Of a stretch of 57,337 bases of DNA, positions 1 to 57,337 are shown one piece after another. How positions within the stretch are numbered: the first letter of the stretch is position 1; each line of letters starts with the position of its first letter. Location of the stretch: NCBI GenBank assembly GCA_902568425.1, contig CACFQM010000002.1, forward strand, positions 1 to 57,337, read 5' to 3'. This DNA comes from an uncultured Pelagibacteraceae bacterium. Its GTDB lineage: Bacteria > Pseudomonadota > Alphaproteobacteria > Pelagibacterales > Pelagibacteraceae. Both the position numbers and the translations under genes were made by a program. Under the pieces are notes generated by a model. It was not told where the DNA came from. It saw only the letters and a list, made by a program, of their open reading frames with translations, and made no database searches.

Positions 1-1350
1 GCCGCCTAAAACAAAAGCTAATATTAGTGGAGGCATCGGGAACTTATAAAGCCTTAGTCCTGTAGCAACTACTGCAATGCCAATCATTAGGAAAATATCA
101 AAAGTATTAAAAGACATTAAATAAATTCCTGTTACTGAAAAGAATAAAATCATTGGTATTAAAAATGTTCTTGGGACTGCAAGTATTCTAGCTATGTAAG
201 GTATTAATGGTAAGTTAAGTATTAAAAGTACAACCATTCCAATATACATAGACATTATAACTGACCAAAAAATTTCTGGGTTTGTCATATAAAGTCTAGG
301 TCCAGGCTGAATTCCAAAACCTAAAAGGGCACCTAACATAACAGCTGTTGTACCACTTCCTGGAATACCAAGTGTTAATAATGGTACAAATGAACCAGAG
401 CACGCAGCATTGTTAGCAGTTTCAGGTGCAGATAGTCCATGAACACTTCCTTTACCAAATTTTTCTTTTTCTTCTTTATTTACAAAGTTCCGTTCCATTC
501 CGTAAGCCAAAAAGGACGCAATTGTTGAGCCAGCTCCAGGTAAAACACCAACAATAAAACCAATTATTGATGATCTTGGAATGGTTTTTAAAGTTTTTTT
601 TGTTTCTTCTTTATCTAATTTTATTGATCCTAATTCTTTGAGCGATATAGCTTTAGCAGCACTACTTGGGTCAGTACCTTTTAAAATTATTGTTAGTGCC
701 TCACTCATTGCAAAAGTAGCCATTACAACTAATACAAAACTTATTCCGTCAGATAAATTCATATTATTAAAAACAAATCGTGGAATATCAGATAAAGTAT
801 CTTGTCCAACTGTGGCTAACATCAAACCTAATACTGCCATCATCATCGCTTTTAAAAATTGTCCTTTGGCTGAAAAAGCAGAAACTGCCGTTAAACCTAG
901 GACCATTAATGCAAAATAATCTGGTGATCGAAAAGCTAAACTCACTTTTGATAAACTTGGAGCAGCAAATAATAAAAATATTGCAGCGATAGTGCCTCCT
1001 GCAAAAGAACTATAAGCTGCTATTGCAAGAGCCTTACCAGCTTTACCTTGTTGTGCCATTGGATAACCATCAAATGAAGTTGCGACAGTTCCGGGAACAC
1101 CTGGGGCATTAATTAAAATTGATGAAGTAGATCCACCAAAAACAGCTCCATAGTAAACTCCAGCCATTAAAATTAAACCAGTAGCAGGATCAAAACCATA
1201 AGTAATTGGGATCATCAAAGCGATAGCTGTCATTGGACCTAACCCTGGTAACATTCCTATGATTGTCCCAAAAAAACATCCCATCATTACCATTAAAATG
1301 TTTTTTAATGATAACGCAGTATTTAATCCTATTAAAATTCCTTCGATCAT
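1..1350 (-). CDS. tctA: Tripartite tricarboxylate transporter large permease TctA (3' end beyond window start)
   Basis: My minus-strand translation from ATG at 1350: MIEGILIGLNTALSLKNILMVMMGCFFGTIIGMLPGLGPMTAIALMIPITYGFDPATGLILMAGVYYGAVFGGSTSSILINAPGVPGTVATSFDGYPMAQ; typical TctA N-terminus; next to tctB and tctC. Truncated, so absent from ORF track. Confidence 0.93.
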   Translation of the reverse strand, partial: MIEGILIGLNTALSLKNILMVMMGCFFGTIIGMLPGLGPMTAIALMIPITYGFDPATGLILMAGVYYGAVFGGSTSSILINAPGVPGTVATSFDGYPMAQQGKAGKALAIAAYSSFAGGTIAAIFLLFAAPSLSKVSLAFRSPDYFALMVLGLTAVSAFSAKGQFLKAMMMAVLGLMLATVGQDTLSDIPRFVFNNMNLSDGISFVLVVMATFAMSEALTIILKGTDPSSAAKAISLKELGSIKLDKEETKKTLKTIPRSSIIGFIVGVLPGAGSTIASFLAYGMERNFVNKEEKEKFGKGSVHGLSAPETANNAACSGSFVPLLTLGIPGSGTTAVMLGALLGFGIQPGPRLYMTNPEIFWSVIMSMYIGMVVLLILNLPLIPYIARILAVPRTFLIPMILFFSVTGIYLMSFNTFDIFLMIGIAVVATGLRLYKFPMPPLILAFVLGG

Positions 1351-1817
1351 CCAATTATTCCTAAGTATTTTAATAAAGGATCTCTAAGATAAATATCTAA
1401 AACCCCATGTAGTAAAAGCATAAATAAAGCCACAAATGGAAATGAAAAAAGCAACATCCATTTCCACCTTCTTTCACCTAGAAAATAATAAGCAAAAAGT
1501 AAAAAAATCGATGTAGATAAAAAGAAGCCAACTCTTAAGATGGTAAAGCCGTAAAAAATCATTGTAACAACCAACAAAATAACTTTTTTATAATCTAAAA
1601 CTTTATGATTAACCTCTTCTACAGTTTTTTCAGGTAAAATCATTCTTAATGCTGAAAGCAACATTCCTGTATAACCAAGATAGATAGGAAATGTTTTTGC
1701 ATTAAATGGAGCGTTTTCATCAAATGAAAACACTTGTATTTGGTAAGCTGTATAAAGATAGAAAGCAGATAAAACAAAGAAGAGCAGCGAGATAATTTTA
1801 ACTGAACTTATCTTCAC
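1347..1817 (-). CDS. tctB: Tripartite tricarboxylate transporter small permease TctB family
   Basis: 156 aa, four hydrophobic segments, position between tctC and tctA, overlaps tctA start. Confidence 0.88.
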   Translation of the reverse strand: MKISSVKIISLLFFVLSAFYLYTAYQIQVFSFDENAPFNAKTFPIYLGYTGMLLSALRMILPEKTVEEVNHKVLDYKKVILLVVTMIFYGFTILRVGFFLSTSIFLLFAYYFLGERRWKWMLLFSFPFVALFMLLLHGVLDIYLRDPLLKYLGIIG

Positions 1818-1842
1818 TGCTCCTCCTTTAAATCCTAACGGA

Positions 1843-2820
1843 TTAAATTACTCCAAGTTTTTTCATAAGAGCTGTCATCTCTTTTGTTTGTGTTTGAAGA
1901 AATTTCACAAACTTTTTGTCTGGATTATAAATATTAACCCAAGCATTTCTTTTTCTAACAGCTTCCCATTCAGGAGTTTTTTGAACATCACCTAGCATTT
2001 TAGCGATTTTCTTTTTATCACCGCTGCTCATACCAGGAGGGCCAAAAAATCCTCTCCAGTTTACAAACTGAACGTCGAAACCTTGTTCTTTTAATGTTGG
2101 AACGTCAGGTGCATCACTTACTCTTTTAGGTGCAGTGATACCAATTATTCTAACTTGGTCTCTTGCTCCCATAACTTCTCCCAAACCAGTTGAAAGAATT
2201 TGAGTTTCTCCTGATAACAATCCTGCTAAAGCTTTTCCTCCAGCATCGTAAGGGATATAAACTACTTTATTTGGATCAGCTCCTGCTTCTTGAAATGCAA
2301 GCGCACCAATTAAATGGTCCATGCTTCCTCTTACAGATCCACCAGCCATTTTCACAGATTTTGGATTAGCTTTGTAAGCTGCTACAACATCTTTGAAATT
2401 TTTATATGGTGAGTTCTTTGCTACAGCTATTGCACCGTAATCACCGATAACTCCAGCTATTGGTACAACATCTTTATACGAAAGAACACCGCTACCCTTC
2501 ACATAACCTTTGTGTCTTGTGATAGATCTTAAAACTAATGGTGTTGATTGAACTAATACAGTTCCTTCAGGTTTTGTATTAATTAAAAATGATAGAGCTT
2601 TACCTCCACCACCCCCTGACATGTTTTCAAAAGATGCACTTTTGAGCATACCAGATTTTGTTAATGCTTCACCTGTCCCTCTAGCAGTTCCATCCCAACC
2701 ACCGCCAGCTCCACCACCGATTATGAAGTGAAGTTTATCAATTGCAAATGATTGTGTTGAAAAAGATAAGAAAAGAACAGACGCAAATAATAAACTTTTA
2801 AGTTTTCTTATATTTATCAT
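1843..2820 (-). CDS. tctC: Tripartite tricarboxylate transporter substrate-binding protein (Bug/TctC family)
   Basis: 325 aa with signal peptide, 'IIGGGAGGGWDGTARGTGEALTKSG' N-terminus, 'VYIPYDAGGKALAGLLSGE' motif. Confidence 0.92.
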   Translation of the reverse strand: MINIRKLKSLLFASVLFLSFSTQSFAIDKLHFIIGGGAGGGWDGTARGTGEALTKSGMLKSASFENMSGGGGGKALSFLINTKPEGTVLVQSTPLVLRSITRHKGYVKGSGVLSYKDVVPIAGVIGDYGAIAVAKNSPYKNFKDVVAAYKANPKSVKMAGGSVRGSMDHLIGALAFQEAGADPNKVVYIPYDAGGKALAGLLSGETQILSTGLGEVMGARDQVRIIGITAPKRVSDAPDVPTLKEQGFDVQFVNWRGFFGPPGMSSGDKKKIAKMLGDVQKTPEWEAVRKRNAWVNIYNPDKKFVKFLQTQTKEMTALMKKLGVI

Positions 2821-2876
2821 TTTTTCCCCCTTTTTATTTAATACCTTATTAAATTTTGAATTAATTAAAGAGTCAA

Positions 2877-4379
2877 TTAGAAAATTACTTTATTGGTTCT
2901 AGTTCTCAACGATTTTGCCCTTACTTCAACATTAAGTTTATGAAGTTCGCCTGATTTGAGTTTTCTAAGATTTTGAACAACCTTAATAAATCTATTTGAC
3001 TCTTTTGGTGAAATAATTCCATTTGTAAGTGTCTGAAACTTTTCGATGTAATTTTCTCTCTCAAAAGGCCTGTTACCCGCGGGATGCGCATCTGCTACTG
3101 ATATTTCATCCTCTATCTTTGAGCCATCTTTCATTTTAATTACAACTCTACCCCCGAAACATTTTTTATTAGGGTCGGGATCGTGGTATTTTTTTGTCCA
3201 TTTTTTATCTTCAAAAGTTTTTACTTTTCTCCATAATTGAACTGTGCTTTTTTTATTGGCTCTTTTAGGTGTATAAGAATTCACGTGGTGCCACTTACCA
3301 TCTTCTAACGCTACAGCAAAAATATACATAATAGAGTGATCCAAAGTTTCTCTACTCGCATTTGGGTCCATTTTTTGTGGATCCTTTGCTCCAGTTCCAA
3401 TCACATAGTGAGTATGATGACTTGTATGAATTTCTACAGATTTAATTTTTGAAAAGTTATCTATACTTTCGTTCATTCTTCTTGCTAAATCGATAAGTGC
3501 TTGTGATTGATATTCTGCTGAGTGTTCTTTTGTATAAGTTTCTAAAATAGCTTTTTTTTCTTCATTTATATTTGGAAGTGGCACTGTATATCTAGCCTTA
3601 GGTCCTGAAAGTACATAGGCAATTACACTATCTTCTCCCTCATAAATTGGACTAGGCGCTCCCTCTCCTCTCATACATCTGTCGACTGCTTCAATTGCTA
3701 ATTTTCCAGCATGTGCCGGAGCAAATGCTTTCCAACTCGAAATTTCTCCTTTTCTTGATTGTCTTGTAGAAACCGTTGTGTGAAGCGCTTGTTGCACTGA
3801 TTGATAAATTTTATCTGTATTTAATTTTAATAAAGAGCCTAGACCTGCAGCTACACTTGGACCTAAATGTGCGATGTGATCTATTTTATGTTCATGTAAA
3901 CATATTCCTTTAACAAGATTAACTTGAACTTCGTAGCCTGTTAAAATTCCTCTAATCAGATCTCTGCCTGATAATTTTTTTTGTTGAGCAACTGCTAGAA
4001 TTGGTGGGATATTATCCCCTGGATGACTATAATCGGCTGCTAAGAAAGTATCGTGAAAATCTAATTCTCTAACCGCGGTTCCATTTGCCCAGGCTGCCCA
4101 TTCACAATCGAATTTTTTCTTTGGACTTAAACCAAATAATGTCGCTCCATTTTTTCTTGGATGAGCTAAAGCCATTTCTCTTGCGGATATAACTGGTTTT
4201 CTATTGAAGGAGGCAATAGCAACTGATGCGTTATCAATTATTCTATTGATGACCATATCGATAGCATACTCATTTAATTTTGCTTTATCTGATGCTATTT
4301 CAGCAATCTTCCAGGCTAATTGGTCTTTTTTTTTAAGTTTTGATGCTGAAGGATATACTTTTACTTTTATATTTCTCAT
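2877..4379 (-). CDS. prpD: MmgE/PrpD family protein (2-methylcitrate dehydratase-like)
   Basis: 500 aa, '[34 protein letters not shown]' PrpD signature. Confidence 0.88.
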
Positions 4380-5038
4380 TTTAAATTTAATAATTCTCTT
4401 AAGTTTTTTACCTCATTTTTTGGTTTGTAATCAAGTTTGTCGAATACATTATTTGTTCGATTAACCCAAATAGCATTATAACCATAATTTCCACCACCAG
4501 AAACATCCCAAGTATTTGCGCTTAAAAAAGTAATTTCCTCTTTTTTTATCTTGTATTTATTAATTGGGATATCGTAAACTTTTGGATCAGGCTTGTATAT
4601 CTTTACTTCTTCGATTGAGAAAACATCATCAAATAAATTTTCTAAGTTACTATTTTTAACTAAATTGCTTAAAAGGCTTGGTGTTCCATTCGATAAAATA
4701 GCAAGTTTTATCGATTTTTTTTTTAATTCCTCAAGAACACTTTTTACTTCTGGAAAAGTAGAGAGTTCTTTATAAAGATTTAATAACTCATTCCTCATTG
4801 ATTTATCTATTTTAAAAGTGAGCATGGACTTATCTAAAGAGTCTTCTGTAATCTGCCAGAAATCTTTATGTTTTTTCATCAAACTTCTTAGCCAAGTATA
4901 CTCAAGTTGGGTAGTTCTCCAATAATTGGCAAAGGTTTCCCATTTGTCTCCAATTTTATCTTTACACTTTTCAGCTGCTGAGTTCACATCAAATAATGTG
5001 CCGTAAGCATCAAAAACAATAGCCTTTGTATTATTCAT
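4376..5038 (-). CDS. Haloacid dehalogenase type II (HAD superfamily)
   Basis: '[16 protein letters not shown]' motif I, '[12 protein letters not shown]' motif II, '[10 protein letters not shown]' motif III. Confidence 0.88.
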
Positions 5039-5040
5039 TT

Positions 5041-7719
5041 TTAATTAAGCATATTTCTTAAAACGTATTGGAGAATTCCACCGTTTTTATAATACTCAAT
5101 TTCATTTTCTGTATCTATTCTTGATAGGAGTTTAATAGTTTTGCTTGAACCATCTGCATATTTAATTTCACAATTTACTTCTGCTCCAGGATTTATTCCT
5201 TTTTCAATATCAATAATAGTAAATAACTCAGTGCCTTTTATGTTGAGTTTTTTTCTATCGAAACCTTCTTTAAATTGAAGTGGTAAAATTCCCATTCCTA
5301 CTAGATTTGATCTATGTATCCTCTCAAAACTCTCAGCGATTACAGCTTTTATTCCTAATAATTTTGTTCCTTTAGCAGCCCAATCTCTTGAAGAGCCTGT
5401 TCCATATTCTTTACCAGCTACTACAACTAAACTTGTCCCTCTTTTTTTATATTCCATTGCAGCTTCATATACGCTCATTTGTTTTCCATCTGGTTGTAAT
5501 ATTGTAAAACCGCCTTCTGTCCCTGAAGCCATTTCGTTTCTAATCCTAATATTTCCAAATGTTCCTCTCAACATAACTTCATGATTGCCTCTTCTAGCCC
5601 CGTAAGAATTAAAATCTTTTTGCTGAACCTGATGTTTCATAAAGTAATCGCCAGTTGGGCTATCTTTTTTAATAGATCCAGCTGGGGAAATATGATCGGT
5701 TGTTACGGTATCACCCAATATTAAAAGTGGTCTTGCATCATTAATTTTCTTAAATCCTTCTGGCTTGTCAGGTAAATTATCAAAAAAAGGTGGTTTTTTT
5801 ACGTAAGTAGAACTTTCCTCCCAATTATAAATGCTGCTTTGGTCTGTTTTAATAGAACTCCATTCTTTTGGTCCTTCAGAAACATTCGAGTATCTCTTAA
5901 CAAACATATCGGCATTAATAGATTTTAACATTAAATCTTCGATCTCTTTGTTTGAAGGCCAAATATCTTTTAAGAACACATCTTTTCCATTTTTATCTTT
6001 ACCTAATGAATTTTTGTAAAGATCATGATGCATATTTCCTGCTAGAGCATATGCAACTACCAAAGGTGGTGATGCTAAATAATTTGCTTTTACATCTGGA
6101 TTTATTCTTCCTTCAAAGTTTCTATTTCCAGATAATACTGAGACTGCATAAAGATTTTCTTTATGTATTGCCTCAGAAATTTCTTTATCTAAAGGCCCAG
6201 AGTTGCCTATACAAGTTGTGCAACCATAACCAACTAGATTAAAACCTAATTGATCTAAATACTTATTTAACCCAGCTTTTTCTAAATAATCTGTTACGAC
6301 TTGAGACCCTGGTGCTAATGATGTTTTTACCCAAGGTTTTACCTTTAAACCTTTTTCAACAGCTTTTTTTGCTACTAGTCCTGCACCAATCATAACACTG
6401 GGGTTTGATGTATTTGTACAAGAAGTAATCGCACCAATAACAATATCACCATCTTTAATTTTAAATTCTTTGTTATTAACCTTGGCTTCTAAAGGAACCT
6501 TTCTTTTTGTATTTTCCTTAAATGCTCTGTCGAAATCTTTTGCAGCATTTGTTAATAAAACTTTATCTTGCGGTCTCTTTGGTCCCGAAATACTTGGAAC
6601 AACAGAATTTAAATCTAATGATATTGTATCAGTAAATTCTATTTGGTCATTTTGGTTTGACCATAATCCCTGTTCTTTAGAATATTTCTCAACAAGAGCA
6701 GTTGTGTTTTCATCTCTTCCAGAAAATTTTAAATACTTTATTGTTTCATCATCTATAGGAAAAAAACCACAAGTAGCTCCATACTCAGGGGCCATATTAG
6801 CAATTGTTGCTCTATCAGCTAATGATAAGTTTTTTAACCCATCACCAAAAAATTCTACAAATTTTCCAACAACACCTTTTTTCCTTAACATTTGTACAAT
6901 TGTTAAAACTAAATCACTTGCTGTTGTTCCCTCAGTAAGTTTTCCATTAATTTCAAAACCAATTACCTCAGGTATTAACATTGAAATTGGTTGACCTAAC
7001 ATAGCTGCTTCTGCTTCAATACCCCCAACTCCCCAACCAAGAACTGATAAACCATTTACCATCGTAGTATGACTGTCTGTCCCAACTAAAGTATCAGGAT
7101 AAGCAAATAACTGACCGTTAACCTCTGAAGACCAAACAACTTTAGATAAATATTCCAAATTAACTTGATGGCAAATACCTGTTCCAGGTGGCACAACTCT
7201 AAAATTATTAAACGCACTTTGCCCCCATTTTAAGAAAGAGTATCTTTCACCATTTCTATCAAATTCTCTTTTTACATTTTTTGAGAAAGAATCTTTTTTT
7301 GCATAATTATCAACCATCACTGAATGATCAATAACTAGGTCTACAGTTGATAGAGGGTTTATTTTATTTGGATCTTTGTTTTTTGATTTTACAGCATCTC
7401 TCATTGCAGCTAAGTCTGCAACAGCTGGTATTCCTGTGTAATCTTGTAATAAAATTCTCGCTGGTCTGTAGGCTATTTCTTGTTTTGAACTTTTTGTATT
7501 CAACCAATCTGCGATAGCTTTGATTTGTTTTTTATTTACAGTTAAATCGTCCTCAAATCTTAATAAATTTTCAAGAAGAACTTTAATTGATTTTGGAAGT
7601 TTTTTTATATTTTTCAAACCATTCTTTTCAGCTTTCATAAGATTGAAAAAACTATACTTCTTGCCCGAAACTGTCAGTGTATCTAACGATTGAAATGAAT
7701 TTTTACTTTTAAATTCCAT
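5041..7719 (-). CDS. acnA: Aconitate hydratase AcnA
   Basis: 892 aa; 'LVGTDSHTTMVNGLSVLGWGVGGIEAEAAMLGQP', 'GAITSCTNTSNPSVMIGAGL', 'YGTGSSRDWAAKGTKLLGIKAVIAESFERIHRSNLVGMGILPL'. Confidence 0.97.
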   Translation of the reverse strand: MEFKSKNSFQSLDTLTVSGKKYSFFNLMKAEKNGLKNIKKLPKSIKVLLENLLRFEDDLTVNKKQIKAIADWLNTKSSKQEIAYRPARILLQDYTGIPAVADLAAMRDAVKSKNKDPNKINPLSTVDLVIDHSVMVDNYAKKDSFSKNVKREFDRNGERYSFLKWGQSAFNNFRVVPPGTGICHQVNLEYLSKVVWSSEVNGQLFAYPDTLVGTDSHTTMVNGLSVLGWGVGGIEAEAAMLGQPISMLIPEVIGFEINGKLTEGTTASDLVLTIVQMLRKKGVVGKFVEFFGDGLKNLSLADRATIANMAPEYGATCGFFPIDDETIKYLKFSGRDENTTALVEKYSKEQGLWSNQNDQIEFTDTISLDLNSVVPSISGPKRPQDKVLLTNAAKDFDRAFKENTKRKVPLEAKVNNKEFKIKDGDIVIGAITSCTNTSNPSVMIGAGLVAKKAVEKGLKVKPWVKTSLAPGSQVVTDYLEKAGLNKYLDQLGFNLVGYGCTTCIGNSGPLDKEISEAIHKENLYAVSVLSGNRNFEGRINPDVKANYLASPPLVVAYALAGNMHHDLYKNSLGKDKNGKDVFLKDIWPSNKEIEDLMLKSINADMFVKRYSNVSEGPKEWSSIKTDQSSIYNWEESSTYVKKPPFFDNLPDKPEGFKKINDARPLLILGDTVTTDHISPAGSIKKDSPTGDYFMKHQVQQKDFNSYGARRGNHEVMLRGTFGNIRIRNEMASGTEGGFTILQPDGKQMSVYEAAMEYKKRGTSLVVVAGKEYGTGSSRDWAAKGTKLLGIKAVIAESFERIHRSNLVGMGILPLQFKEGFDRKKLNIKGTELFTIIDIEKGINPGAEVNCEIKYADGSSKTIKLLSRIDTENEIEYYKNGGILQYVLRNMLN

Positions 7720-7722
7720 GCT

Positions 7723-8313
7723 CTATACATAGAACAAAATTACGCAAACGATAAGTAAAAAAGACATTGTATAGTTAAAATTCGTTATAAATTTTTTACT
7801 TGTGGCAAATTTTCTCAAATATTTTCCAATTAAACACCATGTAGTAATACTTCCAATTGCCATAAAGAAATAAACAGTAGTAACTATTATCGAGTCTCTT
7901 AAATAATTAAATTGAACATCTACAAACGTTGAGACAGTTATCATGGCTACAACAACACCTTTAGGGTTTATAAATTGAAAAAAAAATGTTTCAAAAAATC
8001 CTATTGGTTGTTTAACTACCGTTTGATTTGTATTGCTTGAAAATGCAATTTTATAGGCAAGATAAACAAGAAAAAAGCTCCCTAAAATTTTTATAATTAA
8101 TTGTAATATCTCGAACTTTTGAAAGATAACTATTAAACCAGCCTCCATACAAATTAACATGGTCGTCCATCCAAAAATAACGCCTAACATTAAAGGTGCA
8201 GTTTTTTTAAAGCCAAAATTAAAACCAGAGTGGGAAGCCATTATATTATTTGGCCCTGGTGTGAATGATGTTGCTATCCCAAATAAAATTAGAGTTAAAA
8301 ACTGAGGATACAT
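7723..8313 (-). CDS. LysE/RhtB family amino acid exporter
   Basis: 'GIATSFTPGPNNIMASHSGFNFG' LysE N-terminal motif, multiple TM segments. Confidence 0.9.
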   Translation of the reverse strand: MYPQFLTLILFGIATSFTPGPNNIMASHSGFNFGFKKTAPLMLGVIFGWTTMLICMEAGLIVIFQKFEILQLIIKILGSFFLVYLAYKIAFSSNTNQTVVKQPIGFFETFFFQFINPKGVVVAMITVSTFVDVQFNYLRDSIIVTTVYFFMAIGSITTWCLIGKYLRKFATSKKFITNFNYTMSFLLIVCVILFYV

Positions 8314-8654
8314 TAAGCTATATCTAAACCATTCTCAGTTTTTTGTGAGGGATGGACTAAAACTACTTTGCCATCCTTTTCTATGGCTCCTAAAATTAAA
8401 ACCTCAGATACAACACCTGCAATATTTTTTTTAGGAAAGTTGCAGACACCAATTACTTGTTTTCCAACCAAATTTTCAGAATTATAGTAGTGTGTTATTT
8501 GTGCTGAAGATTTTTTTATTCCAATTTTCGAACCAAAATCAACTTCTAAAACTAACGAAGGTTTTCTTGCTTTAATATTTTTTGATACTTTTAATACAGT
8601 TCCAACTGAAATTTGAACTTTTTGGTAATCTTCAAATGTAATTTCATTCTTCAT
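8313..8654 (-). CDS. csaA: CsaA-like tRNA-binding domain protein
   Basis: 113 aa; 'ITFEDYQKVQISVGTVLKV', 'DFGSKIGIKKSSAQIT', 'NLVGKQVIGVCNFPKKNIAGVVSEVLILGA'. Confidence 0.9.
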   Translation of the reverse strand: MKNEITFEDYQKVQISVGTVLKVSKNIKARKPSLVLEVDFGSKIGIKKSSAQITHYYNSENLVGKQVIGVCNFPKKNIAGVVSEVLILGAIEKDGKVVLVHPSQKTENGLDIA

Positions 8655-8787
8655 AATTTTTATTTTATCTATATATAATGAGGTATCACCTTAATCTACA
8701 AGGTAAATAAATGAAATTTTGGCATTGAAAAGTCTGTTTTAAAAGTAAATACTATTCAAAATTAATAATACTAATAAGAGGGGAAAT

Positions 8788-9969
8788 ATGAAAAAAGTAT
8801 TTATTGCTGCAATTATGTATTTGTCAGTCTTGACTACAAACACTTTTGCAGAAGTTAAAATGGGTATAATTTTAGGATTCACTGGTCCAATTGAATCTTT
8901 AACACCAGCTATGGCGGCTTCAGCAGAATTGGCTTTTAAAGAAGCTTCTGACTCAGGTTCGTTACTTGGTGGAGAAAAAATTAAACCAATAAGAGCAGAC
9001 TCAACTTGTGTTGACTCAGCTGCAGCTACAACAGCTGCTGAAGGATTAGTTTCACAAGGTGTTGCTGCGATTATGGGAGCGGACTGCTCTGGTGTTACTG
9101 GAGCTATAGCAAGTAATGTGGCAGTTTCTAATGGTATAGTAATGATATCACCATCAGCAACCTCGCCTGGATTAACAACTTTAGATGATAAAGGTTTGTT
9201 TTTCCGAACAGCTCCATCTGATGCACGTGGTGGACAGATATTAGCTGACATTACAAAAGATAGAAAAATTAAAAGCGTTGCAATTACTTATACAAATAAT
9301 GATTACGGTAAAGGACTTGCTGATGTTTACTCAGCAGCCGTTAAAGCTCATGGTATTAAAGTAACAACGGTTAACGCTCACGAAGACGGAAAAGCTGACT
9401 ACAGTTCTGAGGTATCAACATTAGCTTCTGCTGGTGGAGATGCTGTTGCTGTAATTGGTTATCTTGACCAAGGTGGTAAGGGAATAATCCAAGGATCGCT
9501 TGATTCTGGTGCCTTTGATACATTTATTTTATCAGACGGTATGATTGGTGACTCGCTTACAGATACTTTTGGTAAAAGTTTAAATAAATCTTTTGGTTCT
9601 CTACCTGGTTCTATGGGTAAAGGAGCAGGAGTATTTAAAAATGTTGCAAGTGCAGCTGGAATTGATTCATCTGGTCCGTATACAGGAGAGTCTTATGATG
9701 CTGCAGCTTTAATTGTGCTTGCGATGCAAGCTGGAGGTTCAGCTGATCGTGGTTCAATAGCTAAAAACGTAATGTCTGTTGCGAACGCACCAGGTACTAA
9801 GATTTACCCTGGAGAGCTAAAAAAAGGTTTAGATCTTTTAGCTAAAGGTAAATCAATTGATTACGAAGGAGCAACTGCTGTCAAATTTACAGATGTCGGA
9901 GAACACGTTGGTAACTTCATTGAAAAAGAAGTTAAAGGCGGTAAATTTAAAAATAAAAAACAAAGATAA
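8788..9969 (+). CDS. Branched-chain amino acid ABC transporter substrate-binding protein
   Basis: 393 aa, signal peptide, type I periplasmic binding fold motifs; adjacent to liv-type permeases. Confidence 0.9.
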   Translation: MKKVFIAAIMYLSVLTTNTFAEVKMGIILGFTGPIESLTPAMAASAELAFKEASDSGSLLGGEKIKPIRADSTCVDSAAATTAAEGLVSQGVAAIMGADCSGVTGAIASNVAVSNGIVMISPSATSPGLTTLDDKGLFFRTAPSDARGGQILADITKDRKIKSVAITYTNNDYGKGLADVYSAAVKAHGIKVTTVNAHEDGKADYSSEVSTLASAGGDAVAVIGYLDQGGKGIIQGSLDSGAFDTFILSDGMIGDSLTDTFGKSLNKSFGSLPGSMGKGAGVFKNVASAAGIDSSGPYTGESYDAAALIVLAMQAGGSADRGSIAKNVMSVANAPGTKIYPGELKKGLDLLAKGKSIDYEGATAVKFTDVGEHVGNFIEKEVKGGKFKNKKQR

Positions 9970-9982
9970 AAATTAATTTTAG

Positions 9983-10016
9983 AGCCTCAGCGGTTTAACT
10001 GCTGAGGCTTTTTTTT
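9983..10016 (+). terminator. Rho-independent terminator after the substrate-binding protein gene
   Basis: GCCTCAGC (9984-9991) / GCTGAGGC (10001-10008) perfect stem followed by T-run. Confidence 0.9.
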
Positions 10017-11385
10017 ATACTCTATTTATTTTTTCCGGTAAAATACCTTTTGGTCTATACCTCATTATTAATAATAATCCGACACCCATCATTAAAAATC
10101 TAAAGTATGGAATGCTATCTATAAGATGAACTTTTAAAGCATTTGTTTCTTCTAACCCACTTGTAAAAAAATTAATTAAAAATAAAGCAATTGGAGCTGC
10201 TTCAATCCATAAAAACCAGACAGCAAAACCTCCTAAAATTGCTCCAAAATTATTTCCACTTCCACCAACAATTACCATTACCCAAATTAAAAATGTATAT
10301 CTCATAGGTCTATAACTGCCTGGAGTAAATAATCCATCATAGGTTACCATCATTGCTCCTGCTATTCCTACAATTGCAGATCCAAGAACAAAAATTAAAA
10401 GGTGTTGTTTAACAACATTCTTTCCCATAGCGTTTGCTGCTTCTTCATTATCACGAATTGCTCTCATCATTCTTCCCCATGGAGAATAAAGAGCTTTTTG
10501 AGTTACAATTAAAAGTAAAATTACTACAGTTGTAAAAAGTCCCGCAAAACATAATTTTACAAAAACAGTTGAGGATTCTATAACTAATTGTTTTAAAGCT
10601 TGCTGTCTTTCTAAATTGTCTGAAATTAAGTTTAAACTTCCTTGATGAAATTTCTGAACTAAATTAATAAACCATTCTTTACCTTGCAAATCTATTTCAT
10701 ACGGTACTGGTCTTTTTAAACCAATTACATTTTTTACTCCGCGTGATAACCAATCCTCATGTTTAATTACTGCTATTACAATTTCAGAAATTAGTAGTGT
10801 TGCTATCGCTAAATAATCTGCTCTTAGTCCTAATGCAATTTTTCCAATTACGTATGCTAGACCTCCCGCAAAAAATGCTCCAACTATCCATGAAAATAGT
10901 ATAGGCAAACCCATACCACCCAAAAAGCCTGTTGTTGCCGGATTAATTGCCTCGATTGACTCTATAGCTGGCGCAGATATTAACCTTAATAAGATTAGTC
11001 CAGCTATTATTACTGCTGCAATAATATAATTCCTGTTTTTTGATTTATTAAATTTTTGTAATACCAAACGAATAATAAGAATCATTGAAAAGATTATGAA
11101 TGCACAAAGTAACATATCTAAACCTCCAGCTTTCCATGCATCTTCAACAGGTGGAGCAGAAACTAAAACTGCCGCCAAACCTCCAAGAGCTGTGTATCCC
11201 ATTATTCCGAAATTTATTAATCCAGCGTATCCCCATTGAATATTAGCCCCTATTGTCATAACTGCAGAGATTAAACATAAGCATAAGATTGATAATGCCA
11301 TGCTCCATGACTGAAGAAAGCCAACAAGAATTATTAAACCTAACATAATTGAGTATGCAGCGATTACATCTAAATTATTTCTCAT
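10015..11385 (-). CDS. livM: Branched-chain amino acid ABC transporter permease, LivM type
   Basis: 456 aa; 'GYAGLINFGIMGYTALGG', 'SPWGRMMRAIRDNEEAANAMGKNV', 'YRPKGILPE'. Confidence 0.9.
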   Translation of the reverse strand: MRNNLDVIAAYSIMLGLIILVGFLQSWSMALSILCLCLISAVMTIGANIQWGYAGLINFGIMGYTALGGLAAVLVSAPPVEDAWKAGGLDMLLCAFIIFSMILIIRLVLQKFNKSKNRNYIIAAVIIAGLILLRLISAPAIESIEAINPATTGFLGGMGLPILFSWIVGAFFAGGLAYVIGKIALGLRADYLAIATLLISEIVIAVIKHEDWLSRGVKNVIGLKRPVPYEIDLQGKEWFINLVQKFHQGSLNLISDNLERQQALKQLVIESSTVFVKLCFAGLFTTVVILLLIVTQKALYSPWGRMMRAIRDNEEAANAMGKNVVKQHLLIFVLGSAIVGIAGAMMVTYDGLFTPGSYRPMRYTFLIWVMVIVGGSGNNFGAILGGFAVWFLWIEAAPIALFLINFFTSGLEETNALKVHLIDSIPYFRFLMMGVGLLLIMRYRPKGILPEKINRV

Positions 11386-12392
11386 AAAACTTTCCCTTTA
11401 AAAATACCTGAAGGTCTAAATAATAAAACTACAACCAAAATTGAAAAAGAGACTGCGAATTTATAGTCTGTAGATAATAATTGTAAAAGACCGTCAGGCT
11501 CTAAACTCTCTGGTAAGAGATAAACAAAAAACTTCTTATATGCATAAGTTAAAAGTATTTCTGAAAATGCAATAACGTAACCACCTAAGAATGCTCCAAA
11601 TGGATTGCCTATGCCCCCAACGATAGCAGCAGCAAATATTGGAAGCATATTATTAAAATAAGTAAATGGCTTAAAACTTTTATCTAATCCATACAAAGCT
11701 CCACCAACTGTTGCTAAAATTGCTGCGATCACCCAGGTAGTCATGACAACTTTTTTAGGATCTATTCCTGATAAGAGAGCTAAATCTTCATTGTCTGAAT
11801 AAGCTCTCATACTCTTTCCTGTTTTTGTTTTATTCAAAAACCAAAATAATATTGAAACAACAATAATTGTTACAAATAAAGTGATGACTTGTGTTGATTT
11901 TATAGCAAGTCCTTCATTTAAACCTGTCATTTCTTTAAACTCATTTGCTCTTATAATAAATTTTTCTCCATCAAAAAATCTTCTATCAAAAGGTCCAATA
12001 ATAATTCTTACTATAGCTTGGGTAACAAACATGGTTCCAATGCTTACCATTGCTAACATTACAGGTGGGCTCTTTTTAGTTCTATAATAACTAAAAACTA
12101 ATTTATCTTTCAAAAGTACATAAAAAATGGTTACTATTATGCCAAAAGGTATGGCTATTAATGCGGTTGGAAGAAAACCTAAATTTATTCCTAAAGACTG
12201 AAAATACCATGTAAATAAAATTGTAAACATTGTACCGAAAGACATAAGATCTCCGGCAGTAAAGTAAGCAAATCTTAAAATTCCATAAATTAATGAGACA
12301 AAAATAGCACCAAGTGCTAATTGTGAACCATAAGATAATGCGGGTACAAATAAATAATTTAAAAGTAAAATTATTGCATTTAAAAAATCCAT
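11382..12392 (-). CDS. livH: Branched-chain amino acid ABC transporter permease, LivH type
   Basis: 336 aa; 'GAIFVSLIYGILRFAYFTAGDLMSFG', 'TKTGKSMRAYSDNEDLALLSGID'. Confidence 0.9.
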   Translation of the reverse strand: MDFLNAIILLLNYLFVPALSYGSQLALGAIFVSLIYGILRFAYFTAGDLMSFGTMFTILFTWYFQSLGINLGFLPTALIAIPFGIIVTIFYVLLKDKLVFSYYRTKKSPPVMLAMVSIGTMFVTQAIVRIIIGPFDRRFFDGEKFIIRANEFKEMTGLNEGLAIKSTQVITLFVTIIVVSILFWFLNKTKTGKSMRAYSDNEDLALLSGIDPKKVVMTTWVIAAILATVGGALYGLDKSFKPFTYFNNMLPIFAAAIVGGIGNPFGAFLGGYVIAFSEILLTYAYKKFFVYLLPESLEPDGLLQLLSTDYKFAVSFSILVVVLLFRPSGIFKGKVL

Positions 12393-12393
12393 T

Positions 12394-13101
12394 TTAAGCT
12401 CCTAAGAAAGAGCTTCTCACTCTTTGGTCGTTTAATAATTCTTTGCCAGTTCCTGAATATTTATTCTCTCCAGTAACTAAAACGTAACCTCTATCTGAAA
12501 TACTCAAAGCCTGTTTTGCATTCTGCTCGACCATTAATATTGCAACATTTGTCTTTTTTACTTTTATAATATGGTCAAACAATTCATCCATAACTATAGG
12601 CGATACGCCTGCTGTTGGTTCGTCTAACATTAAAACGGATGGCTTAATCATTAAAGCTCTACCAAGAGCAACCTGTTGTCTTTGTCCTCCAGATAATTCG
12701 CCAACCAGCTGAGATTTTTTTTCTTTTAAAATTGGAAAAAGATCATAAATTCTACCTAAGATTTCTTTTATATTTTCATCTCTTAAAAAAGCTCCCATCT
12801 CCAAATTTTCTCTAACAGTTAATCCTGCAAATACATTTCGATTTTGAGGAACAAATGCTATTCCAAGTTTAACTCTGTCTTGGGGATTTAAATTTGAAAT
12901 ATCCTTACCATCTATAACTACTTTTCCTGACTTAAGTTTTAATAGCCCCAACAGTGCTTTCATAGCAGTGGATTTTCCTGCACCGTTTGGACCTAAAATT
13001 GAAACTATCTCCCCTTTGTTTACATTTACAGTGCAAGATGAAATTATATCTGGACCAGATCCATACCCTCCTGTCATTTTTATTCCCTCAAAAAATGCCA
13101 T
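12394..13101 (-). CDS. livF: ABC transporter ATP-binding protein LivF
   Basis: Walker A GPNGAGKS, signature LSGGQRQ, Walker B LMLDEP. Confidence 0.93.
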   Translation of the reverse strand: MAFFEGIKMTGGYGSGPDIISSCTVNVNKGEIVSILGPNGAGKSTAMKALLGLLKLKSGKVVIDGKDISNLNPQDRVKLGIAFVPQNRNVFAGLTVRENLEMGAFLRDENIKEILGRIYDLFPILKEKKSQLVGELSGGQRQQVALGRALMIKPSVLMLDEPTAGVSPIVMDELFDHIIKVKKTNVAILMVEQNAKQALSISDRGYVLVTGENKYSGTGKELLNDQRVRSSFLGA

Positions 13102-13895
13102 TAATTATTATCCTTTGGTTTTGACCCTCTTCCTAAATAACTATCTATAACTTTTTCATTTTTTTTAACCTGATCTGGAGTTCCTTCAAACAATACAGAG
13201 CCTTCTGATAAAACAATAACAGGATTACAAAGACGGCTTATAAATTCCATATCATGTTCGATCATACAAAATGTATATCCCTGTTCCTTGTTTAATCGTA
13301 ATATTGCACTGCCTATATCTTTTAAAAGAGTTCTATTTACTCCCGCACCCACCTCATCTAATAAGACTAATTTGGCATCAACCATCATGGTTCTGCCAAG
13401 CTCTAATAGTTTTTTTTGTCCTCCAGATAAATTTCCAGCTAGCTCGCTTGAAAGATGTTTTAAATTTAAAAAATCAATAACTTTAAGTGCTTTTTCTTTT
13501 ACATTTTTTTCTTCTTTTTTAACTAAACTTGGTTTAAATAATGCATTTACTAATTTCTCTCCAGATTGACCGCCTGGAACCATCATTAAGTTTTCTAAAA
13601 CTGTGAGATTAGTAAACTCATGAGCAATTTGAAAAGTTCTTAAAACTCCTTTTGAAAATAATTCATAAGAAGGAATGTTTGTAATGTCCTCATTATTAAA
13701 TAAAACTTTACCTTGAGATGATTTGAGATTACCTGATATTAAATTAAATAATGTAGTTTTTCCAGATCCGTTTGGTCCAATAATTCCAGTGATAGAACCT
13801 TTTTTTATTTTTAAAGAGCAATCTGATATTGCCTTTAATCCGCCAAACGATTTAGAAAGGTTTTTGACCTGAAGAATATTAGAATCTGACTGCAT
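13101..13895 (-). CDS. livG: ABC transporter ATP-binding protein LivG
   Basis: Walker A GPNGSGKT, LSGGQKK, LVLLDEVGAGVN, 'CMIEHDM'. Confidence 0.93.
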   Translation of the reverse strand: MQSDSNILQVKNLSKSFGGLKAISDCSLKIKKGSITGIIGPNGSGKTTLFNLISGNLKSSQGKVLFNNEDITNIPSYELFSKGVLRTFQIAHEFTNLTVLENLMMVPGGQSGEKLVNALFKPSLVKKEEKNVKEKALKVIDFLNLKHLSSELAGNLSGGQKKLLELGRTMMVDAKLVLLDEVGAGVNRTLLKDIGSAILRLNKEQGYTFCMIEHDMEFISRLCNPVIVLSEGSVLFEGTPDQVKKNEKVIDSYLGRGSKPKDNN

Positions 13896-13901
13896 AGAAA
13901 A

Positions 13902-14672
13902 TTATACATTGTTTAATCTTTTAAGGATACTGTTCAAAGATTTTGAGAAATGTCTATAAAATCCTGCCTTTTTTAAATATTTTAATGCGTGTTCATTTAA
14001 TCCTTTTGGTGTCTGAGAAGATTTCACTAAATATTTCAAATCTTTTTTCGAATTAAGAGATGAATCAACTGATAATGCTATGAATAAGGATGTAATATAT
14101 TTTTGTGCCTCATTTCTTTTAACACCTCGTTTGACTAACCAATCAGATAATACTTTTAATAATTCGTAAAAAGGAGCCATCATTGAAGACGAAACCCAGA
14201 AACTTTTTGATAGCTTTTCGTTTCTAATTTCTATGACTGTGCCCAATTTGCTAAAAAAATCTTTTACTTTTTTATCAGGGGGGCAAATTGGTATTGGTCC
14301 TAGCTTATTAGATATTGGAGGGAGAGGTATTGCTCTTATTATTTTATTTTTTTTACCAATATATTTTTTAAGTTGCGCAAGATTTATAGTAGAAATAAAA
14401 CTTATAATTTTTTGATTTTGTTTAAAATTAAGTTTACTTAAGATTTTTTTTCCAACCTGAGGGGTAATTGCTAAAAAAACCCAACCAGATTTATTTATTA
14501 ATTGTTGATTATCTTTTGCTATAGTTACTTTTTTAAATCTTTTACTAAGTTTTTTTGCTATAGTTATATTACGAGGAGATATATAAATTTTTTTGATTTT
14601 TAAATTAGATTTAAAAATACCTAATATTATCGAATATGTAATATGTCCTGTTCCTAAAAAACCTATATTCAT
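13902..14672 (-). CDS. Pyrroline-5-carboxylate reductase family protein (ProC-like)
   Basis: 'MNIGFLGTGHITYSIILGI' Rossmann motif; 'VFLAITPQVGKKIL' ; 'IIRAIPLPPISNKLGPIPI'. Confidence 0.75.
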   Translation of the reverse strand: MNIGFLGTGHITYSIILGIFKSNLKIKKIYISPRNITIAKKLSKRFKKVTIAKDNQQLINKSGWVFLAITPQVGKKILSKLNFKQNQKIISFISTINLAQLKKYIGKKNKIIRAIPLPPISNKLGPIPICPPDKKVKDFFSKLGTVIEIRNEKLSKSFWVSSSMMAPFYELLKVLSDWLVKRGVKRNEAQKYITSLFIALSVDSSLNSKKDLKYLVKSSQTPKGLNEHALKYLKKAGFYRHFSKSLNSILKRLNNV

Positions 14673-14677
14673 TAATT

Positions 14678-15763
14678 ATGCAGAATAACCAAGCAATCCC
14701 ATTTAATAAAGAAAATTTTAAACAGATCTTATCTAAAGAATTTGCTTGGGTAATTGTGGTATCTATTCCAGCTGCTTTATTGGCGGATTATCTCAATGTT
14801 CCTTTAGCTTGGTTTTTAGGTCCAATGATAATTACGTCAATCGTAACCCTTGGTGGAATAAGAACAAAAATGCCAAGGCTTGTTTTAAGTACAGTTTTAG
14901 TTTTTTTGGGTCTTTATATTGGTAATTATATTGATCAGGATTTATTTGCACAAATGCATAAGTGGGTTTGGACTTCTTTGATTATGTTGGCCTATATAAT
15001 AATAAGTGTGTTACTTGTTTCAAAGTATCTTCAAAAATTTTCAGGTTATGGAAAAAAGACTTCTGTTTTTTCAGCTGCACCAGGTGCGCTTGGTCCTTTA
15101 CTAATTTTAGCAGAAGATGAAAAATCTGATTTAAGTCAGGTTGCCACTTCTCATTTAATAAGATTGATTATAATAATAACAATATTTCCTTTTATAGTTA
15201 ATAGTTTCTACGAAACAGAAAATATTGAAACCATTGAAAAAGTAATTATCAATCAAAATTTATTTCATTTGATAATATTGGTTAGCTTGTCAATTGTTTT
15301 GATAATTGTTTTCGATAAATTGAAAGTTCCTGCTGCATTACTCGCGGGTACTTTAGTGGCAAGTGGTTTTTTACAAATTACAGATACAGCCTCTTACCAA
15401 TTACCTCCTAACATAATTGATTATTGTTTATTAATATTAGGATCCTCGGTGGGCTGTAGATTTGCTGATAAAACTTTTAAAGAAATAGCTAAAAATTCTG
15501 CACATAGTTTTGTGGCCACATTTTTATTAGTCATATTAGGAATTGTTGCAGCTTTTGCAGCTGGACAAGTTATAGATAAAAATTTTTTTACGCTTTTGCT
15601 ATCTTATTGCCCTGGAGGAATTTATGAGGTTGCTGTAATCGCTATTTTTTTTGATTTAGATCCTGAGTTTGTTTCTTTTCATCATATAATAAGATTATTA
15701 ATGATACTTTTCGTGGTCCCTATTTTACTAAAGTTAATTTATAAAAATAAAAAACCCGTATAA
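14678..15763 (+). CDS. AbrB family membrane transporter (DUF/ammonia monooxygenase-like family)
   Basis: 361 aa polytopic; 'PLAWFLGPMI', 'SAAPGALGPLLILAED', 'YCPGGIYEVAVIA'. Confidence 0.82.
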   Translation: MQNNQAIPFNKENFKQILSKEFAWVIVVSIPAALLADYLNVPLAWFLGPMIITSIVTLGGIRTKMPRLVLSTVLVFLGLYIGNYIDQDLFAQMHKWVWTSLIMLAYIIISVLLVSKYLQKFSGYGKKTSVFSAAPGALGPLLILAEDEKSDLSQVATSHLIRLIIIITIFPFIVNSFYETENIETIEKVIINQNLFHLIILVSLSIVLIIVFDKLKVPAALLAGTLVASGFLQITDTASYQLPPNIIDYCLLILGSSVGCRFADKTFKEIAKNSAHSFVATFLLVILGIVAAFAAGQVIDKNFFTLLLSYCPGGIYEVAVIAIFFDLDPEFVSFHHIIRLLMILFVVPILLKLIYKNKKPV

Positions 15764-15780
15764 TATAATTATACGGGTTT
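15752..15780. terminator. Bidirectional terminator between convergent genes
   Basis: AAACCCGTATAAT-ATA-ATTATACGGGTTT perfect inverted repeat overlapping the stop codon at 15763. Confidence 0.85.
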
Positions 15781-15804
15781 AATAAACTCTTTTTTAATAT
15801 TTAA

Positions 15805-16443
15805 TTAATTTCCTAATACGTAAGAAACTTTAAACATTAAATTATCAGCGTCTGCTGTAATTTTGTCTCCGTTACTTCCAGTTAAAGATATATCGTCAAA
15901 ATCAGAGTAACTTACTTCGTATCTCAAGTTTCCTGAATTTTTACCGACTGCATATTGAATTCCTTCTATGCTTGCGTCTCCGTATGATGAATTGTGTAGT
16001 TTTTCATCAGTTGACACGTCAGTCATGTGGTATCCCAATCCAGCGTAATAATCTCCAACAGGATAATGAACGTAAATCGTTTTTAGGAAGTCAAGAGTCG
16101 CTTCAGCAGAAACAGTTGCATCTTCTTGAGTGAACTCGTTACTGTCAGATGTTGTGTCTGTTCTTTTTCCTTCACCTAACGAAATCTTGAAAGGCACAAC
16201 GTCTAGGCCTACTTTAAGAGGTCCTACATCACCTTCTATAAAGATAGATCCGCCGTAATACATTTCAGATTTTGAAGCGCTATTTTTTTCTGATGTTACA
16301 CCTGAAACAGTTCTTTCTGTTTCTGTACCATCAGTCTCTACTTGACCAAGCATTAAACTAACACCCATTCCTGAATAAGCTGAGCTTATTGAAAATGCCG
16401 TTATAGCTAATGAACCTAATAAAGTTTTTATATATTTATTCAT
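15805..16443 (-). CDS. Predicted small outer-membrane beta-barrel protein
   Basis: 212 aa, signal peptide 'LLGSLAITAFSISSAYSG', alternating strand pattern, ends 'MFKVSYVLGN'. Confidence 0.65.
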   Translation of the reverse strand: MNKYIKTLLGSLAITAFSISSAYSGMGVSLMLGQVETDGTETERTVSGVTSEKNSASKSEMYYGGSIFIEGDVGPLKVGLDVVPFKISLGEGKRTDTTSDSNEFTQEDATVSAEATLDFLKTIYVHYPVGDYYAGLGYHMTDVSTDEKLHNSSYGDASIEGIQYAVGKNSGNLRYEVSYSDFDDISLTGSNGDKITADADNLMFKVSYVLGN

Positions 16444-16632
16444 AAATTCTCCCGGGTCTTAAATTTGTTGAAACCTAGCATATTTTGCAGGTTAGAACAC
16501 TTTAAAATAGCTAACATTGAAAATAGAAGTTTGCAAAAATGTCTAAAAATAGGGACTTTTATGTTGTAAATTTACAACATTGGTGAGTTTTTTGGGCTAT
16601 AAGATTACTGGGTAAAATTTCTAGTTTTTTGG

Positions 16633-17529
16633 TTAACTGCCGAAAACACCCCTGATTCTGAGTAATTCTCTACTTAAATTCAAGTCTTGTTTAAAAGCAG
16701 TTCTTCCGTGTAACCAAAAATAATTATTAGAAAATATTGCAGATCCTACCTTTAATGGAAAAACTAATTTATTTTTACTTTGTTCTAAAGCATCTGATAA
16801 TTTTTGTAAAAATAAGCCTTGTTTCATATTTTTGGGTTCAGGAAATTGGTCGATATATGAAATTGTTGTTTTGCCATTTTTATCTTTAGAGAAAACTGGA
16901 TGTTCAACTTTATATTCAATATTTTTACTTTTTGGTGATCCCCAGGTAAAATTTTCTTTTCCAACTGGATCACTGCTCAACTCTTCACAATGTTCCCAGT
17001 CGTCTAAGTGCAGCAAAGTACTTTCACCACCTTTTACATTAATTTCCTCCATTTTTGTCATTAATAACCAATCTGTTTTTTCTTTTACAAATGTTCCATC
17101 CGTATGAAGATCTAAATTTCTGTAAGCTTTTCTTAAATATGAGTCGCTTGAATCTGAATGTTTAACGTGAAAACGCGCATAATATTTCCCTGTCATAGAA
17201 TCAAAATTGGGAAGTCCTACCAGATATACTAGTGCTGTCGAAAGTTTAACTAAAAAATCTTTATCAAATTTTGAATTTTTAATATCAGGTTCAACTATAG
17301 CTGTACCAGTATTTCTATCTTTAAGTGTTTTATTTAAAACTTTGCTTAATTCACCTGAAAAAACATCATCGACACTTTTGGCTAAGGAAAATCTAGAGAA
17401 AGGTTTGTATTCTAAAGACTGAATACTGTGTTTATTAAACGGGAATATTAGTTTATCTAATTCAGTTTCTTGAATTTGAACAACTTTAATTCTGTTGGAT
17501 ATTGAATGGTCTTTGATCTCTAAACTCAT
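16633..17529 (-). CDS. csiD: CsiD/GlaH family Fe(II)/2-oxoglutarate dioxygenase (glutarate 2-hydroxylase-like)
   Basis: 298 aa resembling E. coli CsiD along its length: 'SLEYKPFSRFSLAKSVDD', 'PNFDSMTGKYYARFHVKHSDSSDSYLRKAYRNLDLHTDGTFV', 'GGESTLLHLDDWEH', 'ISYIDQF.EPKNM', 'NNYFWLHGR'. Confidence 0.88.
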   Translation of the reverse strand: MSLEIKDHSISNRIKVVQIQETELDKLIFPFNKHSIQSLEYKPFSRFSLAKSVDDVFSGELSKVLNKTLKDRNTGTAIVEPDIKNSKFDKDFLVKLSTALVYLVGLPNFDSMTGKYYARFHVKHSDSSDSYLRKAYRNLDLHTDGTFVKEKTDWLLMTKMEEINVKGGESTLLHLDDWEHCEELSSDPVGKENFTWGSPKSKNIEYKVEHPVFSKDKNGKTTISYIDQFPEPKNMKQGLFLQKLSDALEQSKNKLVFPLKVGSAIFSNNYFWLHGRTAFKQDLNLSRELLRIRGVFGS

Positions 17530-17533
17530 TTTT

Positions 17534-17866
17534 TTATATATATTTAATTAAAACTGTTAAAAGTATAGCAGATAATACCGTGGGGTAGACAAGGTTTCTT
17601 TTTGCTATAAAAAACACTACTACACAAACAAAAACTACTATCAATCTTGTTAAATTACTTATTTCTCCTAAGTCCCCTGCTGGAAAAACTACCACTTTAG
17701 AAATTAAAGCTGCTAATGTTGAGTACGCAATACAATCAAATAGTCTAAATATTTTAGAATTTTCATTAATTTTTTCTGAAAATAATACTCCTAACATTCT
17801 AGATAAATAAGTAGCGATGGAAGTAACCGCTATAACTAAAACAATATTTGAAGAAAAATCAGTCAT
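17534..17866 (-). CDS. azlD: AzlD family branched-chain amino acid exporter small subunit
   Basis: 110 aa, 4 TM segments; 'CIAYSTLAALISKVVVFPAG'; adjacent to azlC. Confidence 0.82.
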   Translation of the reverse strand: MTDFSSNIVLVIAVTSIATYLSRMLGVLFSEKINENSKIFRLFDCIAYSTLAALISKVVVFPAGDLGEISNLTRLIVVFVCVVVFFIAKRNLVYPTVLSAILLTVLIKYI

Positions 17867-18560
17867 TAAACTCTCCTGAAAAAAACGCGATAATACCTGC
17901 GGTTACTCCCCCATATAGAATACACCATTCGGGTGAGATCAAATAAAAAACTGGACCAAGAATTGTTCCTAAAATCACAGAAGTTCCGATAGCTATATTT
18001 TTCATGGATCCTAATAACATACAAAAAAAGTAAATGGGATTAACGATAGCTAAACCTATCATCATGTCTTTGCTTAAATAATCGGAAACTAAGTAACCTA
18101 AAATTGTAGAGAAAATTGCTATGGACCAAGTAGCTGTTCCAATACCCATCCAAAAGTCTATTCTATAATTCTCATTAATAGTTCTATAATCTTTTTTCAT
18201 TATCAACCATGAAGAAACTGCAAGAAAATGACATGATATATAATATTTCCATTTAGGTTGTTTTTTACTTTTTAATAACGGAAACATAGAAACTGCCATT
18301 GGAAATAAACGGGCATTTACTAACCAAACTGCAATAAAAATATTTACTAAAGAGGCGCCGACCAAAAAAGATTCGGCCATTACTAATTGACCAGGTAAAG
18401 CATAAGTGAAAAATGTAGAAGAAACGCTTTGCTGAAAATTAAAACCAATATTTTTTAATAGAGCCCCAATGGCTAAAAAACTACAACCAAGAGCAATTGC
18501 GGGACTGTCAACTGATCGAACTGATAATAAGCCTTTTAAATAAAATCCAGATCTTATCAT
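17859..18560 (-). CDS. azlC: AzlC family branched-chain amino acid exporter large subunit
   Basis: 233 aa; 'SPAIALGCSFLAIGALLKNIGFN', 'LVNARLFPMAVSM'. Confidence 0.88.
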   Translation of the reverse strand: MIRSGFYLKGLLSVRSVDSPAIALGCSFLAIGALLKNIGFNFQQSVSSTFFTYALPGQLVMAESFLVGASLVNIFIAVWLVNARLFPMAVSMFPLLKSKKQPKWKYYISCHFLAVSSWLIMKKDYRTINENYRIDFWMGIGTATWSIAIFSTILGYLVSDYLSKDMMIGLAIVNPIYFFCMLLGSMKNIAIGTSVILGTILGPVFYLISPEWCILYGGVTAGIIAFFSGEFND

Positions 18561-19345
18561 TAACCGCCAAGAAATAATCTCCCAACGTCAGGATTTTTAA
18601 GTAAATCATTTCCTTTACCAACTATTGCAGTTTGTCCGGAAACTAAAACGTAACCAATATCTGCAAATTCTAGTCCTTTTTTCGCATTCTGCTCGACCAT
18701 TATGATAGTTTTCTTTTCATTTTTTTGTAGATCTTCTAAAATTTCAAAAACCATTTCGATATATCTTGGTTCTAATCCAATTGACGGTTCGTCTACTAAA
18801 AGTATTGATGGGCGCATTACTAAAGCCCTTGAAATTTCAAGAAGCCTTCTTTCTCCACCCGATAATACTTTTGCAGGCTGGTTTCTTCTTTTGTTTAATC
18901 TTTCATATTTTTCCAAAACTCTTTGGGCCTCTGCGTAAGACTCCTCGGTTTTATCTTTAATGTAGCCACCCATTAATAAATTTTCTTCGACGGTCATATC
19001 TGGAAATACAGAATTGTCTTGAAGAATATAGGCTATCCCGCAACTTTTTAATTTTTGAGCTGGTGTTAGTGTAGTAATCTCGTTTCCATCGATTTCAATT
19101 TTTCCTGAGAAGATATTTGTAAAACCATAAATAGAATGAAGTATCGTAGATTTTCCTGCACCATTCGGTCCTATTAGACATAATGATTGAGCTTTATCTA
19201 CCAATAAATCAAAGTTATGAAGTATTTCCATTTTACCATAACCAGCGTTTAAATTTTTAATTTGTAAATGTAAGTTAGATCCAGAAAGTTTTTGTAAATC
19301 TTTTATATCTGGTGCTTTTCCTAATACTTCATATTGATTTGCCAT
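18560..19345 (-). CDS. livF: Branched-chain amino acid ABC transporter ATP-binding protein LivF
   Basis: GPNGAGKS, LSGGERR, LLVDEPSIGLEP. Confidence 0.92.
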   Translation of the reverse strand: MANQYEVLGKAPDIKDLQKLSGSNLHLQIKNLNAGYGKMEILHNFDLLVDKAQSLCLIGPNGAGKSTILHSIYGFTNIFSGKIEIDGNEITTLTPAQKLKSCGIAYILQDNSVFPDMTVEENLLMGGYIKDKTEESYAEAQRVLEKYERLNKRRNQPAKVLSGGERRLLEISRALVMRPSILLVDEPSIGLEPRYIEMVFEILEDLQKNEKKTIIMVEQNAKKGLEFADIGYVLVSGQTAIVGKGNDLLKNPDVGRLFLGG

Positions 19346-20079
19346 TATTGTGCTCCTAAATAAGCATCTACAACTCGCTTATCATTTTTAATTTGATCTG
19401 GTGAGCCTTCAGCTAAAAGTTTGCCATGAGCTAAACAAAAAATACTTTGAGCTAAACTCATTATAACTTTCATATTATGCTCTATTACTAATAGAGTAAT
19501 TCCATAATCTTTATTAACCTTTATAAGTCTATCTATAATTCCATTTATTAAGGTTGGGTTAATACCTGCTGTAGGTTCATCTAATAATAGCATTTTAGGC
19601 TCATTCATTAATGCCATTGCTAATTCTAAAAGTTTTTGCTGACCAAATGATAAATCTCCTCCTCTTAAATTTCTTTTTTGATAAAGTCCTACAAAGTTTA
19701 AAAGGTTTTCTGCTTTTTCGGTAAGCTCAGAAGGTATTTTTGCAAATATAAAGCCTGAGTCACTAGCCTTATGGCTAATTAACATATTTTCTACGCAATT
19801 AAGTTTAGAATAAATTCTTGTTTGCTGAAATGTTCTTAATAATCCCAGTTTAGCTACTGCAGGTACAGGCATTTCTGAAACCTCGGTATTATTAAAAACG
19901 ATAGAACCTTGGTCAATTGGATGAGTTCCAACAATTGAATTAAATAACGTTGTTTTGCCAGAACCGTTTGGTCCAATTAAACCAACTATTGATCCTTGCT
20001 CCACAGAAACAGAAATATCTACATTGGCTTTCACTCCTCCAAAAGATTTACTAACATTTTTTACTTCTAAAAGACTCAT
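19345..20079 (-). CDS. livG: Branched-chain amino acid ABC transporter ATP-binding protein LivG
   Basis: GPNGSGKT, LSFGQQK, LLLDEPTAGINP. Confidence 0.92.
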   Translation of the reverse strand: MSLLEVKNVSKSFGGVKANVDISVSVEQGSIVGLIGPNGSGKTTLFNSIVGTHPIDQGSIVFNNTEVSEMPVPAVAKLGLLRTFQQTRIYSKLNCVENMLISHKASDSGFIFAKIPSELTEKAENLLNFVGLYQKRNLRGGDLSFGQQKLLELAMALMNEPKMLLLDEPTAGINPTLINGIIDRLIKVNKDYGITLLVIEHNMKVIMSLAQSIFCLAHGKLLAEGSPDQIKNDKRVVDAYLGAQ

Positions 20080-21140
20080 TTTAGTTCCACCTGTGATTTA
20101 CGGTCTTTTTCATCTATAACTTCTCCAAATCTTTCAGGGTATTTTTCTCTTAACCAACCCATTAATCCTTCCGGGAAATAGATTACAATTACAACAATCA
20201 AAACTCCTAAGGCAACATATTGCCAACCTAATATAAAAGTCCAAAGACCTTCTTTGAAGAAATGGAATAAAGTTGCACCAATAATTGGTCCCCACAAAGT
20301 TCCTTTTCCACCAAGTATTGCCATTAAAACCATAAACACTCCCATCTCTCTTCCATCAAATGCAACATCCGTTGAATCTATATATCCGATTAATCCACCC
20401 ATGATTCCACCAGCTAGACCACAGAAAAATGCAGATACCATCCAACCAACAATTTTATATTTCATTGTTTGAATACCCATTGCTTCTGCTTTATCTTCGT
20501 TATCTCTTATCGCATTTAAAATTAATCTAAATCTAGAACCGTAAATATATTTTACAAAAATAAATGCTAAAACTAATACAATAAAACTTGTAAAGTAGAA
20601 AAATTTCCCTCTTGCTTCAGGATCAACTATTTCTGCAGGAAAAGGTGGTGTGGTGAAACCTTGACCAGCTCCAATAATTTCTATCCCTCCAGCAATTTCA
20701 CCTGCTGCAATCCCTAAACCTAAAGTACAAATAGCAAAGTAATGACCTCTTAAACCTAAAATAGCATAACCTATGGCGCCAGCGACTAATGCTGGAATAA
20801 TAGCTGCAACTAATAAACCAACACCTATTCCTTGAAAATATTGTGCTGTCGTATGGACGAATGTTTTTTCTCCACCGCTCTCTGTCCATTCTGCTAATGG
20901 AAAAAACATACCCACTTGAACTGATGCAGTTAAGTACATTCCAAGACCATAGAAAAGGATATTTCCAAAACTATTGTAGCCCATTTCTCCACCTTGTAAA
21001 TTCCAAGTCATCGCCAGTACAATCAAGACACAAAGATATGTAAGCTGAACTTTAAAAGCAGAGAATAAATACGGCGCAGCTAAGCCTAAGATAATCAGGC
21101 CAGAATATAAAATTAAATCTTTTTGTTTTACTTTTTCCAT
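20076..21140 (-). CDS. livM: Branched-chain amino acid ABC transporter permease LivM
   Basis: 354 aa; 'GRHYFAICTLGLG'-type region 'GLRGHYFAICTLGLGIAAGEI', 'RLILNAIRDNEDKAEAMGI'. Confidence 0.9.
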   Translation of the reverse strand: MEKVKQKDLILYSGLIILGLAAPYLFSAFKVQLTYLCVLIVLAMTWNLQGGEMGYNSFGNILFYGLGMYLTASVQVGMFFPLAEWTESGGEKTFVHTTAQYFQGIGVGLLVAAIIPALVAGAIGYAILGLRGHYFAICTLGLGIAAGEIAGGIEIIGAGQGFTTPPFPAEIVDPEARGKFFYFTSFIVLVLAFIFVKYIYGSRFRLILNAIRDNEDKAEAMGIQTMKYKIVGWMVSAFFCGLAGGIMGGLIGYIDSTDVAFDGREMGVFMVLMAILGGKGTLWGPIIGATLFHFFKEGLWTFILGWQYVALGVLIVVIVIYFPEGLMGWLREKYPERFGEVIDEKDRKSQVELK

Positions 21141-22034
21141 TTATTTTAAATACTCCCTTTTCTTTGAAAGTTTAAATCTTCTGTACACTAATATAAAGAC
21201 TAGCAGCATAAATACTGCACCAATCCTAAATTCTGTTCCTAAAATATAATCAGCAAACTCTTCAAATAATCCTAATCCCATTCCTGAAACGGCTACGGCA
21301 GGTAAATTTCCCAGACCAGCCACAATAACAATCATGAAAGATCTAACTGTGTAAGGAAGTCCTACGTAAGGATGAAGAGTAAGAGTGATTGAGATTAGAG
21401 CACCTGCAATACCACACAACGCAGCATTAATTCCAAAAGTTGCGGCATAAACTTTTTCGGTATCTACACCAAGAATTTTTGCAGCTCTAGCATTTTGTGC
21501 TGTTGCTCTTATGGCTCGTCCAAGTTTAGATTTTTTCATATAAATAACCAAAGCTACTGCGTATGCTAAGCTTACAAAAGCAGAGAATATTTTTGAATTT
21601 GGTAGGGTAACTGAATTATCAAATAACATTGTTGTTCCATATTCAGACTGCGCCACAACTACGTCTGCACCAAAAATAAAATTCATTAACTGTTGAAATA
21701 CAATTGCGATACCGAAAGTTGCTAAAATTGAAATAAATAAGTCTCGATCCACAACTTTATTAATTACTAATTTATAAAGTGCCCAACCAACAAAATACAT
21801 TATAATTGGAGAAACAATAACTCCCCAAGCTGGATGGATTCCAGCAAGATACATAGTATATGCTATATAACCTCCGAGTATTACTAAATCACCTTGCGCA
21901 ATATTAATAATATTCATTACTCCCCACTGGAGTGCCATTCCGTAGGCAATTAGTGCAAATAAAATTCCTAATAGAATTCCGTCCAATGAAGCTTGGACCA
22001 TTAACATTGGAACTTGAAAAATCAAAAAATCCAT
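21141..22034 (-). CDS. livH: Branched-chain amino acid ABC transporter permease LivH
   Basis: 297 aa; 'WGVMNIINIAQGDLVILGGYIAY', 'SKLGRAIRATAQNARAAKILGVD'. Confidence 0.92.
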   Translation of the reverse strand: MDFLIFQVPMLMVQASLDGILLGILFALIAYGMALQWGVMNIINIAQGDLVILGGYIAYTMYLAGIHPAWGVIVSPIIMYFVGWALYKLVINKVVDRDLFISILATFGIAIVFQQLMNFIFGADVVVAQSEYGTTMLFDNSVTLPNSKIFSAFVSLAYAVALVIYMKKSKLGRAIRATAQNARAAKILGVDTEKVYAATFGINAALCGIAGALISITLTLHPYVGLPYTVRSFMIVIVAGLGNLPAVAVSGMGLGLFEEFADYILGTEFRIGAVFMLLVFILVYRRFKLSKKREYLK

Positions 22035-22049
22035 AAAACCTTTTAAAAA

Positions 22050-22078
22050 AAATGCCCCCTAAAATTTAGGGGGCATTT
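22050..22078 (-). terminator. Intra-operon hairpin/partial terminator between SBP gene and permease genes
   Basis: AAATGCCCCCTAAA / TTTAGGGGGCATTT inverted repeat followed on the minus strand by T-run. Confidence 0.75.
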
Positions 22079-22098
22079 AATAATATACTTAAAGAGTA

Positions 22099-23340
22099 TT
22101 AACCTCTTTCAGACCATTTAGGGATCGGATGAAAGAATTTGTCTGAAGCCCATTTTGTTGGAGCAACAACTTTATTCTCACACGTATCACCTTTACATCT
22201 TACTTGGAACAAAATCATTGGCTTAGCAACGTTTTGACCGCCAGGACCAAATTTAATGTTTCCATAGAAAGTTTGCATGTCTGTAGCTTTTAAAGCATCT
22301 CTAACTTTGTCTCTGTCAAAAGAATTTGCTCTTTCGAACGCATCTTTGAACACTAGTAAAGCGGCAGATGACTCAGCTGATTGGTAAGGCGGAGCATAAC
22401 CAAATTCTTTTTTAAAGTCTTTGTCATACTTCTTACCACCACCAAAGAATTTATCTTTGTAGCTTAAGTTTTTATGCCATTGAGAAGCGCACAATGCATA
22501 TTCTGATTTCTTTCCGTGTTGTTTAGAAAGTTTTGCAGCATCACAGTGTGTCATCGCTAACATTGGAACATCAACTTTCATTTCAGAAATTTGTCTGATT
22601 GCAGTTAATGCACCTTTTGTATGCCCTGATACTACTAGTACATCTGGCTTAGTAGCTTTTACTTTTGCCAATGTAGCAGCCATATCATTTAGCTCTTTTG
22701 GTAATTTGTCATCAATGATGATTTTAGATCCTGTTCTTTTTGCAGCATCTAAGATTCCAAGTCTCACGTCTTGTGAGAAAGCATCTTGTTCAAATGCTTG
22801 TGCGATTTTAACACCTTTTCCACCATTTTTTTCGACTGCAAGATCGATCGCTACTTCAAGGTATTGGTTAGCTGGTGATAACACCGCGAACAAATATTTG
22901 TATCCTTTTGTAAATAAAGATCTTGATGCACCGTTTGCTTCAACCATAGGAATTTTATATTTCTCGGTTACTGGTGCAATGGCTTTCGTTAAACCTGAAC
23001 TGTATGGTCCAAGCATATAATGAACGCCGTCTTGTTTGATTAGTCTTTCAGCTAACTGTGCAGCTCTTTTAGGATTTGATTCATCATCGTAATAGATGAT
23101 CTCAAATTTATAACTTTTTCCTCCAACTTTAACGCCACCCATGCTGTTAATTCTATCAACAGCCATGTTGTAACCGTTTTGAGTATGAACTCCGTTAGAA
23201 GAATATTTTCCTGTAAGAGATATCGCAGAACCTAACACGATCATATCTCCTTCAACTTTTGCAAAAGATGAAGTGATACTTGTTAATGTTAGAGTTAAAG
23301 CTGAAATAAATGTAATAAATAGTTTTGCTATTTTATTCAT
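22099..23340 (-). CDS. livK: Branched-chain amino acid ABC transporter substrate-binding protein
   Basis: 413 aa, signal peptide; 'GDMIVLGSAISLTGKYSSNGVHTQNGYNMAVDRIN', 'ALKATDMQTFYGNIKFGPGGQN'. Confidence 0.92.
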   Translation of the reverse strand: MNKIAKLFITFISALTLTLTSITSSFAKVEGDMIVLGSAISLTGKYSSNGVHTQNGYNMAVDRINSMGGVKVGGKSYKFEIIYYDDESNPKRAAQLAERLIKQDGVHYMLGPYSSGLTKAIAPVTEKYKIPMVEANGASRSLFTKGYKYLFAVLSPANQYLEVAIDLAVEKNGGKGVKIAQAFEQDAFSQDVRLGILDAAKRTGSKIIIDDKLPKELNDMAATLAKVKATKPDVLVVSGHTKGALTAIRQISEMKVDVPMLAMTHCDAAKLSKQHGKKSEYALCASQWHKNLSYKDKFFGGGKKYDKDFKKEFGYAPPYQSAESSAALLVFKDAFERANSFDRDKVRDALKATDMQTFYGNIKFGPGGQNVAKPMILFQVRCKGDTCENKVVAPTKWASDKFFHPIPKWSERG

Positions 23341-23423
23341 TTGTTTCCTCCCATTAATTAATTAATTATTTGATTTATTTAAGCAACTTTTGAGTTTTTA
23401 GACAACAGGTTAAAATGTAAAAT

Positions 23424-24032
23424 TTAAGTTTTAATTCCAATAATTATCGCGATGATAATTAAGACACACGCTGAGATTGTATTTAAAAGTCTCGGGTTGC
23501 CCTTTAACCAAATTGAAATTTTTCTTGCTGCTAATCCATACATCATGAGACTTAAAAAATCTAAAAATACCCAAGTGAAAGTTAAAATTAAAAATTGAGA
23601 AATAATATTATTTTCAAAATTAATAAATTGTATAAAAACTGTTCCAAAAGTAACTAAAGCTTTTGGACTTAATCCCGCTACTAAAAATCCATCTCTGTAC
23701 ATAGCTAGATTACTTTTTTTAATTTTATTTTTTTTTCCAAGCCCTTTAACTTTTAAAGTAAAAGTTTCATAGGCTAAGTACATAATGTAGGAAATCCCTG
23801 CCCATTTTAAATAAACGAAAATACTTGGATTATCTATAAGTAAAGTGCCTATAACAAATGTTACTAAAGTAGCCTGAACAGCATTAGCAGATACATCTCC
23901 GCAAGCAGTCCAAATAGATTTTTTCAATCCATAATTAATAGTATTTGTAACTATTACGACCCTTGGTGGTCCTGGTGTGATAAAAAGAAACAGTAACAAT
24001 TGAACATAAATAAAGTAGTTTTCAGGAAACAT
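23424..24032 (-). CDS. LysE family translocator
   Basis: 'LLLFLFITPGPPRVVIVTNTINYGLKKSIWTACGD' LysE N-terminal motif, polytopic. Confidence 0.85.
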   Translation of the reverse strand: MFPENYFIYVQLLLFLFITPGPPRVVIVTNTINYGLKKSIWTACGDVSANAVQATLVTFVIGTLLIDNPSIFVYLKWAGISYIMYLAYETFTLKVKGLGKKNKIKKSNLAMYRDGFLVAGLSPKALVTFGTVFIQFINFENNIISQFLILTFTWVFLDFLSLMMYGLAARKISIWLKGNPRLLNTISACVLIIIAIIIGIKT

Positions 24033-24050
24033 AATTAAACTATATATTTT

Positions 24051-24350
24051 TTGATGAAAAAAAGAAGTCTTATTCCAGAAACAAGAGTTAAAAATCCAGA
24101 ACCAAAAAAATATAATGAAGATTGGATAATTTGGGCGGGTTGGGCAGACCGTATTACATTTGAAGAAATAGAAAAAAAAACAGGAAAAAATGAATCTCAG
24201 GTTATAAAAATTATGAGAAAAAATCTGAAACCTAGTTCATTTAGGTTGTGGAGGAAAAGAGTTCACAAGACAAGTATAAAACATAGAAAAAAATTTAAAC
24301 TTGAAAGAAAGAAAATGAGAGAAAAAATTAGAATTAGTGATATATATTAG
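24051..24350 (+). CDS. TIGR03643 family protein
   Basis: 'DWIIWAGWADRITFEEIEKKTGKNESQVIKIMRKNLKPSSFRLWRKRV'. Confidence 0.8.
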   Translation: MMKKRSLIPETRVKNPEPKKYNEDWIIWAGWADRITFEEIEKKTGKNESQVIKIMRKNLKPSSFRLWRKRVHKTSIKHRKKFKLERKKMREKIRISDIY

Positions 24351-24352
24351 TT

Positions 24353-24607
24353 ATGAAAAAAGTTGTTATGTACACTGGTAACCCTTGCCCATATTGCGTT
24401 TATGCAAGAGCACTACTTGACTCAAAAAAAATTCCTTACCAAGAAATAAATGTTTGGGAAGACGAAAGTAAAAGAGCAGAAATGTTAAAAAAAAGTGGAG
24501 GAAGAACCTCTGTACCACAAATTTTCATAGGTGATCATCACGTTGGTGGTAATGCTGAATTACAGGCTGCTAACAAAAGTGGCGAGTTAGATAAATTATT
24601 AGCCTAA
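24353..24607 (+). CDS. grxC: Glutaredoxin 3
   Basis: CPYCVYAR active site, 'GGRTSVPQIFIGDHHVGG'. Confidence 0.95.
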   Translation: MKKVVMYTGNPCPYCVYARALLDSKKIPYQEINVWEDESKRAEMLKKSGGRTSVPQIFIGDHHVGGNAELQAANKSGELDKLLA

Positions 24608-25312
24608 ATTTCCAAGTATCGGTATAGCTTCCAGTATAAAATAACCTAGCGCTTGCAATTTATTAGTAAGAATTAGTATTCCGGTAATTAATAAAATTAC
24701 TCCTCCAGTAACAGATACGATTTTAATATTTTTTCTAAAATTTTTAGAAAATGCTAAGAATTTGGAAATACCATAACCAGACAAGATAAAAGGTATTGCT
24801 AAACCTAAAGAATAAAAGCTTAATAATAAAATTCCTTTTCCTATACTGCTTTCAACAGCAGCAAGTGTTAGGATTGATCCAAGGACAGGTCCAATACACG
24901 GTGTCCAACCAAAGCCAAAAGCTGCACCCACGAGAACTGGAAAAAATAAGTTATTTGAGTAGTTTTTTGTCTGAAATCTTTTTTCTTGATTTAAAAAATT
25001 AAGGTTTAAAATACCTATTAGTTGAAGAGAAAAAATTATTATTATAATTCCTGCAATTATTCTTAGAGTATTCGAGTTTTCTAGCAATATATTTCCGATT
25101 AAAGATGCCGTAGCACCAAAACTAATAAATACGAGTGAGAAGCCTAAAGAAAATAAAACTGTTTTTAAAATAATTTTTTTTTGTTTTTCGACTATATCCC
25201 CAAGACTTTCTCCAGAAATATATGAAATGTAACCAGGTATTAAAGGCAAAACACATGGAGATAAGAAACTAATAAAGCCTGCACCAAAAGCTAAGAAAGA
25301 TTTAATTAACAT
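24599..25312 (-). CDS. ccdA: Cytochrome c biogenesis protein CcdA family
   Basis: 'GAGFISFLSPCVLPLIPGYISYISGES', 'GAAFGFGWTPCIGPVLGSIL'. Confidence 0.93.
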   Translation of the reverse strand: MLIKSFLAFGAGFISFLSPCVLPLIPGYISYISGESLGDIVEKQKKIILKTVLFSLGFSLVFISFGATASLIGNILLENSNTLRIIAGIIIIIFSLQLIGILNLNFLNQEKRFQTKNYSNNLFFPVLVGAAFGFGWTPCIGPVLGSILTLAAVESSIGKGILLLSFYSLGLAIPFILSGYGISKFLAFSKNFRKNIKIVSVTGGVILLITGILILTNKLQALGYFILEAIPILGNLG

Positions 25313-25332
25313 AATATAATGATACTATTAAT

Positions 25333-25677
25333 ATGATGATTATAAAATATTTAAGCTTTCTGCTAGGTCTTATTTGGTCCTACTCTTTCATTAGGACGCA
25401 GTCTATTTTCAGTAAAAAAACAGCAATTTTATTTAAAGTCTTTATTTCTAAAGTTTCTTGGATAACATTCATTTTAGCTTGCTATTTTGGATACAAAAAT
25501 TTTAGTTTTAAGGCAACTTTAATAGGAATTGGTATATCTATTATTATAGTTCATTTAATGTTTTATTTTTCAAAAAAGTTTTTAGAAAACAGGTTTGGTG
25601 CAGATAAATTAGAAAAATCAAAAACTGTTTTGGAGTATTCTCTTATTTTTTTTATTGTTTATTTTATTATTTTTTAG
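25333..25677 (+). CDS. Small membrane protein of unknown function
   Basis: 114 aa, hydrophobic segments, sits between divergent ccdA and convergent msrB. Confidence 0.5.
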   Translation: MMIIKYLSFLLGLIWSYSFIRTQSIFSKKTAILFKVFISKVSWITFILACYFGYKNFSFKATLIGIGISIIIVHLMFYFSKKFLENRFGADKLEKSKTVLEYSLIFFIVYFIIF

Positions 25678-26041
25678 GCTTAAATATTAAGCAAAGACCG
25701 TTGTTACAGAACCTTTTTCCTGTGGGTTTGGGCCCATCATCAAATAAATGCCCGTGATGACCACCACATTTTTTACAGTGATATTCTGTTCTTTCGTAAC
25801 CAATGTGGGTATCTGTTTTGGTTTCAAAAACATCCGGCAGAGAAGAAAAAAAAGATGGCCAACCAGAGCCACTTTCGTACTTCATTGTTGAACTAAAAAG
25901 TTTTACTCCACACCCAGCACAATGATAATCGCCTTCCCTTTTTTCCTGATTTAAGTGGCTAGATCCAGGGGCTTCTGTACCTTCTTCTTTTAAAATATAA
26001 TTTTGCTCAGGAGTTAAATCACTGTTCCATTTATTGCTCAT
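25667..26041 (-). CDS. msrB: Peptide methionine-R-sulfoxide reductase MsrB
   Basis: 'YHCAGCGVKLFSSTMKYESGSGWPSFF', 'EYHCKKCGGHHGHLFDDGPKPTGKRFCNNG'. Confidence 0.96.
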   Translation of the reverse strand: MSNKWNSDLTPEQNYILKEEGTEAPGSSHLNQEKREGDYHCAGCGVKLFSSTMKYESGSGWPSFFSSLPDVFETKTDTHIGYERTEYHCKKCGGHHGHLFDDGPKPTGKRFCNNGLCLIFKPKK

Positions 26042-26127
26042 TACAACACATTATATCATTTTTACTGTGTTAAAAATGGAGCAAATTGTTATTGACTTTG
26101 TCATGTTAAATCTAATATAATTTTAGA

Positions 26128-26181
26128 ATTAGCGCTGATTTAAGACAAATTGCGAGCGCTTTAAAAATCCGCTAAAGCGTT
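26128..26181 (+). ncRNA. SAM-II riboswitch aptamer upstream of metY
   Basis: AGCGCTGATTTAAgacaaaTTGCGAGCGCTttaaaaatccGCTAAAGCG: P1 AGCGCT/AGCGCT plus the conserved GCTGATTTAA and GCTAAA elements of SAM-II. Confidence 0.88.
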
Positions 26182-26193
26182 AAATCTTTCGAG

Positions 26194-26222
26194 ACCACCG
26201 CTTTAGTCGGTGGTTTTTTTTT
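26194..26222 (+). terminator. Rho-independent terminator of the SAM-II leader
   Basis: ACCACCG-CTTTAGT-CGGTGGT stem-loop followed by T-run. Confidence 0.9.
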
Positions 26223-26243
26223 GAGATAGTCTCAAATTAAAAC

Positions 26244-26299
26244 TGGGCATTTGAACTGTATTGTACGCCTGACATTTCGTCGAAGTACTAAAAAAGGAG
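26244..26299 (+). ncRNA. SAM-V riboswitch overlapping the metY Shine-Dalgarno
   Basis: GGGCATTTGAACTGTATTGTACGCC...AGTACTAAAAAAGGAG; GGC/GCC stem, GTAC/GTAC pseudoknot potential, 3' end covers AAGGAG seven nt before ATG at 26307; matches remembered SAM-V pattern from Pelagibacter. Confidence 0.85.
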
Positions 26300-26306
26300 A
26301 AAAAAA

Positions 26307-27602
26307 ATGGGAAATAAAATAAAAAATCCAGAAACTATTGGTTTGCATGGAGGAGAATATAGAAGTGATCCTGCTACTACATCAGTAGCTGTTCCAATAT
26401 ATCAAACAACTTCATATCAATTTAAGGATACAAAAACGGCAGCAAACTTGTTTGGATTGAAAGAGTTTGGAAATATTTATACGAGAATAAATAATCCAAC
26501 TTGCGATATTCTAGAAAAAAGAGTTGCAGCACTTGAAGGTGGATTAGCTGCAGTAGCGGTTGGTTCAGGCCAAGCTGCCTCTGCATTCTGCGTTCAAAAT
26601 GTCTGTCAGGCAGGAGATAATATTGTCTCTTCAACTGACTTATATGGTGGAACAGTAAACCTTTTTAAAAATACTTTGCGTATGCAAGGTATTGAAGTTA
26701 GATTTGCTGACCCTAAAGATCCTAAAAATTTCGAAAAACTAACAGATGAGAAAACAAGAGCTTACTACGGTGAGTCTTGTCCAAATCCTTCTCTTAGAAT
26801 TTTTCCAATTAAGGAAGTTGCAGATATTGGGAGAAAGCACGGTGTACCATTAATTATTGATAATACCGCAGCTCCAGTTATTTGCAGACCATTAGAACAT
26901 GGCGCAGCAATTGTGATGCACTCTTTAACAAAATATATTGGAGGTCATGGAACAACAATTGGTGGAATTATTGTTGATGGAGGAAACTTTGATTGGGCAG
27001 CGAATCCTAAGAGACAACCTTTGTTTAATGAACCAGACCCAAGTTATAATGGAGCAATTTGGGGAAGAGATGTTCCAAAAATGACAGGAGCAAATGTTGC
27101 GTTTGCAATTAGAGCTCGTGTTGTTTTACTTAGAGATCTTGGAGCACCTTTATCACCTTTCAACGCTTTCCAAATAATCCAAGGATTAGAAACTGTAGCT
27201 ATAAGAATGAAGCAACACTGTGCTAACGCAGAAAAAGTTGTTAAATTTTTAGAGACACAAAAGAAAGTTAAGAATGTTATCTATCCTACAAATCACCAAG
27301 GTGAAATAAGAGACAGAGCAAAAAGATATATGAAGGGTGGTTATGGTTCTTTAGTTGGAATGGACTTAGGTAGTTTAGAGGCTGGGTCAAAATTTATAGA
27401 CAACCTTAAGCTTCTATATCACGTTGCTAACATTGGAGATGCGAGAAGTTTAGCAATACATCCTGCATCTACTACTCACGGTCAGCTAAACGAAAAACAA
27501 TTAACTGAAGCTGGGGTTACACCTGGATATGTAAGACTTTCTATCGGTATTGAACATCCTGATGATATTATTGCCGATATCGAACAAGCATTAGCAGCAT
27601 AA
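26307..27602 (+). CDS. metY: O-acetylhomoserine aminocarboxypropyltransferase / Cys-Met metabolism PLP enzyme (MetY)
   Basis: 431 aa; 'ETIGLHGGEYRSDPATTSVAVPIYQTTSYQFKDT', 'HSLTKYIGGHGTTIGGII', 'HPASTTHGQLNEKQLTEAGVTPGYVRLSIGIEHPDDII'. Confidence 0.94.
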   Translation: MGNKIKNPETIGLHGGEYRSDPATTSVAVPIYQTTSYQFKDTKTAANLFGLKEFGNIYTRINNPTCDILEKRVAALEGGLAAVAVGSGQAASAFCVQNVCQAGDNIVSSTDLYGGTVNLFKNTLRMQGIEVRFADPKDPKNFEKLTDEKTRAYYGESCPNPSLRIFPIKEVADIGRKHGVPLIIDNTAAPVICRPLEHGAAIVMHSLTKYIGGHGTTIGGIIVDGGNFDWAANPKRQPLFNEPDPSYNGAIWGRDVPKMTGANVAFAIRARVVLLRDLGAPLSPFNAFQIIQGLETVAIRMKQHCANAEKVVKFLETQKKVKNVIYPTNHQGEIRDRAKRYMKGGYGSLVGMDLGSLEAGSKFIDNLKLLYHVANIGDARSLAIHPASTTHGQLNEKQLTEAGVTPGYVRLSIGIEHPDDIIADIEQALAA

Positions 27603-27615
27603 AAAAATTCTTTTT

Positions 27616-27650
27616 AGTACGTCAAGTAGCACACTTGACGTACTAATTCT
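27616..27650 (+). terminator. Hairpin terminator after metY
   Basis: AGTACGTCAAGT-AGCAC-ACTTGACGTACT perfect 12-bp stem, short T-rich tail. Confidence 0.72.
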
Positions 27651-27668
27651 TTAATCTACAAACATATT

Positions 27669-28133
27669 ATGCTCAAAGTTCTAAAACTGTTTGTAATTAT
27701 TTTTTTTATTAATCAAGGCTCAGCAAAAGCAGATTTTGTTAAACCAAATAGCGACATCAAGCCTGATGAAGTAATAAAAATTCAACTAAAAAGTTTAATG
27801 AAAAATGATGTCCCTTCAAAAGATAATGGGATTAAACAAACGTGGGAGTTTGCTCACCCAAGTAATCAACGATTTACTGGTCCATTGGATAATTTTACAA
27901 AAATGATAAAGGGTGACTCTTATAAAATGTTAATTGGTCATATTGGCCATGAAATTTCTGAAATAGATAATGACAACAAAAGAGCCTTGTATGAGGTAAT
28001 TATCTTGGGACCAGAAAAAAAATACTTCAAATTTAGATGGCAGGTTGAAAAGTTTTTAGAAGATGGTCCATTGAAAAATTGTTGGCTAACTACGGTGGTT
28101 TCTCAGCCAATTCCAATGGGATCTTCAACCTAA
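27669..28133 (+). CDS. Secreted protein of unknown function (DUF4864-like)
   Basis: 154 aa, signal peptide; 'QTWEFAHPSNQRFTGPLDNFTKMIKGDSYKMLIGH'. Confidence 0.55.
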   Translation: MLKVLKLFVIIFFINQGSAKADFVKPNSDIKPDEVIKIQLKSLMKNDVPSKDNGIKQTWEFAHPSNQRFTGPLDNFTKMIKGDSYKMLIGHIGHEISEIDNDNKRALYEVIILGPEKKYFKFRWQVEKFLEDGPLKNCWLTTVVSQPIPMGSST

Positions 28134-28174
28134 ATTTACTAGATGAAATCAATATTTTTTGGTAATTTTAAATT

Positions 28175-29425
28175 GTGAAAAAGAAATACTCCATATACAG
28201 TTTAGTAAAAAATTCTCTCTCAGATAATCAAAATTGGAAAAAGATGTGGCGTAATCCAGAGCCTAGAAAATTCTATGATGTAATTATTGTTGGTGGTGGA
28301 GGACATGGTCTTGGTACAGCTTATTATCTTGCAAAAGAACATGGTCTTAAAAATATTGCAGTTATTGAGAAAGGCTGGTTGGGTGGAGGTAATACAGGTC
28401 GTAACACAACAATTATAAGATCAAATTATCTTTGGGATGAAAGTGCACATTTATATGAGCATTCATTAAAACTTTGGGAAAATTTATCTTCAGAATTAAA
28501 TTACAACATTATGTTTAGCCAAAGAGGTGTTTTAAATCTTGCTCACAATGAGCATGATGTTAAGGAAATTAGAAGAAGAGTAAGTGCAAATAAATTAAAT
28601 GGTATCGACTCTGAATGGGTTGACCCTCATCAAATAAAAAAATTAGTTCCGATTATGAATACTGAAAATTGTAGATACCCTGTCTTAGGGGCTTCTTATC
28701 AACCACGAGCTGGTGTTGCACGTCACGATGCAGTTGCTTGGGGCTATGCGATGAGAGCGGATGAATTAGGAGTAGATATAATACAAAATTGTGAAGTTAA
28801 AAAAATAAGAACAGCTAAAGGAAAAGTACAGGGTGTTGAAACATCTAAAGGTTTTATTAGATCAAACAGAGTTGGTGTGGTTGCTTCTGGTCACACAAGT
28901 GTTTTAGCAGCAAGTGCCGGAATTAAATTACCACTTCAAAGTAAAGCTCTGCAAGCATTAGTGTCTGAACCAATTAAACCTGTGATCAATACAGTTGTTA
29001 TGTCGAACGCTGTTCACGCTTATGTAAGTCAATCTGATAAAGGTGAACTTGTTATTGGTGCAGGAACTGATGGATATAATTCTTATACACAAAGAGGTGG
29101 GTATAATATTATTGAAGATACGATCAGAGCAATAGTTGAGCTCTATCCGATCTTTGGAAAAATGAAAATGCTCAGACAATGGGGTGGCATTGTAGATATA
29201 ACTCCAGATGCAAGTCCAATACTTAGTAAATGTGAAGTAGAAGGATTGTATTTTAATTGTGGGTGGGGCACAGGCGGTTTTAAAGCAACACCAGGAAGTG
29301 CAAATGTTTTTGCACATACAATAGCAAAAAATAAAGCTCATAAGATTAATGCGCCATTTAGTGTAGATCGATTTGTAAGTGGTCGATTAGTTGATGAGCA
29401 CGGAGCTGCAGCTGTAGCACATTAA
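28175..29425 (+). CDS. soxB: Sarcosine oxidase beta subunit
   Basis: 416 aa, GTG start; '[23 protein letters not shown]', '[21 protein letters not shown]'. Confidence 0.95.
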
Positions 29426-29779
29426 ATGTTTACTATAAGATGTCCTTATTGCGGAGAAAGAGATCAATCTGAATTCTCTAATGGTGGTGAAGCTCACGTA
29501 GCAAGACCCAAAGACCCTGAACAAATAAGTGATAGAGAGTGGTCTGAATATGTTTTCATTCGCGCAAATCCAAAAGGAATTTATTACGAACGTTGGGTTC
29601 ATACTCATGGATGTAAAAAATGGTTTAATGCAGTAAGAAACACTTCAACGGATGAAATATTAAAAGTTTATAAAATGGGAGAGGCCCCTCCTCCATTAAA
29701 AGAATTTAAAAATACAATAAAAACACCATCTGGAGAACCAGATGTTGGTTCAGGTAATTTTTCGGTGAAAAAACCATGA
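29426..29779 (+). CDS. soxD: Sarcosine oxidase delta subunit
   Basis: 'IRCPYCGERDQSEFSNGGEAHVARP', 'ERWVHTHGCKKWFNAVRNTSTDEI'. Confidence 0.95.
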   Translation: MFTIRCPYCGERDQSEFSNGGEAHVARPKDPEQISDREWSEYVFIRANPKGIYYERWVHTHGCKKWFNAVRNTSTDEILKVYKMGEAPPPLKEFKNTIKTPSGEPDVGSGNFSVKKP

Positions 29780-29985
29780 AAAAAATTATAACTCTTTTTT
29801 TAATCACATTTTTTTTCTCTTTATTCACTGGAAATACAAACGCAGAAAAATCTAATAAAGTAGAGACTATTAAAGTCACGAGCGATGAAGTTTCTGATCA
29901 ATTAGAAAAGCTTTTGGAGCTTTATAAAGATGGCGTAATTTCTGGATATGAATATGAAAGGGAAAAAAAGAAATTACTAAAGTAG
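29776..29985 (+). CDS. Small secreted/anchored protein with SHOCT-like tail
   Basis: 69 aa; hydrophobic N-terminus then 'QLEKLLELYKDGVISGYEYEREKKKLLK'; overlaps soxD stop and precedes soxA. Confidence 0.65.
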   Translation: MKKIITLFLITFFFSLFTGNTNAEKSNKVETIKVTSDEVSDQLEKLLELYKDGVISGYEYEREKKKLLK

Positions 29986-29990
29986 AAAAT

Positions 29991-32945
29991 ATGACTGAAA
30001 GTAAAATATATTTTAAATTTGATGGAAAAAAATATGCTGGTAATCAGGGAGATACTATTGCCGCTGCTTTATTAAGAAATAACGTAAGATTAATTGGGCG
30101 AAGTTTTAAATATCATAGACCAAGAGGTATTTATACATGTGGAATTGAAGAGCCTAATGCATTAGTTCAAATTATAAATGAACATAATGAACCTAACGTT
30201 AGAGCAACTGTAAAAAAAATCTACGAGGGAATGATTGTTAAAAGCCAAAACCGTTGGCCTTCATTAAAAACAGATTTAGGCTCAATAAATAATATTTTAT
30301 CACCAATATTTTCTGCAGGTTTTTATTACAAAACTTTTATGGGACCTAAAGGATTTTGGAAAAATGTATATGAGCCTTTAATTAGAAGAACAGCTGGATT
30401 AGGAAAGCCTCCGAAAGAGTTTAAATCAAAAAGTATACATCAACATCATAACGTCGACGTCATTATCGTTGGTGGAGGTTTAAGTGGTCTTCTGGCAGCC
30501 AGAAAATTTGCAGGTACAAATTATGATGTTTTATTGGTTGAAAGAGAAGATGCTTTTGGCGGTGTTTTAAAAAATGCTAATAAAATAAAATCTATCAACG
30601 ACCAACCAGCAGATGAATGGTTAGAAAAAACTGAAAGATTAATTAGGAATTCAAATAATATTAAGATATTAAAAAATACTTTGGTCACCACATATAATTT
30701 CAGTGATCATCTCATTGCACTAGAGGATAAAAATGTTGGAAAGCCTCAAGATAACGAAAAACCAGAGTTAGTTTTACATAAAATTAGAACTAAACATACG
30801 ATTTTAGCTAACGGACATATTGAAAGATTTATTACATTTAGAAATAACGATTTACCTGGGGTGATGCTTGCAGCATCTTTTGAAAAATATTTAAATAGAT
30901 ACGGTTTTGTTCCTGATGAAAGCCCTGTTATTTTTACAAATAATTCATCAACCTATAGTCTGTTAAAGTCTCTTACAGATCTAGGTCACAAGCCAAAAGC
31001 TTATGTAGATATAAGAGACCAAAAAAATATTGAAAAACAAACTTTAGAACTTCTAGAAAAATTTAATATCCCTTTCTATCCAAAATCTGAGGTTGAAGGT
31101 TGCGAAGGACAAAAAGAAGTTAAAAAAGTTTCTATAAGAACTAAGAAAAACCAAATTACTAAAATCAAAACATCCATGCTCTGTGTATCAGGTGGATTTA
31201 ATCCAGATATTCATTTATTTACTCAATCTAAAGGTCTTTTAAAATGGGACAAAGACCATTTAACTTTTAAACCAGATAGAATTTTCCAAAAAACAATTAC
31301 TCTTGGATCTGTAAGCGGTAACTTTAGCTACGAAAAACTTTTAGTCGAAGTTGAAAAAAAATTAAGTGAATTTCAAGGTCTAAATGAACTCGAAGTAAAG
31401 TTTGAAATTAACGGGCCTGAAAAATTTCAAATTAAAGAGCTTTGGGAAACTAAACACGAAAAAAAATCACTATGGTCTAAATCATTTATCGATCTTCAAA
31501 ATGATGTAACTACAAAAGACTTAAGACAAGCAGTTAATGAAGGCTTTAATAGAATTGAACATTTAAAAAGATTTACAACAAATAGTATGGGAACTGACCA
31601 GGGAAAAATAAGTAGTATTAATGCGCTTGGAATTGTTTCAAAGATTTTAAAGAAAGATATCTCTGAAGTTGGAACAACAACCTATAGACCTCCTTACAGT
31701 CCTGTTAATTTTTCTGCCATTGCTGGAAGAAGTACATACGAATTTTATGATCCAGTGAGAAAAACACCATTGCATTCTTGGCATATAAATCAAAACGCTG
31801 TTTTTGAAAATGTTGGGCAGTGGAAAAGACCTTGGTACTTCAAAAAATCTGAAGATGAAACTATGCTTCAGGCTGTTCAGAGAGAAGCTGAACAAGTTAG
31901 AAAGACGGCTGGGATTTTAGATGGATCTACACTTGGTAAAATTGAAATCAAAGGCAAGGATGCTCTGACTTTTGTAAATTTAATGTACACAAATAGTTTT
32001 ACAAAAATGAAACCTAAGACAGGAAGATATGCTCTTATGTTAGGAGAAGATGGAATGATTAAAGATGATGGAATTGTTTGTAAAATAAATGATCAACATT
32101 TTATAGTCACAACAACAACTGGTAATGCTGCGAGTGTTTTAGCTCACATGGAAGAATACGCACAAACCGAGTGGCCAAATTTAAATCTGTATATAAATTC
32201 AATTACAGAACAATTTGCTACGTTTAATCTTAGCGGACCAAAATCAAGGGTAATAATGAGCAGAGTTTTTAATGATATCGATTTTTCAAATGACCAGTTT
32301 CCATTTATGAGCTTTGATAATTTTAAATATTTAGATACAGAAATTAGAATTTTGCGAGCAAGTTTTACAGGAGAATTAGGATATGAAATCTACGTTCCAC
32401 CAAGTCATGCTTTAAAACTTTGGCAGAAATTTTTTATATCTAGCAGAGATTTTGATTTAGTCCCTTACGGAACAGAAACTATGCATCTTTTAAGAGCCGA
32501 AAAAGGATACATCATCGTTGGTCAGGATACAGATGGAACTGTAACTCCACTTGATCTGAATTTAAACTGGATGATTGGTAAAAAGAAAAAGGACTTTATT
32601 GGTAAAAGATCATTGACCAGAACTGATATTGTAAGAGAAACTAGAAAACAACTCGTTGGACTTGTTCCTGTTGATAAAACTTTAGGAATTGAAGAAGGTC
32701 AGCATGTTATCGAACAAAAAGATTTATCCTTACCAATTAAAAACCCTGTAGATATGCTTGGCCATGTAACATCGAGTTATTTTAGTCCTAATTTAAATCA
32801 TTCAGTAGCTATGGCTCTCATAAGAGGTGGTAAAAGAAAAATTGGTAGCCGTCTTTTTGTTTCAACAGAGAATTTAAATACCATAGCTGTTGAAGTAGTC
32901 GAACCTAATTTTATTGATCCTAAAAACGAAAGGATGATGTTATGA
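29991..32945 (+). CDS. soxA: Sarcosine oxidase alpha subunit
   Basis: 984 aa; 'FDGKKYAGNQGDTIAAALLRNNVRLIGRSFKYHRPRGIYTCG', FAD motif '[16 protein letters not shown]', C-terminal GcvT-like domain. Confidence 0.96.
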   Translation: MTESKIYFKFDGKKYAGNQGDTIAAALLRNNVRLIGRSFKYHRPRGIYTCGIEEPNALVQIINEHNEPNVRATVKKIYEGMIVKSQNRWPSLKTDLGSINNILSPIFSAGFYYKTFMGPKGFWKNVYEPLIRRTAGLGKPPKEFKSKSIHQHHNVDVIIVGGGLSGLLAARKFAGTNYDVLLVEREDAFGGVLKNANKIKSINDQPADEWLEKTERLIRNSNNIKILKNTLVTTYNFSDHLIALEDKNVGKPQDNEKPELVLHKIRTKHTILANGHIERFITFRNNDLPGVMLAASFEKYLNRYGFVPDESPVIFTNNSSTYSLLKSLTDLGHKPKAYVDIRDQKNIEKQTLELLEKFNIPFYPKSEVEGCEGQKEVKKVSIRTKKNQITKIKTSMLCVSGGFNPDIHLFTQSKGLLKWDKDHLTFKPDRIFQKTITLGSVSGNFSYEKLLVEVEKKLSEFQGLNELEVKFEINGPEKFQIKELWETKHEKKSLWSKSFIDLQNDVTTKDLRQAVNEGFNRIEHLKRFTTNSMGTDQGKISSINALGIVSKILKKDISEVGTTTYRPPYSPVNFSAIAGRSTYEFYDPVRKTPLHSWHINQNAVFENVGQWKRPWYFKKSEDETMLQAVQREAEQVRKTAGILDGSTLGKIEIKGKDALTFVNLMYTNSFTKMKPKTGRYALMLGEDGMIKDDGIVCKINDQHFIVTTTTGNAASVLAHMEEYAQTEWPNLNLYINSITEQFATFNLSGPKSRVIMSRVFNDIDFSNDQFPFMSFDNFKYLDTEIRILRASFTGELGYEIYVPPSHALKLWQKFFISSRDFDLVPYGTETMHLLRAEKGYIIVGQDTDGTVTPLDLNLNWMIGKKKKDFIGKRSLTRTDIVRETRKQLVGLVPVDKTLGIEEGQHVIEQKDLSLPIKNPVDMLGHVTSSYFSPNLNHSVAMALIRGGKRKIGSRLFVSTENLNTIAVEVVEPNFIDPKNERMML

Positions 32946-33463
32946 CAACATTAACATACAAAGATGGTATTGAAATAAACCAAGTTACACGTCAGCAAAT
33001 TACTTTAAGGGGTAAAGGCGATGGAGCTTTTGCATTTGCTGTTAATAAAGAAGTCTCACTTCTTCCACCTTCGGATAACTTAAGAATGGTTGATAATGAT
33101 CGTTTTATTTTTGCTAAACAATCTTTTGACCAATGGGTATTGATTGCAAAGAATAAAGAGGAAGATCAAGAAGTATTAAGAATGGTTTCTGAAATAAATA
33201 AAAATGGTGAAATGCTTGCTTCTAATTTCTCGGAAGGTCAGTCTTATTTTGAAATTAGTGGTGAAGATAAAGACCACTATTTAAATAAATTAACCCACTT
33301 TGATTTTAGAGATAAAAAGTTTCCAGCGTCAACAATGGTGCAAACTTTAGTAGCTAGAATTGATTGCTGTATATATAAACTTGAAGAAAAATATTTAATA
33401 ACTTGTGGTAAATCATTTGAAGATTATCTTAAGAATCGTCTAATAGATGCTTTAGAATTATAG
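32942..33463 (+). CDS. soxG: Sarcosine oxidase gamma subunit family
   Basis: 173 aa, translationally overlapping soxA, GcvT-related gamma subunit position. Confidence 0.82.
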   Translation: MTTLTYKDGIEINQVTRQQITLRGKGDGAFAFAVNKEVSLLPPSDNLRMVDNDRFIFAKQSFDQWVLIAKNKEEDQEVLRMVSEINKNGEMLASNFSEGQSYFEISGEDKDHYLNKLTHFDFRDKKFPASTMVQTLVARIDCCIYKLEEKYLITCGKSFEDYLKNRLIDALEL

Positions 33464-33484
33464 AAATTTATGATTTAATTAAAA

Positions 33485-33946
33485 ATGCCCAAAATTAGAA
33501 AACCAGCATCAATTGAAAAAGGTTTAGAGGAAGTTATCCAAATTCTTAGCGAAGATGAAATTGTGAATGCTATAGGAAAAAGTTCATCATATTTGAGAAA
33601 ATGTAGTGACCCAGAACAAAATTATTGGATTAATCATGATGAATTTTTTAAACTTGATCAAGCATGTATAATGAAAAATAAAGCACCTCCACTTCTAGAC
33701 GTTTACGAGTATATGATATCAAAAGAAATGGATTTAATTGATTTTGGTAAAATAGAGTCTTTAGATGAGGTCTTAGTAAGATTTAACATATTACATGGAA
33801 AATTAATTGAAAAAATAAAAGAAGCTCAAGATCCAAAAAGTGATAAAGGACAAGAAATTTCTGACCTAGAAAAAAAAGATATACTTAAAGCTGTTAGAGA
33901 TTTAGAAAATAAAATTCTAAAAGTAAAAACAATAATAGATAAATAA
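33485..33946 (+). CDS. Hypothetical protein with phage CII-like regulatory segment
   Basis: 'ALGKSSSYLRKCSDPEQ'-like pattern ('NAIGKSSSYLRKCSDPEQNYWINHDEFFKLDQACI') resembling phage CII-type proteins. Confidence 0.4.
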   Translation: MPKIRKPASIEKGLEEVIQILSEDEIVNAIGKSSSYLRKCSDPEQNYWINHDEFFKLDQACIMKNKAPPLLDVYEYMISKEMDLIDFGKIESLDEVLVRFNILHGKLIEKIKEAQDPKSDKGQEISDLEKKDILKAVRDLENKILKVKTIIDK

Positions 33947-33948
33947 TT

Positions 33949-34734
33949 TTAAGATAAGAAGCCTATAAAGTAATTAAATAAAATTAAAATACTTAATATC
34001 AATATAGATATTTTTGATACATCCAAAGTGTCAATAATATAATGTTTTTTATGAGTTTTTTTAGTTATTTGTGCTTTTTTTAATTCTTTAAAAACGAAGT
34101 AAGTTCTAATAATTAAAATTAGTAAAACGATATCTGCAAAATAAGAACTTAAAATATTTGAAGATAAACTATAATTGTAAAGTCCGTGAAACATTACTGG
34201 TACGAAAAGAGCTAAAAAAATATTTAAGAAATTGTGTTTTTTTTCAAAAATTGAAAGTGTTATTAGAAAGCCCATCAGAATTCCACATAACGTATGCATT
34301 GGAACAGCTGAAAAGGCTCTAACAATTGCCATCGTAAATGAAGGTTCTTTGTAATATTTTAATACATAATCAATATTTTCAATTGCTGCGAAACCTAGTG
34401 AGGCTGCTACTCCATAAATTATAGCATCCATTGGTTCATCAAATTCATCGTGCCTAGCACAATAAAAAACTAATACTAGAAATTTAAAAAATTCTTCTAG
34501 AAAAGCAGCTCTTATAAAAGAGTCATAAAAAAAATAGGTTTCACCCCTAAAATTTTTTTGACCAAAATTATCTAAAACTGGAATTATATAATCAATTGCT
34601 AAAACAGTAGAACAGCCTAAAATGAAAGTTAAAAAAACTACACCTTTTGGCTCAGGAAATTTATCTTTTTTGTAAATATATATTAAAATTAAAATTACTG
34701 GTAGTAGAGCTGAACATATGTAAAGAAAATACAT
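33949..34734 (-). CDS. PrsW family intramembrane metalloprotease
   Basis: 'RAAFLEEFFKFLVLVFY' EExxK motif, 'GFAAIENIDY', 'MHTLCGILMGF'. Confidence 0.85.
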   Translation of the reverse strand: MYFLYICSALLPVILILIYIYKKDKFPEPKGVVFLTFILGCSTVLAIDYIIPVLDNFGQKNFRGETYFFYDSFIRAAFLEEFFKFLVLVFYCARHDEFDEPMDAIIYGVAASLGFAAIENIDYVLKYYKEPSFTMAIVRAFSAVPMHTLCGILMGFLITLSIFEKKHNFLNIFLALFVPVMFHGLYNYSLSSNILSSYFADIVLLILIIRTYFVFKELKKAQITKKTHKKHYIIDTLDVSKISILILSILILFNYFIGFLS

Positions 34735-34749
34735 ATTTTATATAATAAT

Positions 34750-35664
34750 TTATTTTCTTCTTTTTGGTTTGGATTTATTTTTTTTTCCAACAAATGAAAA
34801 TAGTAGAAGAAAAGGAGCTAAAAGAATCCACCAGAATTTAGCTAGTAAAGGTAGAAACTTTGCGAATGCTCCTGCTTTGGCTAAAGCCTTAACTCCAAGA
34901 CTTCCAGCAACCAAACCGCCAAGACCAACTGCGGCTATCCTATCTCCTGATTTATAATCTGAATGCTTACTTCCATCACCAAATAAAACACTTTCCCCAA
35001 ATTCTTTTGAAAACTTAGCGGTATCTAATAAGTTAGTATCTTTATTTATATTTACTACATAAGAATTATCAATATGACCTCTTCTACCAAGAGCTATACT
35101 TCTATTTTCCATTGTTTTTCCTCCATCACTCCAAGAAACCTCATAAGAATAAAAAACAAGTTTACTTTTTTCATCAAAAGTAGGTTTATAAATCCATTTG
35201 ATGTCCGTTGTATAAGATAATCCTTGTGATTTTAAATACTCTTCATTTAATTTTGCAATTTTTTTCATCTCATCCATTAAATCTTGACTTTTAACTTTTT
35301 TCCAATCATCAATTTTTACGTAACCATTATCGGCATATTCAACAAAAATATTATATCCATCACCTTTAATATATAACACTGTGTTTTCGTCTGCTGGTAT
35401 ACCCCAAGCCCAGTAACTAAATTGATTGATGTCATTAAAATTATTAAGAAAAATCTCATTAGCTATAATATGTATTTCGGCATTTGCCTTTTTAATTTTA
35501 TAAAAAAATTCTTTTGGCTCACTTAAATTTTGCCAATTTAATGTTTCTATCTGTGATCTAAATTTTTCTATATCTTCGATTTTTTTCTTGTCTAAAGATA
35601 ATAAGTTAGTATTGAAAAAAAATAAAAATATAATAACTAAGTAATAGTTTATTTTTATTTTCAC
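34750..35664 (-). CDS. DUF2167-like membrane-anchored protein
   Basis: 304 aa, signal peptide, C-terminal TM segment after 'AAVGLGGLVAGSLGVKALAKAGAFAKFLPLLAKFWW'. Confidence 0.6.
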   Translation of the reverse strand: MKIKINYYLVIIFLFFFNTNLLSLDKKKIEDIEKFRSQIETLNWQNLSEPKEFFYKIKKANAEIHIIANEIFLNNFNDINQFSYWAWGIPADENTVLYIKGDGYNIFVEYADNGYVKIDDWKKVKSQDLMDEMKKIAKLNEEYLKSQGLSYTTDIKWIYKPTFDEKSKLVFYSYEVSWSDGGKTMENRSIALGRRGHIDNSYVVNINKDTNLLDTAKFSKEFGESVLFGDGSKHSDYKSGDRIAAVGLGGLVAGSLGVKALAKAGAFAKFLPLLAKFWWILLAPFLLLFSFVGKKNKSKPKRRK

Positions 35665-35918
35665 TTACTCTTTTTTGTTTTTTTTCTTGATTTTGTTCGA
35701 TACTGTTCTGGCAATGTATCATCCTCGGATTGTCTTAAACCTGCACCACCTGACTCACCTAATTTTTGAATAACAAAACCTATACCACCTAAAATAATCG
35801 GAGAAAAACGAGAAGCTTCTCCTAAAAAGTAAGTCAAATTATAACCTAACCAGGACGAAACAAAATCTATAATTGCTGCAGCATAAAATATTAAAGCAAT
35901 AAATTCCATTATATTCAA
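35661..35918 (-). CDS. Small membrane protein of unknown function
   Basis: 85 aa, overlaps start of the DUF2167-like gene. Confidence 0.55.
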   Translation of the reverse strand: MNIMEFIALIFYAAAIIDFVSSWLGYNLTYFLGEASRFSPIILGGIGFVIQKLGESGGAGLRQSEDDTLPEQYRTKSRKKTKKSK

Positions 35919-36001
35919 TTAAAATTGATTTTTAATTGTTTGTCTACAACAAATAAAAGCTGTGAATGTTGTGAAATTATACAACTAATTTAAGAAATTA
36001 C

Positions 36002-37012
36002 ATGGTATCATATAAAATGGTACAAAATAAATTTAATATTTCATTTATTACAAAAAAATTCAAAAAATCAAATAACTACAATGCATCTGCTGATTTAATG
36101 ATGTTAGAGGGTGATACGCTGAAAGTAATTAAAAAAATTCCAAATAAAAAAGTTAAATTAATAATCACCTCTCCACCATATAATTTAGAAAAGGAGTATG
36201 AAAAAAAACAATCTCTTGAAGATTATCTAAATAAAATGTCTCCATATATTAAAGAGTTTTATAGAGTTTTAAAAAACGATGGTTCAATATGCTGGCAAGT
36301 TGGTAGTTATGTAAATAAATCAGAAGTATTTCCCCTAGATATATTTTATTATAAAATGTTTAAAGCGTCAGGTTTTAAATTAAGAAATAGAATTATTTGG
36401 CATTTTAACCACGGGCTTCACTCTAGCAAAAGATTATCTGGCAGATATGAAACTTTGTTATGGTTTACAAAATCAGATAATTATACTTTTAATTTGGATA
36501 AAATTAGAGTTCCTTCAAAATATCCTGGAAAAAGAAAGAAAAATTATATTGCAAAAAATAAAAAAGTTTCTGGGAAACCTTCGGGGAACCCTCTTGGAAA
36601 AAATCCATCCGATTATTGGGAAATCATGACAAATGAATGGGAATTAGGTTTTTGGGACATACCCAATGTTAAAGCTCATCATCCTGAGAAAACATTACAT
36701 CCTTGTCAATTTCCAATAGAATTAGTTGAAAGATGTATTTTTGGTTTTACAAACGAAAAAGATTTGGTTTTAGATCCTTATTCGGGCACTGGCTCAGCAA
36801 TATTAGCTGCACTTAAAAATAATAGAAGATCTATTGGCTGCGAAATAAAAAAAAAATATATAAAGATTGCATTAGACAGAGTTAAAAAGTTAGAGGAAGG
36901 TAAACTGCCTTATAGGAAATTTGGCAAACCCATTCATATTCCATCAGGTAAAGAAAAGGTTGCTCAAATACCAAGGGAATGGGTGAAAAAAAATTATAAT
37001 TTCAATTTTTAA
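36002..37012 (+). CDS. DNA methyltransferase (N4-cytosine/N6-adenine, SPPY motif, beta-type order)
   Basis: 'MMLEGDTLKVIKKIPNKKVKLIITSPPYNLEKEYE' (motif IV) and later 'DPYSGTGSAILAALKNNRRSIGCEIKKKY' (motif I). Confidence 0.93.
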   Translation: MVSYKMVQNKFNISFITKKFKKSNNYNASADLMMLEGDTLKVIKKIPNKKVKLIITSPPYNLEKEYEKKQSLEDYLNKMSPYIKEFYRVLKNDGSICWQVGSYVNKSEVFPLDIFYYKMFKASGFKLRNRIIWHFNHGLHSSKRLSGRYETLLWFTKSDNYTFNLDKIRVPSKYPGKRKKNYIAKNKKVSGKPSGNPLGKNPSDYWEIMTNEWELGFWDIPNVKAHHPEKTLHPCQFPIELVERCIFGFTNEKDLVLDPYSGTGSAILAALKNNRRSIGCEIKKKYIKIALDRVKKLEEGKLPYRKFGKPIHIPSGKEKVAQIPREWVKKNYNFNF

Positions 37013-37023
37013 TTCACCTTGTT

Positions 37024-37539
37024 TTACCACGTATCATTTGATTTATTCAAATCACTTCTTGATAATAATCGATTTTTAGAAATTTTTTCTCGATTATTTT
37101 CTCTATATTTTTTTTGCATTGCTTTAACTTTTTCTGGATTATTTTCTATCCATTTTTTGTAAGAAGCTTTAATTTTTTCTTTATTATTTTCTCTCCATTT
37201 TTTTTCCATTTCTTTAACTTTTTCTTTATTATTTTCTCTCCATTTTTTTTCCATTGCTTTAACTTTTTCTGGATTATTTTCTCTATATTTTTTTTGAGAT
37301 ATTTTCGTTTTTTCTGGGTTATTTTCTCTATATCTTTTGTACATTGCTTTAACTTTTTCTGGATTATTTTCTCTCCATTTTTTGTTAGAAGCTTTTATTT
37401 TTTCTTTATTATTTTCTCTCCATTTTTTTTGCATTGCTTTAACTTTTTCTGGATTATTTTCTCTATATTTTTTTTGATAAGCTTTAATTTTTTCTCTTTG
37501 TTGTGTTTTTTTTTGCTTTAAAATTGTATTTTCAATCAT
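37024..37539 (-). CDS. Lys/Glu/Asn-rich tandem-repeat protein (nine 15-aa repeats)
   Basis: 171 aa; units such as YQKKYRENNPEKVKA, MQKKWRENNKEKIKA; ATG overlaps the upstream gene stop (37536-37539). Confidence 0.7.
   Translation of the reverse strand: MIENTILKQKKTQQREKIKAYQKKYRENNPEKVKAMQKKWRENNKEKIKASNKKWRENNPEKVKAMYKRYRENNPEKTKISQKKYRENNPEKVKAMEKKWRENNKEKVKEMEKKWRENNKEKIKASYKKWIENNPEKVKAMQKKYRENNREKISKNRLLSRSDLNKSNDTW
37075..37479 (-). repeat. Nine consecutive 45-bp repeat units inside the repeat-protein gene
   Basis: Derived from aa 21-155 of the ORF, 9 x 15 codons without indels. Confidence 0.93.
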
Positions 37540-38345
37540 GGTCTTACTTTAATATTTGTCCATTCGGCATTATCTGAGTCTTTAATGCTAAATCTTTTGC
37601 TAATTAAATATTCATAATTTAAAATTTTTGGTTCCTTTTTATCTTGTATCCAAACATGTATAAAATAACTGGTTTTTTTTTCTAACAAAGTATTCCACTC
37701 GTTCCTAGATAAATAAAAAAGACCGTCCTCTTTTCCAGAAGCCTTGGCTTCAATAAAAATTATGTTCATTTTTTCATCATATGACTTGATATCATAACCT
37801 AATAAATTGTTATCAAGACTAACCCAAATAGGTTTTTTGTTTGATTTAAATTTCATTAATTTTTTTAACTCATATTCAAAACTCTTTTTTTCACCATCTC
37901 TTCCTTGATAAAGTTTTGCATCATTATTTCTCTTTCTAACAAATTGTGTTAGTTCATCCCACCACTCCATAATTAATTGTGACTCTTGACTGTCATCTAT
38001 AACTTTGAAAAGTTCAGCTTCATTAAAAAGTTGAATGATATTATCATTGATGTAGTCTTTAAAAATATCCCTACCCTTTGTAATATGAAAAATATAACCA
38101 GGTGTATTTTTAATAAAAAAACTTTTAAGGATTTTCCTCAATGTATTTTTTCTGTTATCCTCTAAACGTGAAAACTCTTGTATTAATTCTTCACCTAAAG
38201 TATTAATTATTTTTTGTCCTTCAGTGTAATCTAAATTTGCATTTACACTTTCTAAAAAAGTCTTATTCTTATAGTTAAGAATATTTTTATTCTTTACAAT
38301 TTCGCAAGCAGCCTCGATAGCACTTTTACTTAAATGAATTATCAT
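37536..38345 (-). CDS. DUF3883 domain protein, putative PD-(D/E)XK restriction-like nuclease
   Basis: C-terminal 'LGYDIKSYDEKMNIIFIEAKASGKEDGLFYLSRNEWNTLLEKKTSYFIHVWI' matches DUF3883/PD-(D/E)XK pattern (GYDI...IEAKA...FYLSRNEW). Confidence 0.8.
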   Translation of the reverse strand: MIIHLSKSAIEAACEIVKNKNILNYKNKTFLESVNANLDYTEGQKIINTLGEELIQEFSRLEDNRKNTLRKILKSFFIKNTPGYIFHITKGRDIFKDYINDNIIQLFNEAELFKVIDDSQESQLIMEWWDELTQFVRKRNNDAKLYQGRDGEKKSFEYELKKLMKFKSNKKPIWVSLDNNLLGYDIKSYDEKMNIIFIEAKASGKEDGLFYLSRNEWNTLLEKKTSYFIHVWIQDKKEPKILNYEYLISKRFSIKDSDNAEWTNIKVRP

Positions 38346-40205
38346 TTATTTTACAAAATAATTTACTATTTCTTCTAAGTCCTTTTGAGAAATGTTATTA
38401 TCAATAGGTGCCTCGCCTCTTGACTCATCAATTGACATTTGAGTTAAATCTGGATCATTTAAAAATCTTCCCATAGTATCAATTTTTGATTGCAAAGCAT
38501 TTGCTACTAAAATATCTATATTTTTTCCTACCGAAGCGGGTGTTTTACATTGAAGAATATAAATATTTTTTTGATCATTATTACCTAATCTGCAAATCCT
38601 ATCAATTGACTGTAAATACTGATCCGCCTGAAAACTTCTATCGATGTAGATTGCATTGTGACAAGCGTGATGTAAACTTATACCCTCAGCACACGAAGCG
38701 TAATTTGCAACTAAAGTCATACAGTCAGATTTAACATCTTTAAATTTTTTAATTTTATTTTTTCTAGTATTGAATTCGCTATCATCATCTCCCATATCAA
38801 CTCCTCCATGAATAAACTCAGCATTTAAATCTCTCAACAAATAGTGACCGATAAATTCTATGTTGTGTTTAAAATAACTCCATATGATTGTTTTTTTTCC
38901 TTCTTTGGCTAATTTTCGAGCAATTCTACAAGCCTCACGAATTTTAGCACTACCACCAGAGTTCTCTTCTTCGACAAGTGCTTGGTGAATACTGCTATCA
39001 ATATTATCTCCAAAAATTATGTTTCCCTCTTCCTCTTGTTTTCTAGTTACTAGTACAGGGTTACTGGATAGTTGAATTAACCGAATTATAGATCTTCGTA
39101 TTTCTTTAAATTTTTTATGGACGTTTATATTAGATTTTAAACTTGCAATAAATGGGTTTAAAACCCTTGTATAAAGATCTAACTGAGGTCTGGTCATATC
39201 GACATTGATAGGTTTTACAACTGTTTTTGGTAAATCAAGTTCTCTTTTAGTTGTTCTTACCCAAAACCTTCCTCCATCATAGTCGGGCCCTGGATATAAA
39301 AATTGATACTGCGTATTTATATCACCCAAATTATTTGGCGCCGGCGTACCAGTAAGTATATCCTTTCTCACAAAATTTAAACTATGTGATAAATTTAAAA
39401 CATTCTGTGATCTTTGTGCACCTTCACTCTTAATTTTATGACTTTCATCCAATACAAAGTGAACTTTATTAGCATATACAAAATTTGCTATTAGATATCC
39501 CATTGTTTCCAACTTTTCGTAATTTATAATAAAATTTTTTTTTCCAGATTGAATTTTCTTTTTAATTAACTCGTGACTACCAGTGAGCTCCACTAAACCT
39601 TCTTTTCGTAGTTCAGAATTCTCATCTAAACATTCTTCAAATCCATCTTCCCAACCAAGAAAAGCATTTTTAGGCGCTACAACAATCAAACTATTAATTG
39701 GATTATTCTTTAAATTTTTTAAAATTAGATGGGTAGCCAATGTTACAGCAGTTTTCCCAGAGCCTTGAACTGAAAAATTAGCACCATTCGAAAATTTAAG
39801 TAATGTTTTTAAATCTCTTACTTGATATTTGTTTAGTTTGATTTTATTGAAACCATATTCTTTTAATTTAGCTATATCATCAACTGTTATTTTGATTTTA
39901 TAGTCATCTGAATTAATTAGGTTTGAATTCTTTATTGTCTCTTCAATTTTTTGAAAAGCTTCTTTGCTATATGTTATTGAAAATTTTTTATGATCCCTTA
40001 AACGTTTAAGTTCAACTAGAATACTTAAAAGAGATATCCATTCAACTGTTATGCTATTATTAGTTTCGTCTTTTAATGCATTATTTTGATAATTAATTAA
40101 ATATCTTTTTAAATCACCCCAAACCTCATGTTTGAAATCTTCTGATTTAGAAATTTTAACAAAAAATTGACCATCGTTAAAAATCTGTTCAATGTGAATC
40201 TTCAT
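38346..40205 (-). CDS. SNF2-family DEAD/DEAH helicase/translocase
   Basis: Walker A 'QGSGKTAVTLA', 'LDESHK', 'LTGTPAPNNLGD', helicase C 'SCAEGISLHHACHNAIYIDRSFQADQYLQSIDRICRLGN'. Confidence 0.92.
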   Translation of the reverse strand: MKIHIEQIFNDGQFFVKISKSEDFKHEVWGDLKRYLINYQNNALKDETNNSITVEWISLLSILVELKRLRDHKKFSITYSKEAFQKIEETIKNSNLINSDDYKIKITVDDIAKLKEYGFNKIKLNKYQVRDLKTLLKFSNGANFSVQGSGKTAVTLATHLILKNLKNNPINSLIVVAPKNAFLGWEDGFEECLDENSELRKEGLVELTGSHELIKKKIQSGKKNFIINYEKLETMGYLIANFVYANKVHFVLDESHKIKSEGAQRSQNVLNLSHSLNFVRKDILTGTPAPNNLGDINTQYQFLYPGPDYDGGRFWVRTTKRELDLPKTVVKPINVDMTRPQLDLYTRVLNPFIASLKSNINVHKKFKEIRRSIIRLIQLSSNPVLVTRKQEEEGNIIFGDNIDSSIHQALVEEENSGGSAKIREACRIARKLAKEGKKTIIWSYFKHNIEFIGHYLLRDLNAEFIHGGVDMGDDDSEFNTRKNKIKKFKDVKSDCMTLVANYASCAEGISLHHACHNAIYIDRSFQADQYLQSIDRICRLGNNDQKNIYILQCKTPASVGKNIDILVANALQSKIDTMGRFLNDPDLTQMSIDESRGEAPIDNNISQKDLEEIVNYFVK

Positions 40206-40218
40206 GTATTTTTGAAAA

Positions 40219-41535
40219 TTATTTCAACTTTGAATTTATTATTTTTTCTGACTTAGTTACAATTTTTTCTAAAGTTTTTTTGATTTCTTTTCGATCTTTT
40301 TCCGGGTATTTCATGAAATTCATTGCCTCGATTTTACCCAATGCATCTGAAGCATATTTCTTTGCAGCAGAGAAATCTTTTTTTGTAGCAATATATTCTA
40401 CAGCTTTAGATATAATATCTTCATTCTTTTTTTTAATTGGGATTTGGTCCACTACTGTAATATCAATACCTTTAATACTGTCTTTTAAATCACTTAATGG
40501 ATCTTTTAATGAATCTGTCTCTTTTTTTTCTTTATTTTTAATATGATGGTGTTTTTTAAAAAACTCTACTGCATCACTTATGGCTGATTTTTTTTGTAAA
40601 GCACTTAGAACAGAATAATCCCTCGTATTAAAATTTCCTGAATTTAAAGCAACCATTCTTCCAGATTTTAGAATCCAATCTTTTTCTGCTGGCTTAACAC
40701 CGGCTTTATTTGCTCTATCAATAGTATCTTTCCAAATTTGTTCCTGATTTTTCACTAAACTATAATTTTTTTCATCTTTAAAATCTTCCTTAAGAGATTT
40801 TTCAACTAAAGTGATTAGCTCATACCAATTTTTAACACTTTGTTCAGGTCTTCCCATGTCTGCTGCTATCTGTTTAAATGGGATTCCAAGCTCTTCTTTT
40901 TCTTTCTTTATTTCTAAAGCAAGCGATATCCAGTCATATTCTTGTTTGAACTCTCTTTTGACTTGAATATTATTTTCAACTTGTTTGATCTGCTGATCAT
41001 TTAAATATTGCTCAACTATTGCGCAAGGAATGTGTTTAAATTTTTCATACTTTTTTGGATTTTCCGTATATATTTCTCTCACAGAGGCTAATCTTCTGTT
41101 TCCATTAATTACTATTCCATTGCTGTCAACTAATAAAGGTGAATCCTCTCTAAATTCTCCTTTTGTTTTAAGCTCATTAAAAATATTTGATTTTGATACT
41201 TTTGCTAAATCAACTAAAAATCTGTGTTGAACATTATGCTGCTTGTTATTTTCCAAACCATCTCTAAACCAATTATCTTTATGATTTTGTTCATTTATAT
41301 AAAAAGACTGTTCTGCTCTAGTTCTTCCATTATTAAGGTGATATATAGGTGCACCGATTGGTAAAAGAACAACTTTGCAATCAACCGTTTTACCTTTTAT
41401 TGGTACTGGATGTTTTCTTAAAACTTTTTTGTTTATATTATCTTTAATTATTCTTCTTCTCTTTTGCTTATCAAATACCTCTACTTTGTAATGATATTTT
41501 TTTGGTTGTTTTAGAACTATTTTGGTTTCACTCAT
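40219..41535 (-). CDS. ParB/sulfiredoxin N-terminal domain-like protein
   Basis: 438 aa; 'PLLVDSNGIVINGNRRLASVREI' (ParB GxRR-like), 'FKQIAADMGRPEQSVKNWYELITLV' HTH-like segment. Confidence 0.75.
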   Translation of the reverse strand: MSETKIVLKQPKKYHYKVEVFDKQKRRRIIKDNINKKVLRKHPVPIKGKTVDCKVVLLPIGAPIYHLNNGRTRAEQSFYINEQNHKDNWFRDGLENNKQHNVQHRFLVDLAKVSKSNIFNELKTKGEFREDSPLLVDSNGIVINGNRRLASVREIYTENPKKYEKFKHIPCAIVEQYLNDQQIKQVENNIQVKREFKQEYDWISLALEIKKEKEELGIPFKQIAADMGRPEQSVKNWYELITLVEKSLKEDFKDEKNYSLVKNQEQIWKDTIDRANKAGVKPAEKDWILKSGRMVALNSGNFNTRDYSVLSALQKKSAISDAVEFFKKHHHIKNKEKKETDSLKDPLSDLKDSIKGIDITVVDQIPIKKKNEDIISKAVEYIATKKDFSAAKKYASDALGKIEAMNFMKYPEKDRKEIKKTLEKIVTKSEKIINSKLK

Positions 41536-41538
41536 AAT

Positions 41539-42402
41539 TTAAATACTAGGTTTATTTACTTTCTTTTTCAATTTTTTTTTATCGTAAAAAAACCTATGCA
41601 TTCCACAATTCTTTGCTCCGCAATCTGATGGTGGTTCCGGAGGATCATTTTTTTCTAACATATCGATATGATCTGTTATCATTTTTAAAAATCTTTGCAT
41701 ATCAATAGGAATTTTGTAAAAACGATATGAAAAAGAGACACCAATTTGATCTCCCCCGTTTGTAAGAGGCGCAGAATATTCGGGATACACAAACACAAGA
41801 CCAAGTAATTTTATATTTTTAATTGTTAAATTTTTTGCTTCAAGTTCTTTTTTATAAACACCCTTATCTATCGTAAAAAGTAAAGGAGTTTTTTTAAATA
41901 TTTTCTTATACCAAATTTTATATTCTTTTCTTAAAAAATCTTTATTAATTTCTAAATTCTCATAAAGCATTGCGTAGGCGTGAAGTTGTGGTGTATATTC
42001 AGTAATCTTTTTATCTAAATCTTTATCTTTAAAAGAATAATCTTTTGTATCATTTTTTTTAAATTTTGAAGTTTTGTAATCTATAATTCCAGATGTCCCA
42101 TCATCAAATTTAATAATACCATCACCTTTACCTCTAATTCTAAATTCCCTTCCCTTAAGATCTAGAAATTTAATTGAAGAAAAAGTTCTAGAGCCTGGAT
42201 CTATTATTTTTCCTTTTGGTATTCCATCTATGGCCTTTGTGCCCTGTTTTATAAAAAATTCTTTTTCTTTGTTATCTAAAGTTTGTGTTACACCTACAGG
42301 TACTCCCCGATTCTCTAAATTATAGTGGTGTTTGAGATATTCACAATGATTGCACTTATACGACAAGGCGCTAGGCGAAATTATGTAAACTTTATTTTTC
42401 AT
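41539..42402 (-). CDS. PD-(D/E)XK nuclease, RecB/Cas4-like
   Basis: 'GKGDGIIKFDDGTSGIIDYKTSKF' catalytic core, 'YTPQLHAYAMLYEN' QxxxY motif, CNHC near N-terminus and CGAKNC near C-terminus. Confidence 0.85.
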   Translation of the reverse strand: MKNKVYIISPSALSYKCNHCEYLKHHYNLENRGVPVGVTQTLDNKEKEFFIKQGTKAIDGIPKGKIIDPGSRTFSSIKFLDLKGREFRIRGKGDGIIKFDDGTSGIIDYKTSKFKKNDTKDYSFKDKDLDKKITEYTPQLHAYAMLYENLEINKDFLRKEYKIWYKKIFKKTPLLFTIDKGVYKKELEAKNLTIKNIKLLGLVFVYPEYSAPLTNGGDQIGVSFSYRFYKIPIDMQRFLKMITDHIDMLEKNDPPEPPSDCGAKNCGMHRFFYDKKKLKKKVNKPSI

Positions 42403-42598
42403 TTTTCTCCATTTTTATAAGTTTTATATTTTTTGAGTTAGCGCTCTCTAAATATGAGACCCTTTCGGACAACATATCGACGATCTTAATAAGTTTGTTT
42501 AACTCTCTTTTTGACGCTAGATAATCTGTAATAAAAAGGTCCCCCTCTGATAAACTCTTTTTTCTGAGTAAATAAAAATCTGTATTTTTTTTCTTCAT
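42392..42598 (-). CDS. Short coiled-coil protein, first gene of the island operon
   Basis: 68 aa; 'ASKRELNKLIKIVDMLSERVSYLESANSK'; AGGGAG ribosome-binding site (complement of 42604-42609); overlaps next gene. Confidence 0.6.
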   Translation of the reverse strand: MKKKNTDFYLLRKKSLSEGDLFITDYLASKRELNKLIKIVDMLSERVSYLESANSKNIKLIKMEKNEK

Positions 42599-42612
42599 AT
42601 TTTCTCCCTGTT

Positions 42613-42655
42613 TCCCTTTCCAAAAGGGGCGTTTAAGAAAGGATAAGAACGCCCC
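42613..42655 (-). promoter_or_regulatory. Leader hairpins of the island operon (possible attenuator)
   Basis: On minus strand GGGGCGTT/AACGCCCC stem followed by TTTT, and an overlapping CCCTTT-TGG-AAAGGG hairpin immediately upstream of the first ORF. Confidence 0.55.
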
Positions 42656-42760
42656 AATTGGCAGGTTATTTGTTAGCTATATTCTCCTTTTTTTTGTTTA
42701 ATATTCATGCTTAATAAATAGTAAATAATTAGAATTAATTCTTGTGAAATGGATTTAAGA

Positions 42761-42822
42761 ATTTTGGACAAATGACAAAAAATCATAGTTTTTTTTGTCC
42801 AAAATTAAGTTAAGTTTTGGAC
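42761..42822 (+). promoter_or_regulatory. Three-copy TTTTGGAC / GTCCAAAA motif upstream of DUF2237 gene
   Basis: ATTTTGGACAAA (42761-42772), TTTGTCCAAAAT (42794-42805), TTTTGGAC (42815-42822) just before ATG 42825. Confidence 0.5.
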
Positions 42823-42824
42823 TT

Positions 42825-43196
42825 ATGGAAAAACAGAAGAATATTTTAGGGGAAGACTTAGAAAGTTGTTCTGCTGACCCTTTAACGGGATGGTTCAGAG
42901 ACGGGTGCTGTAACACTGATAAAAACGATCGAGGACTTCATACTGTTTGTGTTAAGGTAAATGATGAATTTTTAGAGTGGTGTAAGGAAGCGGGTAATGA
43001 TTTAATTACACCTCATCCTGAATTTGGTTTTCCAGGGTTAAAAAATGGAGATAAATGGTGTGTTTGTGCAAGTTGGTATGCAAGAGCGCTTGAAGCAGGA
43101 AAAGGTTGTCCGATTTATTTAAAAGCAACACACGAAAAAACTTTAGATTTAATACCTATAGAAAAGTTAAAAGAATTTGCGGTAGATCTGTCTTAA
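42825..43196 (+). CDS. DUF2237 family protein
   Basis: 'DPLTGWFRDGCCNTDKNDRGLHTVCVKVNDEFLEWCKEAGNDLITPHPEFGFPGLKNGDKWCVCASWYARALEAG'; ATG at 42825 preferred to TTG at 42795. Confidence 0.9.
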   Translation: MEKQKNILGEDLESCSADPLTGWFRDGCCNTDKNDRGLHTVCVKVNDEFLEWCKEAGNDLITPHPEFGFPGLKNGDKWCVCASWYARALEAGKGCPIYLKATHEKTLDLIPIEKLKEFAVDLS

Positions 43197-43207
43197 ACAA
43201 AATTTAT

Positions 43208-43939
43208 TTACTTTAATATACGTCTAAACAAAACTAATAAAAAAAGAAAAGATAATAACTGAGATATCATTGAAAATAACAAAAATAATTGTTTTCTTTG
43301 ATTGATATTATAAAGTTCAATATTAATTTTATATAATTGATCTGTTAATTCATTTTCGGTTTTCCCAAAAAATTCTAGTAATTGATTAAAATAGCTTTCA
43401 TTGTATCTTATTAAATATTGAACATAGTTATAATCAACTGGTACGGGTGGATCAGCTACTATTGATTGACTAATAGAATAACTCGCTTTTTCAATATTAA
43501 TAAAGTGATCACAAAAACTTACTTTTTCTATCTTATCATTTTTTTTTATATCTAAGAATTTTTGACATAACAAAGATTTATTTGTCTCGTCGAAAAAAAT
43601 ATCTTGTATAATTATCACGTGTGACATAAGTATTTTTGCATAAAAATGATCTTTTGTACTTTTTAAATCTATTTCAACATTTTGTTCTTGCTGCCTAAGA
43701 TTTAAAGAAGAAAGTACAAAAAGTTGAAATGATGCAGATCTTATAATTTGTCCGATTTTTCTATTATTCGACAAAGCAGAATTCTGATCTTCAAGAATTT
43801 TTGAATTTCTTTCCTGAACTACACGATATTTATCTTCAATTTGAATTACTGCTTGATCTAAGGAAAGAGAGATTAATTGAAAAAATCCAGCACAAATAAT
43901 TATAATTATACCAAAAAATCCTAATTTTTTTCTTCTCAT
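43208..43939 (-). CDS. Membrane protein of unknown function (N- and C-terminal TM segments)
   Basis: 243 aa; TM near each end; coupled to neighbouring similar-topology ORF. Confidence 0.6.
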   Translation of the reverse strand: MRRKKLGFFGIIIIICAGFFQLISLSLDQAVIQIEDKYRVVQERNSKILEDQNSALSNNRKIGQIIRSASFQLFVLSSLNLRQQEQNVEIDLKSTKDHFYAKILMSHVIIIQDIFFDETNKSLLCQKFLDIKKNDKIEKVSFCDHFINIEKASYSISQSIVADPPVPVDYNYVQYLIRYNESYFNQLLEFFGKTENELTDQLYKINIELYNINQRKQLFLLFSMISQLLSFLFLLVLFRRILK

Positions 43940-44763
43940 TTAACTTCCCTTACTTCAAACACCTGAATGATAATAAAAATAATAATTTGTAGCAAAAATG
44001 CGTAAAATATAGTTGTAGTAGAATTTTTGGTTGCTGTTAAAATTTTTTTATTAATTTGTGATATTTCTTCTGATAGTTCTGAATTTTTTTCTGAATATAA
44101 TAAGCCCATTATATTGTTAATCATATAAAGTTTTTTTATTTCCTCCCTGATTCTTTTATTTAATTCACCGTCCTTAGGTCCAAAAAATTTTTGATCTGCT
44201 AAAATATTTTCTTTTATGGGATTATCATAATAACTAGTATCTTTTAAAATGGAGTAGACAAAATCTAAGCTTTCCTTAACTTCTTTATCAAAACTATCTA
44301 GTGAATTTTCATCAATAAAATTTTTCTTTAATAAATTTAATGTTTGTTCATTATTTTCCAAATATTTTTTTGGCTCTATTCCAATTTTTTTAGCGTCATT
44401 AATTGATAATTCAATTGTTAGTGGAAGCCACGATAATTGGTGAAAATTATATCTTGGATTGCTCATATCTATATATTTAACATCAATATTTTGAGCGAGT
44501 AATTGTATAAAGTCGTAATCAGTATTTCTGTTGTCTAAAGACTTTGTGTCTATTAACCATTCTCTAACTATTCTTTGATCATTGTTAAGTTTAACTAAGT
44601 CTGATCTTAATTTAGTTAATTTACTTTCATAAAATATTGAAACAGCTGAGGTTATTATCGCTGCAATTATAAATGAGATTGTGAAATTGGTTAATATGAG
44701 AAATTTTTTTTTATTTTTTTTGCTAACCGATAAAAGATTATTAATAGCAATAAATTTCAACAT
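43936..44763 (-). CDS. Membrane protein of unknown function (N- and C-terminal TM segments)
   Basis: 275 aa; TM near each end; 4-nt overlap with downstream ORF. Confidence 0.6.
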   Translation of the reverse strand: MLKFIAINNLLSVSKKNKKKFLILTNFTISFIIAAIITSAVSIFYESKLTKLRSDLVKLNNDQRIVREWLIDTKSLDNRNTDYDFIQLLAQNIDVKYIDMSNPRYNFHQLSWLPLTIELSINDAKKIGIEPKKYLENNEQTLNLLKKNFIDENSLDSFDKEVKESLDFVYSILKDTSYYDNPIKENILADQKFFGPKDGELNKRIREEIKKLYMINNIMGLLYSEKNSELSEEISQINKKILTATKNSTTTIFYAFLLQIIIFIIIQVFEVREVK

Positions 44764-44840
44764 TAATTACATATTTCCATACTTTTGATTTTGTTCCAAT
44801 TAAAAAATTAAAAGAGCTTTTCTGTAGTTCTATTATGAAA

Positions 44841-46283
44841 CTACATATCGATTATCATTGTATCTTTAGATCCACCACCCTGTGAACTATTCACAATCGT
44901 ACTTCCTTTTTTTAAAGCCACTCTTGTCAATCCACCTGTTGTAACCCAAGTTGATTTTCCACTTAAAACAAATGGTCTTAAATCTAAGTGTCTTGGCTCT
45001 ATACTATTATCGGTAATAGTTGGTGTGGTAGAAAGTATTTCTAAAGGTTGAGCAATATAATTTCTTGGATTTTTTAAAATATTTTTTTTCATTTCTTCCC
45101 TATTCTTCTTAGAAGCGTGTGGCCCAATTAAAATACCATTACCACCAGAACCATTTGTCGGTTTTACAACGAACTTAGAAATATTTTCTATTACATGTTC
45201 TCTGTGAATTTTTTCACTACAAAGTAAAGTTTCAACTTGTTGAATTTTTGGTTGCTCTCCTAAATAATAAACAATCATTTTGTCGACGTAAGAATAAATA
45301 GCTTTGTCATCAGCTATACCTGTGCCTGGAGCATTTAAAATTCCAACGTTACCTTTTCTCCAGGCTTTAAATAGTCCTGGAACTCCAATCAATGAACCTT
45401 TGAAAAAGGCTTTAGGATCTAGAAAAGTATCATCAAGTCTTCTATAGATACAATCAACTTTTAATTTTCCTCTAACTGTTTTCATGTAAACAACATCTTT
45501 CTCAACAAACAAATCTTTGCCCTCAACAAGAGCTATACCCATTTGCTCAGATAAAAATCTATGCTCAAAATATGCAGAGTTTGCTCTTCCTGGAGTTAAA
45601 ACACACATGTGAGGATCTTTTGTTTTTTTTGGAATACATTCGAGCATGCAGTGATAGAGTTTGTTTGGGTATTGATGAATATCTGAAACTTTATATCTAG
45701 TAAATAATTCAGGGAAGACATCTCTCATTACCATTCGGTTCTCTAACATGTAAGAGATCCCTGAGGGGACCCGCAAGTTGTCTTCCAGAACTAAAAAATC
45801 TCCTTTAATATTTCTAATTAAATCAATACCAGAAATATTTGACCAAGCTTTATGTTTTGGAGAAAAACCGTCACACTCTTTTAAATAATAAGGTGATTTA
45901 AAAACTAGCTCTTTGGGTATGACGTTGTCTTTAAATATTTTTTTATCATTATAAACATCATCAATAAAAAGATTTAAAGCTTTTACCCTTTGCAATAAAC
46001 CTTTTGAAACTTTAGACCAATCTCTTTTTGGAATAATTCTCGGAATTATATCAAGTGGCCACTTTTTTTCTTGAGCTTTTTTTCCAGAAGAATAAACACG
46101 AAAATTAATTCCTCTTGCACTTATTGTGCTTGCACAATTTTTTTCAATCTCTTGTAGCTTTTTGCTACCAATTTTTTCAAGAATACTTGAAATTACCTTA
46201 GCTTGCTTCCTAAGCTTATTGTCTTCACCCAAATACTCGTCATAAGTAGTGTCGGAGTCGTATTTATCCCAAAGTGATCCCAT
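44841..46283 (-). CDS. Circularly permuted ATP-grasp family protein (DUF404/407-type)
   Basis: 'RDWSKVSKGLLQRVKALNLFIDDVYNDKKI', 'VLTPGRANSAYFEHRFLSEQMGIALVEGKDL', 'FVVKPTNGSGGNGILIGPHAS'; start chosen at MGSLWDKYD. Confidence 0.9.
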   Translation of the reverse strand: MGSLWDKYDSDTTYDEYLGEDNKLRKQAKVISSILEKIGSKKLQEIEKNCASTISARGINFRVYSSGKKAQEKKWPLDIIPRIIPKRDWSKVSKGLLQRVKALNLFIDDVYNDKKIFKDNVIPKELVFKSPYYLKECDGFSPKHKAWSNISGIDLIRNIKGDFLVLEDNLRVPSGISYMLENRMVMRDVFPELFTRYKVSDIHQYPNKLYHCMLECIPKKTKDPHMCVLTPGRANSAYFEHRFLSEQMGIALVEGKDLFVEKDVVYMKTVRGKLKVDCIYRRLDDTFLDPKAFFKGSLIGVPGLFKAWRKGNVGILNAPGTGIADDKAIYSYVDKMIVYYLGEQPKIQQVETLLCSEKIHREHVIENISKFVVKPTNGSGGNGILIGPHASKKNREEMKKNILKNPRNYIAQPLEILSTTPTITDNSIEPRHLDLRPFVLSGKSTWVTTGGLTRVALKKGSTIVNSSQGGGSKDTMIIDM

Positions 46284-46395
46284 AAACATTCTTTCATTGT
46301 TAACAATTATGCAAAACAAGCAATTGCATTAATTAGATAGCTGGCATGCTATTATTAATTTGTATATTTATAATTTTTTAATTAAGTATTCGTAC

Positions 46396-47118
46396 ATGAC
46401 ATATTGTATCGGAATCAAGACAAAAGAGGGTTTAGTTTTTGCATCAGACTCAAGAACAAATGCTGGAATGGATAACGTTAATATCTATTCAAAGATGTTT
46501 ACACACGATGTTGGTGATAGAACAATAGTTATAGTTACTTCAGGAAACTTAGGTACATCGCAGGCTGTGTATAAATCTATAGAGAAAGATTTAAAAAGTA
46601 AGTCTGGAACGAATCTTAACACCTGTAAAGATTTTGAACAGATCGCAAGCTATTTAGGTAAATTAAACATAAAACATTCATCACCTGACGGTGTCAATAC
46701 GGACATACTTACTCTTGGAGCAACGTTCATTGTAGGAGGTCAAATTAAAGGTCAACCGCAAGAAATCTATTTAGTTTATCCGCAGGGAAATTTCATTAGA
46801 CCAGCAGATAGTAAACCTTATTTAGTAATTGGCGAGGTCAAGTATGGAAAACCTATTCTGGATAGAGTTATTACGCCAAGTGTAAAAATTGGCGACGCTG
46901 CAAGATGCGCTTTAATTTCAATGGACTCAACTTTGAAAAGTGATTTAACCGTGGGACCTCCGATTGACTTTGCTATTTACAAAAAAGATACAAATAAGAT
47001 TGCATCTTTAAAATGTTTAAATACTTCTGATGAAGACTATTTCAAAGTCTGTAACCAATGGTCGGATAAAGTTGTGAAACTATTCGATACATTCCCAAGA
47101 TTTGATTGGGAAATATAA
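46396..47118 (+). CDS. Proteasome-type peptidase, Anbu-like
   Basis: 'MTYCIGIKTKEGLVFASDSRTNAGMDNVNIYSKMF' ; start chosen at MTYCIG so Thr is residue 2. Confidence 0.9.
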   Translation: MTYCIGIKTKEGLVFASDSRTNAGMDNVNIYSKMFTHDVGDRTIVIVTSGNLGTSQAVYKSIEKDLKSKSGTNLNTCKDFEQIASYLGKLNIKHSSPDGVNTDILTLGATFIVGGQIKGQPQEIYLVYPQGNFIRPADSKPYLVIGEVKYGKPILDRVITPSVKIGDAARCALISMDSTLKSDLTVGPPIDFAIYKKDTNKIASLKCLNTSDEDYFKVCNQWSDKVVKLFDTFPRFDWEI

Positions 47119-47144
47119 ATAATTAAGTTTTACAGATTTATTTT

Positions 47145-47804
47145 ATGAAAACTGCAATAATATTTGGTTCCTCAGGTTTAATTGGAAATGAATTATTTAA
47201 AACCATACTTTTAGGAAATACCTACAGTAAAATTAAGATTTTTGTAAGGACAATACCTGAAGTTGATAATCCTAAAGTAGAAATTATTAAAACCGATTTT
47301 AGAAATTTAGAAAAATATAGAGATAAAATTAGTGGTGACGATTGTTATTTTTGCATCGGCACTACAAAAAAAGATACACCCGATAAAAGTGAATATACAA
47401 GAATCGAGTATGATATTCCCGTGCGTGTAGCTACAATAGCAAAAGAAAATTCTGTAAATTCTTTTTTCTACGTTTCCTCTATTGGTGCAAACTCAAAGGC
47501 ATCTAGCAATTATTTAAAAAATAAAGGACTGGTTGAAGAAAAAATAAAAAATCTAAATTTTAATAAGCTTGCTATTATTAGACCCTCTTTGTTAGTTGGA
47601 AATAGAAAATCATTTAGATTAGGAGAGGTCATTTTTACACCTGTCATGAATACTCTTACACTATTTGCTTTTGGGAGTTTGAAAAAATATAAACCAATAA
47701 AAATTGAAAATGTTGTTAAGGCAATGTTGTATATATCTACAAGTACTTCAAATAAAATAGTTTATGAGTCAAACGAGCTCGAGACTTTAGCTAAATCAAA
47801 TTAG
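47145..47804 (+). CDS. NAD(P)-binding oxidoreductase, HTATIP2-like SDR
   Basis: 'KTAIIFGSSGLIGNELFKTIL', 'DCYFCIGTTKKDTPDKSEY', 'FFYVSSIGANSKASSNYLKNKGLVEEKI'. Confidence 0.82.
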   Translation: MKTAIIFGSSGLIGNELFKTILLGNTYSKIKIFVRTIPEVDNPKVEIIKTDFRNLEKYRDKISGDDCYFCIGTTKKDTPDKSEYTRIEYDIPVRVATIAKENSVNSFFYVSSIGANSKASSNYLKNKGLVEEKIKNLNFNKLAIIRPSLLVGNRKSFRLGEVIFTPVMNTLTLFAFGSLKKYKPIKIENVVKAMLYISTSTSNKIVYESNELETLAKSN

Positions 47805-48694
47805 TATCTAAAAACATACCGCCTAGTGTTAAAACCGTAAAAGATAATTGCCAAAGTAATTATAACTCCTCCAATAATTGTATTATTACTTGGAACCTCG
47901 TTAATTCCTAATAAAGGAAGCCAAACCCAAAAAATTCCTCCTAAAATTTCTGTAAGGGATAACAAAGTTAAGTCTGCAGCTGGTAAATATTTTGATTTTG
48001 CTGAATATAAAATAAGTGCTGAACAAACTATAAATCCATGGAGTGAAGAAAGTGAAGTATTTTTTAAAGACATCAAAACATTACTGTCATTATAAAGTAT
48101 AACTAATAAAGAAATAATCGCTGCAAAAATTCCTGCTATAGATACAGTTGTAAGTTTAGGAGTATTCTTTTTCCATCTAAGAGTAACTGTGAATACTGCA
48201 AAACCTAAAGAAGATACTAAACCATTAACGAGACCAAAGAGTGTTCCGGCTTGGATACTATCAAAACACATAAATATTATTCCAGCAGCAGCAATTATTA
48301 TGGCTATAAAAGTTGTTTTGGATATTTTTTCATTTAAAAAAATATAAGCTATAATTGCTGCTAAAAAAGGTAACGCGCCTAACATTAAAAGTGTGACTGC
48401 TGCTGAAGTTGAAGTAAGTGAAAGAATAAAAGTTAAATTTGCAATACCAAGACTTATTCCCCCAATTATTCCTGAAAGACCAATTTTATTATAATTATTT
48501 GTAAACTTACTGCCTTCAGTTAAAAATAAATAAAGATTTAAGATTATAAAAATTGCTGTTCCTCTTATTAAAGAATACTGCCATGGAACAAGTTCGGCAT
48601 TATCCATATTTCTTACTACTAATGGACCAAAAGACCAGATTAACCCAGCTAACAAAACAAAAAACATAGCTGAGCTAATTTTGTTTTTTGACAT
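47801..48694 (-). CDS. EamA/DMT superfamily transporter
   Basis: 10-TM-type hydrophobic protein; ATG at 48694 overlaps upstream stop (TAATG). Confidence 0.88.
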   Translation of the reverse strand: MSKNKISSAMFFVLLAGLIWSFGPLVVRNMDNAELVPWQYSLIRGTAIFIILNLYLFLTEGSKFTNNYNKIGLSGIIGGISLGIANLTFILSLTSTSAAVTLLMLGALPFLAAIIAYIFLNEKISKTTFIAIIIAAAGIIFMCFDSIQAGTLFGLVNGLVSSLGFAVFTVTLRWKKNTPKLTTVSIAGIFAAIISLLVILYNDSNVLMSLKNTSLSSLHGFIVCSALILYSAKSKYLPAADLTLLSLTEILGGIFWVWLPLLGINEVPSNNTIIGGVIITLAIIFYGFNTRRYVFRY

Positions 48695-50301
48695 TACATA
48701 TTGCCGTATTTTGGACCGCCACCACCTTCTGGTGCTACCCAATTAATATTCTGAGAAGGTTCTTTGATATCGCAAGTTTTGCAATGGATACAATTTTGTG
48801 AATTAATTACAAATTCATTTTTTTGTATCTCATAAACTCCAACGGGACAGTATCTTTGGGCAGGTTCATCATATTCTTTTAAAGTATATTGTATGGGCAA
48901 ATATTTATTTTTTAATTGAAGATGTACCGGTTGGTTTTCAGTGTGATTTGTACCTGTTAAATAAACCGAGCTTGTTTTATCAAAAGTAAGTTTGCCGTCA
49001 GGTTTTGGGTATTCAATCTTAGGCATTTTACTTGCAGGCTTTAAAGCTTCGTGGTCTGCATGCTTGTGCTTCAGTGTAAAAGGTAACTTTCCTCTGAATA
49101 AAATTTGGTCAATTCCTGTAAAGATAATTCCAAGTAACAATCCCCAACTAAAACTTGGTTTAACGTTTCTTGCTGCATGAAGTTCTTTATAAACCCAACT
49201 TTTTTTAAATAATTCTTCGTATAGAGATAACTTTCTTTTTCTTTTAATATGCTCAACAATAGTTTCTGCTGCAATCATTCCGCTTTTCATTGCTGTGTGC
49301 GTTCCTTTTATCTTCGGCATATTTAAAGTTCCTGCATCACAACCAACTAATAATGCTCCAGGCATATACATTTTTGGTAAACTTTGAAGACCGCCCTCAA
49401 TTAAAGCTCTGGCGCCAAAAGAAATTCTTTTTCCTCCTTCAAACATTTTTCTTATAGCTTTATGTGTTTTAAATCTTTGAAACTCATCAAATGGAGATAA
49501 GTGTGGGTTTTGATAATCAAGTCCAATAACATAACCAAGATAAATTTGTTTATTCTCAGCATGATAAATAAAACTTCCACCATATGTTTTGCTATCTAGA
49601 GGCCAGCCTGCAGTATGCATTACTAATCCTTCTTGATGTTGTTCATCACTCACTTCCCAAATTTCTTTTAGTCCAATACCGTATTGCTGTGGATTTTTTC
49701 CTTCATCTAAATTAAATTTTTTAATTAATTGTTTACCTAAATGTCCTCTGCATCCTTCTGAAAAAACTGTAACTTTTGCATGAAGCTCCATTCCTTCTTG
49801 GTATCCATCTTTTTTATTTCCTTCTTTATCTAATCCCATATCCAAAGTTGCTACTCCTTTTACAGAACCATCTTCATTAAAAAGAACTTCGCTCGCAGGA
49901 AATCCTGGAAAGATTTCAACACCTAGCTTCTCAGCTTTTTCCGCTAGCCAACGGCAAAGATTAGCAAGACTGACTATGTAATTGTTATGATTTTTTTGTA
50001 CGGCAGGTAAAAGCCAAGTAGGCCAACTTAGAGATGATTTTTTTCCTAAAAATAAAAATTTTTCTTTTGTAACTTTAGTTTTAACAGGGGCTCCCTCTTC
50101 TTTCCAGTTTGGTAATAATTCGTCTAAAGCTCTAGTTTCTAAAACATTTCCACTTAATATATGGGCACCAACCTCTGCACCTTTTTCTAAGATACAGATA
50201 TTTAGTTTTGGTTCTAGTTGCTTTAGTTTAATTGCAGTAGATAATCCTGATGGACCAGCACCAACTATTACTACATCGTATTGCATTGTCTCTCTAGACA
50301 T
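48694..50301 (-). CDS. Electron transfer flavoprotein-ubiquinone oxidoreductase
   Basis: 'MQYDVVIVGAGPSGLSTAIKLKQ', 'GAHILSGNVLETRALDELLPNW', C-terminal 4Fe-4S 'NSQNCIHCKTCDIKEPSQNINWVAPEGGGGPKYGNM'; start likely at MSRETMQYD. Confidence 0.95.
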   Translation of the reverse strand: MSRETMQYDVVIVGAGPSGLSTAIKLKQLEPKLNICILEKGAEVGAHILSGNVLETRALDELLPNWKEEGAPVKTKVTKEKFLFLGKKSSLSWPTWLLPAVQKNHNNYIVSLANLCRWLAEKAEKLGVEIFPGFPASEVLFNEDGSVKGVATLDMGLDKEGNKKDGYQEGMELHAKVTVFSEGCRGHLGKQLIKKFNLDEGKNPQQYGIGLKEIWEVSDEQHQEGLVMHTAGWPLDSKTYGGSFIYHAENKQIYLGYVIGLDYQNPHLSPFDEFQRFKTHKAIRKMFEGGKRISFGARALIEGGLQSLPKMYMPGALLVGCDAGTLNMPKIKGTHTAMKSGMIAAETIVEHIKRKRKLSLYEELFKKSWVYKELHAARNVKPSFSWGLLLGIIFTGIDQILFRGKLPFTLKHKHADHEALKPASKMPKIEYPKPDGKLTFDKTSSVYLTGTNHTENQPVHLQLKNKYLPIQYTLKEYDEPAQRYCPVGVYEIQKNEFVINSQNCIHCKTCDIKEPSQNINWVAPEGGGGPKYGNM

Positions 50302-50329
50302 TGCTGGGACTATATCATAGAATTTTTCC

Positions 50330-50755
50330 ATGAAAAGAATTGCATTAGGCATAATTGTTGCAGTGCTATTTACAGCTAATGCAGAAGTTTTTGGCGAAGT
50401 CACAAATGGTTCGCTCACAACTACTTGGAGTTATGACAGAACTTATGAAATGATTACTATACGTGCTTATAATAGCCATCCTTCGAAATCATTGAAGGTT
50501 ACTAAAATTAAAATATGGAATAATGCTTGCAGCAATATATCCACATCATCTGCAGGTGACAGAACTTATGCAATCAATCAAATAGTTAGACCATTATCAG
50601 ATAGAAAAATAACAGTTAATGCTTATTTACCAAGAAGTAAAGGTGGTATCCATTGTTCATTAATTGATCATGATATGATTGAACCAAAAAAGTCGAAGCC
50701 AGTACCAAAAAAAAGTGGTTCTCAAAAACTTCTAGATAAAATTATAGGAAACTAA
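50330..50755 (+). CDS. Secreted protein of unknown function
   Basis: 141 aa with signal peptide 'IALGIIVAVLFTANAEVFGE'. Confidence 0.55.
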   Translation: MKRIALGIIVAVLFTANAEVFGEVTNGSLTTTWSYDRTYEMITIRAYNSHPSKSLKVTKIKIWNNACSNISTSSAGDRTYAINQIVRPLSDRKITVNAYLPRSKGGIHCSLIDHDMIEPKKSKPVPKKSGSQKLLDKIIGN

Positions 50756-50766
50756 TAAGGTTAATT

Positions 50767-51105
50767 ATGGAAAAATTATTAAAAGAATATTGGGAAGGCA
50801 ATATACCTCTCGTAAAAAGTTATTGGATTGGCTGTATACTTGTTCCAATAGTATTAACTATTCCAATGTGGCCGGCGTATAGTGGAAGTGTTTCGGATGG
50901 CTACGCAACATTTGTTATAGTTTGGTTTTTTGCAATGCTTGCAGCTAATGTTTTTTTACTTATAGGTGGTTTTAAAAGTGCGCAAAAATATGTTGCGATG
51001 AAAAGAAAGAAAAAACAGAGTGCGGGTTGGGGAATAGCGGCTCAAGTTTTAATAGTTTTAGGAGCGCTAAATGTGATCAAAGAAGTTCTTACTTTATTTA
51101 CTTAA
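50767..51105 (+). CDS. Small membrane protein of unknown function
   Basis: 112 aa, TM segments, follows previous ORF by 11 nt. Confidence 0.6.
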   Translation: MEKLLKEYWEGNIPLVKSYWIGCILVPIVLTIPMWPAYSGSVSDGYATFVIVWFFAMLAANVFLLIGGFKSAQKYVAMKRKKKQSAGWGIAAQVLIVLGALNVIKEVLTLFT

Positions 51106-52059
51106 TTATTTTTGGATAGTGTTGAGTTTATTTAACTCAGATAAAAATTCTGGAAGAGCTTTAAATAAATCTGCTTCTAAACCATAATCTGCAATACTAA
51201 ATATCGGTGCCTCCCCATCTTTATTGATTGCGACAATTATTTTACTCTCTTTCATGCCGGCTAAATGCTGAATGGCACCTGAAATACCAACTGCAATATA
51301 TAGATCAGGAACAACTACTTTTCCTGTTTGTCCTACTTGATGATCGTTACTTATATAACCTGCATCAACAGCTGCTCGTGATGCACCTACTGCTGCATTT
51401 AATTTATCAGCAATATCATTTATTAATTTAAAGTTCTCTCCACTTTCTAGTCCTCTTCCACCAGATACTACTATTCTTGCAGTTCCAAGTTCAGGTCTTT
51501 CTGATTTTGTTTCTTCTCTTTTTATAAATTTAGAAAAGTTAGGAATATCGGCTGCATCTACTTTATCAATTTGTGCAGAACCTCCTGTTTTAGGTGCGGG
51601 TTCAAATGATGTTGGTCTAATTGTTACACATCTTTTTTTGTCGTTACTTTTTACAGTCGCAAATGCATTCCCTGCATAAATTGGTCTTACAAATGTATCT
51701 GGTGATTTTACTTTTATAACATCACTTACTTGAGAAGTGTCTAATGCAGCAGCAACCCTTGGCATAAAGTTTTTTCCAAAAGTATTTGCTGATGCAACGA
51801 TATGATCATATTTTTCAGAATGTTTTGTTACAAGTGGAGCTAAATTTTCTGGTAAATAATTTTGATAATTAGGAGAATCGCAGTGTAAAACTTTTTTAAC
51901 TAGAGGAACTGCTGCAGCTTCTTTAGCTACACTTTCTGATCCACTACCCGCTACTAAAACATGTACCTCTGAATCAATTTTAGATGCTGCAGTTATTGCA
52001 TTTAAAGTAAATGGTTTAAGATTTTTATTATTGTGTTCTGCTATTAATAGTACTGACAT
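51106..52059 (-). CDS. etfA: Electron transfer flavoprotein alpha subunit
   Basis: 'RIVVSGGRGLESGENFKLINDIADKLNAAVGASRAAVDAGYISNDHQVGQTGKVVVPDLYIAVGISGAIQHLAGMK'. Confidence 0.97.
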   Translation of the reverse strand: MSVLLIAEHNNKNLKPFTLNAITAASKIDSEVHVLVAGSGSESVAKEAAAVPLVKKVLHCDSPNYQNYLPENLAPLVTKHSEKYDHIVASANTFGKNFMPRVAAALDTSQVSDVIKVKSPDTFVRPIYAGNAFATVKSNDKKRCVTIRPTSFEPAPKTGGSAQIDKVDAADIPNFSKFIKREETKSERPELGTARIVVSGGRGLESGENFKLINDIADKLNAAVGASRAAVDAGYISNDHQVGQTGKVVVPDLYIAVGISGAIQHLAGMKESKIIVAINKDGEAPIFSIADYGLEADLFKALPEFLSELNKLNTIQK

Positions 52060-52808
52060 TAAATTACCTTAGCCTCATTTTTAAGTTTACTTACTAATTC
52101 TGCTACATTTGCAACTTTAATTCCTGCTTTTCTTTTTGGTGGTTCTTCTACTTTTAATTGCTGAACTCTATTTGTAATGTCTACGCCTAAATCTTTTGCA
52201 ATCATTTGATCAATTGGTTTCTTTTTCGCTTTCATTATATTTGGTAACGATGCATAACGTGGTTCGTTTAATCTGAGGTCACAAGTTACAACAGCGGGTA
52301 AATTAACTTCAACTGTTTCTAAACCTTCGTCTATTTCTCTGACTATTTCCATGCTTTTATCTTTCAAAGTTACTTTTGATGAAAAAGTTGCTTGAGGCCA
52401 ATTCAACATCGCTGCAAGCATTTGTCCTGTTTGGTTGCAATCGTCGTCTATTGCTTGCTTGCCTAAGAAAACCATATCTGGTTTTTCTTTCTCAACTACT
52501 TTTTTTAAAATTTTGGCAATACCTAGTGGTTCAATATAAGTATCTGACTTAACATGAATTCCTCTATCAGCTCCAACCGCTAAAGCTTTTCTAACAGTTT
52601 CTTGTGCTTTGTCGTCACCAATTGTCACTGCAACAATTTCTTTTACTTTTCCAGACTCTTTTAATTTAACAGACTCCTCTGTTGCATTATCATCTGGAGG
52701 ATTAGTTGACATCTTAACGTTGTCTGTATGAACTCCAGAGCCATCCTCTTTGACTCTTATCTGAACATTGTAATCAATAACTCTTTTAACAGCGACTAAT
52801 ATTTTCAT
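52059..52808 (-). CDS. etfB: Electron transfer flavoprotein beta subunit
   Basis: '[26 protein letters not shown]', '[23 protein letters not shown]', '[23 protein letters not shown]'. Confidence 0.97.
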
Positions 52809-55240
52809 TATGCTCTTAGTAATTTATTTTCGGAGTCGTAGGGTGAGTCTTCAATAATTGAAACTTCATGCATTTTACCTAATATATCTATTTTAAGTTT
52901 TTGTCCAACTTTTGCATATTCAGGTTTAACCATTCCAAGAGCAATAGATTTTTTCAATCTAAAACCGTAATCTCCTCCGGTCGCTCTTCCAATCACAGAT
53001 CCATTTTCGTAAATAGGATTGTTTCCAAGCACATCTGCGTCTGAAACTCCGTGAATTTCCATGGTTACTAATTTATTTGAAAAACCTTTTGCTCTCCATT
53101 GATCCAGTGCCGCACGTCCAATAAAATCTCCTTTATTAGGATGAATAAATCTATCTAAACCTGACTCGTAAGGTGCGTATTCGATAGAAAGTTCTGTGCC
53201 AACCAACTTGTAAGATTTTTCAACTCTTAAACTATTCATTGCTCTGATACCGTATGGTTTAAGATTAAATTCTTTTCCAGCTTCCATAAGTTTATCAAAT
53301 ATATGATTTTGGTATTCAATTGGATGATGTAACTCCCAACCTAGCTCGCCAACGAAATTTACTCTCATCGCATTACAAGGTGCTAGGCCAATATTAATAT
53401 TTTGTGCACTAAGCCATTTAAATTTTTCATTTGAAAAATCTGTTTTAGATACTTTTTGCATAAGTTGTCTTGCTTTAGGACCTGATACAACAAGTACTCC
53501 CATACTATTAGTTAGATTTTCGTACTGTACTGTTCCATCTTTTGGCATCCATTTATGAATCCAATCATGATCTAATCTTTGGTAAGCACCAGCTGAAACT
53601 AAATAAAAACTATCTTCGGCTTCTCTCATTATTGTAAATTCAGAATGTACTCCACCTTTTGTATTAAGTGCGTGACATAAATTAATTCTACCAATTTTTT
53701 TAGGAAGTTTATTTGCAACAAGTTTATCTAAAAATTCTTCAGCTCCTGGTCCTTTTATTCTGCACTTACCAAATGCAGACATGTCTAATAGTCCTACATT
53801 TTCTTTTACGTTCTTGCATTCTTTCTCGACACTTTTAAACCAATTTGATCTTCTAAATGACCAATCATCCTCTTGTTTTTCTCCATCAGTTGCAAAAAAA
53901 TTTGGTCTTTCCCAACCAAACTTCTGTCCAAAAACTGCACCAAGTTTTTTCATTCGATCATAGCAAGGCGCTTGTCTCAATGGTCTTCCAGCTTCACGTT
54001 CTTCGTCTGGATAATGAACTGTAAATACATTTGCATAAGCCTCTTCATTTTTTTCCATTAAATAAGATTTTGTGACGTATGATCCAAATCTTCTTGGATC
54101 TACACCAAGCATATCTATTGTTGGTTCCCCATCTATAATCCATTCTGCTAATTGCCAGCCAGCACCTCCTGCTGCAGTAATTCCAAAACTATGTCCATCA
54201 TTAATCCAAAAATTTTTTAATCCCCAAGCTGGTCCTACCAATGGACTTCCATCGGGTGTGTAACAAATAGCTCCGTTATAAACTTTTTTAACCCCAACCT
54301 CACCAAAAGCAGGTACTCTTTTAATAGCTCCCTCAATGTGTGGTGCTAGTCTATCTAAATCCTCTTGAAATAATTCGTATTCGCTATCTTTTGACGGACC
54401 ATCCACATAACAACAAGGTGCACCTTTTTCATAAGGTCCTAAGATAAATCCGCCAGCTTCCTCTCTCATGTACCAAGAGTTATCACTATCTCTTAATACC
54501 CCCATCTCTGGTTTCTTTTCCTTTTGTCTTTTTTGAACTTCTGGATGTGGTTCTGTAACAATATATTGATGTTCAACAGGTATTGCTGGAATTTCAATTC
54601 CTACCATCTCGCCAGTTTGTCTTGCAAAATTTCCACTACAAGAAACAACATGTTCACATGAGATAGATCCTTTGTCTGTCTCAACAGTCCAACCATCTTT
54701 TGTTTGTTTAATGCCAACAACGGTTGTGTTTCTATAAATTTCTGCGCCGTGATTTCTTGCACCTGTCGCTAACGCTTGAGTAAGATCTGCGGGTTGAATG
54801 TACCCGTCTTCTGGATGTTGAATTGCTCCCTCAAGTCCCTCTATATTACATAGAGGCCAAATTTCTTTTACTTGTTCTGGCTTTAAAAATTTAACTTTTA
54901 CTCCAATTGTTTTTGCAACCCCTGCGTACTGATGGTATTCATCCATTCGATCTTTTGTTTGTGCTAAACGAATATTTGAAACAACACTGAAACCTACTTT
55001 TTTACCAGTTTCTTTTTCTAACGATTTGTAAAGTTGAACAGCATATCGGTGAAGTTGTCCCACAGAATAACTCATGTTAAAAAGAGGAAGCAAACCTGCT
55101 GCGTGCCAAGTGGAACCTGAAGTAAGTTCTTTTCTCTCAACTAAAACAACATCAGACCAACCTTTTTTGGCTAAATGATAGAGTGTGCTTACACCTACTG
55201 CGCCACCTCCAACAACTACAACTTTGGCTCTGGATTTCAT
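52808..55240 (-). CDS. FAD-dependent dimethylglycine/sarcosine dehydrogenase-like protein with GcvT C-terminal domain
   Basis: 810 aa; '[47 protein letters not shown]', C-terminal aminomethyltransferase-like half. Confidence 0.92.
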
Positions 55241-55288
55241 TAGTTGAGAATATGATATGTTGATATAGATTTAAATGATTAAAATTGG

Positions 55289-55726
55289 CTATTTTTCCTT
55301 AGGCCAATAAGAATAACGAGGTTTGCTTGCTGGAAATGCATCTTTCACTTTAACGTTTTTGATATCTTTTAAATGTAAAACCCATCGTGTTTTTGCTTCC
55401 ACACCTTTGGATTGTAGATTATTTTTTTGGTCAATAATATTGGTCCTGACCAAATTTGATTTATCTTCAATAAAAGTTTCTATTGAATCAATTTTTTTTA
55501 CAATTTTTTGTTTTTTACTTTGAATAAAGTGCTCAACTGGGAACTTGCCTGTTTTATGTTTTACACCATAACTTAACCCAGTAGTTGCTGCAGAATATGC
55601 TAGATTTCCTTGAGATGCACTAGCTGCAGGCCCAATCATAGGAGCTAAAGATGCTTGATAACATCCTGATAATAAAAATAATAGGGATAGAATCCCTGCA
55701 AAAAATTTCATTAGTGTCATTAACAC
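55289..55726 (-). CDS. Predicted lipoprotein (paralogue A)
   Basis: Lipobox 'LLFLLSGCYQAS'; 'GPAASASQGNLAYSAATTGLSYGVKHKTGKFPVEHFI'. Confidence 0.65.
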   Translation of the reverse strand: MLMTLMKFFAGILSLLFLLSGCYQASLAPMIGPAASASQGNLAYSAATTGLSYGVKHKTGKFPVEHFIQSKKQKIVKKIDSIETFIEDKSNLVRTNIIDQKNNLQSKGVEAKTRWVLHLKDIKNVKVKDAFPASKPRYSYWPKEK

Positions 55727-55809
55727 AATGTTTTAATTTTAAAAGAAAATTATGAGTGATATTTCGTTACAGGATATTTCTTGAATAAAAAAGTAAACTT
55801 AAAGTTGTG

Positions 55810-56184
55810 TTAATCTTTTTTTTGTTTTCCAAAAAGCTGCTTGTGGTTTTTTTCTATTCTTGCTTGAAGATTTAGTCCCAAAAGTTGTTTTCTAGTTTTT
55901 TCTATCCTTTTATTTATCATAGAACAAAATTCAGGTTTCTTAATGCATGGATTGATTTTAGATTTTGTACTGTCTAATGTTTTTATTTGTTTTTCACTTA
56001 AAACGTGTTCAAAAGGAGTTTTCCCAGTTTTTTTCTTAACTATGTGATTAATTGTTGTTGATGTTGCTGTTTCAGTTAGTTTACCAGATGCGACACCTGT
56101 TGCAGGACCAACCATAGTTAATGAGTTGGTATAACAACCGGTTAAGAAAATCCCAAAAAATAGCAGTCCTAAAATTTTTTTCAT
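55810..56184 (-). CDS. Predicted lipoprotein (paralogue B)
   Basis: Lipobox 'FFGIFLTGCYTNS'; 'GPATGVASGKLTETATSTTINHIVKKKTGKTPFEHVL'. Confidence 0.65.
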   Translation of the reverse strand: MKKILGLLFFGIFLTGCYTNSLTMVGPATGVASGKLTETATSTTINHIVKKKTGKTPFEHVLSEKQIKTLDSTKSKINPCIKKPEFCSMINKRIEKTRKQLLGLNLQARIEKNHKQLFGKQKKD

Positions 56185-56268
56185 TCCTTATCTCCAATAA
56201 CGAATCAATCACAAAACTGTGGATAAATATATAGAATTTTAAGTTGTAAATACAACTTATAGTTTAGG

Positions 56269-57219
56269 CTAATTTACTAATCTTTTTGGTTTTCCTTCAA
56301 TGCAAGAATTTAAGTTTTCGATCATTTGGTCGAAGAAAATAGAATAATTTTCTTCTGTAACATAACCAAGATGAGGAGTTAATAATGCGTTAGGTAAAAA
56401 TCTTAATTTGTGATCCTGAGGTAAAGGTTCTTTATCATAAACATCGAGGCCTGCCCCAGCGATAACATCATCCTCTAATGCTTGTATTAAATCTTTTTCA
56501 TTTATTATTGGTCCTCTTGATGTGTTAATTAAGAAACAAGTCTTCTTCATCATTTTTAATTCATTTTCAGTAATTAAATTTTTATATCTTTCGCCTAATA
56601 CAACATGGAGAGATATAATATCTGATTGTCTAAATAATTCTTCTTTACTCATGGGTAATACTCCAAGTTTGTCAGCTTCAGATAAATTTAAATTTTCACT
56701 CCATGCAACCACTTGCATCCCGAATGCTTTTCCAATTCTTGCTACTTGAGAACCAATTTTCCCAAGACCAATTATTCCTAAAATTTTACCTTTTAATTCA
56801 AATCCAATAGTCGTTTGCCAATACCCTTGAAACATATTATCAATTTCTTGCTTCATATTTCTTACTAAACCAAGAATTAAAGCCCAGGTAATTTCAGCAG
56901 TTGGATTAGAGTTTATCTCAGTTCCACAAACAATGATTTTTTTACTTTTTGTATACTCTAAATCAATTGACTTGTTTCTCATGCCACTAGTTAAGATATA
57001 TTTTAAGTTTTTAAGTCCCTCTAAAAGAGATTTGGTTAAAGTAGTTCTTTCCCTCATTATAAATAAGGCATCGAACTTCTCTAAAGCTAAAATAGCTTCG
57101 GCTTCACTTTGAAAAGGTTCGTTAAAAATTACAAATTCAAATTTATCTTTGTGTTTGTCTGTATCAATAAATTCCTCAAAAATATTTTGGTAGTCGTCCA
57201 AAACTGCAATTTTTATCAT
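56269..57219 (-). CDS. D-2-hydroxyacid dehydrogenase family protein
   Basis: 'KILGIIGLGKIGSQVARIGKAFGMQVVAWS', 'INTSRGPIINEKDLIQALEDDVIAGAGLDVYDKEPLP'. Confidence 0.92.
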   Translation of the reverse strand: MIKIAVLDDYQNIFEEFIDTDKHKDKFEFVIFNEPFQSEAEAILALEKFDALFIMRERTTLTKSLLEGLKNLKYILTSGMRNKSIDLEYTKSKKIIVCGTEINSNPTAEITWALILGLVRNMKQEIDNMFQGYWQTTIGFELKGKILGIIGLGKIGSQVARIGKAFGMQVVAWSENLNLSEADKLGVLPMSKEELFRQSDIISLHVVLGERYKNLITENELKMMKKTCFLINTSRGPIINEKDLIQALEDDVIAGAGLDVYDKEPLPQDHKLRFLPNALLTPHLGYVTEENYSIFFDQMIENLNSCIEGKPKRLVN

Positions 57220-57337
57220 TTAATTAAATCTCGATGAGCTATAGGGTGATAAATCTAAATTTGTTTTTTCATTTGCTAAAATACCAGAGACAACCTTGCC
57301 AGTTATAGCGCCTAAGGTCCAGCCTAAATGTTGGTGA
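57220..57337 (-). CDS. FAD-dependent oxidoreductase, D-amino-acid dehydrogenase-like C-terminus (5' end beyond window)
   Basis: My minus-strand translation of the window end: HQHLGWTLGAITGKVVSGILANEKTNLDLSPYSSSRFN*, typical DadA-type C-terminus. Confidence 0.75.
   Translation of the reverse strand, partial: HQHLGWTLGAITGKVVSGILANEKTNLDLSPYSSSRFN

Follow-up and report, generated by a model that had tools for sequence, protein, structure and literature searches.

Introduction

Restriction systems in which a methyltransferase works together with a separate nuclease and a helicase-like ATPase are represented by CglI and NgoAVII (PMC4267653, PMC5737866). DUF3883, in turn, has been named as a restriction endonuclease domain linked to SNF2 proteins in restriction operons, in the company of DUF499 and HEPN proteins (PMC3710099), and a SNF2-family helicase is present in all BREX-related systems (PMC12839542). 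The locus described here lies in a stretch of 57,337 nucleotides (hereafter, the window) from an uncultured bacterium of the Pelagibacteraceae (SAR11), where a small protein made of 15-residue repeats accompanies a cassette that encodes a ParB-like protein, a SNF2 protein, a NOV_C (DUF3883) nuclease and a beta-class DNA methyltransferase.

This cassette follows the same logic of methyltransferase, separate nuclease and helicase-like ATPase as CglI and NgoAVII (PMC4267653, PMC5737866). However, those systems have a DEAD-family ATPase and the CglI R protein, whereas the cassette has SNF2 and NOV_C, plus the ParB-like protein and tagged subunits, and a scan of its ORFs with the general Pfam profiles, none of them dedicated to CglI, showed no R-protein domain. 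With the operons of PMC3710099 it shares the SNF2 helicase and the DUF3883 domain of restriction endonuclease type, but in comparison with these and with the BREX-related systems the two are separate genes here, and they are joined by the ParB-like protein and the beta-class methyltransferase; no match to PglZ or to BrxC/DUF499 was found among the cassette ORFs scanned. As for DISARM, the proteins scanned gave weak, helicase-level matches to DrmA and DrmD, and none to DrmB or DrmC. The BglII-type type II restriction-modification systems have the beta-class methyltransferase in common with the cassette, and a BglII-family endonuclease occurs in other cassette loci, but the cassette adds the ParB-like protein, SNF2 and NOV_C, and the window is devoid of BglII (no PF09195 endonuclease among the nine window ORFs scanned). 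The four-gene set is not named in the literature searched, a coverage that leaves out most subscription papers. The new element is the set of tagged proteins, among whose bodies are modules shared with phages.

The repeat protein and its operon

The repeat gene is the fifth of a tight operon (Table 1) formed by the genes for a PD-(D/E)XK protein, the ParB-like protein, SNF2, NOV_C and the repeat protein, with gaps of 3, 13, 0 and -4 bp, and the convergent methyltransferase gene ends 11 bp from its end. The preliminary description gave no strand; the ORF runs on the minus strand, from 37539 down to 37024. It was right about the start, which overlaps the NOV_C stop as ATGA, and about the DUF3883 nuclease, which matches PF13020 (NOV_C, E 4e-12) and whose D and E-x-K residues are kept in 12/12 homologues. 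Likewise, the ATPase motifs are kept in the SNF2 homologues and TSPPYN in those of the methyltransferase. No Rfam or tRNA feature was found near the locus, and sub-threshold matches to DUF3670, MHB, rifampin ARR and similar families were rejected as composition effects.

Table 1. Coordinates in the window of the repeat gene, its parts and the neighbouring cassette genes.
Feature	Position	Strand	Basis and remarks
Repeat/tag protein, 171 aa	37024..37539	-	ORF and composition
Nine 15-aa units, residues 21-155	37075..37479	-	ORF translation, TRF, AlphaFold2
C-terminal tag LLSRSDLNKSNDTW, residues 158-171	37027..37068	-	End-anchored comparison with other loci
NOV_C/DUF3883 PD-(D/E)XK-type nuclease, 269 aa	37536..38345	-	PF13020, conserved residues; ATGA overlap with repeat gene
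SNF2-family helicase/translocase, 619 aa	38346..40205	-	GSGKT and DESH motifs conserved
ParB-like protein, 438 aa	40219..41535	-	Conserved NGNRRL motif; weak Pfam match to ddrB-ParB
PD-(D/E)XK (Cas4/RecB-like) protein, 287 aa	41539..42402	-	Homologues near cassette in L033 and L098
Beta-class DNA methyltransferase (TSPPYN)	36002..37012	+	Convergent with operon; exchanged by recombination relative to rest of cassette

The translation bears out the exact division of residues 21-155 into nine units that had been read from the sequence. The array was found independently by TRF (period 45, 9.2 copies, 79% matches, score 477), and the self-identity of the protein at a lag of 15 is 0.56, against a maximum of 0.23 in 2000 shuffles over all lags from 5 to 39. 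The core of the unit is xxKKxRENNxEKxKx, in which positions 3, 7, 8, 9, 11 and 12 are invariant and positions 4, 6 and 14 have one exception each, while positions 1, 2, 5 (Y/W), 10 (P/K/R), 13 and 15 vary. At the DNA level units 1 and 5 are 98% identical, 2 and 7 96%, 3 and 8 96%, and 6 and 7 93%, a pattern that shows the recent duplication of a four-unit block and, once more, of one further unit. Given these near-identical pairs, the copy number is young and probably labile. The ratio pN/pS between units is about 1.2, and thus no purifying selection is visible on the units themselves. Two roles suggested earlier, those of a spacer and of a length-variable sensor, find no direct support, although within the gene the number of copies does seem to have changed recently.

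A model obtained with AlphaFold2 and three homologues consists of nine 14-residue helices separated by one-residue kinks (pLDDT 86, pTM 0.38); since this pTM is low, only the local helix pattern is trustworthy. Searches with the model gave nothing significant among PDB and viral folds, and the sequence matches in the PDB to RecA and to V-ATPase stalks were discarded as low-complexity helix matches. A scan of 85k GTDB genomes, which reaches only close relatives, returned no relative of the protein. Its composition (57 K+R, 25 D+E) gives a net charge of +32 and a pI of 10.2, and these values, as well as the contexts in which zinc ribbons, repeats and HNH domains occur together, fit DNA or RNA binding. 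The repeats could alternatively bind RNA, or have no specific binding at all. Neither a zinc ribbon nor an HTH head is present in the window protein.

A conserved cassette and its distribution

The set ParB-SNF2-NOV_C-methyltransferase, whose four genes are found as neighbours with profiles built from four loci, is a conserved cassette of Pelagibacteraceae, other Alphaproteobacteria, a Firmicute MAG and virus-labelled contigs. Searches with SNF2 and ParB gave close relatives in few of the Pelagibacteraceae searched, always with NOV_C, and the methyltransferase adjoins ParB/SNF2/NOV_C in all of these except the divergent G191. In the SAR11 loci where NOV_C and the methyltransferase converge with no gene in between, their stops overlap by 4 bp (G167, G204, L031, G313 and G388). 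The four genes were also seen in Bradyrhizobium, a Herbinix MAG, G285, a single cell of the Alphaproteobacteria (L033) and several IMG/VR contigs; a NOV_C scan of viral contigs returned no relative. The surroundings, compared by eye, vary (for example, L031 has ftsZ/mraZ and rpoD/dnaG there, L098 has his genes, and the window has genes of sarcosine-oxidase type), and the cassette therefore appears to be mobile.

A BglII-family endonuclease (PF09195) is encoded in L033, L035 and L036 (E 1e-15, 2e-14 and 7e-9, respectively), either between the methyltransferase and ParB or immediately ahead of ParB, and this connects the cassette with restriction. It is absent from all four loci that carry tagged proteins (window, G167, L031 and L098), and shared ancestry could explain this absence. 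Neither BglII nor a tagged protein is found in the cassette loci G204, G388, G285, L034 and the divergent G191, so the tagged subunit is dispensable, or optional, and help in loading or targeting is thus likelier than an essential catalytic role.

Two further observations concern the neighbourhood of these genes. On Azospirillum and Rhizobium plasmids (L101 and L102) ParB-SNF2-DUF3883 lies near genes for a DNA cytosine methyltransferase/DUF4928 (type II) or for Vsr, and is preceded by a protein of about 280 aa with no Pfam match; more than one type of restriction may thus make use of the triad. Near the cassette, three SAR11 loci encode a conserved protein of about 187 aa that looks secreted (L024:2702-3265, L031:8009-8572 and L098:6403-6960), and was not seen beside the cassette in the window.

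A common C-terminal tag

Eight tagged proteins were found beside the cassette in four SAR11 loci, one in the window, two in G167, three in L031 and two in L098. All eight are basic (pI 9.8-11.2) and all end in a tag of the approximate form D-[IL]-x-K-K-x-x-[LT]-W-stop, with variants. Their bodies differ: that of the window protein and both of those in G167 consist only of repeats, L031a has an HTH head and repeats, L031b an HTH head and zinc ribbons, L098a all three elements, and L031c and L098c share a fourth kind of body with no repeats. Whereas the window has its tagged gene joined to NOV_C, those of the other three loci are found upstream of the methyltransferase. The partnership with the operon that the preliminary description proposed is thus strengthened, given that three other Pelagibacteraceae genomes have, on the flanks of the cassette, proteins with repeats of this kind and with the same C-terminal tag; that interpretation overlooked the tag itself, the partnership with a methyltransferase and the unity of the cassette.

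The tag was also considered as a DNA or RNA element, and this was ruled out by the fact that its codons differ synonymously between loci and the DNA past the stop is not conserved. In an end-anchored test against the tags of the other loci, 0/316 real C-termini and 0/1000 shuffles reached any of the eight scores, and therefore composition does not explain the tag. HMMs trained with one locus left out recover the tails of L031, L098c and G167a and miss those of the window and L098a; the tag is short and the window copy is divergent, and it is the end-anchored comparison, together with the repeats and the locus, that makes the window protein a member of the set.

The tag is nearly restricted to cassette loci. 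Profile searches in 293 relatives and in 141 genomes of one genus gave convincing matches only in the cassette genomes G000, G167 and G313; none of the weak matches in G158, G155, G021, G129, G048 and G077 is a true C-terminal tag. The chance that both tag-positive genomes fall among the five SNF2-positive ones of the 293 is 2e-4, but two of those genomes had served to train the profile, and what is informative is therefore that the tag is absent elsewhere and that L098 was found without it: this locus was reached via SNF2, and two tagged ORFs lie beside its methyltransferase. The linkage of the tagged proteins to the cassette is well supported.

Exchange of the methyltransferase

The genes of the cassette do not share one history. 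The SNF2 tree places the window with the tag-bearing L031 and G313, and the methyltransferase tree places it with the tagless G388. In pairwise comparisons, the SNF2 protein of the window is 68% identical to that of G313 and 49% (over 519 aa) to that of G388, and its methyltransferase is 89% identical to that of G388 and 53% to that of G313. These values place a recombination breakpoint between the methyltransferase (window:36002-37012) and the NOV_C side. In G388 itself (L099:12273-13254) two ORFs, overlapping and in different frames, together make up the methyltransferase, possibly because of a frameshift or a sequencing error.

The methyltransferase was thus swapped for one of the G388 type while the tagged gene was kept on the NOV_C side, and therefore the tagged protein stays with ParB-SNF2-NOV_C. 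Judging from the two trees, the tag is a follower of the ParB-SNF2-NOV_C lineage and not of the methyltransferase. This persistence despite the exchange is the main reason why we infer that the docking partner lies in ParB-SNF2-NOV_C.

Relatives of the bodies in phage proteins

Similar repeats had been said to adjoin HNH domains in phage and viral proteins, and PHROG and tblastn matches agree. The repeat protein matches PHROG 7091 (HNH endonuclease, E 2e-11) and 14214 (E 4e-18), and the repeat unit is found by tblastn in phage genes annotated as HNH or endonuclease VII, where the usual order is often a zinc ribbon, then the 15-aa repeats and then the HNH domain. By these matches, the 15-aa repeat is recognisably of a known kind, that of phage HNH proteins. 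The window protein has the 15-aa unit (KYRENN-type) and the basic character in common with the HNH/endonuclease VII-type proteins of phrog_7091 and phrog_14214, but lacks their zinc ribbon and HNH domain and carries the cassette-specific tag. Two SAR11 genomes (L026 and L027) have repeat-plus-HNH proteins elsewhere; these chromosomal HNH proteins (L026:8059-9729 and L027:5772-6797), with the same repeats or zinc ribbons, are tagless and unlinked to the cassette. Stand-alone arrays also occur outside the window (L002-L006 and L106), and that of the Chlorobiaceae phage CV-1-33 (L106:2519-3133), an array of this same 15-aa unit with no HNH domain, lies upstream of an ERF recombinase gene.

It might be thought, then, that the gene is what is left of a mobile HNH endonuclease inserted beside the cassette, a repeat part that lost its nuclease and has no function in the operon. 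The repeats that precede HNH domains in phages and in the two other SAR11 genomes, the match to an HNH family of PHROG and the stand-alone arrays of phages all agree with such a decay, but we consider it improbable: as had been noted, no HNH motif exists in the protein, nor is there a remnant in any frame past its stop; the phage and SAR11 HNH proteins that were read lack the tag, whereas L031c and L098c bear the tag and have no repeats; and the gene is present on the NOV_C side despite the methyltransferase exchange.

The HTH heads have other relatives among phage proteins. Those of L031a, L031b and L098a (L031:13828-15189 and L098:11894-12946, on the minus strands) share 43-51% identity with a small protein of HMO-2011-type Pelagibacter phages (tblastn E to 3e-13), represented by HTVC115P gp79 and HTVC103P gp85, whose genes lie between terS and terL; relatives are also found in Roseobacter and SAR116 phages. 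These phage homologues have no tag, and the window protein has no such head, so that of the two kinds of phage-shared modules seen on tagged proteins, HTH head and 15-aa repeats, it bears only the second. A fold search with L098a returned five large serine recombinases among its six best matches, but every E value exceeds 0.5, and the result is suggestive only.

Proposed function

We favour, tentatively and at somewhat less than even odds, the reading in which the repeat protein serves a cassette of restriction-modification type as an accessory subunit that binds DNA and is docked, through its tag, to the ParB-SNF2-NOV_C part. The basic helical repeats would contact DNA, the C-terminal tag would dock the protein onto the ParB-SNF2-NOV_C complex, and the motor-nuclease would be loaded or retained on DNA left unprotected by the methyltransferase, with a presumed antiphage function. 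The body would be an exchangeable DNA-contact module (phage-type HTH and zinc ribbons in the related loci) and the tag a constant plug.

A constant tag with variable bodies fits equally well a regulator, in which the tagged proteins would restrain or license the nuclease-motor through the tag, as immunity or control, and DNA binding would be secondary. Dosage control would suit both the translational coupling to NOV_C in the window and the arrangement in the other three loci, where the tagged genes come immediately upstream of the methyltransferase. Nevertheless, the cassette is kept in loci with no tagged proteins, and the bodies look like DNA-contact modules and not like known control proteins, for which reason we find this role unlikely. 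A decoy role, which had also been suggested earlier, is very unlikely. In this reading the tagged proteins would act independently of the cassette and compete for the DNA or the protein partners of phage packaging or HNH proteins. The homology of the HTH heads of L031a, L031b and L098a to the HMO-2011-type phage protein whose gene lies between terS and terL speaks for it, but it leaves the cassette-restricted tag unexplained, and the window protein has no HTH head.

The reading as a docked DNA-binding subunit can be carried further, to a modular retargeting in which the motor-nuclease takes interchangeable tag-bearing DNA-recognition subunits, built in SAR11 from phage modules (the terminase-adjacent HTH, and the zinc ribbon and 15-aa repeats of HNH proteins) and aimed at sites that are constrained in phages. 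This extension is speculative and rather doubtful. More generally, a cassette whose accessory subunits have a tag in common and, in sister loci, bear a homologue of that terminase-adjacent protein would link host restriction to the packaging genes of the widespread HMO-2011-type phages, and would provide a testable rule, namely that the tag determines docking and the body determines the target. Such a cassette might, moreover, account for the way in which SNF2-DUF3883 nucleases, known mostly from restriction operons, find their DNA. The host of the repeat protein belongs to an abundant kind of ocean bacterium (SAR11), in which the protein accompanies a previously uncharacterised cassette for the modification and cutting of DNA.
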